This document shows positions 1-64,000 of a stretch of DNA of 64,000 nucleotides, piece by piece. Both the position numbers and the translations under genes were made by a program. The notes beneath the pieces are model-generated. The model made no database searches, was not told where the DNA came from, and was given only the letters and a program-made list of their open reading frames with translations. The stretch lies in contig JADDTR010000033.1 of the NCBI GenBank assembly GCA_015345905.1, positions 162,338 through 226,337 of the forward strand. The letters are read 5' to 3'. Positions within the stretch are counted from its first letter, which is position 1, and every line of letters starts with the position of its first letter. The stretch comes from Aotearoamyces nothofagi. Its lineage: Eukaryota; Ascomycota; Leotiomycetes; Leotiales; Tympanidaceae.

Positions 1-369
1 CATAGAACGGTTTCGGAGAAGTGCATGCTGCGAGGCTGGGATTGATGCAGGTAACGAAAGCGTGATGAAATGGGTGCGTAAGTTTGGGATGAGGGTTGGC
101 AAGAGCGCAAACCAGTGTGCTGAGAGAAGTGTCAGGAGGGAGCCTTTGGCAGGAATGCCCTGGAATCACGATTAGATGGAGGATGGAGGTGGTCGGGCTA
201 GTGGGGGAGGTGGAGGTACATTGTTCATGATAACATCGTAGGCGGATATGCGATCCGAAGCTACAAAGAGGAGAGTCTTGTCGTCCACTTCATATAAGTC
301 CCTCACCTTGCCTTCAGCAATCTTGGGGAGCCCGTCGAGGGTCAAATGTGTTAAGATGGGCGCCGGCAT
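1..369 (-). CDS. ADE1: SAICAR synthetase, 5' part (runs off window)
   Basis: Phosphoribosylaminoimidazole-succinocarboxamide synthase of de novo purine synthesis joins aspartate to CAIR using ATP in the cytosol. The start ATG is at 369. Exon 1 (369-220) encodes the N-terminal lobe with the family's [12 protein letters not shown] and [13 protein letters not shown] motifs. A 60 bp intron (219-160, donor GTACCT, acceptor CCAG) separates it from exon 2 (159-1), which continues [17 protein letters not shown] and stays open to the window edge. The family has the equivalent of MENGIPNKG at this point, which supports the splice. About 103 of roughly 300 residues are present. The rest lies outside the window, so this is not a truncated gene. 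Without the intron the frame runs into a proline-rich stop. Confidence 0.93.
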
Positions 370-2212
370 GGTCTAATTGAGATGTAGTTTAGTCGGGTGA
401 AGAGCTTATTATTTTTGACAGTGTGGCTTTGACGTTGTTCATGCGACGCAGAAATCTAAAACTCATTCATGCGTTAGAGGCGCTAAGCGTGTCTGAGGCT
501 AGCGAAAGGGAAGGCTCAAGGACATCGTCGCAACAGCTTTGCGCAACGTCGTCCAGATTCGCATGACGACGACGTATGCCTACGGGCTCAGTAATGCACT
601 ATACAGATACACTGTCCGTTCTGTCGGGGAACGCAGCGCCTTCGGATTGGATCGAGTCTACGATCTTGTTTCCTGCCAGGTTCGATCTAATTAGAAAACG
701 CTCTTGCCAGGGAGAGAACCGTGTCCTTAGGAGGTGCATTATATCCCTCGTACGGTCGTATCTCGCTGCTGCATGGCACGGCTCCCAGTAGCCGTCGACA
801 GAGCAGCAGAGCAGCAGAGCATTAAACGGCATTACCGTAGGTTATTACAGTAGCAGCAAGGATGTCCCGGCACCGTCCTTCGTCCCGTACTGCCTCCGTA
901 CTGGTACTCGATACGTGATGCCTCCTCGCCGTAGCCAAGGGCCTCTGGAGAAGCTGTGGACGCATGCAGATGGCTCTGTTACTCCGTACTCCGTAAGGGC
1001 AGTCCTTGTACAGAAACTTTGAACTGCCTGTAATCAATGTCATGTTTGCCCGTACATGCTACGTACGTGCTATGCGAGCTAGGATTCTGCGTCCGCATGC
1101 TCTAAGCTCTGTTCTATTCAGGGCATGTCTTCGTGGCATGGAGATCACGGTTCGTCTATCGCCGCTGGTTCGTGACGCTCGAGGACCCGTCAGAATCGGA
1201 CAGACCCAGTCCTCTCTGCTCTTTCTTCAGAAGCATCTCCGACCGCCTTTCCTGCGCAGGGCCGTCAACCTTCTTCTGGGCATCGCGTCATCTCCGCGCG
1301 TGTGGGGACCGTCCTATTGCAGGCCGGAAAGTTGCAAGCGTTCGTTTTTGCATGAAAAGCACATATAAGTCCCTTGTCCTATATTCCTCTCGCTTGCAAG
1401 GGCAGCAAAGGCCTGCCCCTCTCCATGTTTCAATACTGAGCCTGTCCAGCTTGACCGTTTTGGATCCTTCTATGCGCTTTCTATTGCATTTTCTAAACTT
1501 CCCGTCGCGATTGCTTCCATGAAAAGCCAATTTGAATGTGGCCGTTGACCCTGTCAGCCTGGCTCTTCAGTCCGCTTTTGTTATCATGTATCATGCGCTC
1601 ACCGCGCTCCGGGATCTACTTACATACCTTACATACCATAGCACGAATAGCGTTCTACTTCCGGCAAGAAATCCATGGCATTAACATGACTCAATTATGC
1701 TTTTCGGAGCTCGAACGGTGTCTCCATAGCCGTTGCGTCCAGCCCTGCCCAGGAACAGGATTTGTACGGCCCATGGCGGATCACTACTCTGCTTTAAATT
1801 CTGGTTGAACGGGCAATATTAAGGTACACGCCTGGCGCATTGTCGTCTGCGCTGCCCGGAAGCAGATTGTTCAGTCAATGCTCTTGATCGGACGATATAT
1901 ATCCGCCTTCCCTTCCTTTTGCTTGCCACTGTTAGGACCAAAACAATACTTTCGCAGCAGCAGCCCTTCAATGAAGCCAGCTTGAATAATCCCTCGTCTC
2001 AAATCTGACAACAGATGCACTCGGCTGTGTTTCCGATATATAAAACGGAGCTTATAGGACGAAACGCCACCTTGAACCACCCAAACAGTTACGACACACC
2101 TCTACAGATTCTAGAAGCATAACCCGGGTTAGTCTCTGCACCCTTTATACTTTCACTCGAAGCCTCGGCCTCGGCCACCATCTGGGGGCATAAATGCCCA
2201 CAAATCGCTACC
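370..2212. other. Intergenic spacer, ADE1 / Myb gene
   Basis: Divergent spacer of 1.84 kb that should hold the promoters of ADE1 (leftward) and of the Myb gene (rightward). Open frames here are short, overlap on both strands and resemble nothing I recognise. A short CAG-rich stretch lies near 796-820 and a (CTCGGC)-type repeat near 2164-2176. I see no RNA gene or mobile element. Confidence 0.5.
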
Positions 2213-3116
2213 GTGGCTGCACCGTATCGAGTAGGTCCGGACTACTTAGACTACTCTGCACAAGAAAATCCGGACGAGCAGATCCAGCAACAGCGCGTTT
2301 ACGAGTCGCATCATCATCAACAACTCCAACACGCTGGCGCTACAAGTCATGATCCTCTACATGAGCTGGGGGTCCACCATTCACAGCATCATCAACAGCA
2401 GGTCTTACTGGACTCGATGGCGCATATGGGAGGGCCCTCACAGTTTCGCGGTCCGCCGCATATGCAGTATGGTAGTGCGCCTATGCAGCAAGCGACAGGT
2501 ACGAAGAGATCAAGAACACATGAAGAACTCAACATGGATCTAACAGGACTACAAGATGAGGGGATGGAGGGGATGCCTCGACAAACCATGGGTGGGTACG
2601 GATCACTACCGCAGCAACATCACCATCATCACCATTTGCCCGATTCAGGTCGACCTTCAAAGATAGCAAGGCATGGTGAACCTGATTCCGGTATGATGTC
2701 GCAGGGTGCCCCAAGTGTAGTTGGACAACCAGGAATGCCGCCACCAGCGCTCAAGCCTCGAGGGCCCAAGCTCAAATTTACCCCAGAGGACGATCAGCTA
2801 CTTGTCGACCTGAAAGAAAATAAGTCCTTGACCTGGAAGCAAATCGCAGAGTTCTTTCCTGGCCGGTCATCTGGCACGTTGCAGGTTCGCTATTGTACGA
2901 AGCTAAAGGCAAAGACCACACAGTGGACTGATGATACGGTGAGTGCACTCAAATTATACCGGACGCCGGCTCTACTGACATGCTTGTGTGCTCCAGATGC
3001 AAAAGCTACGAACGGCGCTTCAAGACTACGAGCAGGAAAAATGGCGCATTATTGCCAACAAAGTCGGTACTGGCTTCACCCCAGCGGCCTGTCGAGAAAA
3101 GGCGCGGGAATTATAG
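2213..3116 (+). CDS. Myb/SANT-domain protein with Gln/His-rich N-terminus
   Basis: Probable nuclear DNA-binding or chromatin protein. Exon 1 (2213-2938) encodes a His/Gln-rich disordered N-terminal part and a Myb/SANT repeat around residues 186-232 (FTPEDDQLLVDLKE, LTWKQIAEFFPGR, VRYCTKLK). A 58 bp intron (2939-2996, donor GTGAGT, acceptor CCAG) leads to exon 2 (2997-3116), which completes a second Myb-like repeat (EQEKWRIIANKVGTGFTPAACREKARE) and ends at TAG 3114-3116. Reading through the intron would destroy the second repeat. The 5' end is unresolved. Position 2213 is a GTG, the frame is open back to a TAA at 2120, and there is no in-frame ATG before 2417, which is residue 69. The real start is probably in an unseen upstream exon, or else at 2417. 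The target genes are unknown. Confidence 0.75.
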
Positions 3117-6100
3117 CATTCAGCGTCTCCAGCAGAAGGGCAATCTTCTGATCTTGGGGACACAGAGTACTAGTCCATATGGACCATTTCTAGCCGAGAT
3201 TCTGTACGTTGAAATCATCGGTGGTGACAAGTTGGCACACGCTCGCCTGTGCCAGAGTTGGATTTTCCTATGTAAGGAATGTGGATAATGTTAAAAGAAC
3301 AATGGGGTGGACTTGGATGGACGGACAACAGGGGATGGTTTGGAGAATTTAGGGCGGGCAAGAAAATGGACGGCGCGCTGGAAGGTTCTGGTTATGGTCT
3401 ACACATTCGACATGGTGGTGGGAGTCGGGAGATTGGGAGACTGGGACCGCACACGCATTTCATTCTCGCTGGATCTTTATAGATATACCCATTTCCTTTG
3501 TTTCGTTTCTTGATTCACGTGAGCAGGCTTCATTTCTCTACAGTGCACTGTTCCGAGACGTTTATATAGATAATATCTTATTCTTTGCTAAGCATTGGTT
3601 TAGCTTGTTGATTAAAAATGTGCGAATATCTACATCCTAGTTCATTGGAATCCCTACTTGAGGAATCCCCTACTTGAGAGTTAACGCCTACAAAAGGGGC
3701 GCAGCGGCTGCCCACTGCAACACAAAGCAGAAGGGGGAAACTACAGCAGCCACAGTGCCGTCAATATGTACACTCCAGTGTTACACCGTCTCGCGCCACA
3801 GCTTTATGTGTATGCATGGGGACTGTTCTGCCATGTGCCCCGCCCTCAGCAGCAATGCACAGTAAGCATGGCAGATGATTTGAGTCTCGGCCATCGGCAG
3901 GGCAGGCACAGTACTGCAGAAGGCATCTGTACGGGCCCGCAAATATCTGGTCGGTCGGCAGTGGGATGCAGGTCGACGTGGCTTCTGGCACGGTAGACGC
4001 ATGTTTCAAGTGCGTTTAGAGGCAGGGATAGAGTTGGGTAGGTGCGGGATGCGCTGGCACAGGCGCAACGGCAGGCGAGGGTCTAGAGCATGGAGAAGAT
4101 TGGGTCGAAGGTGTTTGTTTTTGGGTTTGCATGGAAAGTGAGTCATGTGAGGGCTGCTGCACGGGATGGGATTGTGAGTGATAGTGGCTGGAATCCCGCC
4201 GGCGTTGTGCTTTGCTTTCAAAGGCCTCGTTTCCTCTTCACTGCCTGTTCAGGAGCTGGCTGGGAATATCCATATATCAGGTTGCTCTAGCAGCCTGCGT
4301 GTGCCAATAGTGCGCTTTATAGTAACCCCGAGCCGTGCGAGCTAAGGCTGACGAAGAGGTGCAACCTCGCGTGCTCCGAGCTCTGTTCTATTGTTTCCAA
4401 CCTTACCATCTACCATCGTTACTTTAGGTTGGCCAACACCCGTGCTCGAGGCCTCCTTCGCTGTACCTCTTGCAGCATCCGTGAAAGTATGTGCAGTCAT
4501 CAAGACGACGACCTCAAGTGACCTTCATGGGAACTCGGAGCCAACAAAACTCCGACTAGGTCGTCCGTCCTTGATATCAGTTACTGGCGGCGATCCAACT
4601 TGCTGTGAGATGGCCTGGGAGTCCTCACAGCGTGAGGCTCGGTCTAAGCCTTAAGTTTATGAGCGGGTATGCCGGAACCTCGGGCGATGGTTCCTAGCGA
4701 TGCAACGGTTATGTGCTACGTCGGGCAGATGCAATTAGCCGCATAACCTCTGCCTACCATATTTACCGTACATAAGCGTGGGGCGGCTACAGACGCACTT
4801 GATTGATGAGGCTGTAGTCCGAGACGACCTCAAAGAAGCAAGAGCCACTCTCGGGCATACCTTGTGCTGTCTTGTGCTTCAATTCCAGATGCTTATGGCC
4901 TGTGATTAGGCTAGACTCTTTCACTGCGACAAGGCTACTGCTCCTAGCTGTCTGAAGAGGGTTACCGCCATAAGCCGAAGTACAACTGGCACGTCTCATT
5001 GCAATAGAATGCGATGAGACGCAAGAAGATTAGTAGTGACCAAGGCCTACCTCTCACCCAAATTACAGCGAGACGCCAGGAGAGACTACTTCGGGCTCGA
5101 AGACTCGTAAACCAGCACTTCCTTCCTCTCCGAGAAAGTTTAAAGAGTTGTCCAGGAAAACAATCACGGCAACTTGCTCCCTGTACTCCGCTCATACTCC
5201 GCCGGCTTATTGTGTGGAGTAACTTTAGCTTGTTTACACACAGCCCAAACCAGGGAATGGTCAAGGTCGCGCTTAACAAACGCGTAAAATGGTCCGAAGG
5301 TTGCTCGGCAAGCATGTCCAACAACGTCTTCATTAGGTTAAAACTCGGAGCATATCAGGATCTATTGAATATTTGTCTCGGCGCTATCTCCGAGAGATTT
5401 GAAAGGTTTGTAATGTAGGGTTACCCTTACAAATAAAAATAGAACCGTCAAATAGCCGATAAGCCTTTTTTATACGAGCTTTTGAACATCAATTGGCAAT
5501 ATATCGACTATAAACATCAGCATTCCCAGATACTATATAAGATCTTCGATTGTTACTATAGCACGGAGCAAAATCCAATCTAAAATAAGTCTCTCTATTA
5601 CCAATGCAAGACGGGGCTCTCCCAGCAAGCTTTTTTGCCTGATGCTACCCATCCATTGCCTTGGAATTCATGCTTGGAACCGAAGTATGATATCACTACG
5701 CATAAGACTATTTCGCCACAGTGGCTGGGTTCTCGCAAATGTCGGTTGGAGAACTTCAATAAAAATCCATACGGGGAACCGAGCAAGGCACAAGGGGTGC
5801 CATGCGGTATCGCGGTGCTCCACGAGACGAAGATGGCGAGCTTCTCGGCTAGGTATGTTGGTTAAGCAGTGGCTAGAACAGGGGGCGGTACTATCTTCCT
5901 AATATTGTGCACAGCGAATGCTAGGTAATTGTTTTCATAGGTAAAAGGCAAGTAGATCTATCTGTAGGGCACGTATCGATATGTCCATGCTTAGTGACAA
6001 GTTTCTCCAATATCCTGTTCATTTCCCAATGTCTAGTTACTGTTGATCACGTGCTATAGTATTCAGGACAGCCGGCAAGAAGCCTTGAACAGTTAATCCA

Positions 6101-6154
6101 ACAGTCCGATACTATACTCAAATATCAGTGGGAGCTAAGGGAGCTCTTTCCTTA
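3117..6154. other. Intergenic spacer, Myb gene / ArAE transporter
   Basis: Convergent gap of 3.0 kb. The first 400 bp are probably the 3' UTR of the Myb gene. Overlapping frames at 4962-5333 (minus) and 5014-5418 (plus) lie on opposite strands of the same DNA and show no motif I know. Base composition is mixed, becoming AT-richer near 5400-5600. I find no gene that I can support. Confidence 0.5.
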
Positions 6155-9100
6155 CTATTTTCCTTGCCCCAAATATTCGGTATCGGTGCTTTCCATACTT
6201 GCCCTGTTGATTACTTTGAATGAAAAATCGGATTCTCCAACAAGATCCTTTACGCTCTCTACCAACTGATATAAGTCGTCAGAGACAAGGCTTGCCGCGA
6301 CCTGCGTGACTGCATATGCCGAGTATGCAGGCTCCTGCACGTGACGGCCGTCAAGAATATCTTTATCAAGTTTCTCAAGACACTGCGATAACTGATAGGG
6401 TTTGGGCAGTTGCATGAATGGCGGTAGCGGAGTACCCTGTGTGACGGAGGCGGAGAGAAGACATAAGACAGAGGTGATAGAGTGAGTTGTGGGACCTCTG
6501 TTTTTGAGGAGCTTGGCGAGATCCGATAGCCAAGCCTCCTCCGTCGTGTCTTTAGAATTCAAAGAGTCTTCACTCCAAGTCCTAGTGGCATATGAGATGA
6601 GTACGAGGTAGTGCAGGATACTAGATCTGATGTCAATACGAGCTGATGTGTAGAGGGCGATAAGGTAGTTACATACTTCTCGATTCGAAATATAATAGCG
6701 TTATAAGTCTCCTTTGGAAATTTTCCACCGATATTTAGCTCCCATTTCTGCCATTCGCTATGTTGTTTCAGCGAGGGTAAGAGGAGCATAAGCTTTCCAA
6801 ATATCTTGCGCCTTATTTTCTCGAGCTGTCTGCCTGGGCTATTTTTATCGGACATGTCACCTTCAGTTTGATCGAGTCTAGATCCGACTGTTGAGTGAAC
6901 AATGCTGTAATAATTTGCGAGGAGGTGAATACTCGCTCCGAGATCTTTTCGTAGCCAGCGACGGTCCGTCAGAGGGTATGGAAAGCTGTTGTTGGTGTTA
7001 ATGAAAAACAGGTACAGCAACACAGATCGGCTTACATCGTCCAGAAGAATGCAACGAAAGATCCACCTGCAACACAGGCGAGACGATAAGGTGCAAGCTC
7101 ATATATTCTACGATCGTGTTAGTGTTTGAAATATATTTGGAACTTGTGTCACTTACGGATAATATGGACTGCCATTCGCTATAGAAGCTGCAGTTCCAAT
7201 CTTTACTACCTGTAACTCATACCCAACAATAAGAACTTGAGTCACGATACAGATAATCCAGATAACAATGAACCTTGAAAACTTCAAAAGTAAGTACATC
7301 TCGATGAATATGAAAAGCCATAGCATTACTATGACTCCGGGTGTCTTGGAATCAACGATATACCATATAACAATGGACGTAACCATTGAAAAGGCTGTGC
7401 CAGCGATACGGCAGAAAAATCCGAATATGGACTGTCCACTTGTAACTGTCATACCAATTGCAATGATGATCATAGCCCAAAAAAGACGTTGTTCAATAAA
7501 GAAGGCCTGAGATTCCTTGAGAAAGGCAATAATGCCTACAGTCATTGTCGCACCTGCACAAGTTAGTCAGAAATATTCTAGTTTCTTTGGCATGGATTCC
7601 TCACAAGCAGCACGTAACCCAAAGCTAGACTCTGAAGAACCTAAAAACCTAGGTATCGTTCGGGCACCATTACCAAATCTTTCCCAACCGGATGTTGCTG
7701 GCAAATGCTCCGGATCTCTCTTGCCATTGAAGCCTGATCCCATGTAGACAGTATTAACCCCCGATTCCATGGAGTCCGGCGTATCGGTATCAAGCGTGGC
7801 ATCTTCTGCGCCAATGCCTTTTATCCATTTCCAAAGTCTTCGTTTTCCTGGTAGGATGAGCTTTTTCTTCTTTATTGTACCATCTTCCACTTTGCTTTCT
7901 GCGAAGCGAATAAATTTCAAGGTCGCAGTACCCATGGCATAGAGCTGTAACTCGGAATTAGCATTTCCTGCCGACAGCATACCCATCCCAAAGCAAATGG
8001 TAAATGGCACAGATAACGGAGGATATTCCATACCAAATGTTCCATGTATAATATTAAATAAAGCTGTTGCTGGTCCCGACGGTACTGTGATTCATCTTGT
8101 GGAATGTGTAGAATATCTATTGATCCACCCTCATCGTGCTGCTCTTCGTTCAACCCTTTCTGACGGGCCCAAGCTTTCAATGTATTACCTCTGCTGGCAT
8201 AGAAGCCGTGCAGCTTCTTCTCTAACACCGCTGCGAATCCCACTTCACCTAGCCCAATAACGTTACCCTTAGCTTCAACGTCAACTTCCTCTTGGCCATC
8301 AGAACCAGACGTCGAGGTACTTTTGTTCTTCGTTTTTGGAAGAAGCTCTAAAAGTATACCAGCATGCTCCAGGCCCTGGTCCATTGCCTCTGACATAATG
8401 GCAAAAGGTTCGTGGAGCTGCTTCATGACTTCGTTCCACATGCGTTTCTCTTCGAGTTTCTTTTCCATTTGATCATTTAAATTGTCACTTTCTGAAGCCT
8501 CAGCCTCATCAAAATGAGGCTTTCCAGCCACTTCAGTCCATCCTCTTCGTTCAGCTATTCGTTCGAAGACATCGGTGATAGTGCTCATGCCGATTAATGG
8601 TATCAGCATTTCCCGGAACATTGTAAGGATCTGGTCAAGGTTTTTCTGTCCGAGAGTTCCATAGGCAATTTCTCGCTTTGCGAAGGTCAAGTCACCGTGC
8701 AGCTTGCCGTGCAAGGCTGTCAGGTCTACAACAGAACCTTTCAGAGCCTTTGACTCTGATGAGGTCTTGGGCCCCACCTTAACAGTCTTGTCCTTTTTAA
8801 CGGTCTTCTTTGAGTTTTCGGTATCTTCTGTTGGCAAAGGACTCGTGTAGCCAAACATATCAATCTCCTCCAACGATTGGAGGTATGCAGATTGAGCCTT
8901 GATTCCACCTCGGAGAGCACCGATATATCCTGTCATTTCTTTGAAGACCACTTTTCGACAAGTAACAGGAATGATTAACAAACACACTCCAGTGGAGATT
9001 GCGAATGCTGATAAAAACGCAACAAGTAAGTCTTTAATCAAGGCTTTTCCTTGCTCGATTGTTTGGACTGTTGATAGATTAGCAAATGAATCCAAGTAGG

Positions 9101-9703
9101 TCAGATTTGAACAGTACATAATGGTCCATATGTGAAAGCAACATTAACAAAAATCGAGCACATGATAACAGGAAATTGCAAAGCTGGTATTTTAGCCCGT
9201 AAAGCGTTGAAGAAGTAAATGCTCGTAAACAGCCATACCCCGCATACAGCTGACTGGGAAGAATTATAGGATTCCACTATCCCAGTTGCAGTCGTATGTT
9301 TCCGAGCCTCTATCCCTGACCAGATTCCAAGAAGGCAGATTGCGCTGCTAATGCAGATACCGATCAAATTCATGAACAGGAGCTGCAAATATTTGGCTCG
9401 TGGCATAATACAGAGGGATATTACGGAGATAATAGCAACCAGGTAGCCCAGGTTTCCAAAGTAATTTGCGACAGAATCTGCTTGATAGATTGCAATACCG
9501 ATGAGAGGGGGTAGGCTGCCCTTGAACATCATCACCAACGTGACGACATCCAGATCCAGCTTCTTCCATGCAACCTTCAGCTTCGATTCTCTCGGTTTCT
9601 CATCCTGCTTTTCACTTTTCATGGTCTCTCGTTCGTCAGTCTTTTTCTGGGCAAACGTGCTGTGCTCCTGCTGCTGGCACCTTTCGATGGTATCATCCGA
9701 CAT
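6155..9703 (-). CDS. ArAE-family membrane transporter with DUF2421 (putative ER transporter, 6TM)
   Basis: Large fungal membrane protein of the aromatic-acid-exporter/FUSC-like superfamily (ArAE_2_N followed by DUF2421, the group related to Brefeldin A sensitivity proteins). The substrate is unknown. I place seven exons at 9703-9118, 9067-8034, 7944-7605, 7553-7157, 7107-7036, 6985-6677 and 6626-6155. All introns are 49-89 bp with GT..AG ends, and the phases sum to an intact 1069-residue frame. The first exon encodes a basic cytosolic N-terminus and about six hydrophobic segments. A charged cytosolic stretch follows, then a second hydrophobic block (TVGIIAFLKES, QRLFWAMIIIAIGMT, WYIVDSKTPGVIVMLWLFIF, TQVLIVGYELQV), then the family motif FPYPLTDRRWLRKDLGAS and the soluble C-terminal DUF2421 part. 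It is divergent from the flippase gene at 11719. Confidence 0.9.
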
Positions 9704-11718
9704 TTTGATGAGCCCGCCTGGCCACGTGAAGTTAACAGGGACTCTAATTATTGCAGAAGAATTTCGGTTTTGATTTAGGTTCCTAGACGAACATTATCAA
9801 CTACATGAAGCAACGAGAAAGTAAGAGATTGACGTGGTTTAAGTTCAAGTGCAGCTGGCAACATGGCACTCAATGGGTGCGCTAGTATGGATCTGAATGT
9901 AGGTGAACGAGGTAAACCCCCAATGGCTTACCTGCATTCCTCCCTAGAGTCAATCCCGCAAATAACTATTTAGCGTCTAAGTCGCTAATTTAAACAAGGA
10001 GATCACTAAATGTTTTTGTTTACGAGTTTGGGGAATTACAATATTTCTAGGCAGTCCTGTCGCTAAGCTCCAGGGTATTAATCACTACCTCCCGTGCCTG
10101 CCTCGTCTACAGCGCTCTTTGGCGATGCCGGCGAGGAACTTCAAAGCAGCAACGAGACGCTAATAATTATCCAGGGGACCGTAGTGTTAATCAGCCACGT
10201 GGATAAAGGTATGTAGGTGCTGTAGGTACCTACGCACTTGCCATCTAGAGATCTGTAGATGTTGCAGGCAGCACCCTAGGTCGGTCCAGCCCTCTGCACT
10301 CTCTTAATCTCCTTCCTGAATAATACTTTTGTTTGAATCTTAGTATTTTACAGAAGATACCGTTCAAGGCCTGGTTGCTTGCCATGCGTTTGAGTTCGCG
10401 AATAGCCTCGGACTGGGCACATTCCCACAGCACAAACCAAGGTGGGTGAATTCAAATCAACTCCTACTAACCGTGTACAGAAACTAACTACCATCGGCAG
10501 TGAAGCACAACCCTTGGAAAAAAGACCCTGATATCACAGCGAGAATGATCTTCGATCTTAGCGGGGGGTTGCCGAATGCACTCGTTGTCAAGTACATATC
10601 GGAATGGGCTCAGTATGCTGCAATATGCCCTGGAGGACCCTCCTGCAGAGCTTTTGCGTGAAATACAAGACGATGTAGCCGGAATCAAGTTCTCGCAAAG
10701 TATTGATGAGAACCTGTATATTAAAATGGCACCAAAACCATCTGTCGAGATGATAGGGACAACTTTTAATGCATGTAAACCCTCTAAGGAGTTGGGCCAC
10801 AGTGGATGAGGATCCTCTCGCTTGCAGCAATCAGGATCGGCGTCGAGATAGCGCTACCAAGTAACGTTCATTATGATTGTTCCAAGAGCGGTGGCAAGGA
10901 GATCGCATGGTACAATGGATCAGAAGGAGAGGAGACGCTCTCCGAGAGGTAGATATAGGCCTTGATTGCCGAACTTAGCACTCAGGCAAGCTTGGTAGAC
11001 GCGCTGGGTGTGAAGAACATCTGGATGCCTTACCTTGTCAGGCACACATCGCTGTCAGAAGGAGCCGCGTTGCAAGGATGCTTGGCGGGAAGGCGCAGTA
11101 GTCCAAAGCGTCAGTGCTATACGCGTTGCAGGGCAGACAGCGTGGGCGGGCGGGTCACAGAATCTTCTAAAAACGGGTGATGGTGGTAATCTTGAATGCT
11201 ACCCCCCTGTCCGCCTTACGCAGCAATTCCTCGACCCCTCTACTCGAGCATTCGACAAACCAAAATCTTGTTGTTGCTTTCTCTTCCAAGGGGAATCACA
11301 TCTTGAGCTTGTCTCGTGAAGATACCCGTCCTATTATACCCGTCCCGACAATCGCTCCAAGGTTTTGAAAGCCCAGGCTTCTTAAGATCTACTCGCAGTA
11401 GTTCGACGTCTAGAGCGCTAGCACGCCTGGAAAGCCTTTCATTCCACTACCTATCGAGAGCGCATAATCAAAATCCGTCATCTAATCCTACCAGTTACAC
11501 CTTATAACTTTATGAGGTCGTCGATTGACTCGTCTGGTTTTTATTCTTACTGTAGCGCCGCAATCAAGATCTGTTATACATGTCATGAGGTGGCCTGTCA
11601 TTCACTCCCTGTTATCTGATCGCGCGGGGGTGGCAGATGGCAGATAATTACGGCCACGAAGAACCATCTAACATAGCAGCCCGCTACAGCGTACACGGCC
11701 CTCGAGGGCGACGAAGCC
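9704..11718. other. Divergent spacer, transporter / flippase
   Basis: Promoter-containing spacer of 2.0 kb. Between about 10500 and 11300 several short plus-strand stretches look protein-like but lie in different frames separated by stops, for example a stretch ending GGLPNALVVKYISEWAQYAA near 10610 and another reading RIGVEIALPSNVHYD near 10830-10880. This could be a decayed gene. I cannot name its family and do not annotate a CDS. Confidence 0.35.
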
Positions 11719-14700
11719 ATGACTGGGACACGAGATCCTTCAGGTGCGCCGAGCGACACTGCGTCCTCGAATCTAGATCAAATACCATCGAATCCCCCAC
11801 AAGTCGTAATAACTTCGGCCAGGGTCCTTCAAAATGAAGCTCAGATAGACGGGGATAGGCCGGTGCTTGCTAGGCAAGGCAGGGTGCGGGCAAGCGCAGA
11901 GAACGCTCTTCCTAACCTTTCGATAAATACTGCTATGTCTGGTGGCTCAGGCAGTACTTCAAGTTCAGCATGGCCGTCATTATCCCCATCACAAGCGGAC
12001 TCTTTTAGAAAGCCGGATAAGCCTTCCCCGAGGTCTCCATTGTCCCCAATATCACCGGCTACCCGCGATCGTGGATACTCCTTGAGGCGTGCTCTTTTCA
12101 CACGAGCTGTCAGTACACAAAATATAAATGCCGACATTGAGCTTTCAGAAGCTGGGCCATCCGCTCAGACGACTGGCGATCAGGTGCCCAATACGCCAAA
12201 AGATCGCAACGAGAAGAAGGAAGACACATCGGTCATAGTCTCTCAAATTATTTCACAAGGCTCTACCGAAATCTCCTTGCCACCTACATTCAAAAGTAGG
12301 GAGTTTGGTTCAGTCAGTTTACCGGAGTACGATTCGTGGGCTCATCGGCGTCTTTTCTCAAAATTTACATCAACGATTCAGGCAACGTACAAACAGGCAA
12401 AGAAGCGTGTCCTGAAAGTTCAAGAGATTCCGCCAAGCAAGGACGGGCGACATATCGATCTCGATATTTCTCGCAAACAACATCTCGTTGATGATAGGAC
12501 AAAGAGGCTATATGTTACGAATATGATCCGTTCGTGCCGATACACCCTGTGGGACTTTCTTCCTCGACAAATTGTGTTCCAATTTGGGAAGCTTGCCAAC
12601 TTTTACTTCTTATTAATATCAATCTTGCAAATGATACCTGGATTAAGCACAACTGGTACTTATACTACAATTGTACCTTTACTTGTTTTTATTGGCCTTA
12701 GTATGGCAAAGGAAGGCTATGATGATGTGCGTCGCTACAAGCTGGACAAGACGGAGAACAGAAAAGCGGTCTCGGTCCTACAAACGATTGACCCCATATA
12801 TCAAAAGGACGATGACTTGAAGAGACAGCCTTCGATAGAAAGCGAAAAATCAAAGTACTGGACCACAGAAAAGTGGCAAGATATCAAGGTTGGAGACGTA
12901 ATTCGGCTTGAGAGAAACGAGTCTGTTCCTGCAGATATTGTGCTTCTTCATTCGAATGGCCTCAATGGCATCGCTTATATTGAGACGATGGCACTAGATG
13001 GGGAGACTAACTTGAAGCCCAAACAGGCATCACCGCTATTAGCTAAAAAATGTCATGATGTGAATGGCATTGCGAATTGCAATGCCCATATTGTTGTTGA
13101 GGATCCAAATCTTGATTTATACAACTTTGATGGTAGGGTCACGGTCGATGGAAAGACCCTACCTCTTACCACTAATGAGATAATCTATCGGGGAAGCGTT
13201 CTTAGGAACACCTCTGAAGCCATTGGTATGGTGATCAATACTGGGGAAGAATGTAAGATTAGGATGAATGCGAACTCGCATCCTCGTATCAAAGCGCCAT
13301 CCCTTCAAGCCGCCGTCAATCGGGTAGTCGTTCTCTTGGTTTTCATTGTGATCTTCGTTGCGAGCTTTTTGACGGTTGCCTACTACATTTGGTCAAAAAA
13401 TGTGGAGAGTCAGTCATGGTATATCTCTGAAGCCAGCGTCGCCATTGGAGAAATATTCGTTGGATACATCATCATGTTCAACACCATGATCCCTCTCTCA
13501 TTATACGTGAGCCTGGAAATCATCAAGGTCGGCCAGCTAGTACTCATGCACGACGTGGATATGTATGACCCTATATCTGATACCCCCATGGAAGCTCGAA
13601 CGACTACTATCAACGAGGAACTTGGACAAGTTAGTTATATATTCTCGGACAAGACTGGGACACTGACAGACAATGTCATGCGATTCCGTAAGATGAGCGT
13701 GGCTGGAGTTGCTTGGCTGCATGATTTTGATCTCCGGAAAGAGGCTAATAAGCTTGCTTCCGCCGAACAGCAATTTATGACGTCGAAGAAGCAAAAGGGA
13801 AAGTATAAAGCTAGGCGAAAGTCCATCCATAGAGCTTCATCACACTTTTCAACCAAGTTCTCGACGGCTGGAGATGAAAACAGAAGTTCGCTACAAAATC
13901 CCGTGGCAGGACATTCTCGCAGTAGTAGTCTATGGAAGTCGTCGGCTCGCCCTGCAAAGGCTCAACCCGAGCTAAACTCGAAAGACCTTATGTGCTATCT
14001 GCAGCATAAGCCACACGGAGTGTTTGCTCGGAAGGCAAGGTTCTTCCTCTTATCGCTAGCCCTCTGCCACACCTGCCTCCCAGAAGTCCAGGGTGATGGT
14101 AGTATCGATTTTCAAGCTGCATCTCCTGATGAGCTTGCTCTAGTCAGAGCAGCCCAAGAACTCGGCTATATGGTTGTCGATCGCGCTGCGCAAACCATCA
14201 CGCTGAATAGTAGACCTAATGGCCCTAAAGGACACGAGGTTAGCGAGAAGTACGAGGTATTGGATGTCATCGAGTTCAGTAGTAAGAGGAAGCGGATGTC
14301 GATCATCGTCCGTTTCCCAGATGGCAGAAGATGCATATTTTGCAAGGGTGCTGACTCTACGGTGATGACTCGTCTGAAATATGCGCCGCTGGCATTACAA
14401 AAGACTGCGGAAGTCAATAGAAGGGCGAGCATCAGGAAAAGCTTAGAGGCTGAGCAATACTTGCGCCGACAAAGCGAGTCTGGTAGCCCCAGAAACAGCA
14501 TGTCAAAATCGCCGAGGAATAGTGTTGTTCTGAGCAGGGCGAGCCTCGGAAGTTCTAGTCATCTCCACATAAGTGGACATAAGCTCCAGCCAGTCCGCGA
14601 TAACCTCGACTCTTGGCTGAAAGAACGCGAGACTGATGTAGACTTGTCTTCTATTGATAACCCAGCTGCTTATGGGCTACCCAGGACATCGGTTCACCAA

Positions 14701-16726
14701 GATTCGCGTCCCTCCTTTGCATCATCAATAGATCGATCTGTGGATCATGATGAAGAGTACTACGATGACTTGATTGATGAGTCGTTAGCGGTCAACGAGG
14801 CGGCTGTATTTGAGCGTTGCTTCCAGCACATCGACGACTTTGCCACCGAGGGTCTCAGAACGCTGCTATACGGCTACAAATTCTTAGATGAGCATGAGTA
14901 CCTAGCATGGAAGAGGGTCTATCATGATGCTAGCACGAGTCTAGTGAACCGGCAGGAGTTGATCGAAACGGCCGGCGAGATGATCGAGCAAGATTTTGAA
15001 TTAGCCGGTGCTACCGCAATTGAAGACAAGCTTCAAAAGGGCGTACCTGAGACCATCGATAAGCTGCGCCGAGCGAATATCAAGATGTGGATGCTAACTG
15101 GTGATAAACGAGAGACCGCCATAAATATTGGACACTCCTGTCGTCTTATCAAGGACTATTCCAATCTGATAATCCTAGATCATACGGCTGGAACCGTTGA
15201 AGACCTCATGGCCAGCTCGTTCTCGGAAATCGCAAGCGGTCGCGTAGCTCATTCTGTGGTCGTTGTGGATGGACAAACTCTTACTGACATCGAAAGCGAT
15301 GAGTTATTATCTCGTCTATTCTTCGACCTCGCAGTGGTTGCAGATTCTGTCATCTGTTGCAGAGCCAGTCCCAGTCAGAAGGCATTACTTGTGAAGAAGA
15401 TTCGCACCAAAATCAGCAAGTCGGTTACGCTTGCTATTGGAGACGGCGCAAACGATATTGCTATGATTCAAGAAGCCCACGTTGGCATCGGAATCACGGG
15501 TAAGGAAGGTCTGCAGGCTGCCAGAATATCGGATTACTCGATTGCCCAATTTCGCTTCCTCCAAAAGCTCCTACTTGTTCATGGTCGCTGGAATTACGTG
15601 CGGACTACTAGATACGTTCTTGGCACGTTCTGGAAGGAGATGTTCTTCTATTTGAGTCAAGCTCTCTTCCAGCGCTGGAACGGCTACTCCGGTACCTCTC
15701 TTTACGAGTCTTGGAGCTTGAGTATGTTTAACACACTCTTCACCTCGCTACCTGTTATCTTCCTTGGAATCTTTGAGCAGGATCTCAGAGCATCAACTCT
15801 TCTCGCAGTACCGGAGCTGTATTCCCAAGGACAACGGAATGAGGCATTCAACCTGAAGAAATACCTCGGTTGGATGGCCATGGCTATCGGTGAGGCTGTT
15901 CTCGTCTACTTCCTGATGTATGGATTATATTCTTCAGATATGCATGATTCAGGGTTATTTGCTATGGGTCAGTTGTGCTTTACCTGCATTGTCATTGCCA
16001 TAAACTCCAAGCTCTTGTAAGTGGTTTCCCCCATTCTTTGCTCCTATTCTAGCCAGTGACTAAGTTCTCTTGTGGCAGATTTATTGAGATGCATACCAAA
16101 ACCTGGGTATCTGTTATTGGATGGGTGCTTTCCGTTGGGGGGTGGATGCTTTGTATGTTTGATGCATGGCTCTATATTGCTTCAATAGCTAACACGATAT
16201 TGCAGGGAACATAGTACTTTCATTCGTCTACTCCACCGACTTATCCTTAGCCTACAACGTCCGTTCAGGATTTATCGAGCACTTCGGTAACTACGGCCGC
16301 TGGTGGGTTGTGTTATTTATTACTATATTTGCGTTCTTAGTCTGGGAATATATAGTGATCTCGGTCCGCAAAGCTTTCTTTCCAACGGACGTCGATATCT
16401 TCAAAGAACTCGAGCAGGACAGACTTATCAGACGAAGGTTCGATGAAGCTGCTGCCGGGATGGATATCCACGATATGCGTACAAGTGAGGACACGAAAAG
16501 AGAAATGGAGATCCAGGAATTGCTTGATAAGCCGAGATCAATGGACAAGCATGACCCCGCACACGGCCAGGTCGACACCATGTACAGTGAAACGCAAGGA
16601 GGGACCGAGGCAATCGGCAAGTCGCGTCTTTCTAGAAGCCAGCAACCACCTGGAGCCTCGGGTATTGAGCTACGCCCAACTGCCCCACGGAGGTCGAGTA
16701 CTATGAGGCATAGTATAGTGGCATGA
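11719..16726 (+). CDS. DNF3: P4-type phospholipid-translocating ATPase (flippase), Dnf3-like
   Basis: P4-ATPase that moves phospholipids to the cytosolic leaflet of Golgi/endosome or plasma membranes, maintaining lipid asymmetry. Three exons (11719-16016, 16079-16152, 16206-16726) give 1630 residues. A long Ser-rich N-terminus precedes TM1-2 (FQFGKLANFYFLL, MIPGLSTTGTYTTIVPL). The latter segment closely resembles yeast Dnf3 rather than Drs2, Neo1 or Dnf1/2. Key motifs are DGET at 427-430, the phosphorylation site DKTGT at Asp644, TGDKRET near 1127 and GDGAND at 1241-1246. Large Ser-rich insertions occur in the nucleotide-binding region (roughly 690-760 and 900-1010). The two 3' introns (62 and 53 bp) restore the last TM helices and a charged C-terminus; without them the frame stops at 16018. 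A short upstream frame (11637-11837) overlaps the ATG out of phase. Confidence 0.95.
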
Positions 16727-17719
16727 TATGATGATTTACGAGTCGTATATATATATAGGTATAGGCAGTTATATGAGTAGTTTGGAGATTTAGACGAGTA
16801 GCATTGGATGGGGGATTACTTGCATACATGCATTCATGATTGGGGGCGTTGGACCTACTGATGTTCAGATTCTTAGATGGCGGTTGCCTCGGCGTCTAAA
16901 AATGCCTCTTGGCTACAGCATTATACCAGTGTATCAGAATACGCCGACTTAGATACTTAGATATCCCAGCAATTTACCGATTGACAAAAGAAAAAATTGT
17001 TCTCTAGCATTTGTGAGGTGTGCCAAGCACTTGCTAGCAAGCTGAAGCCTATAGCTGAGGAATGTCCTCGAGCTGTTTTCTACTCGCTGCCATATGCTGG
17101 TCCGGGATGTAGTGATCAGCTTCTTCCAGCTTGGACCATTCACAGCTTTCAGGGGCACTAGCAAATGGCATCGATATATGCACGTCTTTCTATGGAACTT
17201 TGAGGATAGATCTTAATGTATAAATTGCACTGATTAACCTGAGTTCCTCATAACCCTCCCGCGAAAGCCCTCAGATAATAGCTTCCGATATTGCAAGCAC
17301 CATACTAATTAGTAAGTGCGTTCCGTCCAAAACACACTGGCTAGGCCAAAGCAACGCAAGGAGATAAATAGACACAAAAATGTGCGACCGCTGTGCCAGA
17401 CAGGCATGATCGATAGAATATTTTCGTCATGCAAGTATTCGTGACATAGAGAACAAGCTAAGAGATGCAAAGTAACAAAAGCCAGAAACAGGTATGACGA
17501 TGAACGTAGACACAAAATAATGTGAATCGGCCAAGCAAACAAAAAACACCACTGCAAAGGCCGTTATGCCCCATATGTATGTATTCAACATATCCCAATT
17601 ATATTCCCAACGCCGTCTCCCTTCCACTTTTTCTCCCCCAATTCTAAGACGCAGCCAATCCCGCGGCGCAATCAACGAAGTAGAGGTTTATTGGACCAGC
17701 CACCAGTCGTGATACGTCG
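16727..17719. other. Convergent 3' spacer
   Basis: Spacer of 1.0 kb between two gene 3' ends, with a short (AT)n run near 16745-16756. The minus-strand frames in 17309-17675 have Cys/Phe-rich translations typical of non-coding DNA. Nothing else is supportable. Confidence 0.5.
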
Positions 17720-19591
17720 TTAATGGTTTAGTACGTCTTCAGGCGACAGACTGGAAGGATCTACAGCGTCGAATTGGACAAGTTGGTTCATGTCCATGTC
17801 TGCTTGTGACTGTTCGTAGTAAGCCGGTGATGGAGAGTGAGGATGCATTGGAAGGGTTAAAGAGTGTTTTGAATACATCTCATTAAGTCCAGTTCCATCA
17901 TCTGATAAGTTTGAATGGGGATCATGTGGCGTGCTGTATACGTCTGTAGAGGCGCTACGATGCATCATTGAAAGGGGAGGCGATTGGTCCACAATGGCGG
18001 GGTCTCCATGGCTCATAAAAGACAGTGGAGATATAGATGGCGGAACCATGTTAGAGGGGTCAACCATGGGCGAGAGGAATGGGACACTGTAGGGCGTGTT
18101 GTAGTTCGAAGCTGGTATCGCATTACTGTCTGGGCCTTGGAAGAATGATGGACTCGAGTAATCGGATGGAGATGTCGTTGTTGCAGCAGACATTGGGTAT
18201 TGTCTAAAATCCATGCCATATCCAGATGATGTATCGATTCGAAGATTCGAGCCCATAGGTCCCAGGTTGCCAGGTTGCTGTGGTATTGGAGCAAATATGT
18301 TCGAGTTAGGTACGTTGGGCTGGCTTTCGCCAGGATGTTGGATGAGAAATGATGGCATGGGAGAATTGAACATGGAGAAATCGACAGCCATAGGAACTGA
18401 TCGACTCCTTTGTCGTTTATGTCCCGGTCCATGGGCACTTTGAGGAATGCCAATACCCCATTGTTCTTGGAACATGCCAACATGTGCTTGTGAGTTATAA
18501 TTTGGCTGTGATGATGGGCGGTAACCAGTTGGGGACACGGGCGCAGAAACAGATAGTTGTTGATGTTCATATGGGTTGTGGCGACCCGTGAAGGACTCCA
18601 GTGAAATCAGCTTTGCTAATTGACCACTAAGGACTTTGGGGTGGCCACCGAGCTGATGGATCATAACTTGGGACGCTTGTTGGTCTTCGGTAAAGTCACC
18701 ACATTGGAAGAAGCCACCAGAGCCAGACGAGTCCATGAAAAAGTTTGGCGGTCGGTTGAGTTCAACAACTAAGCCCCCAAACTTTCCCATCTCAATATCT
18801 CCATTTTCCAGATAGATGTTTTTGATATGTGAGAAGGGATATTCGATCTTGTATCCCGCCTGATCATTGTTGATATAGTATGTCATGCATGCCTTGTCTG
18901 GTGAGTAGAAGATGATTAGGTCCATGGTATTCTGGCCAATTCGTCTCCATGATCCAACGGTTAAAGATCGACATGACAGATGGTGGATTACTATAAACTG
19001 TGAGAAAAATTCATGATCCAAGGGGGGTTTACATCACTTACCAACTTTACCCTGATGCCCATTATCGCCGCCGAGAAACATGCTACCACTGCCATAGGAG
19101 CCAAGTCCACCACGGCCCATGAAGTTACCACCCATAGATTTTCCAGACTCCATAGCTTGCATAGCGAGGTATGTTCGCATCGAGTCTGGAATCGCGTCGC
19201 AATCTTCGCCCGTTTCAATGCTCTTCTTAGCCAGTAACTTTATCTTGGCTCGCCTGGTAACTGTGGTCAGTATTCTATCATTTATTAGAAGTATACTTCC
19301 ATACCTGTTTTGGAACCAGATTTGTACGGAGCGCTCTGTCATGTTAATATCTTCGGCGATTCGTTCCCGAACCGTCGCGGTGGGCGTAGGATTTTTGTTG
19401 AATTCGACTTCTAGGGTACCCAGTTGATCTTGAGTTGCCCGTTGTCTCTTCTGATTCTTCTGCTGTTGTGTCAAGGTGCTCTTCCTAGGGGGGCGTCGAG
19501 AAGCCGAGTTAATGCTGTTTGTAGCCGAGGCCGAGGGGGACGGTGTCGAGTGCATCTTCATCGACCCCTCGTCGGGCGACATGTCCGACAT
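17720..19591 (-). CDS. Homeodomain transcription factor (Pho2/Htf1-like fungal group)
   Basis: Sequence-specific regulator. I place three exons at 19591-19305, 19253-19042 and 18990-17720, with both introns 51 bp, giving 589 residues. The homeodomain spans about residues 47-105, with the recognition helix [17 protein letters not shown] split by intron 1 inside an Arg codon, as is common in homeobox genes. Downstream lies a conserved fungal region ([22 protein letters not shown], then [15 protein letters not shown], about 180-290), followed by a long Pro/Ser/Asn-rich, low-complexity tail likely to be an activation region. The start is ATG 19591 (MSDMSPDEG); a longer in-frame reading begins only at a TTG. 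The second acceptor is TATAG at 18991, not the nearer CACAG, because only the former keeps phase. Related proteins in Magnaporthe and Fusarium control conidiation, so a developmental role is inferred. Confidence 0.88.
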
Positions 19592-20286
19592 GATAATAGA
19601 CCTAGGTCTTAAGCTGAGTCGCAACTATGCAGATTGGTGATGATTATGTATGTTAGGTAAGTTGCTGTATCCAGAACACAAGCGCCCTGGTTTGTAGAGT
19701 TCGCGATCGGAGGGTTGCAAGACTTGGATATCGTATAATTCGAAAGCGAGGGGTTTTATTTCGGAATGTTGAGAATGGTATTCGGATACAAGTATAAATG
19801 TAAAGAGTTCGCTGTAACTGGCAGGAAATAGAAGGGCAGATGCGTTGGGTCACTATGGATGAAGATCCGGTGTGTTTGGAAAGGAATGTCTGGAGTTGAT
19901 CGAGTGAGCCGAAAGAGAGTAAGGGAACCTGAAAGGAGTGACAGGTATTCCGTATTGGCTAAACTATGAAAGAAAAGAGCAGATGAAGATAGAGAAAAAG
20001 ACCAAGAATCTGGCGACGACGAGGAGCCGGTGATGAGGCAGAGGAGTGGAAGGGGAGAAAGAGGGACAGCACTGGCAGTGGAAGGCGAATCGTCAGGAGG
20101 CACGACATCGGTTGGCTGTCCCGAACGGGCATAACTGATGTTCAGGGGGGGCAGGTCGAGTGCGCCGTGTGCGCGTGAAGGAATCAGGACCCAGCAGGGC
20201 TAGTGCATATCGCGTACTTGGAGGGAGCTACAGGGGCCGTGGCTAGGCACCTTTGGGCATCTAGCTGCCCTGTAGCAGCCTGCAGC

Positions 20287-20344
20287 GGCCTGCGAAGGCC
20301 TGCGGAGGCCTGCGGAGGCCTGCGAAGCCCACAAAGCCCACAAA
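20287..20344. repeat. Short tandem repeats GGCCTGCGRA x4 and GCCCACAAA x2
   Basis: Four 10 bp units of GGCCTGCGRA (20287-20326) are followed directly by two 9 bp units GCCCACAAA (20327-20344). Read directly from the sequence, in non-coding upstream DNA of the homeodomain gene. Confidence 0.85.
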
Positions 20345-20637
20345 GCCTACGGTGCAGAGCAGGAGCCCACACCCAGGCACGCCAGGTCACCCGCCTCGAA
20401 GTTTCCGCGCTCCAGCCAGACCGAGCTGTCTCCCGGCGCAGAGACGGCCTACGACTACGGAGTACCTGGCACGGAATACAGCAGGCAGCGCGCAGTGGGC
20501 TGCAGACAGCTACAGCGGACGCCGTAGGTACGAGGCACAGTATGTACTGTAGGTATTGTACTTGTACGTACAGAGTGTATCCGTACCATGCTGGCAATCC
20601 CACCGACAGCGTGCATTGTTCTGCTCGGCTGTGCCTC

Positions 20638-20664
20638 ACGTTACCTACGTTACCTACGTTACCT
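20638..20664. repeat. ACGTTACCT tandem repeat x3
   Basis: Three perfect 9 bp copies of ACGTTACCT in the same GC-rich upstream region. Possible minisatellite or clustered binding site; no function is visible. Confidence 0.85.
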
Positions 20665-22660
20665 AACCAGGCGGCGTGTTCCTCAACACTGACATACAGC
20701 ACCGTCAGGTCGCGCTCCGATCGCCTGGAGACATTTGCGCTGTCGCACGCGGGCGAGAGCTGCTCTTCTAGGAAGCATCTGACACTTCCACCGACCTCTT
20801 CGAGCAGCCCCAATGCGGCCGGCCCTTGTCCACGATTCCGTCAGCGATGCGGCGTAAGACGGATGTATGTCCTGCGGCAGATGCCACCACGCAGCCAGTA
20901 ATGCTCACGATAACCCGTCGAGCGGTTCAGCGTCTTGCTGCCGTCCCCAGCCCTTATCTTCGCCTCTCCTCTCTACGGCCCGGTCGCACAGCTCTTTACC
21001 GCTCTTTGCGGCCAATTGCTACCCTGATACTCTAAGCAGCAAACGGCTGGGAAGGTATAGAAATAGAACTGCCGCTGCAAAAGCTCGTGGTTCGTGGTCG
21101 CACCATGCAGGGCGTGGTGTCCAATGGCCTGCGCTTGGGGAAGCTATGGGCTGCCGGCCGTCGTTCCTGTCGTTCCTCGCCCACACAGAGCGGAAAACGC
21201 ACACTTCGCCCTCAGGAACAGGTCTAGCTCCAGGTCCCACGGCAAGACCAGCGCCCCTGGCGCTCCACGGCATCCTGGACGGTGCGTAGCGTCACTGGAT
21301 GACGCTACAGGGCCAGCCTGCATAAAGGGGTGGCCATTGAGTCCTGGCCAGCAATCCAGCGCTGCAGCGCTCCGGCGCTCCAGCGCTCCAGCGCATGGTT
21401 CGTCAGGCAGGTAGTCGAGCTCCCTTATGCATTTGTGGCATAGTCCTTGCAGAGGGCCAGCCCGCTGCAGGAATCGCACGGGCTTGACTCGTGAGCCTGG
21501 CAGCTTTGGGTCCTCGGCCAGCCGCCAGGCGTATTCCGTAGCCAGGTAGCCAGGCAGACGCTTCCAGCGCTTCTGGGTGGCCACCACCACAGCTTGTGGG
21601 CTTTGGCCGCCTCTTCCCTGCCAGAGAGCATCTCGAACTGCTCGATTCCATGCTTGGATCTGAATTGTGCGCCTCCAAAAGGCCGTTGCAGCTTATAGCC
21701 AAAGCCGGACGGGACACGCCGACAGCGATAAGCCAGTTAGCTTTGTCGCGCCGAACACCCGCATCAAGTCCATTCCTCTTGATAGCAAGGGGTGTCCCTC
21801 GTGCCTCGTAAAAGGTTACTCCATTGGTAGCGTGACAGCTGGGCGAAATATGTTTCAGCGACTTTGTGCCCTCTCAAAGCCCTTTTAGTCCATATTTCGT
21901 ACATCATGGAGCGGTCTATATCCAGACTTCCCGAGACCTTTGCTCCATTCTGTACTTTTGCCGTTTTGAGCCGTTCAGGGCGGGAGCAAGTTCGATCCGA
22001 CGACTCCGACCGACCGGCCGCAGCTCGCATAACAGACGCCGGACAGCTGTCAAACCCTGCAGAGAACCGTCTGGCGGTCTGACACGTCCTCCATTCCGAG
22101 CTCAAGCCAAAAGCGAAGTCCACACCAGGTAGCTTTACGCAGTATCCATTTCACAGTGCAACCGCCCCCCCAAGGAGTTGCCCTAAAGACATGAGCCTCA
22201 CGGGCTTCAGTGCTGAACCTAGCTACCAGGGCTCCCAAAGTCTCGCTCCTCAAACCATTCGCTTGAATCGCAGACGTCGCGCCCCAGTCGGAAGGGCAAC
22301 ATTTTTGGTTTGAGCCTAAATCGAACCCTTGAAGAAACGCGTCGCGCGATTTAGGATCTTTTGGTGATGACGATGAAACTCACATCACTATTGCTGGACT
22401 TGACCTCCGTAAACATTGCCGGTGTGGATAAGAAGGCCAGCATCACAAGCTTCTAACATGTGATACTCCTACACAGATCCAGAATACGCTATCTGCGGTA
22501 CAGATTAAGGCGCTTCTGTTAATTGCCTTGACAGATGTGTACGCCAAGGCTGCGTGCGCATCTAACTTACATCCGTATATTTTATATTATCTGTGCCGTG
22601 CTATCCTTGAGATAGTGCTTATATTGCAGCTCTTAATTCGATTTACATGGAGGGTTTTAC

Positions 22661-22726
22661 GGAAGCGTACTGACGATTAGACGAAGGCGATCCGGAAGCG
22701 TACTGACGATTAGACGAAGGCGATCC
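22661..22726. repeat. 33 bp perfect tandem duplication
   Basis: Two identical 33 bp units (22661-22693 and 22694-22726), each starting GGAAGCGTACTGACG and ending GGCGATCC, followed by the first four bases of a third copy. Perfect identity suggests a recent duplication. Non-coding context. Confidence 0.9.
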
Positions 22727-23253
22727 GGAATATGCACCAACCATGACTCTTTCTTATGTTTGTAATTCAATCCCATAAAAAGGTTGAATCCAGAAGCGGT
22801 ATGATATTTGCCAGTTTGAGGGTTTCTGTGATGCTCTAAAGAGCCGTGCTCCCTGACATCCACGTGTCCGTGGTTTGCGACACATGTTACGTGATCATCA
22901 TCCTGGCCATTCCCTAGTCGATAGCTTTGATCTAGACAAGATTTAAACTTGTACTGTACTGTACAAAGATATCTATCCCCTCCTCCCCAACCCCCCCTTC
23001 TTTTTTATGCTACCGTACCAAGTATGCCATTGGATCTCCGTGGACTCAAATAGTGCTGCACAATATATCTATCATACAGGAATAGTTCTAATATAATATA
23101 TAAGCAGTACAAGCCGATTCTATCTCACAATTAATTGTTTGTGACTGCCTTGCATACTATAATGGATGGAGCTCTAAATCTTCCCGTCCTTCTGTCGCCT
23201 GAGACGTGAGGGGGCTTGGGTTTTAGGATGCCATACGGTCTAGATTTTTATCT

Positions 23254-24393
23254 CTACTCGAATGGGCTCTTCGGCGTTGGTGCCTCGTATCCTCTTCTCA
23301 TCAAGAAACTTGCGAGCTTCTGCTCAAACTTTGCGAACTAGGGGTCGACGTTGTCAGTAATTGTTCGTAGCATTCATCCCGTCGATACAGCACCATCATT
23401 TTCCCCGCCTCACTTTACCCAAAAAAAAGCCGAACGGGAATATGCAATACAACAAAATACGGCCAGAACTATCAGAAACAGCAGAATACAACTTACCACA
23501 CTCTTTTTCTCCCATTCAACGACTCCCTCCTTTACCCAAATGCCCCAGCTTCCCATCATGTTTGCAAGCATCATGTCCGTCATCAACCTATCGCCAACGA
23601 TCGCCACCTCATTCTCTTTCAAATCCTCCATTCCCTTCTGATTTCTAAAGTAGGACATAATTTCAGCGCCACATCCTGGCTTCTTAGTGGTGTGGGAAAG
23701 CACAGGGACCTGGGTGTTGGCAGAGAGAGTCTTTGAAAGGGAGAGGATCGGGTCATTTGTTGCCGTTCCAGCTGTATTTGATACCACTAGGATATTTGGA
23801 GGAGGATATGCGGCTCGAATGGATGAGAAGTGTTCCTATGCAGCGTTAGTAATCATTACGGTTAGATGAACGGAGTGGTCCTGCGATATGTGAACAGTGA
23901 AATATGCTTATTTATGTATATTGTATGCTGAGATAATATATATTATAATATGTATGAGCATATGATCGTATGACGGAGTAGAGTGTACGTGCTATTGAGT
24001 ACCCCAAATTGGTAAGAACTTGAATACTTCCAAGTTCTGTTTGGCTTTTGTAATTATGTAACCAGCAATATAATTATATTGAAGACTAGGTATATTTTCG
24101 AAAGTGGATTTAATATTCATAATAGGAAAAGTCAAGTGAATAAATTATCCTCTCACCTTATAAGGTTTATAAACCTCATTCTCATGTGGCACCGCAAAGC
24201 AATCATCTTTGTCCAAGACTACCGCTCTGATATTGACCTTCCCATACCTGTCCCCGAATGCCTTCCCTAGCGGCAGAGGCAAATCATTGAACGTGGAGAC
24301 CGTCGCATGAGGAAGACATAGCCCCGGTCTCGCAATCAGTCTAAACACATTCAACGTCCCAGAGACGTTAAACGCGCTCATATCCCAAGGCAT
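23254..24393 (-). CDS. GEP4: Mitochondrial phosphatidylglycerophosphatase Gep4
   Basis: HAD-family phosphatase of the mitochondrial inner membrane that dephosphorylates phosphatidylglycerol phosphate, a step in cardiolipin synthesis. I place three exons at 24393-24157, 23835-23497 and 23337-23254, giving 219 residues; introns are 321 and 159 bp, long for this window. The HAD motif is LDKDDC with Asp61 and Asp63. Exon 2 begins EHFSSIRAAYP and carries VVSNTAGT (motif II), TTKKPGCG (motif III Lys) and VGDRLMTD (motif IV). Exon 3 supplies the end FAKFEQKLASFL, matching the SKFEKKL end of the yeast protein; without it the frame runs into a non-family tail. The start could be Met1 or Met5 (24381). 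Its 5' end is 240 bp from the divergent SMD3 start, so they probably share a promoter. Confidence 0.9.
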
Positions 24394-24633
24394 TCGTTAA
24401 AAGCCTCTTGATGTGGAGGACTTTTGTTGACTACCTGCGGCGAAGAGGCGATAATGCTCAAAAGGCTTGGCGTTGACAGCTTCGCGAAAAGCTTCATATA
24501 TCGGCGCTAGTAACATTTTGGAGCTTGGAACAACGAGCGACAAAGTCCATTGCTTCCACCGCACGACAACGCGCATTGCACCAGAACATCTCCGCACAAC
24601 TGACTCTCAAGTCGCGATCATACAGCAGCCATC
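24394..24633. promoter_or_regulatory. GEP4-SMD3 divergent promoter interval
   Basis: The 240 bp between the two start codons must contain both 5' UTRs and promoters of two divergently transcribed genes. The location is inferred from gene orientation. I see no clear TATA box. Confidence 0.55.
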
Positions 24634-25300
24634 ATGACAAGCACTATTGGTATTCCGATCAAACTATTGAACGAGGCACAGGTACGAACTTTTCATGGGC
24701 CGTCGCCCTTCCCACTACTGCGACCGTAGCAGGACTTTCAACATAGCAGGAGACTCATACTGACTTCATTTGATGTAGGGACATGTTGTCACTCTCGAGA
24801 TTACATCCGGCCAGGTTTACCGTGGCAAACTTCTCGAAGGTGCGCTCTAATACTCCCTGGGCTCCAATGTCCTTGTTTCCCTAATACCCTTAGCATCGAC
24901 TGCACAGTCATCAGAAGATTTTTACTGACGATCCGGGCTGAATAGCCGAAGACAACATGAATGTACAACTTAAAGATATCACCGTTACTGCCCGCGATGG
25001 TCGTGTGAGCCATCTTGACCAGGTCTATATCCGTGGCTCGCATGTGCGATTCTTCATTGTGCCTGATATGCTTCGGTATGTTTACCTTTACCCCGCAGAT
25101 CGCTCGTATGAGCCCGCTATGAGCTCATAGATATCAAATCTTCTGATTCTTGCCAATACATACACTGACCACCCTACGAATATAGAAACGCACCCATGTT
25201 CAGATCCCGCGGCGTGAAGGGCAGAGGTGTCGGTCTTGCTCGTGGAAGAGCAACAGTTAGCAGAGCAAGGGCGAGTGGAAGAGGAGCACCAAGAGGATAG
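24634..25300 (+). CDS. SMD3: Small nuclear ribonucleoprotein Sm D3
   Basis: Core Sm-ring protein of spliceosomal U1, U2, U4 and U5 snRNPs, acting in the nucleus. I place four exons at 24634-24681, 24779-24839, 24946-25075 and 25186-25300, giving 117 residues. The Sm fold is complete: [24 protein letters not shown]... (Sm1 with the Gly-containing G-Q-V-Y-R-G turn), [15 protein letters not shown], and Sm2 with [21 protein letters not shown]. The C-terminal tail is Arg/Gly-rich ([23 protein letters not shown]), as expected for symmetric arginine methylation in Sm D1/D3. Length is normal for the family. The high intron density (97, 106 and 110 bp introns) kept this gene out of any simple single-frame view. 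Confidence 0.96.
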
Positions 25301-25966
25301 ATCTCTCTTTACGTAGTTAGAGGATCTGCAGAAGATGGAATGGACGGGCATTTCGATTGGCGTTTGGCGAAAAGTTGAACAAGTTGAACAGCTATACTTT
25401 GCTAGCTGGGTAGCTTCTCGGAATATAAAAAAATACTTTAACGCAAGTCACGGTAATTATGCCTATTCCTGTGGGAAATGTAGTGGTTTGAGCTGAGGCT
25501 AGAAAGAGAAATGAGGACAATATACATAATGCAATGAGACTGTTTCTCGTGACAACAGCGCAGAAACACGATTTAATCTCTGATTGATTGTATGACACCC
25601 TTAATACTGGAACTTGCCTCTCCTCCAATCACCGTATTTCGAAAATTCTGGCACTAAACCCCGGCTGTCAGTGTCACGTCGTGAAGTCTTAAAAGCCACA
25701 AGCTATGGAATGGCATGAGTAGAAAGATTGATGACAATAGATCCCCCCCAGCGACAAAAACTCAATGAGTAACTTGTATGTAAAGCAACAAGAAAGAACC
25801 AGTAGCCAGTTTGACATGTACTCCGTGGAGTCTCCTCGAACAAATGTTATAAATCCCTCTGGTCACGTGCTGACATCAGCCTCGCCTTGCACGTCGGTTG
25901 AACGCCTACAGCATCTATATATACCTTCCACGCACTATAGGTTCCAACACGTATTTACACGTCAAA
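25301..25966. other. Spacer SMD3 / IRC6
   Basis: Spacer of 0.67 kb holding the SMD3 3' UTR and the promoter of the next gene. Nothing further is recognised. Confidence 0.5.
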
Positions 25967-27140
25967 ATGGAGATCACTAATCCACGCCGTATCCTCCTTC
26001 TCGGTCCACCTGACTGTGGCGCTCTTGACCTATTGAAAGGTGCGTTCGTGCTATCTTTCACCAAAACCTCAACTCATGACTGCAGACCTAACCGGCACTT
26101 CTCCAACCCCCACCAACACCAGTAGCCTCGCCGGACTCTCCCACCCCTGGACCATTAAAACCGCTTACTACACTACCACTGTCACCATTTGGCTGGATGA
26201 GATCCCTCTCTCCTCCCCTACGTCATGGTCAGCTGACTTTCTGCTACCAGAAGCGAAGGAAGTGCTCGCAGCGATTGGGGCGTTTGTGGTATGTTTCAGA
26301 AAACCAGTAGACACAGAGGACTTTCAAGGAATCCAGGACATGTTGAAAGAAGTTGGGAAAGTGGTGAAGGAGGGGTGTGGGCATGACTGGGACGGCGTAC
26401 TGCTCGCGGTAGGACTGAGGCAGGATATTGTGCCGAATTTGGGGGTAAAAAATGACGAGTGGGAGGATTTTTGCTTGGATGGGGGCTGGGAGTGGGTCGA
26501 TGCAGAGGCGGGTGGAAATAATGAGTACAGTGGTGAGTTGGACCTCTTTCTCTTCATCATATGCCCTTACTATTTATTTCGTCATTCCGGTAAAAGTAGA
26601 TTACCACGGGCAAGGTACTCGATTTAATGGTTTCATCATGAAGCTAGATATCTGGTTATATGCGAGAGACTAACATACCATAACTAGAAGCCACAGGCAT
26701 CGCGCGGATAAAAGAAGCCCTCGAAACTAATGACTGGGCTGGCAACGATGACGACGCCGAGCTCGATTCTAACCTTGACGGTTTTGAAGAGGGCGCCGAC
26801 GGTATCAATTCCGGGTTTGGCTTTGAAGCTGCAGAGTTAGAGGCTGAAATGTTTGGCATGAAGAGAGCAATATACGTGGGCTCATCCGAAGATGCTGACG
26901 ATGAAGATGACGAAACGGAAAGGAAGGCCGAAGATGGCCAAGAGAATGAGGAGGATAAGGTGGAGCAGCTAGAAGCTATGATGTCGAGAATGCGAGCTGT
27001 CAGAGGTGAGTCCAGATACATTTCTAAAACAGTATTTATATGGTAACTGACGCGTTCAAGATATGGGCGCAGATTTACCTGAGGCTGAGAGGAAGAAGTT
27101 CGCTGCAAAAGCTGTTAAAGATATAATGAAGACTTTATGA
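25967..27140 (+). CDS. IRC6: Alpha/gamma-adaptin-binding p34-like protein (Irc6 family)
   Basis: Likely cytosolic factor that helps assemble or regulate clathrin adaptor complexes. I place four exons at 25967-26039, 26086-26532, 26688-27005 and 27061-27140, giving 305 residues. The N-terminus RRILLLGPPDCGALDLLK is a degenerate P-loop-type strand-loop as in p34/Irc6, followed by a small-GTPase-like fold (TIKTAYYTTTVTIWLDE, AIGAFVVCFRKP, WDGVLLAVGLRQD). A linker and acidic stretch rich in Asp/Glu (about residues 205-270) lead to a short C-terminal helix (DLPEAERKKFAAKAVKDIMKTL), which is a family hallmark. Intron 3 is 155 bp and could conceal a small alternative exon; the other junctions are well constrained by phase. 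It converges on PHS1. Confidence 0.82.
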
Positions 27141-27376
27141 ATTATGATTGCTTTGAATTTTCATACATCTATTTGACAGTAGCTAATCTGATATTTCGTG
27201 TACCATGTAAGATCATAGCTATATCCATTGATTTGCTTAATCTCCTATGCTCTGTTCTCCTTAAGAGATAGGAAGTTGATCGGTCCCTTGAACTCAATAA
27301 TACTACCGCGCTACGCCTCTTATTTCGAAGCTTCATAATCATACCGTCCTAGAACAATTAATATGCTCTTTTCTAC

Positions 27377-28170
27377 CTACTTGCTGCGAACAACCTTCCT
27401 TCTTTGTGCCATCATATGGGTAAATAGGACATATGAACCTGCATGCGTTAGCCTCGGAAATTATTGCCTAATCTTCAGGCCTACCTGGAATATAGATGAG
27501 CATGATCAGCTTCAGAGCCCAAGCATACTCCTGCCCCAAAACCTTCGCTGGCCCAAGTGCCAAATACATCATCCAGCATTCGCTGCTGATCCCAAGCGGG
27601 TAGAGAATGTAGAAAGTGTTGTATCGCAGCCACGTCAGAAACCCAGGGAGTAAATTGCTCAAACTCAATGTGAAGTATGAATACCGGATCACTTCAGTGA
27701 CGCTCCATGCGATCAACATGGTCGAATAGCCTGTGCTTTTGGCAAGGTACGGGAATTGGTCGACAACGCCCCATACGAGGAGAAGTCGACTGGCGACTTG
27801 CATTGCTGTTGTGATAATTGGCGCTCTTACAATTCCTACGGGGTGGAGAATCAGTATGTGTATTAAACGTGCAATCAACAAGCCGTGTAAGCTCAACAAC
27901 TCGCGCACAAACGGCAAGCTTACCAAGCGCAGCATGAACGATTTCAAGACATGCCAAAGTCTGCGTCCATTTCGTGAACTCGCCAACTCCATTAAAAACC
28001 CGTCCAAATCCCACCAAAAAGATAAGAGATAGGACACGTCCGAGGACAACAGACCAAAGGAGGGCTGAGATGAAATTGTAGAGGATTAAGTATTGCGTCT
28101 TTGGTGAGCTGGACTGTAATGGTCGCGGACTTCGGCGCACCGAAGCCGAAGTGGTGTTTTTTGAACCCAT
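27377..28170 (-). CDS. PHS1: Very-long-chain 3-hydroxyacyl-CoA dehydratase
   Basis: ER membrane enzyme that removes water from 3-hydroxyacyl-CoA in the elongation cycle for very-long-chain fatty acids used in sphingolipids. I place three exons at 28170-27924, 27835-27485 and 27438-27377, giving 219 residues and several TM helices. The active-site region is present: VTEVIRYSYFTLSL with the conserved Tyr, and RYNTFYILYPLGISSE with the conserved Glu. The first intron joins HAAL|GIVRAP. The last, only 46 bp, adds the C-terminus GSYVLFTHMMAQRRKVVRSK, whose lysine-rich end fits an ER-retention tail. The length matches the family. A 320 bp spacer separates it from the divergent 2EXR gene. Confidence 0.93.
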
Positions 28171-28490
28171 TTTCAGAGTCTGTATTGTTCTACAGTATGG
28201 AGGTCGGAATCAATTATTGTTGGGAATATTTTACACGTGGAGTTTACAACGCTTTACTGCCAGCCTCGATTTAGAAAGGCCGGGCGGTGACCACATGTAG
28301 CGGCATAACTGGCTGTACCGAGGCATGCGAAGCTTTAGTGACCTCATTAACGCAGATATAGTATGCGCATTACAACATTGAGACCATCCACCATCCAGAA
28401 TCTTTGAGAGGCTCTCATAAATCTTGTATCATTGCTCAATTGCGAAACCAATTATCCTGTCTCTCTGTAGAATGCCACCTCTGTTCGTCC
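28171..28490. promoter_or_regulatory. PHS1 / 2EXR divergent promoter interval
   Basis: The 320 bp between two divergent start codons, presumed to contain both promoters. No specific motif is identified. Confidence 0.4.
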
Positions 28491-29108
28491 ATGATGGATT
28501 CGACTGCGACTTCAGCGCCTGAGTCTACGAATCCCGCCCTAGACACATTCCCATTGTTTACGGACCTTCCTTTGGAGTTGCGCCTGCACATCTGGAGCCT
28601 CTCCTTTCCAGAGCCACGAACAATTACACTTGAGCACGATCGCAGTATAAACACTTTTATCTCAAAAACCCCTGCACCTACCGTTCTCCACGTCTGCCAC
28701 GAGTCGCGCGAAGTGGCCAAAAAGACTTACAAGATCACCTTCCACGATGTGCCTGATTCAGCATACATCTACTTTGATTTCTCCCAGGACACGCTACAAG
28801 TTGACCGGACATTTTACGATGACCATTTTGTCACTGGTATGGAAAAGGTCCGATTCCTGAACCTCCATTGCGGCCCATGTAGTTATTGGGTGAGAGTCTT
28901 CCCTTGGACAATAACTGGGAAACCCGGGCTCGATAGATACACGGCATTGGAAAACCTCATGTTTCTCAGTAATCAACACGGCGACCATGTGGCCAATCGT
29001 AAAATGGCTGAGCATTGTGAGAGGAGACTAAACTCACAAGTCAAGAAATGGAGAACCCCGACTTGGACGCCTCCCAAGTTCCGAATAAGGCTTTCAGAGG
29101 GTCATTAA
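28491..29108 (+). CDS. 2EXR domain protein
   Basis: Single-exon gene of 205 residues with a 2EXR domain, a module very common in filamentous ascomycetes and of unknown function. Motifs in order are FPLFTDLPLELRLHIWSLSFPEPRTI (about 20-45) with the ELRLxIW core, TVLHVCHESREVAKK with the second ESR signature, and YIYFDFSQDTLQVD. The start ATG is at 28491 (followed by a second ATG); the longer in-frame reading begins at a TTG. No signal peptide or TM segment is visible. A binding or regulatory role is guessed only from the family. Confidence 0.88.
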   Translation: MMDSTATSAPESTNPALDTFPLFTDLPLELRLHIWSLSFPEPRTITLEHDRSINTFISKTPAPTVLHVCHESREVAKKTYKITFHDVPDSAYIYFDFSQDTLQVDRTFYDDHFVTGMEKVRFLNLHCGPCSYWVRVFPWTITGKPGLDRYTALENLMFLSNQHGDHVANRKMAEHCERRLNSQVKKWRTPTWTPPKFRIRLSEGH

Positions 29109-30003
29109 GCGCATCGACCATGTAAGGTATCTAAGGGAGACTATTTGATGAACTACGAAGAGTTCCATTCCTACGGCCAAGTCTCATCAATTCAGAAGCC
29201 AAAGTTATCATCAGACTTTCGAGGCACGCTCTCATGCATGCTAGATGTTATAATCTAGAAATGAAGCCCTAGACCGATATTCAACAAGCATTTTAGTTCA
29301 ATCTTCAACATCCAATATCAAGTTCCTAATTCTCAAACCAAATAGCAAAGTCCACACGAGGCAGCTTGAACCCGTTATCCAGCGCCCACCGTCACGTAGC
29401 GATATCAACATCCCTAATCTAGCAAATCACTGCTTGACATGCTGATTTCCCTGTCAAATGCGCCGCAGTCTGATATCATCGAAACTTCGTCACATTTAAT
29501 ATTATGCCTTGTCACCCACACCATGTATCCGTTTCCGAGGCGTGGCTTGAAGAATTTCGAGGCACACTTTATTCGGCGGCAGAGCGAGGCAAAGTCTGCA
29601 AGGCAACTCCCTACAGAGCGCCCTCCTCTGTTGCCTATTATGCCTGACACCGTCATCTGTTTTAGTCCCGTTATCTTTACTGCCTTCTTGAATATACATA
29701 AGGCTATCGCAGTAATACCTCAATTGTTGTAGTGGGGGCTTGGAAGTATAAGTTTGTTTAGGCCCTTCCGTCTCATAATCCCTGCACGAAAAACAACCTG
29801 TCAGCACGGCGGCGAGCCTCGCTCTCGATCCTCACATTTATATATCTATCCATCTATTTAGATATAATTATCTCCATCCATTACTACCACTAAGTTGCCA
29901 TCTCTTGCTCAGCCTCGTCATCAATGTCGCCCAGCGTTTTCACCTCAGCCTTGCCTCATCCATAGTATACACTTACACATATCATACTACACACCCCTCA
30001 AAA
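29109..30003. other. Spacer
   Basis: Spacer of 0.9 kb holding the 3' end of the 2EXR gene and the promoter of the small gene at 30004. Plus/minus shadow frames at 29414-29807 show no motif. Nothing else is supportable. Confidence 0.5.
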
Positions 30004-30336
30004 ATGGGCACCTACGGCACCCATTCATCAAACCGCGGGCCAAACCCCTCCCACATTGACCAGCCCAATCCTCATCAGAACCGAAACCACTTCCTTATTC
30101 ATGTTGTGCAGATCATCGGCGTCTTTCTCTGCGTGCACTATTTCTGGCCGCGAGGCGTTACATATGGGCAGCCGGATGGCTGGGAGAGCAACGATAACAA
30201 AGGGTACAGAAGTGGTGGTGGAAGTAGGGACGAGAGGAGGGATAGATATGTTGATAGTGAGAGGGGGAGTGGAAGGGAGAGAAGGATCCAGGGGAGGAGA
30301 GGTGATGGAGAGAGGAGACTCGATTATGATTATTGA
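30004..30336 (+). CDS. Small single-TM hypothetical protein with Arg/Gly/Asp-rich tail
   Basis: Predicted protein of 110 residues that I do not recognise. An Asn/Pro/His-rich N-terminus is followed by one hydrophobic segment at about residues 29-46 (FLIHVVQIIGVFLCVHYFWP) and a strongly charged, repetitive tail of Arg, Gly, Asp and Ser (for example RDERRDRYVDSERGSGRERR) ending LDYDY. The start ATG has context AAAATGG; a longer in-frame version from 29905 is less likely because that codon is not an ATG. The single TM plus basic tail suggests a small organelle-membrane protein. This could be chance ORF, but amino-acid use looks organised. Confidence 0.55.
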   Translation: MGTYGTHSSNRGPNPSHIDQPNPHQNRNHFLIHVVQIIGVFLCVHYFWPRGVTYGQPDGWESNDNKGYRSGGGSRDERRDRYVDSERGSGRERRIQGRRGDGERRLDYDY

Positions 30337-30678
30337 GTAGCTGGATAAGGACCTGTTGATAAATCGGTTGCCATGATATTTCTTCTTGTAAGGATATTCG
30401 GACTATGGAGTTGGGGATTCGATGGCCGGATGATACTCTGGAGCACACATGAAGTTTGACATTTACGTTTTAAAGACAGCGTGTAGGACGAGCGAACTAA
30501 TTTAATGGCCATCAATATCTTGATCTCATTTCGTTCATGTCTATGCTAAATATTATATCCGGTACACACCACACACATGCCATGGTATATGAACTCCATC
30601 ATAAAATCATCCAGCGCTTATGCAATCAATGAAAAATAGGAAGTGCACTCCCTTCCCAGCCCCTAAACCTAGCACCGC
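30337..30678. other. Convergent spacer
   Basis: Convergent 342 bp spacer holding only 3' ends. Nothing else is seen. Confidence 0.5.
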
Positions 30679-32310
30679 CTAAAAGTAAACGCTCCTCTTC
30701 TTTTGCACATTCCTCCTTGCGGGATCCTCGCTTTGAACTGGATACCCAAGCAGGCTCCTCATACTCGCATTCGCACCGCTGCCTCCTGGAGGTTGCAAAT
30801 ACAGGCCCGATCCTGACCCACCGCTGCTCCTATGTTTTCTATGTGTCTTTTGTGGCGGTGGCGTAGGGGTAGACGATGCAGGCCCATTCCACCACGAGTT
30901 CATTGTTGGACAATGGAATGGCCCTGAAGCGGGCACGCTTGACGGCCGTGGGATAGGTGCGGGTTGCGAGTGAGGCGCGGAGTAATGTTGTGGGAACGAC
31001 TGGGGGTTGTAATTCGAGGGAGGAGGCCGGCCGTATGTCTGCGTCGGTCCAGGAGGCTGCTGGGGAGGATATTGTGTTGGTCTTACAGGCAACGTTGGGG
31101 TAAAATGCACCCGCGGCGCAGAAGATGGGCGGAAATTATCAGGCACAGGTTCAACACCATATTGCCGTCTCAGTCTCTCCGTCTCCTTAGCGACCTCAGC
31201 ATCTTTCCGTTGCCTTTCTTTCTCCTCCGCTTCAAGCATCTTCTTGATGCGCCTCTGCTCGTGGCGTTCAGCGCGCTCGCGCTCTTTTTCTTCCGCTTCA
31301 ACTAAGGCGCGCAGGCGTTCGGTTTCTGCATCAATTTCCCATTGCGTCCGCGGGTCATTGTGGGGCGCATGTGTAGATGAGGAGGCGGCATTGGAGGCGG
31401 AATAGGGCCGGGAGGTGCGAGAAGGTGGGATTTCTGAAGCATGTGTTGAAGTTTGAGGAACACCGAGACCACCAGCTATGGCTGGGGGAGATGTGCTGCT
31501 GGGGTTCCCGCCGTTGATTAGCAAGGCGCCACTATTCTTGCCGGCTGTGCTTGTGGGTGGAGAGCTGATGTTGAACATATCACGGGAGGGATTAAAGAAG
31601 ATATCTTTAATGACTGGTGCACTGAGAAGGAGAACAACTTCAAGGCCTTTGGTGTCTTCAACTTCGACTCGATTCATGTTGGGTTCGTAGATGGTAATCT
31701 CTTTGCCATGTGTAAACATGGCCACTGTGATATCAGGCTCCCTGCTCTTTTTACCGTCGGTGGACTTCCTTGCTAGGTAGCATGTGATGTCCTTGGACAA
31801 TTTACCATCCCTTTTCCACTTGAAGGTAACCTTCGGCGTTATGTCTGACGCTGCGGGATCGCTTTGACTTCGGTCTAGGGATGATGTAGACGGTACTCTG
31901 AAAGTCTGCTGTGGCATCTCGAACTCCCAATACGCCGACGAATTCCACGATCCAGCAATCTGTTTGACATTAACTTGCTGGTCAGGATTGTAGAGTTGTA
32001 TCGTAAAGGCATTTGGTACAATAGGTACCGGTGGCGGAGGGATTCCATTGTTTGCTCGTATCTCTGCTTGCGATAACGTAGGCTGCGTCCATTCTGGTCG
32101 GACCAACACCTCTGCATAGAGAATCTCTGGGTTATAAGAATCATACAAGGCTACTGCATAACAGTTCTTCGTAGCTGGGAGATTTGGGTCTGGCCGCCGA
32201 ATAGTGTATTCAGGCCGCAGTTCATGCCCGCCTTGTCCAAGGTATATAGTGCTTTGGAGTTCATTATTGGAAGGCTTGATGAAGAAGGTCGGGAGATTTT
32301 CATCGAGCAT
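30679..32310 (-). CDS. Conserved fungal protein of unknown function with coiled coil
   Basis: Single-exon gene of 543 residues, ATG at 32310. The N-terminal 240 residues look like a folded beta-rich domain with fungal-type conservation (NCYAVALYDSYNPEILYAEV, FTIQLYNPDQQVNVKQIAGSW, VTFKWKRDGKLSKDITCYLAR, EPDITVAMFTHGKEITIYEP). Next comes a Ser/Pro-rich linker, then a highly charged Glu/Arg coiled coil at about residues 325-395 (ETERLRALVEAEEKERERAERH). A Pro/Gln/Tyr-rich disordered tail ends with a basic RRNVQKKRSVYF. No signal peptide or TM is present. I do not know the family name; a cytosolic or nuclear scaffold is possible. Confidence 0.8.
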   Translation of the reverse strand: MLDENLPTFFIKPSNNELQSTIYLGQGGHELRPEYTIRRPDPNLPATKNCYAVALYDSYNPEILYAEVLVRPEWTQPTLSQAEIRANNGIPPPPVPIVPNAFTIQLYNPDQQVNVKQIAGSWNSSAYWEFEMPQQTFRVPSTSSLDRSQSDPAASDITPKVTFKWKRDGKLSKDITCYLARKSTDGKKSREPDITVAMFTHGKEITIYEPNMNRVEVEDTKGLEVVLLLSAPVIKDIFFNPSRDMFNISSPPTSTAGKNSGALLINGGNPSSTSPPAIAGGLGVPQTSTHASEIPPSRTSRPYSASNAASSSTHAPHNDPRTQWEIDAETERLRALVEAEEKERERAERHEQRRIKKMLEAEEKERQRKDAEVAKETERLRRQYGVEPVPDNFRPSSAPRVHFTPTLPVRPTQYPPQQPPGPTQTYGRPPPSNYNPQSFPQHYSAPHSQPAPIPRPSSVPASGPFHCPTMNSWWNGPASSTPTPPPQKTHRKHRSSGGSGSGLYLQPPGGSGANASMRSLLGYPVQSEDPARRNVQKKRSVYF

Positions 32311-33023
32311 GACGTTGATGGGGTTGCAGCGAAAGCTGCGGCAATAGGTAGTCTCGTGGTCGGGGATGGATTTGTGTTGAATGAGTGGCGGCTCGGTCGG
32401 AGAAGATCGTTGTAGGTAAGGTCGCGGGGTTTCGACTAAGAGATGGTACTCTTAGTTAACAGAGGATATTAGATCGTACACATTACGACAGCTTGTTGTT
32501 CATTTCAGCCTTGGCCGCTGCCTTGCACTGCCTTGTGCTATTTTTAGTAGCGAGGCTTAAAATTAAGTCGCGCCCCACGTGCCGTCGAGTCTCGGTATAT
32601 CAAATCACAAGTCCACGACTCTGGTAGACTCTTGTGCTATCTTACATTGTTATTGACTCGTATACTTCCATTAATATTACCGTATTCATGATTTGATATG
32701 TTATATCCACTGGCACATTGGCTTTCATATAGATCGAGTTCATTCTGCTGTCTGTCAATGATTAGCAGTTACTGTAGCGCGTAGCTAATAGATTTCCTAG
32801 CACAAGTTGACGAGATATTTATTCACAGACAAGCACAGACTGTATATACATGGATTTTATTACTACAAAGAGACTTTCACACACATCAAGGCAGCCCATC
32901 AATAAACCATCGCTATGCTACGCCGCAAACCTCGAGAGTTCCTTAGGAAGCACCAGGCTTAACCAGATGGTAGGTATATACACCACGCTACATGCTCATT
33001 TTCCATCACCCAACTCCAAATAA
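32311..33023. other. Spacer
   Basis: Spacer of 0.7 kb containing the promoter of the coiled-coil protein gene and the 3' UTR of the next minus-strand gene. Nothing further is recognised. Confidence 0.5.
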
Positions 33024-34755
33024 TTAAATCCCGAGCTTTTTATTTAGAATTACACTTGAAACCCTTGAGCCCGAATTAATCTGAATTTCATCGCCAGGAT
33101 GATGATGGAATGCTGGATCGGTTGCTTCGCTGGCTGCTCTCTGGTGCTTATGTACTGCGGCTGCTGGCATATCAGGTATGTTAACTACCTCTCTGTCACT
33201 ATCTTGCTGTCTCTGGATTCTTGTCGTTTGTTGGTTTACCCAAGAGTGAATGGTTCTAAATCGCGGGGCTGACTCAATAGAGGTGGTTGTAAACATTGTG
33301 TCTCTGTTCCCGTCTCTGACCGTCCGTGGCGTCTCTGGAGCTGTAGTTACAGAGAAGCGTGAGATTAAACCAAGGCCGTTGCCGCCGAAAGTACCACGGT
33401 TGACGCTTCCCGGTGTGCGGATCGCCAGGCTTTTACGTCCAGAATTCATATTCGATGGGCCAGATTCCGGAACGTCAATTTGGGCATCACCAAACCCAGA
33501 AGAAAGGGATGAGAGGTCTGAGACTCGTTGGTTTTGCTTATTGTAAATGAATGATGGTTGTCGTGCAGGTGGCAACAGTGCTGGGGTTCCACGAGAATGG
33601 AGAGTCTGCGTTGCTATTGGTTCTTGTACCGGACTAAGACCAAGCGGTGTTGAATTATTGAGTAGAGCTTCACGAACAAGTGCTTGGCGGTGCAAGTCTG
33701 CACGTGCGAGTTCTGCTGCTGAGGCAGGCGCTGCCACAGGTGGAACGACAATGGGGGTGAAGAACGCATTCAGCTTGTGCTGAGTAGGAACAGTCTTCTC
33801 TTCATTATAAAAACCAAAGGACTGAGAGAAATGGTTTTCGTTACCAGATTCTCCTGCTCCTGGACTATCATCTAGTCGTTGTCTCCGTCCGCGAATCATG
33901 GCTCGCAAATCGATTTTCATTGCCCGTAGAATGAGATAAGCTACAAAACCTATGAGAATAAAGGCACCTGAGGCTCCTATTAGCACCACTCGTGTAAGAC
34001 GAATGAGAAGACGTCACCTATTGAACCTGCAGCAATGAGAAGATGTTCTGCTGTAGGAGATAGTGGTCCATGATGCGGAACGCTCGTAGGTAGAACAGTC
34101 GCGGAGGCGGACGCAGTATTGGAAATGGCTGCTGCAGATGCAGAAGCCATTGTCACATCAGCTGTAGCAGTTACGAGATATAGGCTGTCGGCTGAACTTT
34201 TGTCCTTGTCGTCATCTTCATCATGTTTCTTCTCGGCGCTCACTCCCTTTCTCGCTTGAGTAGTTGTATAAGATGCTAGATTAATAGATGTCGTTGTCAA
34301 TGTAATGGGTACTGTTGTAGAATGAGACGAAGTCGAGGTAGAAATCTGTTCGGTGTTAGCACTGCTAGAAGGATGCTGAAAATTCTCAGACGAACAGGTA
34401 TGGCTACAGCAGTGGTTTGCGCTACTGTAGCTGTGGGGTAAGTGCCGATGCCAAGGGAGCTTGTGATTGACTTCTCCGTCGGGATTGGATAGAAGGTAGT
34501 GGAAGTTGGTGAAGTTGGTGAAGTTGGCGAAGTCGGTGAAGTTGGTGAAGTCGGTGAAGTCGGAGATAAAGGCGGTGGAATGGCATTGTGCTCCTTCTCG
34601 TCCCTCGCTTTCAGTTTCAAATCATCTCCAAGACCAAATTTATGTCTAGCATTGGTCCGAGAAGGCTGCGAAAGGTCGATTGAGGGATGGCGCCGTTGAG
34701 CCCCACTTCGACGAGTATCATGAAGTTGATCAAATGGTGCCATTGTGCTGTTCAT
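33024..34755 (-). CDS. Single-pass membrane protein with Ser-Pro-Thr repeat
   Basis: I place three exons at 34755-34426, 34375-34018 and 33976-33024, giving 546 residues; introns are 50 and 41 bp. The N-terminal half is low-complexity and Ser/Thr-rich, with about seven perfect SPT tripeptides near residue 65 and further Ser/Thr-rich stretches. One TM helix lies at about residues 226-252 (IAAGSIGASGAFILIGFVAYLILRAMKI), created by joining exons 2 and 3. It is followed by a basic stop-transfer segment (RAMIRGRRQR) and a long disordered tail. This layout (Ser/Thr-rich outside, one TM, cytosolic tail) resembles Mid2/Skg6-type fungal cell-surface proteins, but no signal peptide is visible and I do not recognise a named family. 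The first donor (GTAGCG at 34425) is the least certain junction. Confidence 0.75.
34501..34563. repeat. 9 bp coding minisatellite (Ser-Pro-Thr)
   Basis: About seven consecutive 9 bp units of GAAGTTGGT with C/T variants, encoding (Ser-Pro-Thr)n on the minus strand inside the membrane-protein gene. Length variation between strains would keep the frame. Confidence 0.85.
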
Positions 34756-36162
34756 CCTCTAGTAGACTTCTACTCTTCATTCGAGATGATGTCGACAGTA
34801 GTTAATGGTGGGCGGCAACGCAAAGAAACCGTCGTAGATAGAAGATAGCCAAATTTCTGAGCCAAGAAGTGACAGTTTGGGAAATACAGTCGCAAAAAAG
34901 AAAGGTCACGAGCCAGCCGTGAGTAGGAAGTAAGAAGAATCGAAAGCAGTCAAGAAAAAGAGAGGAAAGACGTATCAGACAAGGCGATTGTCATGCATCG
35001 ACGAAGACATCCAGCGCAAGGAATCACCGAACCTGGGGGGCTATTGGAAAGGTATATGCGAGGGGCCTAGCTGGAACAGAGGTTCTACAGGTGTACAGTA
35101 AAGATGACGCAAGGAACACGGTTTGATTGACATTGCGGCGGCGATGCTTTGAAGGGCCCGGTCCAATGCAGGCACAAACCTAGGGGGCGCAGGCCATTGA
35201 GGCAGCCCTGTCCCTGGGAGATGTTGCGGCCTCCAGCCAGTGCTACCCAAGTATGCGAGTTGACGGCGGACGGGTCCGCTACACCGCGGTTCCGAGCCCC
35301 GAGACGGGCGGCTCCAGGGGACGCATCTGCAGGCACAACAACAGCGTTGTGGTCCGTGGATGGCCGAGACGCAAGGCAGATTTGCGTGTGTACGGCGGAC
35401 ACCGTACTCCGGCACAGCGATGGCCACAGCGCGACAGGACTCCGCCGTAGCACCTGTAGCACCTGTCGCCCGTTGCAGCGTTGATGTACAATGCGTGTGC
35501 GTCAACGCGACAACAGGAGCTGGCTGAGCGGTTTCAAGCTCCTGTAAATCGTCTCGGAAAGCTTAGAGTGACACTGCAAATGCCCGTGCGCAACCTCAGT
35601 GAAGCACCTGTACAGAAGTACCCACACAGGCACTGCCGGGTGGTAACTTGGAGGTGTGCCACGCCAACAAGACGAGCCCCTGTTTGTTTCGGCTGCTACT
35701 GAGGCAAATCTTAGCATCGTCCACGAAATGGGCGTCCATTCATCTGGGAAGACCTCTTAAGGAGTCTCTTCAGTCCTCGAACTTGCGCCACCATATGTTT
35801 GATGTTTCGTCGGTCTGTTGTTTCGTCGAGACGATTGCCTCTCTATATGCTACCGCCATGACGTCCTATTTGTGTAGGGCAACACGTCTATCGGTTTGAG
35901 TTGTGGTAAATCTTCGGGACTGGTTATTATGCTAGTAACGTCACTAATTTCGTGTGCTCTTCTCGCTACCATGCACGATAATCTATACATCTTGTCTTAT
36001 CTAAAGGACACCATCTTCTAGTGGCTGTTTGACCTAAACGTCAAGTAGCTCCCCTTCCTTTGAAAGCTTGATTCTCATCAGAAATGTAAATTTCAATTGT
36101 GCTTGTATCATCTCTATTAAATTACGGAAGCTATTTCATTACTATCTCACGCATGGATCAAA
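34756..36162. other. Spacer with GC-richer block
   Basis: Spacer of 1.4 kb. The stretch 35090-35660 is GC-richer and shows overlapping open frames on both strands with Arg/Cys-rich translations, which I read as non-coding. It contains the promoters of the membrane-protein gene (leftward) and of the acetyltransferase (rightward). Confidence 0.5.
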
Positions 36163-37060
36163 ATGACGATCGTGGTCACTCCGCTTCAAGAGGCAGACAT
36201 ACCCGGAGCTATCACAACGATTCAGGAGGCTTTTGCATTCGACCCTTATAATCTATGGGTCTATGATGATCGATTAAAGGTTGGAGCATTTCTTATATCA
36301 CAATATTGGTACTGCAAGCAATACCAATTCATTGCATGAGCATTAACGTGCTCCGCCTATCGTTTTGGTCCAGTTATTTACAAAGGCTATTGCTGCCTCT
36401 ACAACATATATTTATGCTGATATGACTAGGTGGACTTGAACCGTAACCGTGTCTCACTTGGGATCCGATGCCATTGGGGAATGCGCAATGCGCTATTCTA
36501 CGTAGCTAAAGAGGAGGGGTCTGACAAGGTCCTCGGAACTTCGATGTGGATGCCTCCCAAAGCTACCAATCAAAAGCCTACATGGAAAGAGTGGCTATGG
36601 GACAGTTGGGAAGGCTGGAGGCTTTGGGGAAGTCAAGTCGCCATGAACCTCTACTATGGCAGAGGTGGACTGAATGTTAAGGTACGCAGGAGGATTCTTC
36701 TATTAAAAAGGCCAAACCGCTTACACTTTGATCTGATAGCGTTATTATATATGGAAAGACCGCCAAGCTCTCGCTCAAAATGAACTCTGGACAGATCCAC
36801 GAGGATACTACTTCCTGAACATCATCACTGTTCTCCCATCTGAGCAGGGTAAAGGTATTGGACGCGCTCTCTTCCAAGAAGTGTTTAAGAAGGCCGATGC
36901 AGAGGGGATCAAGTGCTATCTCGAGAGTAGTCGAGATGAGCCGAACACGAAGATATACGAAGCTATGGGGTTCAAGTTTGTGAAGGGGATGGACTGTGAT
37001 GATGATGGAGTAGTGTGCAAGTTATATTGCATGATAAGAGAGCCAAAGGTCACAGGATAA
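36163..37060 (+). CDS. GNAT-family N-acetyltransferase
   Basis: Acetyl-CoA-dependent acyltransferase with an unknown acceptor. I place three exons at 36163-36279, 36430-36681 and 36740-37060, giving 229 residues. Exon 1 carries the opening strand (VVTPLQEADIPGAITTIQEAF), exon 2 SLGIRCHWGMRNALFYVAKEE, and exon 3 the core GNAT motif A (YYFLNIITVLPSEQGKGIGRALFQEVF, with the QGKGIG acetyl-CoA pyrophosphate loop). Motif B follows (CYLESSRDEPNTKIYEAMGFKFV). This arrangement is typical of a large group of fungal GNATs annotated as hypothetical. Intron 1 is 150 bp with donor GTTGGA, less canonical than the other donors here; phase and family fit support it. Confidence 0.88.
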
Positions 37061-38309
37061 GTAGAAGATTCAATACAGTAGAATAAATATTAATGGGCCT
37101 ACTACGTCCTCTGTAGCGTCTAGACCCTTTAATTATATATATACAGTATGGTTGCTACCTGCGGCTCCTCCTTCCGTTGACTGGGATTGGGGCGCGTGAC
37201 CGTGTCTACATAGGAGTAACGAAATTTGAACATCCACTCGCGAAACTACTACGGCTTGCTTGCCTAAGCGCACTCCAACAGTTGCTATAACAGGTAAACC
37301 GTAAACGCGAGCATTATACGATTCTTGCAAGAAGTACATTCTTGTAGTTGAAGATCGAGGCTGTCGCGATTGTTAGCTAAAAGCGCCTCTGACACAGCGG
37401 ATGAGAGCCTATAATCGCTGTACACGACCACAGCTCACATGCAAAGGCAGGGTGTGATGGTATACAACGATAGCTACCCCCTCCCCCGAACAATCCCGCA
37501 ATCCCGCAAAGCCGTAATATTTGGATCAGTTGATCGCGGTGCTATGCGGCAATTGGCTGATATCTTTAGTTGATAACTAAGCTAAAGGCCTTGAAAACTA
37601 CACTGGATTTATGGGATTATTCAAGAGGAATAGTCGAGTATAGAAAGTGTTACTGCTGATGGATGATGGACGAGCGAGCGAGCGGTGACGAGATCTACAA
37701 AGATTCAGGATTTTCGGCGTCGCCTCTGTTCCGCGAACCGCCAGTCCGTACCAGTACAGACAATATTGTGCTAACCCACTAAATAGCGCCTGGGGTAAGG
37801 CACAGTACCTGGTGGCAGCTCGTCATAGAAATGACAGCGCCATGACACGACAGCTCCACGCGCCGTTAAACCGGCCGGAGCGTCGGAAGCGGTGATTCTG
37901 ACTTTCGAGCTAGCAGCCACCCAAACCGGTCGGATGGATGGTACCGGAGAAAAGTGATAGAAGGAAAAGATGAGGAGAGTGCTCTAGAGGCAGATCTCAT
38001 CTCTATGCATGCTTGGCAATTGTTACAGCTGCTCTTATAACAACAGCTTGCGGTGCATAAATTTTAGAAGTGCTGGTGGAAAGGTCTGTTATTCGCGCAC
38101 AGGACCCAGTGTTAACCGGGCATGCTTGCGACTGCTTTTTTAGCATCGAATTAGGCCAATAAGTAGCTGCGCCCCCCATGTAGCTCCATATCGCCTAATT
38201 GAAGGCCTTATCTCTCAGCTTTACTGACTTTACTACCTCTGATTTTTTGACGACGGAACATAATTATATCTCCACTCTACGCCCTACGGCTCCTCACACA
38301 TCGTGAAGC
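37061..38309. other. Spacer upstream of NADH dehydrogenase
   Basis: Spacer of 1.25 kb, AT-rich at 37080-37145, otherwise featureless. It should contain the promoter of the NADH dehydrogenase gene. No gene is seen. Confidence 0.5.
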
Positions 38310-40161
38310 ATGGCTTCAACAATGAAAGCTACGATGAGACTCCAGTCCCAATCGATTGGCCTCAGAACTACGGCGTGTCGATCGTTTGCGACGTCATCCC
38401 AGCTGTCTCTCGTTCGCATCAGACCTTGCTCTCGAAATTTCCTCGACAAGAGCAGGCTCGGTCAGAGCTTCCGCAGGGGCTATTCTGAACTGAAGCCTAC
38501 TGCGCCTGTCGCAGCAGCAAAGCCTCGAAGATTTCGCACCTTAAGATGGATTTGGAGAGCTACTTATATCTCCCTCTTAGGAGGCATTGCATACATGTCA
38601 TACGGTGTTTATGAGCTTCGGAACCCGGAGGATCAACAGGTGGTTGATTCTACCAAGCAGAACCTTGTTATCTTGGGTATGTTATAATGGCGATTGGTAC
38701 TTTTGTTTCCGGCTCTAAATGTAATCACAGGTACTGGCTGGGGAGCTGTCTCCCTTCTCAAAAAGCTCGACACCGAGAACTATAATGTCATTGTAATTTC
38801 GCCTAGAAACTACTTCCTCTTCACACCACTCCTTCCCTCATGTACTACCGGTACTATTGAGCATCGATCAATCATGGAACCTATTCGAAGTATATTGAGA
38901 CATAAGAAAGCTGCGGTAAAATACTACGAGGCTGAAGCTAGCAAAATTGATCACATTAGAAAGGTTGTAAAGATTGATGATAATTCGGATATCAAGGGTA
39001 GCTCTGCTACCACTGAGATCCCCTATGATAAGCTAGTTATTGCTGTTGGTGCTGAAAATGCAACCTTCGGCATCCCCGGAGTCAGGGAACATGCGTGCTT
39101 CTTGAAGGAAATTGGTGATGCCCAGCATATTCGTAAGCGCATTATGGACTGTGTTGAGACTGCGACATTTAAGGATCAAGCACCGGAAGAAGTTGCACGC
39201 CTTCTTCACATGGTAGTTGTTGGTGGTGGTCCCACCGGCGTTGAGTTTGCGGGAGAACTGCAAGATTTCTTCGACCAAGATATCAAAAAGTGGATTCCAG
39301 AGATCAGCGACAAATTCAAGGTTACATTGATCGAAGCACTGCCCAATGTTTTGCCCATGTTCTCGAAGCAGCTAATCGAATACACCGAATCAACCTTCAA
39401 GGAGGAGAAGATCACCATCAAGACCAAGACTGCTGTCAAGAAGGTCACAGATAAGACGGTTGAAGCGGAGGCGACTGGGCCCGACGGAAAGAAGTCCACT
39501 GAGGTCATGCCATATGGTTTGCTCGTATGGGCGACAGGTAATGCTGTCCGCCCCGTCATCAGGGATCTCATGTCCCAGATTCCAGCCCAGAAGGATTCAC
39601 GAAGAGGTCTTGCTGTCAATGAATATCTCGTTGTCCAAGGCACCAAAGACATCTGGGCCACTGGTGATTGTGCTGTAGCAGGATATGCGCCAACTGCACA
39701 GGTTGCCTCACAGGAAGGTGCTTTTCTTGCTCGTCTTTTCAATACTATGGCCAAAACTGAGGCTATCGAAAGTCAGATAGAAAATTTGAGCACTTCTCTA
39801 AACATTAAGCCTGGCGATGCAGCAGGTACCGCAGTGGAGCTTGAGTCTCTGCAGAAGCAACTCCGCAGAATTAAGGACATTAAGCCTTTCCACTACAGCC
39901 ATCAAGGCTCTTTAGCTTACATTGGAAGCGAGAGAGCTGTTGCAGATGTTAGCTGGTTCAACGGCAACTTTGCTACTGGCGGTGGATTGACGTATTTGTT
40001 CTGGAGAAGTGCGTACTTGAGCATGTGCTTTAGCAGTAAGTTGATTAGCGATACCTTATGAAATCATTCTTAACTAATATTATATAGCACGCAATCGCGT
40101 ACTTGTCGTGTTAGATTGGTTGAAATCCAAGGCCTTTGGCAGAGACGTCTCGCGAGAGTAA
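38310..40161 (+). CDS. NDE1: Mitochondrial alternative (type II) NADH dehydrogenase
   Basis: Non-proton-pumping NADH:ubiquinone oxidoreductase of the mitochondrial inner membrane. I place three exons at 38310-38676, 38731-40035 and 40088-40161, giving 581 residues. A basic, Ser/Arg-rich presequence (about 1-75) is followed by a hydrophobic segment (TYISLLGGIAYMSYGVY, about 90-106), as in inner-membrane-anchored forms. The first dinucleotide fold LVILGTGWGA is interrupted by intron 1 inside a Gly codon. The second, VVVGGGPTGVEFAGEL, starts at Gly287. The C-terminal WFNGNFATGGGLTYLFWRSAYL and RNRVLVVLDWLKSKAFGRD are typical membrane-binding ends. No EF-hand insert is visible. External versus internal face (NDE or NDI) cannot be settled from sequence, so the symbol is tentative. 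It lies 440 bp upstream of COX4. Confidence 0.92.
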
Positions 40162-40603
40162 GCAAGTCCGTTGTAGATGGGGCCATCACATTAGCTATGG
40201 GTGTAAACAGCCTTTCTTTTTTTATGATTATTGGGATAGACTGGCTGGTTCTTGTATAATTGTGCAGAGAAGTGGTTGCTGCTGTTGAAGGGGACGATGC
40301 GTGTAGTAATCCAGAAAAAGTAGAAACTCTGCGGACGGAAGACAATTGTATTTGAATAATTTCCCTCCCCCTCGTCCCCCAACTGATTTACCCTAGCGCT
40401 ATGTTTTAAAAGTGCTATTGTTGAGCTATAAACCGCGTGATTTGAATCAGCGGAACGGTAATTCGGCAGATACGTCAACAGTCACGTGCTCTCCACTTTG
40501 CCCTGCCTGGGGCATGAAGCTAATCAGACGAGCTTCTTTTGAGGACTCGCAACTGGATCGAACCACCTCTACCCTCAATAAGACTTCAGCGATTGTTCTC
40601 ACA
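40162..40603 (+). promoter_or_regulatory. NDE1 3' / COX4 5' interval
   Basis: The 442 bp between two tandem respiratory-chain genes. It must hold the terminator of the first and the promoter of the second. No motif is assigned. Confidence 0.4.
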
Positions 40604-41609
40604 ATGTTTCTCCAACGATCCGCCATATCCGCCGTGCGCCGAGCGGCCATCAGTCCAATTGTGAAGCGGAGCTTCAGTTCTTCATTCGTTCGCCGTACGT
40701 TTCCCCAGAAGTTCAAGGAATCCGGGGATGCGGGATTGTGGACTGATAATTATTTTGTGTTTAGTTGATGTCGGAACGACAACTGTTAGCGGGAATGATA
40801 GCGGGAAGATCAAGAAGTTCCAAGGTATGCAAATTCGATCTTTACGAGGCCAATTGATTGCTGCTGCCGGCTGTTAAGAGAGAGATGATATAGGCGAGTG
40901 AGGATGCTTAAGCTTGGAGATTTGGCAAGAAAGGATGATCGCCTGGGGACAATTTGTCAGAGAGTTACGCTGATTGAGCGCTTTATCATAGAGATTAAAT
41001 CCGACATCGACCTCCTCCCACCGGGAGCTGCACCTGGTACCGTACCTACCGATCTCGAGCAAGCGACAGGTCTCGAGCGATTGGAGATCTTGGGGAAGAT
41101 GCAGGGTATTGATGTCTTCGACATGAAGCCATTGGATGCAAGCCGTAAAGGTACGATATAATTATCTGCCATTCCCCCGCCAGATGGTGCCAGATATGAT
41201 GGATCATCTCCATGGAATGACATAATTATTACTTCTGAGAGCAGAATGCTGATACAACAACACAGGCACCCTCGACAACCCCATTATCGTCAAGTCCTTC
41301 GGTGCTGAGCAATACGCCGGCTGCACCGGCTACCCTGCCGACTCACACATCACCATCTGGCTTACCGTACGTTGCCCTCCCTATGTTCATGAAAAGCAAC
41401 AACCCCACTAATCTTGCTTCCAGATGACCCGCGAACGCCCCGTTGAGCGTTGCCCAGAGTGTGGTAACGTCCTAAAGATGGAGTACATCGGTCCGACTGA
41501 AGACGCCCACGCACACGACCACGGCCACGAGCATCATGCTGACGGAGCTCACCCCTACGATGGCGAGGCCAAAACGTTTGCTGATTTCGTGAAGCCTGAG
41601 TACAGATAG
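40604..41609 (+). CDS. COX4: Cytochrome c oxidase subunit IV (mammalian COX5B homologue)
   Basis: Nuclear-encoded zinc-binding subunit of respiratory complex IV on the matrix side of the mitochondrial inner membrane. I place five exons at 40604-40694, 40765-40824, 40992-41150, 41266-41366 and 41424-41609, giving 198 residues. A cleavable presequence (MFLQRSAISAVRRAA..., basic with no acids) leads into LLPPGAAPGTVPTDLEQATGLERLEI. The conserved core follows (DNPIIVKSFGAEQYAGCTGYP, HITIWLTM, ERPVERCPECGNVLKMEYIG), with the CxxC and earlier Cys that bind zinc. The C-terminus has a His-rich insert before the conserved end DFVKPEYR. Intron 2 (167 bp) contains an in-frame stop and must be removed to join KKFQE to IKSDIDLLPP. 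Confidence 0.95.
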
Positions 41610-42490
41610 ATGATTTTGATAGTTGCTTATTGCGTTGATGGGGAGCGATCTGTACAGTGAGATGAAGTGCTACGCATGCCGTAGAGCTGTAGTATAGGAG
41701 AATGAAATCTAAGTTTGTTACATCTACGGAATGTGTTACATATGTAGATTCTTGATTTGTGCAATTGTGAATAATATCCGGAACTCGATAAGAAGGCATC
41801 ATCATGGAGTTGTCCGTATCACATAAAGGCATTTAAGACTTTCTGATTGCATCAATTTTATTTTATTTAGTGTGTAGCCATTTTGTGCAAGATAGCCTCA
41901 TCTGCATACAAAGTATGAGTAGAAACGGGTCTGCAATGGCCATCTCATATACAGAGCTCTAGAACCCCGTTGAGCAAAGTGCCCCGTGCTATAGCCATAG
42001 ATCGATGGTTGTATAGGTGAACGAGTCGAGCGGGACCAAGTGAAGGCAAGAGGCGGCTCACAGATGTTGTGAAATTAGTGCCTCTTCCTTAATATTTATA
42101 TTTGTAACTATCGTATTGCGTGTGTGTGCTGTATTGTTCCGTGAATTCGTAAGCCAGTTAGTACGCCGTAGCGAAATAATGTATGTCTATGTGGAACAAA
42201 AGCGTAAGTCCTGCTGGGATTCTCCAGGCGTAGCTCCATGTGTACAATCAGCAGGTGTTCCAATGTCAAGTCTTGAGGACGAAACGAAGGAGCAAAGATG
42301 ATGCGCTGCCATGGAGGTGACTGCGTAGTCGGAAATGAAGAACTTTTTGTGAATGCAACGTGTCCCACCATTTCGCCAACCTCTAGAAAGAAGAGAAGGG
42401 TTCTAAAGAAAGACAACCACGAAGAGAAGCCATAAATATAGTCATTTCATTAAGAAAACGACTACCAAATTGTGATGGATAGGCAATTGA
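41610..42490. other. Convergent spacer COX4 / HMT1
   Basis: Spacer of 0.88 kb between two 3' ends. Short open frames near 42108-42416 carry no motif. Nothing else is supportable. Confidence 0.5.
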
Positions 42491-45400
42491 TTAAGGGTGA
42501 CCAGCCGGCTTGCCATCATCAGTGCTTCCACGAACAAGGTGAGCAGCACCACGAAATCCTTCGGCAGCAAGGCCGAGTGCACGGCCAGCGATTCCAGGAG
42601 GCGAATTATGGGCAGTGGCACCAGAACTGGACTCGTTTTCGTTTTCGGAGACTTCCTCGCTGTCGGCGCCATCACGGCTTCCTAGACGCTTAAGAGCCTC
42701 TTCACGGAGAGCAGCGGCACGATCGTTGAGAAGACGGGCCTCCTCGGCAGCTTGCTCGGCGCGGATCTGCTTCTTCCACATGGTCGCATAGCGGCCTTTT
42801 TTGGCCAGGAGTTCGTCGTGAGTACCTGATTCAGAAACAGCACCCTGATGGAGAACAAGGATCTGGTCGGCGCGAGTGATAGTAGACAAGCGGTGACTGT
42901 ATAATATTAGCATTGTGCATATTATCTTTCATATATTAATTAGACTTACGCGATGACGAGCATAGTACGGCCCTCGGAGAGCTTCGTGAGTGCTTCCTGA
43001 ATGTTCTGCTCAGTTTCAGAGTCCAGTGCTGCGGTTGCCTCATCAAGCATTATGATCCGCGGATTCTTTAAGATTGTACGGGCAATAGCAACTCGCTGCT
43101 TCTCGCCACCACTCAGTCGAAGTCCGCGCTCGCCAACCTTGGTCTCGTATCCATCTGGAAAAGCTAGAATCTTATCGTGAATGCTAGCGGCGCGGCATGC
43201 GTTATATATATCCTCCTTCGTAGCGTCTTGATTGGCGTAGCGAAGGTTATACATGAGAGTCTCGTTGAAGAGGATAGTGTCCTGTGGTACGACTCCAATG
43301 TGGCTACGTAGAGATTTGATGGTAATGTTGCGTATATCATGTCCATCAACCTGAATGCTGCCATCTTGTGGATTGTAGAAGCGGAATAGAAGTCTGAAAA
43401 CAGTTGACTTGCCACCACCAGACTCTCCAACAAGAGCGGTCGTAGTTCCAGGAGGGCAGGTGAAGCTAAGATTCTCCAATGCTGGCTTACGCTGATCGTA
43501 TGAGAACTTGACATTTTCGAAACGGATCTGACCCTCGCAGCTGGGCATCTCCTTGGCACCATCCTCATCAATGACAGAGGGCTGCTCGTTGAAGAGTTCA
43601 AGCAGGCGCTCACCGCTAATCATGGCGCTTTGTACACTTCGATAGAAAGTCCCAAAGAAGTTTAGAGGTTGCTGAAGCTGAGACATGTACGTCAGGAGGG
43701 TAACAAACTGTCCGACAGGGCGTTGGCCTGTGGTGACCTGGAATGCAGCAATGAAGGAGACGACCAGTAATCCAAGCATAAAGACAAGATTCTGAGCGAC
43801 GTTCATCATGTTTAGTGACAACAGAACCTGATACTCTGCTTTTTGATAGTTGTCGACAGCGCCTTTGTAGCGTCCAAACTCGTAATCTTCCGCGCCGAAG
43901 TATTTGACGGTCTCATATGACATAATCGAGTCATTCTTTACTGCATCTTCCTCTCTGTCTGCATTTATCATGCGCCGTCGTTGCTCTGCTCGTAACTGCG
44001 CCAGACGAATAGTTACATACAAGTACCAGAACGTGACAATGGCGATAGTCAGCGAGTAGTATACGTCGTATGATACGTTGAAATAGACGATAGCAACGCC
44101 AAGATCAATTAGCATGGGCAAGACTTGGAAGGTGACCTGCTCGAGGAACGTGTTGATAGCAGCACCTTTGCTAAGAGCAGATAGCACCTCGCCGGTACGC
44201 TTGCCAAGATGAAACTCTAGGCTGAGGCCATGGACGTGCTCAAACGAAGCTGTCGATAGAGCGCTGTAGGAGTATTGTGATACAGGGATCCATAGAACAG
44301 ATCTCAAGGCTCCGAGAAATCCAGACGGTCCTTGTAATATTTTGAAAACGATCAAGAGAGAAATAGATAGCCAGGGCATGCCGGCGGCTTCGCCCTCTTG
44401 ACCAGCCGTGAGCTCGTCGGTGACAATTCCAACCTGGATAGGCACGAATATGTTGATAGCTCTCTGTGCGATGACAAGGAAAAAACAGATAACTACCGTA
44501 AGCTGAAGTCGAAGGGACCTGCTTGGCCAAAGGTACGGAAAGAAGAGAGAATAGCCACGGATATATTCCCACCAGCTTCTCGAAGGTGCTGTCGTTGGCC
44601 TATAAAATGCTGCTGATTCAGCAGGAGCTGAACCACCGGCGCTACCACCATTGGAAGTGCCATTTGGGCTGCCATTCTGGGACGGTTCAGCACAAGATCC
44701 ATTCCCAGCAGAGGCGCCATTCTCAACCACGGTGCCGTTCCTATTCTCGGTATTGTTGCCATTGAGGAGAGGAGTGCGTTCATCCGCGATTGCACGATTA
44801 TACTGCTGTGAATGCTTCCGATTGGTATTGATACGTTCGACGGCAAAGAGGGTGTACAACACGAGACAAATGATTAGTAGGAAGACCCTCGTACCGTCCA
44901 AGACCATTTCCACAATCTCCCACTGATTGGCTGATTTAGATAATCTCTTTCCTTTGTAAAGTGGGTTCATGTCAAGATGTGTATGCGTGTAAAGGTCAAG
45001 GGACATTCCAAGGAGTACGAGTTCTGGAACAAGTGCCACGCTCCATGTGATAAAGTGGACGATGCTTGGCGATGGGAATGTATCAACCAATGAAATTAGG
45101 AACAGAGAATAGAGGAAGGCAGAGCCTATAACGTATGTCTACAGACCAGATGTCAGTTCTGGCCATGAAATAATTAAGCTATACTTACAGCTGCTGCTTC
45201 GCCGCACCACCAGCCATTTTCGCGTTCGGCGAGAGCATGCGCTATGATGTTGATGGCGTTGCCAACAAACGTAAGAATGATTCCTCCAGAGATCCAGCAG
45301 AAGACAAGGCTACGGATAAGGCCAAATCCTTCCAGTTTTGGTTTCTTTCCAGCATTCACAGTGGCACGATTGCTTGGAAGAGGCTTGCCACCCGGGCCAG

Positions 45401-45590
45401 TATGCTTGGATTCGGAGGATGAATTTGAAGAAGAGATCGGAGCAGTGGCGATGCTATGAACGACGAAAGTAATCACAAACACAGCTCCGAGAACGATTGG
45501 GTATAGGAACTGTGTACGTTTTAGAATGGTTCTTGCAGTCTCCTCTGAGACCCAAGAGGTAGAGTCGTTGAGGGCGTCGATGGGAGCCAT
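42491..45590 (-). CDS. HMT1: HMT1-type vacuolar half-ABC transporter
   Basis: ABC half-transporter of the ATM/HMT (ABCB) group. Relatives in fission yeast load phytochelatins/glutathione conjugates into the vacuole and give cadmium tolerance. I place three exons at 45590-45189, 45138-42950 and 42896-42491, giving 998 residues. An N-terminal block of extra TM helices is typical of HMT1. It is followed by a Gly/Asn/Ser-rich linker, the six-helix ABC membrane domain ([23 protein letters not shown] onward) and one nucleotide-binding domain: Walker [10 protein letters not shown] (about residue 705), signature [13 protein letters not shown], Walker [14 protein letters not shown], and the H-loop HRLST created at the exon 2/3 junction. 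A charged C-terminal tail follows. Introns are 50 and 53 bp. The cargo is inferred from the family only. Confidence 0.93.
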
Positions 45591-48500
45591 GATGCCTATC
45601 GACGTGGATCTTCCTCCTCTTTACTTCAATGAGCTGGAGTTTTGAACTTTACACGCGTTCATGGCACATATGGTAGGGTGGTAGAGATCGAGAATTGGTA
45701 ACGTATGGTGGCGATGATGTCGAAGTGAAGTGAAGTTGCCACTAATAATCCGAGCGATCTAGTAGACAGCCTAATTAATGTCGGCCTGAGATCAGCCTCT
45801 GTGTCCGAGTATTACAGTAGGAAAGATGGGGATTGGGATGGTGTTGTCGAGAAGGTAAGGGAGCTTGGTCCTGCGTCGAAGGCGTGTCTAGCTGTGAGTG
45901 GTGTAGGGAATTCGACCCTCGAAGGCAATTGAGAACCTGGGCTCCCGAAAGGCCGAATGTCGACGGCAGCTCTGTCGTAAGCTTTCGGAGACCTACTTGA
46001 TTCCTCCACCTCCCCGTGAGAACAGTTGGATAGTTTCGAATCAAAAGAGAGAATGTGTGCGGAAGATGCTTTCGACCCCAATAATAAGTGCTTTGAACTT
46101 CCTATCAGCGTGCTTCACCGCCAAAGGCAGAATTCGGCTTGCTGCTCTAAGCCCGTCTCGGAGCTTGCCCACTCACGTTTGCTTGCGATAACGACCCTGA
46201 ACCTAGCTTAACCAATGCATTCGGGTTTCGGCGAGGGGTCCCATTGGCCGTGGCATTTGTTTGCCCTAACTTCTGCTTCTCATCGAAAGCCAAGCAGCGA
46301 CGTCGAGGACAGGCATTTCGAGAGCAAACAATCCATCGTCCGGCCCTGGCCTGGAGGGCCTCCTGGTCATATGCGCAGCCCTGGCAGCTCGACGATGGCC
46401 TGGGCGGGCACGCGAGACGGCGGGGTTCCCCAATGAGGCTCGCTCTTATGCCGAGGATGATCTCCAGCAGCCTTCCATGAAATCCCACCGCGGGATCTGT
46501 CTCAGGTATCGCAATTACAACCCTGGACCCCCGTCACGGCGTCACATCCTCATGCTCCGGGGCTGCGCTTTCGCATGGCCAGAGGCTCTCCCTGTCGCCG
46601 GGACGGCTGTAGCATAGGAATCACGCTTGACTTACAGAATGACATCTGGCCCCATGAAATCGGATGCATCCTCACCTAGCACCACGGCAGGACTTCCAGG
46701 GCGATTCTGATGATCCCGACATCTCCCGGCCATTTCGCCCGCTCCTCGTTGCCATCAGGCATAAATCGGTGGTGCCAGGGATGTGGAAAATAATGCCGCC
46801 CGAGCCAGCATTCTCTCACTTGGGCCGTATGCCGGCAACCTGATCGTGCCTTCTCTCGATGGCTGCCCAAGGGGCTCCCAAAGAGGGAGAAAATAACGAA
46901 TGAAACACGAACGGAGAGAAGCTGCTCGTGTGTATTGGGAGAATGGCGAACTTTATATGAGAGTGAGCAATACTACGGTACAGTACATGCATGTGGGTGA
47001 CTTGGTGCTGGTGGATTCTGCAGGCATCCCAAACGGGATTTGGCTGCATGAAAGGGCACGATCTTAACCAAAGCGGGTATTTGATGTGGCAGTGCCAAGT
47101 CTTCAGTATACGGAGCAACCTCCTCAAGCTTTCCTTGCGTGTCCACAAAGCTTGGGGAGGGAGATCTCATATATCATGGCGCTCTGTCTTTTGGTCACGT
47201 GACTGTCTCCGCTGATGTATACGCTCGTCCATGCATACCGTCAAGCATCGCCCTGGTAGGAAGCTCTTTTTTTTCCTTCTGCCATCTATTTCAAGAATGG
47301 TGTCGTTCTCTAAGCCTTTTTAGCTTGTTTTGGTATTGCAGACGAAGGAGACAATGAAAGACCTACCGGGAGGCATGAGTTACGGGCCCTGACCCTGAAG
47401 TCCCGTACTCATCTATCAGCATTGCAAGAATTTTGGGGTCAACTCCAATATACTCATCGTGCCTAAAATGAGGCTATACGATCATTGAATGGAATGGCAT
47501 GAAAGCTGCTGGTTCGATGACGTTTCCGTCCAGAACATTGGGTTGCCAGAGTTGGACGGTGTAGAGGAAGCAATTCATCTGCTATCGGATCATATATAGC
47601 TTCATGAACCGAGATATTCTGTCCGGCGGCTGCGCCTGGTAACTTTGGTCTTCCCGTTCATACAGCAGCAACTGCGGAGAACTTCTTGGACTCTTCAAAC
47701 GGAATAGAAGCAATTGATCTGAGATCATATCATACCTGGTTCCTAAGCCGCAGTGCTTCATATTGAGAGCGCAATGGTTTCACTGTAGGCTTCATCTCGA
47801 TATATTCTATATGCTGTTAGCTTGCTGACGTACCCGCCGAACATGTCTTGGAGCATTCAAGCTTAACAATCACCGGGATGATACAACCTTCGGTATCGGG
47901 GTATTACCTTCCCTACGCTGTTTCCTCAGAGATTTAGTGGGCTTCCTGGCATCGTTGTGAGCGACTATTGCGGTGTTAGGGGATAGGAAGCTCCCAGACG
48001 TCGATGAATTTGGACAATGCACTAGCTCGTCCAACGGCAGCTTTCACGTCTGCTGAAAATCGTCCTTCGTCTGCGCAGAGTGGAGGTGGTGTCTCTGGGG
48101 TTTGCAATCATAGTAGGTATTGTTGTGAGGATGATGAAGAGGAGAAGGTGGTTCATCAGCATCCCGATTAAGAAGGGCCTGGCAGCGTTGCCTAGCAGCG
48201 CTTACAGAGATGGCTCGCAACTTTAACTCTGCTGAAAAGCACTTCCGGAGAGCTTGCCATGCTAACTTGTGAAATACGTAGGTAGAACATACAATCAAAG
48301 AATATTATTATGGTACACAGAGGTCTTAGACTGTTTGTGAGACAGCGTTCATGTTTAAGCTCGCACATCACGGAATCTGGACTACGTGAACGTTCTGGAG
48401 AGCAAAAGCTGACTAAGTTACGTCTATTCTATTCTTTCAAGCCAAGTGGCACAGGCAAATGCAACGCTGTAATTCAAATTACGGCGCATTGTAATAATGC

Positions 48501-49158
48501 ACCGGGGTCCTTTTCTCATTTGAGACAGTGTGTCTGTAAGAAGGTCGTGCTTTGCCAAATCCAGGCATCATCGACATAACGAGCAATGAATCGACCATGT
48601 ACAGTGCATGCTGTAAATCTTTAAAGTAAACCGACTGGTATATAAGGCTGGGATTCGAAATATAGAATGCAGCCATCCGTGTCTGTAAAAGCAATAAAAT
48701 AGAAAAGTGCAAACGGGTATCACGTGCCTTCCAAGACAGTTCTAGACAGGTCACCATTAGAAGCAATGCTTCATCCTACCAGCAACTAAAGCCAAAGAAG
48801 GTAAATGTATCCAGTATATGGAGTTTGAACTATAGTAGCATAGTAACGAATAAACGCCGTTGAGAAAGAAAGCCAAGAAATGTTGATGCTAGCCATCCCG
48901 TTCCAGTCTCAGCCGAGCGACAAGGCTGAAGCCTGAACTCGCAATCGGAACCACCCGCCATTTATCGTCACAATTCTATCCCATACAATAGCAACCACGA
49001 CATCCTCTCGCACATCTCCACGTACCTACACACTTCTCCACCGGTCGCTTGCAATGCCACAGGCCTGTGCTGCCTACTCCGTTCAACTTCAATCGCATAA
49101 GCTCTCGATCAGAGCTCTCGATTAGAGCTTCAAAATCACACGATAAACAGAAAGCATT
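45591..49158. other. Long spacer upstream of HMT1
   Basis: Gap of 3.6 kb between two divergent genes. The stretch 45800-46850 is GC-richer and has overlapping open frames on both strands without recognisable domains. The rest is of average composition. I find no supportable protein or RNA gene. A regulatory region or an unrecognised lncRNA is possible. Confidence 0.45.
49101..49126. repeat. 13 bp tandem duplication in 5' leader
   Basis: Two near-identical 13 bp units (GCTCTCGATCAGA / GCTCTCGATTAGA) 33 bp upstream of the ATG at 49159, presumably in its 5' UTR. Confidence 0.8.
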
Positions 49159-49936
49159 ATGGCGTCTTTACAGCAGCAGTCTACAACGCCGGTGCGTGTC
49201 CCGAAGAGCGTGACGACGTATACTCCTGCGACGCAGGATCCAGATCTGCGGAGCCAAATAAACAGTGTGTTGCTAGCCGGAGGGCATGTTGACAAGTATG
49301 TCCAAAATCTCCAATCTCTCATGCCCCTCTCTCTTCCTCTCAATACCTAATATCTCCTTTTCCTGTCCTCCCTTTCTTTCCCCTCCGACTACTTTCTCTC
49401 CTGTGATAATCCGTGCTTTCACGTCTTCCTTTCCTCTAGACCGGGCCTTGCGAACTTCTCTATACAAAATCTAAAAACTTACCACCACCTCCAGAATTCA
49501 ACTCTTCCTCACCGACGCCCTCCACCGCGACCCCAGCAATTGGCCCTCGCGAATACACAACCACGCGCTCTCACTACTCCGCTCCGGCGATCCAAGCCTC
49601 GTCACGTTTCCTGATCTAATGTCGCGGGTGATTTCAGACATAAAAGCGGACACTGAAGCCGCCCGATCCCTCTCCCAGTCACAATCACAGTCCCAAACAT
49701 CTTCAAATCCTACTTCAACAATCTCTGCCGAGGATGCAAATGGGAGAAATAGCTTGGACACAGTCAGTACGCGAGGGCTAGGGGGTAATAATGTCTTGAA
49801 CGGCGGTGACGGCGGAAATGGAGTTCTGGGGGCAGGTAGACAGGGCGAAAGCTTGGCTGTCCCAGCTGCGGTGACTGAAGATGCGGTCAGGGTTACAAGA
49901 GAATGCTTGGAAGAGGTATGTGTTATTGAGCAATGA
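49159..49936 (+). CDS. Conserved fungal protein of unknown function
   Basis: Two exons (49159-49295 and 49495-49936, intron 199 bp, donor GTATGT, acceptor CCAG) give 192 residues. The N-terminal region TPVRVPKSVTTYTP...DPDLRSQINSVLLAGGHVDKIQ, then LFLTDALHRDPSNWPSRIHNHAL and a low-complexity Ser/Gln/Gly middle, ends with AVTEDAVRVTRECLEEV. The pattern of a short helical N-terminal domain and a conserved C-terminal helix recurs in fungal hypothetical proteins. A further splice after ECLEEV (donor GTATGT at 49916) is possible and would give a different tail; I prefer the unspliced end CVIEQ. No TM or signal peptide is present. Its function is unknown. Confidence 0.68.
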
Positions 49937-50468
49937 TTGCTACTTCTCTCTTGGTCGGGCCAATGAGTGGATATGCTAGACCGGGAAAACATCAGCCGAG
50001 AGGGGCGGGATATAAGAAGGATGCACAGCATCAGCCACAGCGTGGAGGTAAAATGCTGAACAGAGCCACGACATGGGAGTTTGGTGACTGATTAGATTGT
50101 GAATATCATGGATTGCATGTGGATATGGCGTTGGATATAAGGTATATTAGATAGGGTTGAAGGACCAGATTGGGTCGTGTCGAGTAAGTTCTAGCCACCA
50201 TAGCAGTGTCACAATCTACCAAAATTCAATCATTCTAAAGAAATATGCTATTGGACAATCTATGATGAGCCAAATGAAGAACAATCTTCTCCAGCCCAGA
50301 CCAACCGAAAGAGACGTAATACTATAAGATATGCCGAAGCACCGTAGACGAGCCTCATGATGCCTTCAAGATCTGCAAGGCAGACCTCCGACGCCAAAGC
50401 AAGATCTACCAATGGCCTCCATCACTACCATATGATTTAGATGCAGAAAATGAGACTAAAATACAGAC
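49937..50468. other. Convergent spacer
   Basis: The 532 bp between the 3' ends of the small protein gene and CDC48. Nothing is recognised. Confidence 0.5.
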
Positions 50469-53214
<2,746 letters not shown>

Positions 53215-54182
53215 CTTGATAGCTGAAGCTCACCAGGTGGTAGCTGTCTATGTTGGAGTAAACAAGAGTGAGATGATCAAGGTTGTAGGTGCGCGGGATG
53301 CAGAATGGTATCTGGCAGTGTACAGGAGAGTCTTCTTCCTCAATGGGAGAGGGTTCGTGGTTGATGAAAGGGTGTTGAGAAAGTGAAAGTGTCAAGATCG
53401 TGACGATGGATGTTAAGGTACGATAGGGAAGAGTAGCTTGATGTGACGGAATAACTGAATCTAGAGGTACTAGCGAATCTGTAGCGCCTCGCTTACAACT
53501 ACACTGTTCGATCCCCTTCGACGGCTTAGAGATACTCTCTCAAGGCACCAAAGGGCTGCGTGGCCAACGTGGAACTCCTGGTAAAGCTGCACTGTACGTA
53601 ACGTAAGTACACATGGTTTTGACTCAAGGCTCGGTTACTGATCTTGCATATTTGCTGGACACTGCTTGACAAAAAAATCTTCAAAAAGCTGGCGAGATCA
53701 TGCTATCGTACCCAAGCACTTTCTGGCCACTGAAGATAGGCAGCAATACAGTATTGACGTGTCCCAACATGTTTCAGGACGAGCTTCCCTTTTCCAAACA
53801 ACATATGTCGCATTGTATTTTTGGTCTTCGTCATTACATGATCTTGAGATATCAATTTCACGTGGCGTAAGTTACATAGATTAGTAATGTATTTCATGCC
53901 ATCTAGTCATGTCGAACTAATACCTGGAAGCCACCCGATGATGATAACAGAGTGCAACATACAATAAATCAGGCCAACTCTCCATCTAAATCCGTCTGTA
54001 TTCCTACTGCGGGCATGTAGTTAACGATCGCGAATACAGATGCAGATATCCAAACAAGTTAAACCATATGTGTATCATTTTCCCTACTTCATCAATAACA
54101 TCAAGACATAATCATTGCGGCATACCACAATGTCCTTAGACATCAAGTCATAACTCATTCCAACACAGATCACCCTAAAAGA
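53215..54182. other. Spacer, CDC48 promoter side
   Basis: Spacer of 0.97 kb holding the CDC48 promoter and the 3' end of the next minus-strand gene. I looked for a proteasome-type control element (GGTGGCAAA) and did not find one. No other feature is seen. Confidence 0.45.
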
Positions 54183-54753
54183 TCATAGATGAAACGTAGA
54201 TGACTTTCTGATATAAGAGCCTTTGTCCATAGGCCATGTCACGCTCTTCTCCCTGGCCGTCAAGAAATGCGAGCCGTCTGGAGAAGCGACGGGAATTGCG
54301 CAATCGAAAAGTCGTTGTGCGTCTACAGCCGAAGCTGGATGGATTGGCACAGGCGCCATCGGAGATTGTAGATTTCCTCCTGTAGATATCATCAAGCTCA
54401 TGAATTCGCGTGAGCGTCCCATAAACATTCTCGGGCGACCGAAGGTACGTGTGCCCAATGTTTCGTGATACGTTGGGAAGAACGGCACAGGGGGAGTCGG
54501 GGTTATGGGGTAGTTAAAGAAGTGATTCATGTGGTTGAGACTTGATTCGACAACATCCTCGTCATTAGATGGGGAGTTGAAGCGACGGCGCTTTGGAGTT
54601 CGGTCTTCGCTGGAGTCCTGTGACACTTGCATAGAACGGGACTCGCTGTGGGGATGAGTTAGCTGTGCTCATATGCTAGAACACTGGTTTAACGTACCTG
54701 AGGCCCGGAGTAAAAGATCTGCCACTGTTGGAAATAGAGTGGTTATCAGACAT
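54183..54753 (-). CDS. Small fungal protein of unknown function
   Basis: Two exons (54753-54698 and 54645-54183, intron 52 bp with donor GTACGT and acceptor ACAG) give 172 residues. The Ser-rich N-terminus (MSDNHSISNSGRSFTPGL) has a bipartite-like basic patch TPKRRRF around residue 35, then an acidic stretch and PITPTPPVPFFPTYH, GRPRMFMGRSREFMSLMIS and an end FLTAREKSVTWPMDKGSYIRKSSTFHL. There is no TM, signal peptide or domain I can name. The basic patch suggests a nuclear location, as inference only. The gene is supported by clean phase agreement across the intron. Confidence 0.6.
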
Positions 54754-56782
54754 CCAACGATTACCTCGATTGCTTGTAGGTAGATCTTGGCAGTGAAATT
54801 GTTCGCCCAAGCGTTTAATGGGAAGTGTGGTAGTAAAGGTGTATGTTCGGACGAGGCTGCAACCCTATAATATGGGACTTGAACTGGCAGAGATGCAACA
54901 CCCAGAGTTGTTTAAGCACCTGTGGGTCAGTGCTAGGACTGTGAGTGTAGCAGCGACCTATGTGGGAGGGGCAGAATCATTTCTTAAATACCCCGAGTCT
55001 GTCATGAGCGGGAGGCACCTACATCATTGTGATAGTATGTGATTGTTGATTGCGATGGTTAGTCTTCTACACAGCCTCCGCACAGCTACCGGAAACTTGC
55101 TATAATCTTACTGCGCAGTACATACAATGCTCATCTGTGGCTTGAATCGACTCATTCAACTGGTACAGCTAAGAAAAGAACTCAGGGAATGCGATTGAGA
55201 GCAGGGTTTCGAAGAGAATGAGGGAAATATTCTTCTTCTTTGCGCGCTATGATAATTATTGCTTGCAAGTCGAGCATCGTGTTGTCGAGGGATCGCAGGG
55301 AACAGAGCAGCGAGCAGGTTGCGGGTCGGGCTCTTCGGGTCATCAGCGGTGGAACACCTAAGCGTTGCCCAGAATTTCCCAGCTTCATTCATTCCAGATT
55401 GAAGAGGCTGTTAACGGCCAAAGTACTAAATCGCGTGCCGGACCGTACCGGGTGGGTACCTAAGGTATGTCCATACGGAAGTATACAATATGTGAACTAT
55501 TTCTGATTCTGTTGCTGTTCAGCCTTGCAGTTTTCGTGCATCATAAATGACGGTGCATGACAAAATTCTGGTAGCCAGGGAGAGTCTCGTTCAACTTACC
55601 AATAGATCAAGGATATGGTAGCCAACGAAGACTTCCACGACCATCTACGGGCTTGCTTGCTGGCCCGAGGATTGGGGTCCGATTGACAGAGCCACAGATA
55701 CCTCGAACAGCGCACTCCGAGTAGCATGGCGAGAGTGTGGACGCATTGACATTGACACGGAAGCTCATTTCATTTTCGATGATCTTCCAGTTGTCACTGA
55801 ATTGGTCCTGGAGCTACGGGGTTGCGGCATCCCAGCAGATATTTTCGCTCTGGGGGCCATTGTGAGGACAACCCTACCAGGTGCCGAAATCTCTGTCACA
55901 TAAGCCACTTCCTTATTTCACTTCAGCACTATTGCCTCCACAGCTCCCTGTTCTAGATGGTCATTCCGATATGCATTACTGTATACTTCTGTGCTCTTGG
56001 CTATCGTAGTTTGATCCCTTGCTGTCTTCAGGCCAGTCTCCACTGCCATATTTAGTATGAGCACAAGTGTTGTGAGGTTCAAAAAATACTTCATGTATTA
56101 CATGCATATTCCAAATAGGTGTGTGTATTAATTTTACTCAACGTAGTATCAATGTTTAGAACACTATATCTTGAATTACCAACACTATCACTTAATATCA
56201 CATAAATACGACCACATCACAGCCGGGGTTGGATCGAAAAGCTATAATCGCGTATATTTCCTATACCACACTCTTGAAACCCAGCCCTGATTCCTTCGAG
56301 CGCGCCTACGATTCAAGGCCATTATACCAAGTCCATCATAAACTCGCTTGAAGCCTTACACACATTTAAGAGCCTAATAAACGCGACTGCAGGCACAAAA
56401 AGAAATAAAAGGAGAGAGTCCAAGTGTAACTCTACCCCGAAGATACATTCCAAAGAACGACATTGTTTTCCTATCATTTACGTATTCTGTGCCATTCCCG
56501 TGCTCAACCTGAGCACCGCCTAGTCTGAGTTGACTACGAACGCGAGTTTGACGAGGAGCAGACGACAGAGGAGAGGAGAGTATCGTCTATGCTCTTTCGA
56601 GCCCACTAAACATCCGTCCCCGAAGAAGTCTCGTATAGAAAGTTGCCAAATCCCAATCCAGGAATCATTGCTGTATGGTAACAAACGCATGAAATCGAGT
56701 GGAGTTGTCCGTTATACCGAAGGGCATCTCCATCAAATGAGAGAGTTGAGAGTGATTCGAGAATGCATGCGGTGCTAGTGAT
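54754..56782. other. Spacer with an orphan coding-like frame
   Basis: Spacer of 2.0 kb between the small protein gene and the CaaX-repeat gene. The only coding-like segment is the plus-strand open frame 55622-55903, listed separately. The part 56040-56280 is AT-rich. No RNA gene is seen. Confidence 0.45.
55622..55903 (+). pseudogene. Orphan open frame without start codon (exon or gene relic)
   Basis: This frame is open for 93 codons and ends in TAA at 55901-55903. It has no Met and is preceded immediately by an in-frame TAG. The translation is balanced and protein-like (for example ALRVAWRECGRIDID, HFIFDDLPVVTELVLELRG, PADIFALGAIVRTTLPG). A neighbouring frame just upstream also reads sensibly (IKDMVANEDFHDHLRACLLARG, from 55603), which suggests either a frameshifted relic or two parts of a spliced gene. 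I do not recognise the family. Confidence 0.35.
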
Positions 56783-57123
56783 TTACATGACAGTGCATCC
56801 AGCGCCTCTGGGAGCTTGTTAGCAGAAAGGTCAGACGTAAGACAGAAAAATGAACTAGAAGACAGTTGTGTAGATATCTATCGGAAACCTTTTCAAATCC
56901 ATCTCGTAATAATTGAAATGACTTTGAACGAAAGGGGTACTTACGAGGTGCCACGCTGGACGACACAGCCGGCTCCAGATGTGCCTCTTTGGACAACACA
57001 TCCAGCTCCACTAGTTCCACGCTGAATTACACAGCCAGCACCACTCGTACCGCGAGAGATGACGCATCCAGCACCACTAGTTCCGCGGGTGGTGGTTTGG
57101 GTTTCCTTTGTTGAGCCAGGCAT
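56783..57123 (-). CDS. Five-copy CaaX lipopeptide (pheromone-like) precursor
   Basis: Two exons (57123-56945 and 56807-56783, intron 137 bp) give 67 residues. A 12-residue leader, MPGSTKETQTTT, has no signal peptide. Five consecutive 11-residue units follow, each RGTSGAGC plus three residues: CVIS, CVIQ, CVVQ, CVVQ and, at the very C-terminus, CTVM. Each fits a CaaX farnesylation motif (Cys, two mostly aliphatic residues, then Ser/Gln/Met) and is followed by Arg or the end of the protein. The intron interrupts the Ser codon of unit 5, so the terminal CTVM appears only after splicing. Leader style and terminal CaaX match ascomycete a-factor-type precursors (for example the Neurospora type ending in CVVM). 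Tandem CaaX units with basic separators recall hybrid-type precursors known from Trichoderma. Inferred product: farnesylated GTSGAGC. A Cys/Gly-rich structural peptide is the alternative. Confidence 0.75.
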
Positions 57124-58000
57124 CTTGATTGATTGGTTTGTGTTTAGTTGGGTTGAGTGAGTGGTAGTCTGGTAGACTGTAAGGTGATTTGAACTGAATG
57201 AGAGTGTGTTTGAAAAGAGAGTTCAGTGTTGAGTGATGATTGACGAGGAGAAGTGATAGGTCATCGAGGTATTTATACTCAGCTAGTAGCGTTGTTCCTC
57301 GGAGCGAATGCCCAAGCGGTTGCATCTTGCGATTGTTCAATTACTTGAACTATCTACTGTGGATTAAGTGAATTGGTAAAGGGAGAAATGAGAGCTGAAA
57401 GAACGGGCCTAAAAGCTGACACAGAAAGCAACGAAAACTGGGCTCGATGAGAACAGGAGCGCATTAGAAATGTCTCTAGAAACATTTTGACAGCCAAACA
57501 GAAACCCACCATATCCATTCAGAGCCATGATCCTTTGTGAGCAGAGTCAGGGATGCAGCAGTCTCGTAAAGTCCCGTTGTTAAAGTTGCTCAGCGCCGAG
57601 CTTTGAGATGTCGTTGATAATTTCGTCGCTTAACCCCTTAATATTGTTCTCCTTCATATTGTTATCAATGATCAAAGAACGAACGTCACAAAATAAACCA
57701 AACCAACGTTCCAGAAGATTTTCGGGTTGCAGAAAACCCGATATGGCATGGTGATAGGGAGAAATATATGAGATTATGTTCAAATCACAGGGGTGGCTGC
57801 AATATTGCATCTCGGGATGTCCGGCTCCAACGTCATCCTTTGGGTATCAAGCCACAGTTCTACGACTCGGTATGCTTAAAAGTCATACTCAAAGCGCTGA
57901 AGAGCCATTTCTGAAAATCCACTCCTCAAAGGCCACTCCTGAAGCATCACTCATAAGGATGTGGATCGTTTTTGGGGCAGGATATATTGAGTTGGGCTAC
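57124..58000. other. Spacer, CaaX-repeat gene / cyanase
   Basis: Spacer of 0.88 kb containing the promoter of the CaaX-repeat gene and the 3' UTR of cyanase; both genes are on the minus strand. An imperfect 20 bp palindrome lies near 57468-57487. No Ste12-type TGAAACA box was found by eye. Confidence 0.45.
57270..57277 (-). promoter_or_regulatory. Candidate TATA box of the CaaX-repeat gene
   Basis: TATAAATA on the minus strand, about 147 bp upstream of the ATG. The interval between is CA/CT-rich and ends CAATCAATCAAG just before the ATG, a leader style common in strongly expressed fungal genes. Confidence 0.5.
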
Positions 58001-58612
58001 TTAGAATCTCGAGAACGGAAGCCTGTTAGAAGTGATCAGTCAGTCATCCAACAAGCCGCTAGCAAAGAGCGCAACATACCATTTCCCTCTCAGTGTAATG
58101 ACAGCCCAGTTATTACCATCCTTGTCGGTCTCCTTTTCGACCTTTGTTGAGAAGCTAATCGCGCTCATAATACCATCTCCGAACTTCTCGTTCAACACTG
58201 CTTTGTAAGCATATCCGTAGTTCTGAACAATTTCATATAATCTGTAGATCAATGGCTCAACTGGAGGCATTGGTCCTGCACGGCCACGATCTGGGAAGCC
58301 AAGGAGTTGTTTCGATAGGATGGCCTCGTCGACGCTAAGGATTTTGGAGAGTTTCGAGACATCTTCGGGTGAGGCTTGTGCTTGGCCGTAGAAGAGAGCT
58401 GCAACGGCAACTTCGCTCCGGCCAAGTTCTTGCGCAATAGCCTCAAAGGTAAGCTTCTTCTCTGCTTTCGCATCAAAGAGTGTCTTTGAGGAGGCTGGCA
58501 AACGGTCAACGAGGGTGGTCTAGATGAGAGCACGTTAGTGGGGTTACAGTGGAGCATTTGGGTAATTGAGCTTTCTTACGTCGAGCACTGCGATCTTGGA
58601 GGTGTCGGCCAT
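58001..58612 (-). CDS. cyn: Cyanate lyase (cyanase)
   Basis: Cyanase converts cyanate plus bicarbonate to ammonia and CO2, detoxifying cyanate and releasing nitrogen. I place three exons at 58612-58580, 58519-58080 and 58022-58001, giving 164 residues. An N-terminal helix-turn-helix-like domain ([25 protein letters not shown]) is followed by the catalytic domain. Arg104, Glu107 and Ser130 align with E. coli Arg96, Glu99 and Ser122 at a constant offset of 8, in [19 protein letters not shown] and GIMSAISF. The tiny last exon supplies the end WLPFSRF, equivalent to the usual LPYKKW; without it the frame would read into intron sequence. The N-terminal exon encodes only 11 residues. Confidence 0.94.
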
Positions 58613-59188
58613 TTTTTTGGACAGAGTTACATTCACTATAAAGGATTGGAAGGTATAGATGTTTATATTGGAAGGCGGAAGCATATGACTAAGGTATGTA
58701 TTACTTCCGCGCGCCCGCGATAGTTGTGATCAACCTAATGAGCCGCGGCCATAGATGCCTGTATCTTTATGACGATGTCATATGTAGCGAGTAGCTCGCC
58801 AATCGGTACGGAGCTGTCTGACCCCGCGATTGAAACCATGCCCGTTTGTGCCTTAATACACATCCCTAATTGAGAACCTTTCCCTTTCTTAGGCCTGTAT
58901 GGATGCTGCCGAATATTTTATTTCCTCGGCTACGGATCAGATAGGTTAATGCTGCTGCAAGCTACAAGCAATACAGTATGATGAGTTTGGCATTTGCCCT
59001 CTGCTCTCTGCTCTCTCAAACCGACATAAGGGCCAAATTTGAGATTGAATATTTTCGATATCATCTGTGCTGGAGTCTAAGTTAATATACTTTATTGTGG
59101 TATTCTCGTATCTCAGGATGGCTCTCTGGTGCTCTAAATACCTATACTACTTCTGGACTCTAGAATATCGAAATTATAAATTAATTTA

Positions 59189-59189
<1 letters not shown>

Positions 59190-59218
<29 letters not shown>
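59190..59218. repeat. (AAT)n microsatellite
   Basis: About ten uninterrupted AAT trinucleotides, read directly. Confidence 0.9.
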
Positions 59219-59219
<1 letters not shown>

Positions 59220-59499
59220 CCAAAATACTGTAACGATAAATATATATTCCTCTGGCAGATTAGTATAAATTCAGAAATGAAACAAGAACAAATAATCTCC
59301 TTCAACTACTGTAAATCATTAACAATGCTACAATGAGTATATAAACGTTCGAGGTTACAAGCTAAAATTATATGTTGGTGCTATTGTATAAATAAACGAA
59401 GATTTCTTGGCTGCGACAAATAATCCAAAAATTGCAAAAATGCAACCAAGACATCGAGCGCATCCGCATAACCGATAATGCAGAAAGCAAAGGCAAAAA

Positions 59500-59514
59500 G
59501 ATAAAAAGATTTTG
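59500..59514 (-). terminator. Pol III T-run terminator of tRNA-Ser
   Basis: Two T-rich runs on the minus strand directly downstream of the tRNA 3' end (the plus strand reads ATAAAAAGATTTTGC). This is the standard Pol III stop signal. Confidence 0.7.
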
Positions 59515-59616
59515 CGTCATCGGCAGGATTTGAACCTACGCGGCCGAAACCATATGATATCTGTTGTCCACAAGGGACATTCGAGTCATACCCATTAACC
59601 ACTCTGGCACGATGAC
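59515..59616 (-). tRNA. tRNA-Ser(CGA) with intron
   Basis: Class II tRNA on the minus strand. The acceptor stem GTCATCG/CGATGAC pairs over all 7 bp, followed by a G discriminator. The D-arm is CCA-GAGTGGTTAA-TGG. The anticodon stem TATGA/TCATA encloses CT-CGA-A, then an intron of about 20 nt (TGTCCCTTGTGG...) at the canonical site after position 37. A long variable arm identifies Ser or Leu type, and the T-arm is GTAGG-TTCAAAT-CCTGC. The anticodon CGA reads UCG serine codons. An intron in tRNA-Ser(CGA) is also found in budding yeast. A run of T (TCTTTTTATCTTTTT) follows the 3' end and fits a Pol III terminator. No CCA is encoded, as expected for eukaryotes. Confidence 0.93.
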
Positions 59617-59853
59617 TGTAGCATTGATCATAAATTTCGCTTATTTGAAGTTATGAAACCCCGATCAAAGTAGTGCCTGGCAAGGCGGAACTCGGCGATA
59701 GAAGCACTATCCACTTTTCTATTTCATGGACGGAAGCTTGACAGAACAGAGACATACTGCTTGGATAATCACCAAACACCCTCTTCTGATCCAGGATTAA
59801 ATTCTGCCATTGCGAACTTCATAATTGACATACTTCCTACCCTATAATACACA

Positions 59854-60555
59854 ATGGCTACCTCGCAACCTCTCACTAATGTTCCTCCTCCAAACGATGA
59901 GCAAGCTAAGTACCGGCAGCTCATTCACTACACCTCTCTAGGCGCCGTGATCGTGTGTCCCATAATCATGGCACTGCCACCACGAAAGTTTGACATCTAC
60001 ACTATCACCTTAATTGGCAGCACTGCATTGGGCGGCGACCAATTGATGCGCGAATACACCGGACGTTCGACTGTCGAGCGGATACAGCAGCGATTCAAGG
60101 CCGTGTCTAACAGTGTTGGCGGATTCGAGCTGCCAAGTGACCGAGCACGAGAAGTACAAGCACGGTTGAGAGAGGAGAGGCTCGCGCAGGCGCGGAAGAG
60201 AGAATTGCCAGGGACCGAGACTTTGGGACAGCTTGGCGCATTGGGAGCAGATGGGAAGCACGTACAGAGCAAGATCTCCGAAGCGATAGTGCAGGCGGCA
60301 GAAGAGCGGATACGGAAGGAGAAGGAGGGTGAGAAGGGCGTTCTTGAGAAAATCTGGATGGGGTCTGAGGGCAGTGATTGGAAAGCGAAGAGGGATGTGA
60401 AGGAGAAGGAGGCTCTCGAGGAAGGGAGGGGGTATGGAGACCTGATTATGGAGCAGATTTGGGAGGTGTGGAATTGGGGAAAGGGCACGGCAGAGGAGAT
60501 AAAAGAAGAGGACGAGAAGGTCGTCGCGGCGAAGATAGAAAAGAAAAAGGAATGA
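59854..60555 (+). CDS. Small fungal membrane protein (annotated elsewhere as rhomboid-family)
   Basis: Single-exon gene of 233 residues. Two adjacent hydrophobic segments lie at about residues 25-41 (YTSLGAVIVCPIIMALPP) and 45-62 (KFDIYTITLIGSTALGG), then a long, highly charged Glu/Lys/Arg helical tail (ERLAQARKRELPGTE, AAEERIRKEKEGEKG, EEIKEEDEKVVAAKIEKKKE). This LPPRK(F/L)DxYT pattern recurs in short fungal proteins labelled rhomboid family membrane protein, but no Ser-His protease dyad is visible, so the label is not a functional claim. The basic tail may face the matrix or cytosol. The start ATG is at 59854, context CACAATGG. Confidence 0.75.
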   Translation: MATSQPLTNVPPPNDEQAKYRQLIHYTSLGAVIVCPIIMALPPRKFDIYTITLIGSTALGGDQLMREYTGRSTVERIQQRFKAVSNSVGGFELPSDRAREVQARLREERLAQARKRELPGTETLGQLGALGADGKHVQSKISEAIVQAAEERIRKEKEGEKGVLEKIWMGSEGSDWKAKRDVKEKEALEEGRGYGDLIMEQIWEVWNWGKGTAEEIKEEDEKVVAAKIEKKKE

Positions 60556-60797
60556 AAGGGGAGTCTGGATATTGCATAAAATGGCGTTTGAGCGGCATTG
60601 TTGGCGTTTGATATTGGCCGTGGAAAATATAAATAAACTGTATAAAACCCACTCTGTACGATTGAAAATGACCGAAAGGGTGTCTTTTACGAAAAGCTCG
60701 CGTGATGAAGAACTATCCTTGTTTTATGTTTTCAATTCCATATAAGGTATGCTAACAGTGGTATCATAGGTCCAGCAAAAGAAGTTAATAAGGCACT

Positions 60798-61860
60798 CTA
60801 CTCAGCATCCTTAGACTTCTTCCGCTTCTTCTTTTCTCCATTGCCACTCGCCTCTTCACCAGTCTCGGCATCTCTTTTTTTTGACTTGTCCTTCTTTGAC
60901 TTCTTCACAGTCTTTTCTACGTCGCCGCCGGCACTGTCCCGCCTCCGTTTCTTCTCATCCTTCATATCTGGCTTCTTCTTAGCCTTTAGTCTCGCCTCCA
61001 CGTTGGCGGATATATCCTCTGTTTCGATTACCGGCACTTCATCTCTCTTCTCTGTTTCTCTCTTCGCCTTTTTCGTTTCACTTTCTCCGTCTTCAGCCTT
61101 CCTCTTTTTAGATACAGGAACTGGTGTCGCATTTGTATCAATAACAAAATATGGGTTCTCTCCATCTTCCGCTGAAGATTCTCTACTTGTCGCTTTCACT
61201 GCTGGAATCCCAATCTTTCCTTCGCTATTACTTCCAGGATTCTCCGAAACATCCTTCTTGTGTAGCAACTTGCGCTTGGCTCCGTGAGCTTGTCCAATTT
61301 TGTAGCCTGGCCCATTGGCTGGATTCTCCCATTTCTGGCCTTGCGCTTGCATATCACCGATGGTCTGGCCCACTTCTGCAGAAGCTTTGCCGTATTCAAT
61401 ATCGGCTGGAGAGTAGCCAGGGTACATGCTATCACTGGAGGACCCAAGCGGGACGCTCTCACGTTGATTTGGTGGTGGAAGCTATCATCTGTTAGTAACC
61501 ATATATTCCAAAAAAAAATGAGCGCAGGAACCTACAAATGATCGTGAGGAGCTTTTAGCTTGGTGCATCATCTCATGACTACGGTTGACCATCTCGGTAA
61601 TTGTGGCATAATTGCCAGTATCCCTGACCGTGTGCTTCTGTATCATCTCCAACATCCTCGTGTGCCCTTCAATGACCGAGATATGGTGCTTGAAAACCTG
61701 AATGTACGTCAGTAACAGTGCAACCCACATCCTCCTTTGCATTTGTTTAGCAAAACTGGAAGTCTGTCTCGAGTCTCACTTCAGGCCAAGGAATATGCCT
61801 TGCAGGCGCAGGTCCACCCTTCCTTTCACCCTTCCATGGCTTCTTGGATTTCGTAGACAT
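60798..61860 (-). CDS. Lysine-rich, probably nucleolar protein of unknown function
   Basis: Three exons (61860-61780, 61697-61536, 61481-60798; introns 82 and 54 bp) give 308 residues. A basic Pro-rich N-terminus (STKSKKPWKGERKGG) and a short helical domain of exon 2 (HHISVIEGHTRMLEMIQKHT...EMVNRSHEMMHQAKSSSRSF) are followed by a glycine-containing segment (YPGYSPADIEYGKASAEVGQTIGDMQAQ). The long C-terminal half is dominated by Lys/Glu/Asp with KKRK, KKSKKDKSKKR and KKKRKKSKDAE clusters. The KKRK and KKKRKK runs are typical nuclear/nucleolar signals. I do not recognise a named family; a role in ribosome biogenesis or RNA biology is only suggested by composition. Confidence 0.72.
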
Positions 61861-64000
61861 GGCGGTTGTGTACTTGGGAGCTTGAGGAGATGAACGTCGG
61901 AAGTCGTGTCTGCAGCGCAATTCTAGGCGCTGTATCGCTATCGGTAGAAGACAAATTTTCAGGTAGATAAGATATTGATTCAATCCCGTTTAGGACCTTA
62001 GTAGTGAGTTAGTGTAAGCGAGAGAATTAAGGTTGCAGGATTGAGGTAACTCACAAGGATTAATCATATAGATGTTATCCAGATTCTGGATTAATTATCG
62101 AAAAAATGGCAGTGCATTCGTTCGACACGCGCGAGATTAAGGTAGATATTACCGTATACAGAATTTCTACATCATCGTTAATGTATAATGAGATAGATAC
62201 CTCAAACAGGCTCGAATTCTTCTTGTCAGAAAGCTACCACTTTGGGAGGGTATTAAATAACAGCTGATTATCACACGCCAATCCTGACATGAAGAAAATC
62301 TGTTTCTGTTCAGAAAGGTGAGCAGAGCTGCTTTATCGGCGGTTTTGGGTGAGTCAAGGGTGAGAGCAGTGGTAGACGGACCGGTATCAAAGGCAACCTA
62401 TTTCGGCTCCTCGGCTATGCCTGCCGCCAGCTAAAATTGGAAAAAGTCAGTCAAGGGTTCTTTCGGAGCCAATTTTGGACCCCCTGTCAGCCAGAGCTGC
62501 ACCTTCCAACTTTAGCAAGCTTTACAAATTCAACCTCATTGTATACAAATATATAGCATTAATCTATTAACTATCTATTTAACTCCTCTCTACTATAAGA
62601 AGTTGTACTCAAATATATATAACACTGTTCTATAATAGCTATTGAAAGACAATTCTATATAGTTTCAAAAGTCTAAAGAAACAAGAGTACAAATCTAAAG
62701 TATCAATATCTAGTACTGTCTATAAACATCTTACTATTTATATAAGATAAGATATAATCCTCTTACTAGCAAAGTTGTTTTAGAGAATAGAAATACAATG
62801 TCTAATATCTCTCTTAAACAAGATATTATTTATATAAGATCTAGTAAAATTAGTATAGTACTATAGTTGTATCTAGAGTTACAATAGCTAGAGTAAAATT
62901 ATATTAGAAGAAGATCTATATTAAGGCTCTATCTATCCAAGGACTAGAAAATTTTATATAAATAAATAAGATAAGATAGAATTATCTTAGTAATAGAGTT
63001 GCTTTGATAGAAGAGTTTGTAATTACTAATATATCTATTGATTGTTATAGAATTTATATAGTAATAAGACTAGACTAAGAGAAGATTTATAGTTAGAATC
63101 AATAGAAGAGTTATATAAGCAATATAAGATAGACTTATCTCGACAACAAACTATATTAATAAAGGGATCTTAGAATTGGTATTGATTCTAAGTAGTTGAA
63201 ATTTATATATAGATAAAGTTATATCTAGAAAGGATAATACAACTTTAGTCTACTCTATATAGCTAGAAATTTTATATAAAGTAGAGTCAATATTATATTA
63301 GTTTATTTAGTAGTAGAGCTATAATAAAGAAGAGGTTTATATTGAGATTTCTTTCTATATATCTAAACAATCTAAAATATAGCAAGATAGAATTATATTA
63401 ATAGTAAAGTTATATTAATCAGAAGAGTTTAGATATATAACAGTTGATATAATTTCTAAGTATCTTAAGATTGATAGAAAGTGAATAATATTATAGAGGA
63501 GAGAGTAGTAGTAATACTTGGTCTATTCTATCTTTCAATATAAGGTAGATTAGTCTATAGATAAAAATACTATAATAGAGAAGGTTCTAGTAGTATTCTA
63601 TTTATTTATCTCCTTAGTATAATATAGATTGATCTACTACTATCTAGAAAGAGACTATAGTAGTACTTAGTTCAGTCTTTTAATTAGATTAGCTAATAGT
63701 CTAGTTTAGTCTAGTCTTAAAAGTAATTTATAGACTGTTTTATAGACTGGACTATTTCTTCTAAAACTAGACTAGACTATTTTAGAATAGTCTAGTCTAG
63801 AATTAGACTGATATTAATAGTCTAGTCTAGATTCTAATATTATAAACTATTTAGATTAGACTATTTAATAGTCTAGTCTAGTCTAGTCTTAAGAGTAATT
63901 TGTAGACTGTTTCAAAGACTGGACTATTTAGGTCTAGACTAGACTAGACTATAAATAAATAGTCTAGTCTCAAATAGAAAATAGAGACTGTTTCTAGAAA
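61861..64000. other. AT-rich, RIP-like terminal tract
   Basis: From about 62480 to the window end the sequence becomes extremely AT-rich, TpA-dense and almost free of CpG, with no open frame of note. This is the signature expected of repeat DNA mutated by RIP (CpA to TpA) in Pezizomycotina. The first 600 bp (61861-62480) are of normal composition and contain the promoter of the lysine-rich protein gene. I cannot recognise the original element. Confidence 0.7.
63696..64000. repeat. Foldback direct repeats built on AGTCTAGT / ACTAGACT
   Basis: An 85 bp unit at 63696-63780 and a diverged copy at 63868-63952 share the order ATAGTCTAG..., TAATTTRTAGACTGTTT, AGACTGGACTATTT, ...ACTAGACTAGACTAT. A third, partial copy begins near 63959. 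The unit ends are inverted complements of each other (AGTCTAGTYTAGTCT versus AGACTAGACT), so each unit can form a hairpin. Confidence 0.7.

Follow-up and report, generated by a model that had tools for sequence, protein, structure and literature searches.

What is encoded by a small gene whose predicted product repeats one 11-residue unit five times, with a CaaX box closing every unit? The gene lies in the 64-kb stretch of Aotearoamyces nothofagi DNA analyzed here (the window), which forms the last 64 kb of the 226-kb contig C33 in an assembly of 25.5 Mb and 55 contigs. An a-factor precursor, the source of the ligand sensed by the receptor STE3, would be expected to be short and to end in such a box. 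Five boxes within one chain raise the further question of how the internal ones could be matured. We conclude that the gene is very probably a Leotiomycete a-factor pheromone precursor in five-copy form.

Structure of the five-unit gene and selection on its repeat

The predicted spliced precursor has 67 residues, consisting of the leader MPGSTKETQTTT and five units of the form R-GTSGAGC-aaX (Table 1). The boxes read CVIS, CVIQ, CVVQ, CVVQ, and CTVM in unit order, with CTVM at the C-terminus. Hydropathy, the sole measure applied here, describes the leader as hydrophilic, and Ser or Thr fills 6 of its 13 positions. Sequence and predicted splicing together confirm the 67-residue protein of leader and five 11-residue, CaaX-ended units that had been proposed in the earlier note. 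The single Arg that it placed between units was also found, and the picture can be refined in one respect: an Arg stands ahead of every unit, the first as well as the other four, and none follows the last. Dibasic sites are absent from the whole precursor (0 in 67 residues).

Completion of unit 5 relies on the predicted intron. Eight AG acceptors were tried, and the one at 56808 was the only one to give a fifth unit with a CTVM stop. A branch-type CTAAC starts at 56822, 14 bases ahead of the last intron base. The unspliced reading yields 60 residues ending in RGTS with no terminal CaaX, its stop codon falling inside the GTAAGT donor. Retention of the intron (56944-56808) would leave a 60-residue chain with four internal boxes and no C-terminal one, a possible splice switch. 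On the 5' side, the gene has a CA-rich leader and AAG directly before the ATG.

Table 1. Features of the candidate precursor gene and its surroundings, with a second CaaX reading frame on another contig (window positions unless a contig is named)
Feature	Position	Strand	Basis or remark
Candidate pheromone precursor gene	57123..56783	-	Two exons, 137-nt intron; splicing predicted from sequence
Exon 1: leader MPGSTKETQTTT, units 1-4, first 11 nt of unit 5	56945..57123	-	Sequence
Unit 1, RGTSGAGC-VIS	57055..57087	-	Sequence
Unit 2, RGTSGAGC-VIQ	57022..57054	-	Sequence
Unit 3, RGTSGAGC-VVQ	56989..57021	-	Sequence
Unit 4, RGTSGAGC-VVQ	56956..56988	-	Sequence
Intron, 137 nt, GTAAGT...CTAAC...CAG, interrupting a Ser codon of unit 5	56808..56944	-	Predicted
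Exon 2: GAGCTVM (end of unit 5) and stop TAA at 56785..56783	56783..56807	-	Sequence
TATAAAT, promoter-like candidate, -154 from ATG	57271..57277	-	Sequence
Cyanase (cyanate lyase) gene, exons 58612..58580, 58519..58080, 58022..58001	58001..58612	-	Exons by eye
Membrane protein gene; some of its relatives carry the name rhomboid family membrane protein	59854..60555	+	
L077 / L118, Ser-rich ORF, 53 residues, end CIECDGYECCCIPIPCVVM, stops in CVVM	G000:C12:72.6-73.2 kb		

Comparison of the units revealed how the repeat has changed. The core shows zero amino acid differences across the five units, and all amino acid differences among units are confined to aaX. At the nucleotide level, all 8 third-codon positions of the core vary between units, as against 3 of the 16 first and second positions, a pattern with a hypergeometric chance of 2.2e-4. 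The three exceptions are synonymous switches between Arg (CGN/AGA) or Ser (AGY/TCN) codons. Between-unit means were 0.75 for pS and 0.20 for pN, the latter arising in part from paths between the Ser codon boxes. As the core protein is invariant while all eight core codons have changed synonymously, the five-unit gene is a coding gene under selection. The final residue of the five boxes is always Ser, Gln, or Met, which we take to mark them as farnesyltransferase-type. One frame of exon 1 contains a run of four evenly spaced CaaX boxes, or five after splicing. In 60 first-order Markov simulations of the window, the longest such run was three in 1 simulation, two in 53, and one in 6.

The gene appears to be single in its genome. 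A protein-level search of the genome with the precursor returned one match, the gene itself, and the repeat DNA pattern occurred at two places in the genome, both within the precursor gene. No homologue was found at E 10 among 2574 word-sharing candidates scored from 5.8 billion proteins, which is weak evidence of absence because short genes are often left uncalled.

Genomic neighborhood and mating genes

The gene next to the candidate precursor encodes a complete cyanase in three exons, the main one matching Pfam PF02560 (E 1.1e-30). The cyanase stop codon and the pheromone ATG are 0.88 kb apart, with cyanase on the upstream side, and both genes are on the minus strand. Cyanate lyase is reported to have an a-factor gene close by or downstream in N. 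crassa, M. grisea, F. graminearum, C. globosum, and P. anserina, the downstream place being given for M. grisea, C. globosum, and P. anserina (PMC3068285). The repeated (h-type) precursor of Nectria haematococca sits between cyanate lyase and EBP2, and the order and orientation of genes at the locus vary (PMC3068285). EBP2 is not linked to the pheromone gene here; it lies on contig C12. We regard the cyanase adjacency as the strongest contextual evidence for the a-factor reading. It may be a coincidence, as of the two marker genes considered (cyanase and EBP2) only cyanase is shared with the Sordariomycete locus, the one kind of locus available for comparison. Our search of the open-licence literature found no description of a cyanase-linked pheromone precursor outside Sordariomycetes. 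In Cryphonectria barrages, cyanase and mf2 pheromone genes are both raised, with linkage not reported in the available part of that source (PMC7849911).

Beyond cyanase lies the membrane protein gene of Table 1. The 1.5 kb at the contig end (62501-64000) has 22-27% GC against 47% for the whole window, with CTAGACTAG-like repeats near its end, and resembles a degraded repeat or subtelomere. A perfect 33-bp tandem repeat of 2.2 copies occupies 22660-22730.

A probable receptor for the predicted peptide is present. STE3 was identified from PF02076 matches in two exons of one locus (E 7.1e-61 and 7.5e-23), and we infer that this locus encodes the cognate receptor. STE2, like STE3, gave a match above the Pfam cut-off at one locus. 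The MAT region (G000:C10:357-370 kb) reads SLA2, a weak alpha-box match, an HMG-box gene, and APN2. The alpha-box match scored 25 bits, below the cut-off of 28.1, and has a stop inside it. The HMG-box gene is split across two exons, with a long ANGPV-type repeat ahead of the box. This arrangement may reflect either homothallism or a MAT1-2 region with a MAT1-1-1 remnant. An alpha-factor gene was not found with the single pattern CGxxGQxC, for which 16 matches (4 in the control) were obtained, none clustered by coordinates.

Protein matches place the organism in Leotiomycetes. By class assignments that we assume for most names and looked up for six, the named matches of the APN2 exon stay within Leotiomycetes until Candelina mexicana appears at rank 96 (best 120 of 1829 matches, 8000 scored), with top named identities of 61%. 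On the same assumption, those of the membrane protein are Leotiomycetes to rank 89, with Zalaria obscura, of another class, at rank 90; the first named match is Mollisiaceae sp. at 51% (best 120 of 310 matches).

Taken against the features of known a-factor precursors, the gene encodes a short protein with a terminal CaaX (67 residues, CTVM after predicted splicing), has a hydrophilic leader with no signal peptide by hydropathy, and shares its genome with STE3. The cyanase-linked place, a supporting rather than defining feature, is present with EBP2 unlinked. The GY motif near the CaaX, common though not universal, is absent from the GTSGAGC units. As in multi-copy, h-type-like precursors, each of the 5 units carries its own CaaX, one of them C-terminal. 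HPP1 in the strict sense has three copies of (L/I)GC(T/S)VM; here GC-TVM occurs in unit 5 only. The multi-copy, farnesylated a-factor-type precursor suggested in the earlier note is supported by the cyanase place, the synonymous-only divergence of the core, STE3, and the single genome match. Counted against the a-factor reading are the lack of a homologue among the scored proteins, the unlinked EBP2, the variable order of the cyanase locus, the alpha-factor not found with the one pattern, the missing GY, and the presence of a second CaaX ORF, described below.

Other CaaX genes and competing readings

The first a-factor candidate described for Leotiomycetes is the BCIN_13g03330 family, found in at least 111 of 124 species (PMC10569646). 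Its members have 45-64 residues, a Ser/Thr-rich start, and CTVM as the commonest end, with GY near the end in 87 of the at least 111 candidates (PMC10569646). Mating-type exclusive expression was absent in the three species considered; one of these was sampled for a single mating type, no expression at all was seen in another, and transcripts of the MAT genes were scarce (PMC10569646). The authors argue that their candidate may not serve mating, name the limits of their method, and discuss a-factor roles outside mating (PMC10569646). Compared by description only, the family resembles our precursor in its Ser/Thr-rich start, CTVM end, and size; it differs in the GY motif of 87 species and in that repeats do not figure in the available part of its description (PMC10569646).

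We scanned the genome for C-x-[VIM]-M-stop, a pattern that omits ends such as CTIL and Ser coded by TCN. The scan gave 91 rows, compared with 56 in the reversed control. Reading of 82 rows yielded 80 true matches, including the present gene; the other 9 end in TGG, with no stop. GY stood within ten residues before the Cys in 5 of the 80 true matches (L064, L085, L110, L093, and L077). L064 and L085 were rejected as published-type candidates, having no ORF of 20-100 residues. L093 (49 residues) was dropped, its leader not being Ser/Thr-rich by eye. L110 was the sole match to the single-copy Sordariomycete-type pattern GYCxxM-stop, with 1 match in the reversed control, and was rejected because a stop codon stands immediately ahead of its GY. 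From its upstream reading, we take a further row, L056, to be the tail of a Ras-type protein. Another Cys-rich CaaX tail was seen in L109 (G000:C29:172.8 kb; protein end PEEPKKESGCGCCIVM), where the open frame continues upstream.

The remaining match, L077 on C12, has GY near its end, a Cys-rich tail, and no repeat, with TATA-like and CA-rich sequence upstream; no Pfam match was found for it. Its features agree with those published for the Leotiomycete candidate, and the genome may therefore hold both a published-type gene and the five-copy gene. Their presence in one genome would allow both a-factor candidates to be tested side by side.

These observations bear on three competing explanations of the five-unit gene. 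One, which we consider unlikely, is that it encodes a small CaaX protein unrelated to mating (e.g. a structural protein anchored in the membrane or a factor that senses density), and that the true a-factor is instead encoded by the published-type gene on C12. The 53-residue C12 ORF, Ser-rich with GY and a CVVM end, does fit the published description, and non-mating roles of a-factor have been discussed (PMC10569646). Yet the mating role of the published candidate is doubted by its own authors, on thin expression data (PMC10569646), and the C12 ORF has a Cys-rich tail and no repeat, whereas the present gene has both a cyanase neighbor and a multi-copy layout. A KEX2-processed repeat RiPP or an alpha-factor-like secreted precursor would likewise show tandem repeats flanked by a basic residue. 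Such precursors are recognized by a signal peptide and dibasic Kex2 sites, neither of which was detected. The leader has no hydrophobic stretch by hydropathy, single Arg residues take the place of dibasic sites, and a CaaX closes every unit, making this assignment very improbable. We give still less credence to a chance repeat or a pseudogene. Although no homologue was found, divergence in the core is synonymous only, one acceptor of eight brings back unit 5, the CaaX spacing exceeds that of all 60 simulations, and TATA and ATG contexts are present.

The a-factor reading of the five-copy gene may have consequences for the whole class. We offer tentatively, as the less probable case, that the true Leotiomycete a-factor is a fast-evolving multi-copy CaaX gene beside cyanase, as in Sordariomycetes, and that BCIN_13g03330-type genes encode a different small CaaX protein. 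The Leotiomycete a-factor would then have been overlooked because it is tiny, spliced within its last unit, and undetectable by homology. If so, Leotiomycetes and Sordariomycetes would have inherited the cyanase-linked place from their common ancestor, and the last-unit intron would act as a splicing switch between chains with and without a terminal CaaX.

Proposed maturation of the internal copies and comparison with known precursors

Farnesyltransferase reads CaaX at a free C-terminus; therefore, a cut must expose the internal copies. Under our model, the cytosolic precursor would be cut at the Arg opening each unit, after which each exposed CaaX Cys would be farnesylated, its aaX removed, and the Cys carboxymethylated. 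The product would be as many as five copies of one lipopeptide, GTSGAGC (or RGTSGAGC), which would leave the cell with no need of a signal peptide and be recognized by STE3. Arg stands before unit 1, where there is nothing to expose, and is absent after the last unit; we therefore take it to signal cleavage at the N-terminal end of every unit. Were the chain cut on the N-terminal side of Arg, the preceding piece would already end in a usable CaaX, while cutting on the C-terminal side would call for one Arg to be trimmed away.

Two orders of processing can be envisaged. All cuts may come first, with the units then matured in parallel. Alternatively, in a C-to-N cycle, the terminal unit would be matured first and then released, which would uncover the next CaaX and yield one lipopeptide at a time. 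We lean slightly toward the cut-first order. The two make different predictions: were the terminal box lost, whether through mutation or through a retained intron, a C-to-N cycle would leave all units silent, which cut-first processing would not. The enzymes maturing rhodotorucine A are reported as not known (PMC3068285), as is the further processing of the Huntiella pheromone protein (PMC10182648). Five identical, Arg-led units would offer a clean substrate for learning how the internal copies are cut loose and come to be prenylated.

Within an a-factor reading, it is also conceivable, though we think it the poorer account, that the terminal CTVM unit alone gives rise to pheromone and that the internal units form an unprenylated, repeat-expanded pro-region. 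The established need of farnesyltransferase for a C-terminal CaaX agrees with this. Trichoderma HPP1 functions with Kex2 sites that are non-essential (PMC3068285), and CTVM is the commonest end among published Leotiomycete candidates (PMC10569646), unlike the four internal boxes. However, residues of the farnesylation type are kept in all four internal boxes, and units 1-4 share an unchanged core although their codons have diverged synonymously, where a passive pro-region should drift.

The idea that the layout stands apart from known systems beyond Trichoderma was not supported by comparison with Verticillium dahliae Ppg2, Huntiella, Ceratocystidaceae, Nectria haematococca, and rhodotorucine A. 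The five-copy layout itself is already known from other fungi. In rhodotorucine A precursors, the spacer consists of aaX plus one basic residue. These precursors, from Rhodosporidium toruloides, also have tandem copies with CaaX-like spacers and are processed to several peptides; they differ in belonging to a basidiomycete, in encoding another peptide, and in coming from several genes (PMC3068285).

The h-type precursors (HPP1 of Trichoderma reesei and Fusarium relatives) share with ours a CaaX- or CpaX-ended repeated motif and no signal peptide, and HPP1 is essential for T. reesei male fertility (PMC3068285). They differ in having three copies of their motif and in belonging to Hypocreales, and the T. 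reesei gene is not by cyanase (PMC3068285). Huntiella peptides open with Arg, and their box changes between repeats (PMC10182648). Each copy in Huntiella and other Ceratocystidaceae has its own CaaX or CpaX (PMC10182648, PMC13037118), and a Ceratocystidaceae gene gives one to five mature peptides, each 7 to 10 residues long (PMC13037118). In contrast to our gene, Huntiella has CpaX boxes and genes said to be intronless (PMC10182648). Both groups have several genes per genome and belong to another class (PMC10182648, PMC13037118), and their loci lie by tubulin and a nucleolar protein, or by laccase (PMC10182648).

VdPpg2 of V. dahliae has 66 residues and five repeats of an 11-mer, with internal CaaX-like motifs, a terminal CaaX, and no predicted signal peptide (PMC11077750). 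Its synthetic unit NGGGHSGCAIM is likewise laid out as 1+7+3, and its eighth residue is Cys (PMC11077750). V. dahliae is a Sordariomycete, and its putative processing residues are Lys and Asn, in place of Arg here (PMC11077750). By eye, the quoted unit and RGTSGAGCVVQ are identical at G2, G7, and C8 only. With 3 of 11 residues in common with this one unit, common descent of the repeat cannot be claimed. No description of a repeated a-factor precursor in a Leotiomycete was found in the open-licence literature. Set beside these systems, what is new here is the cyanase-side place of a five-copy precursor in a Leotiomycete.
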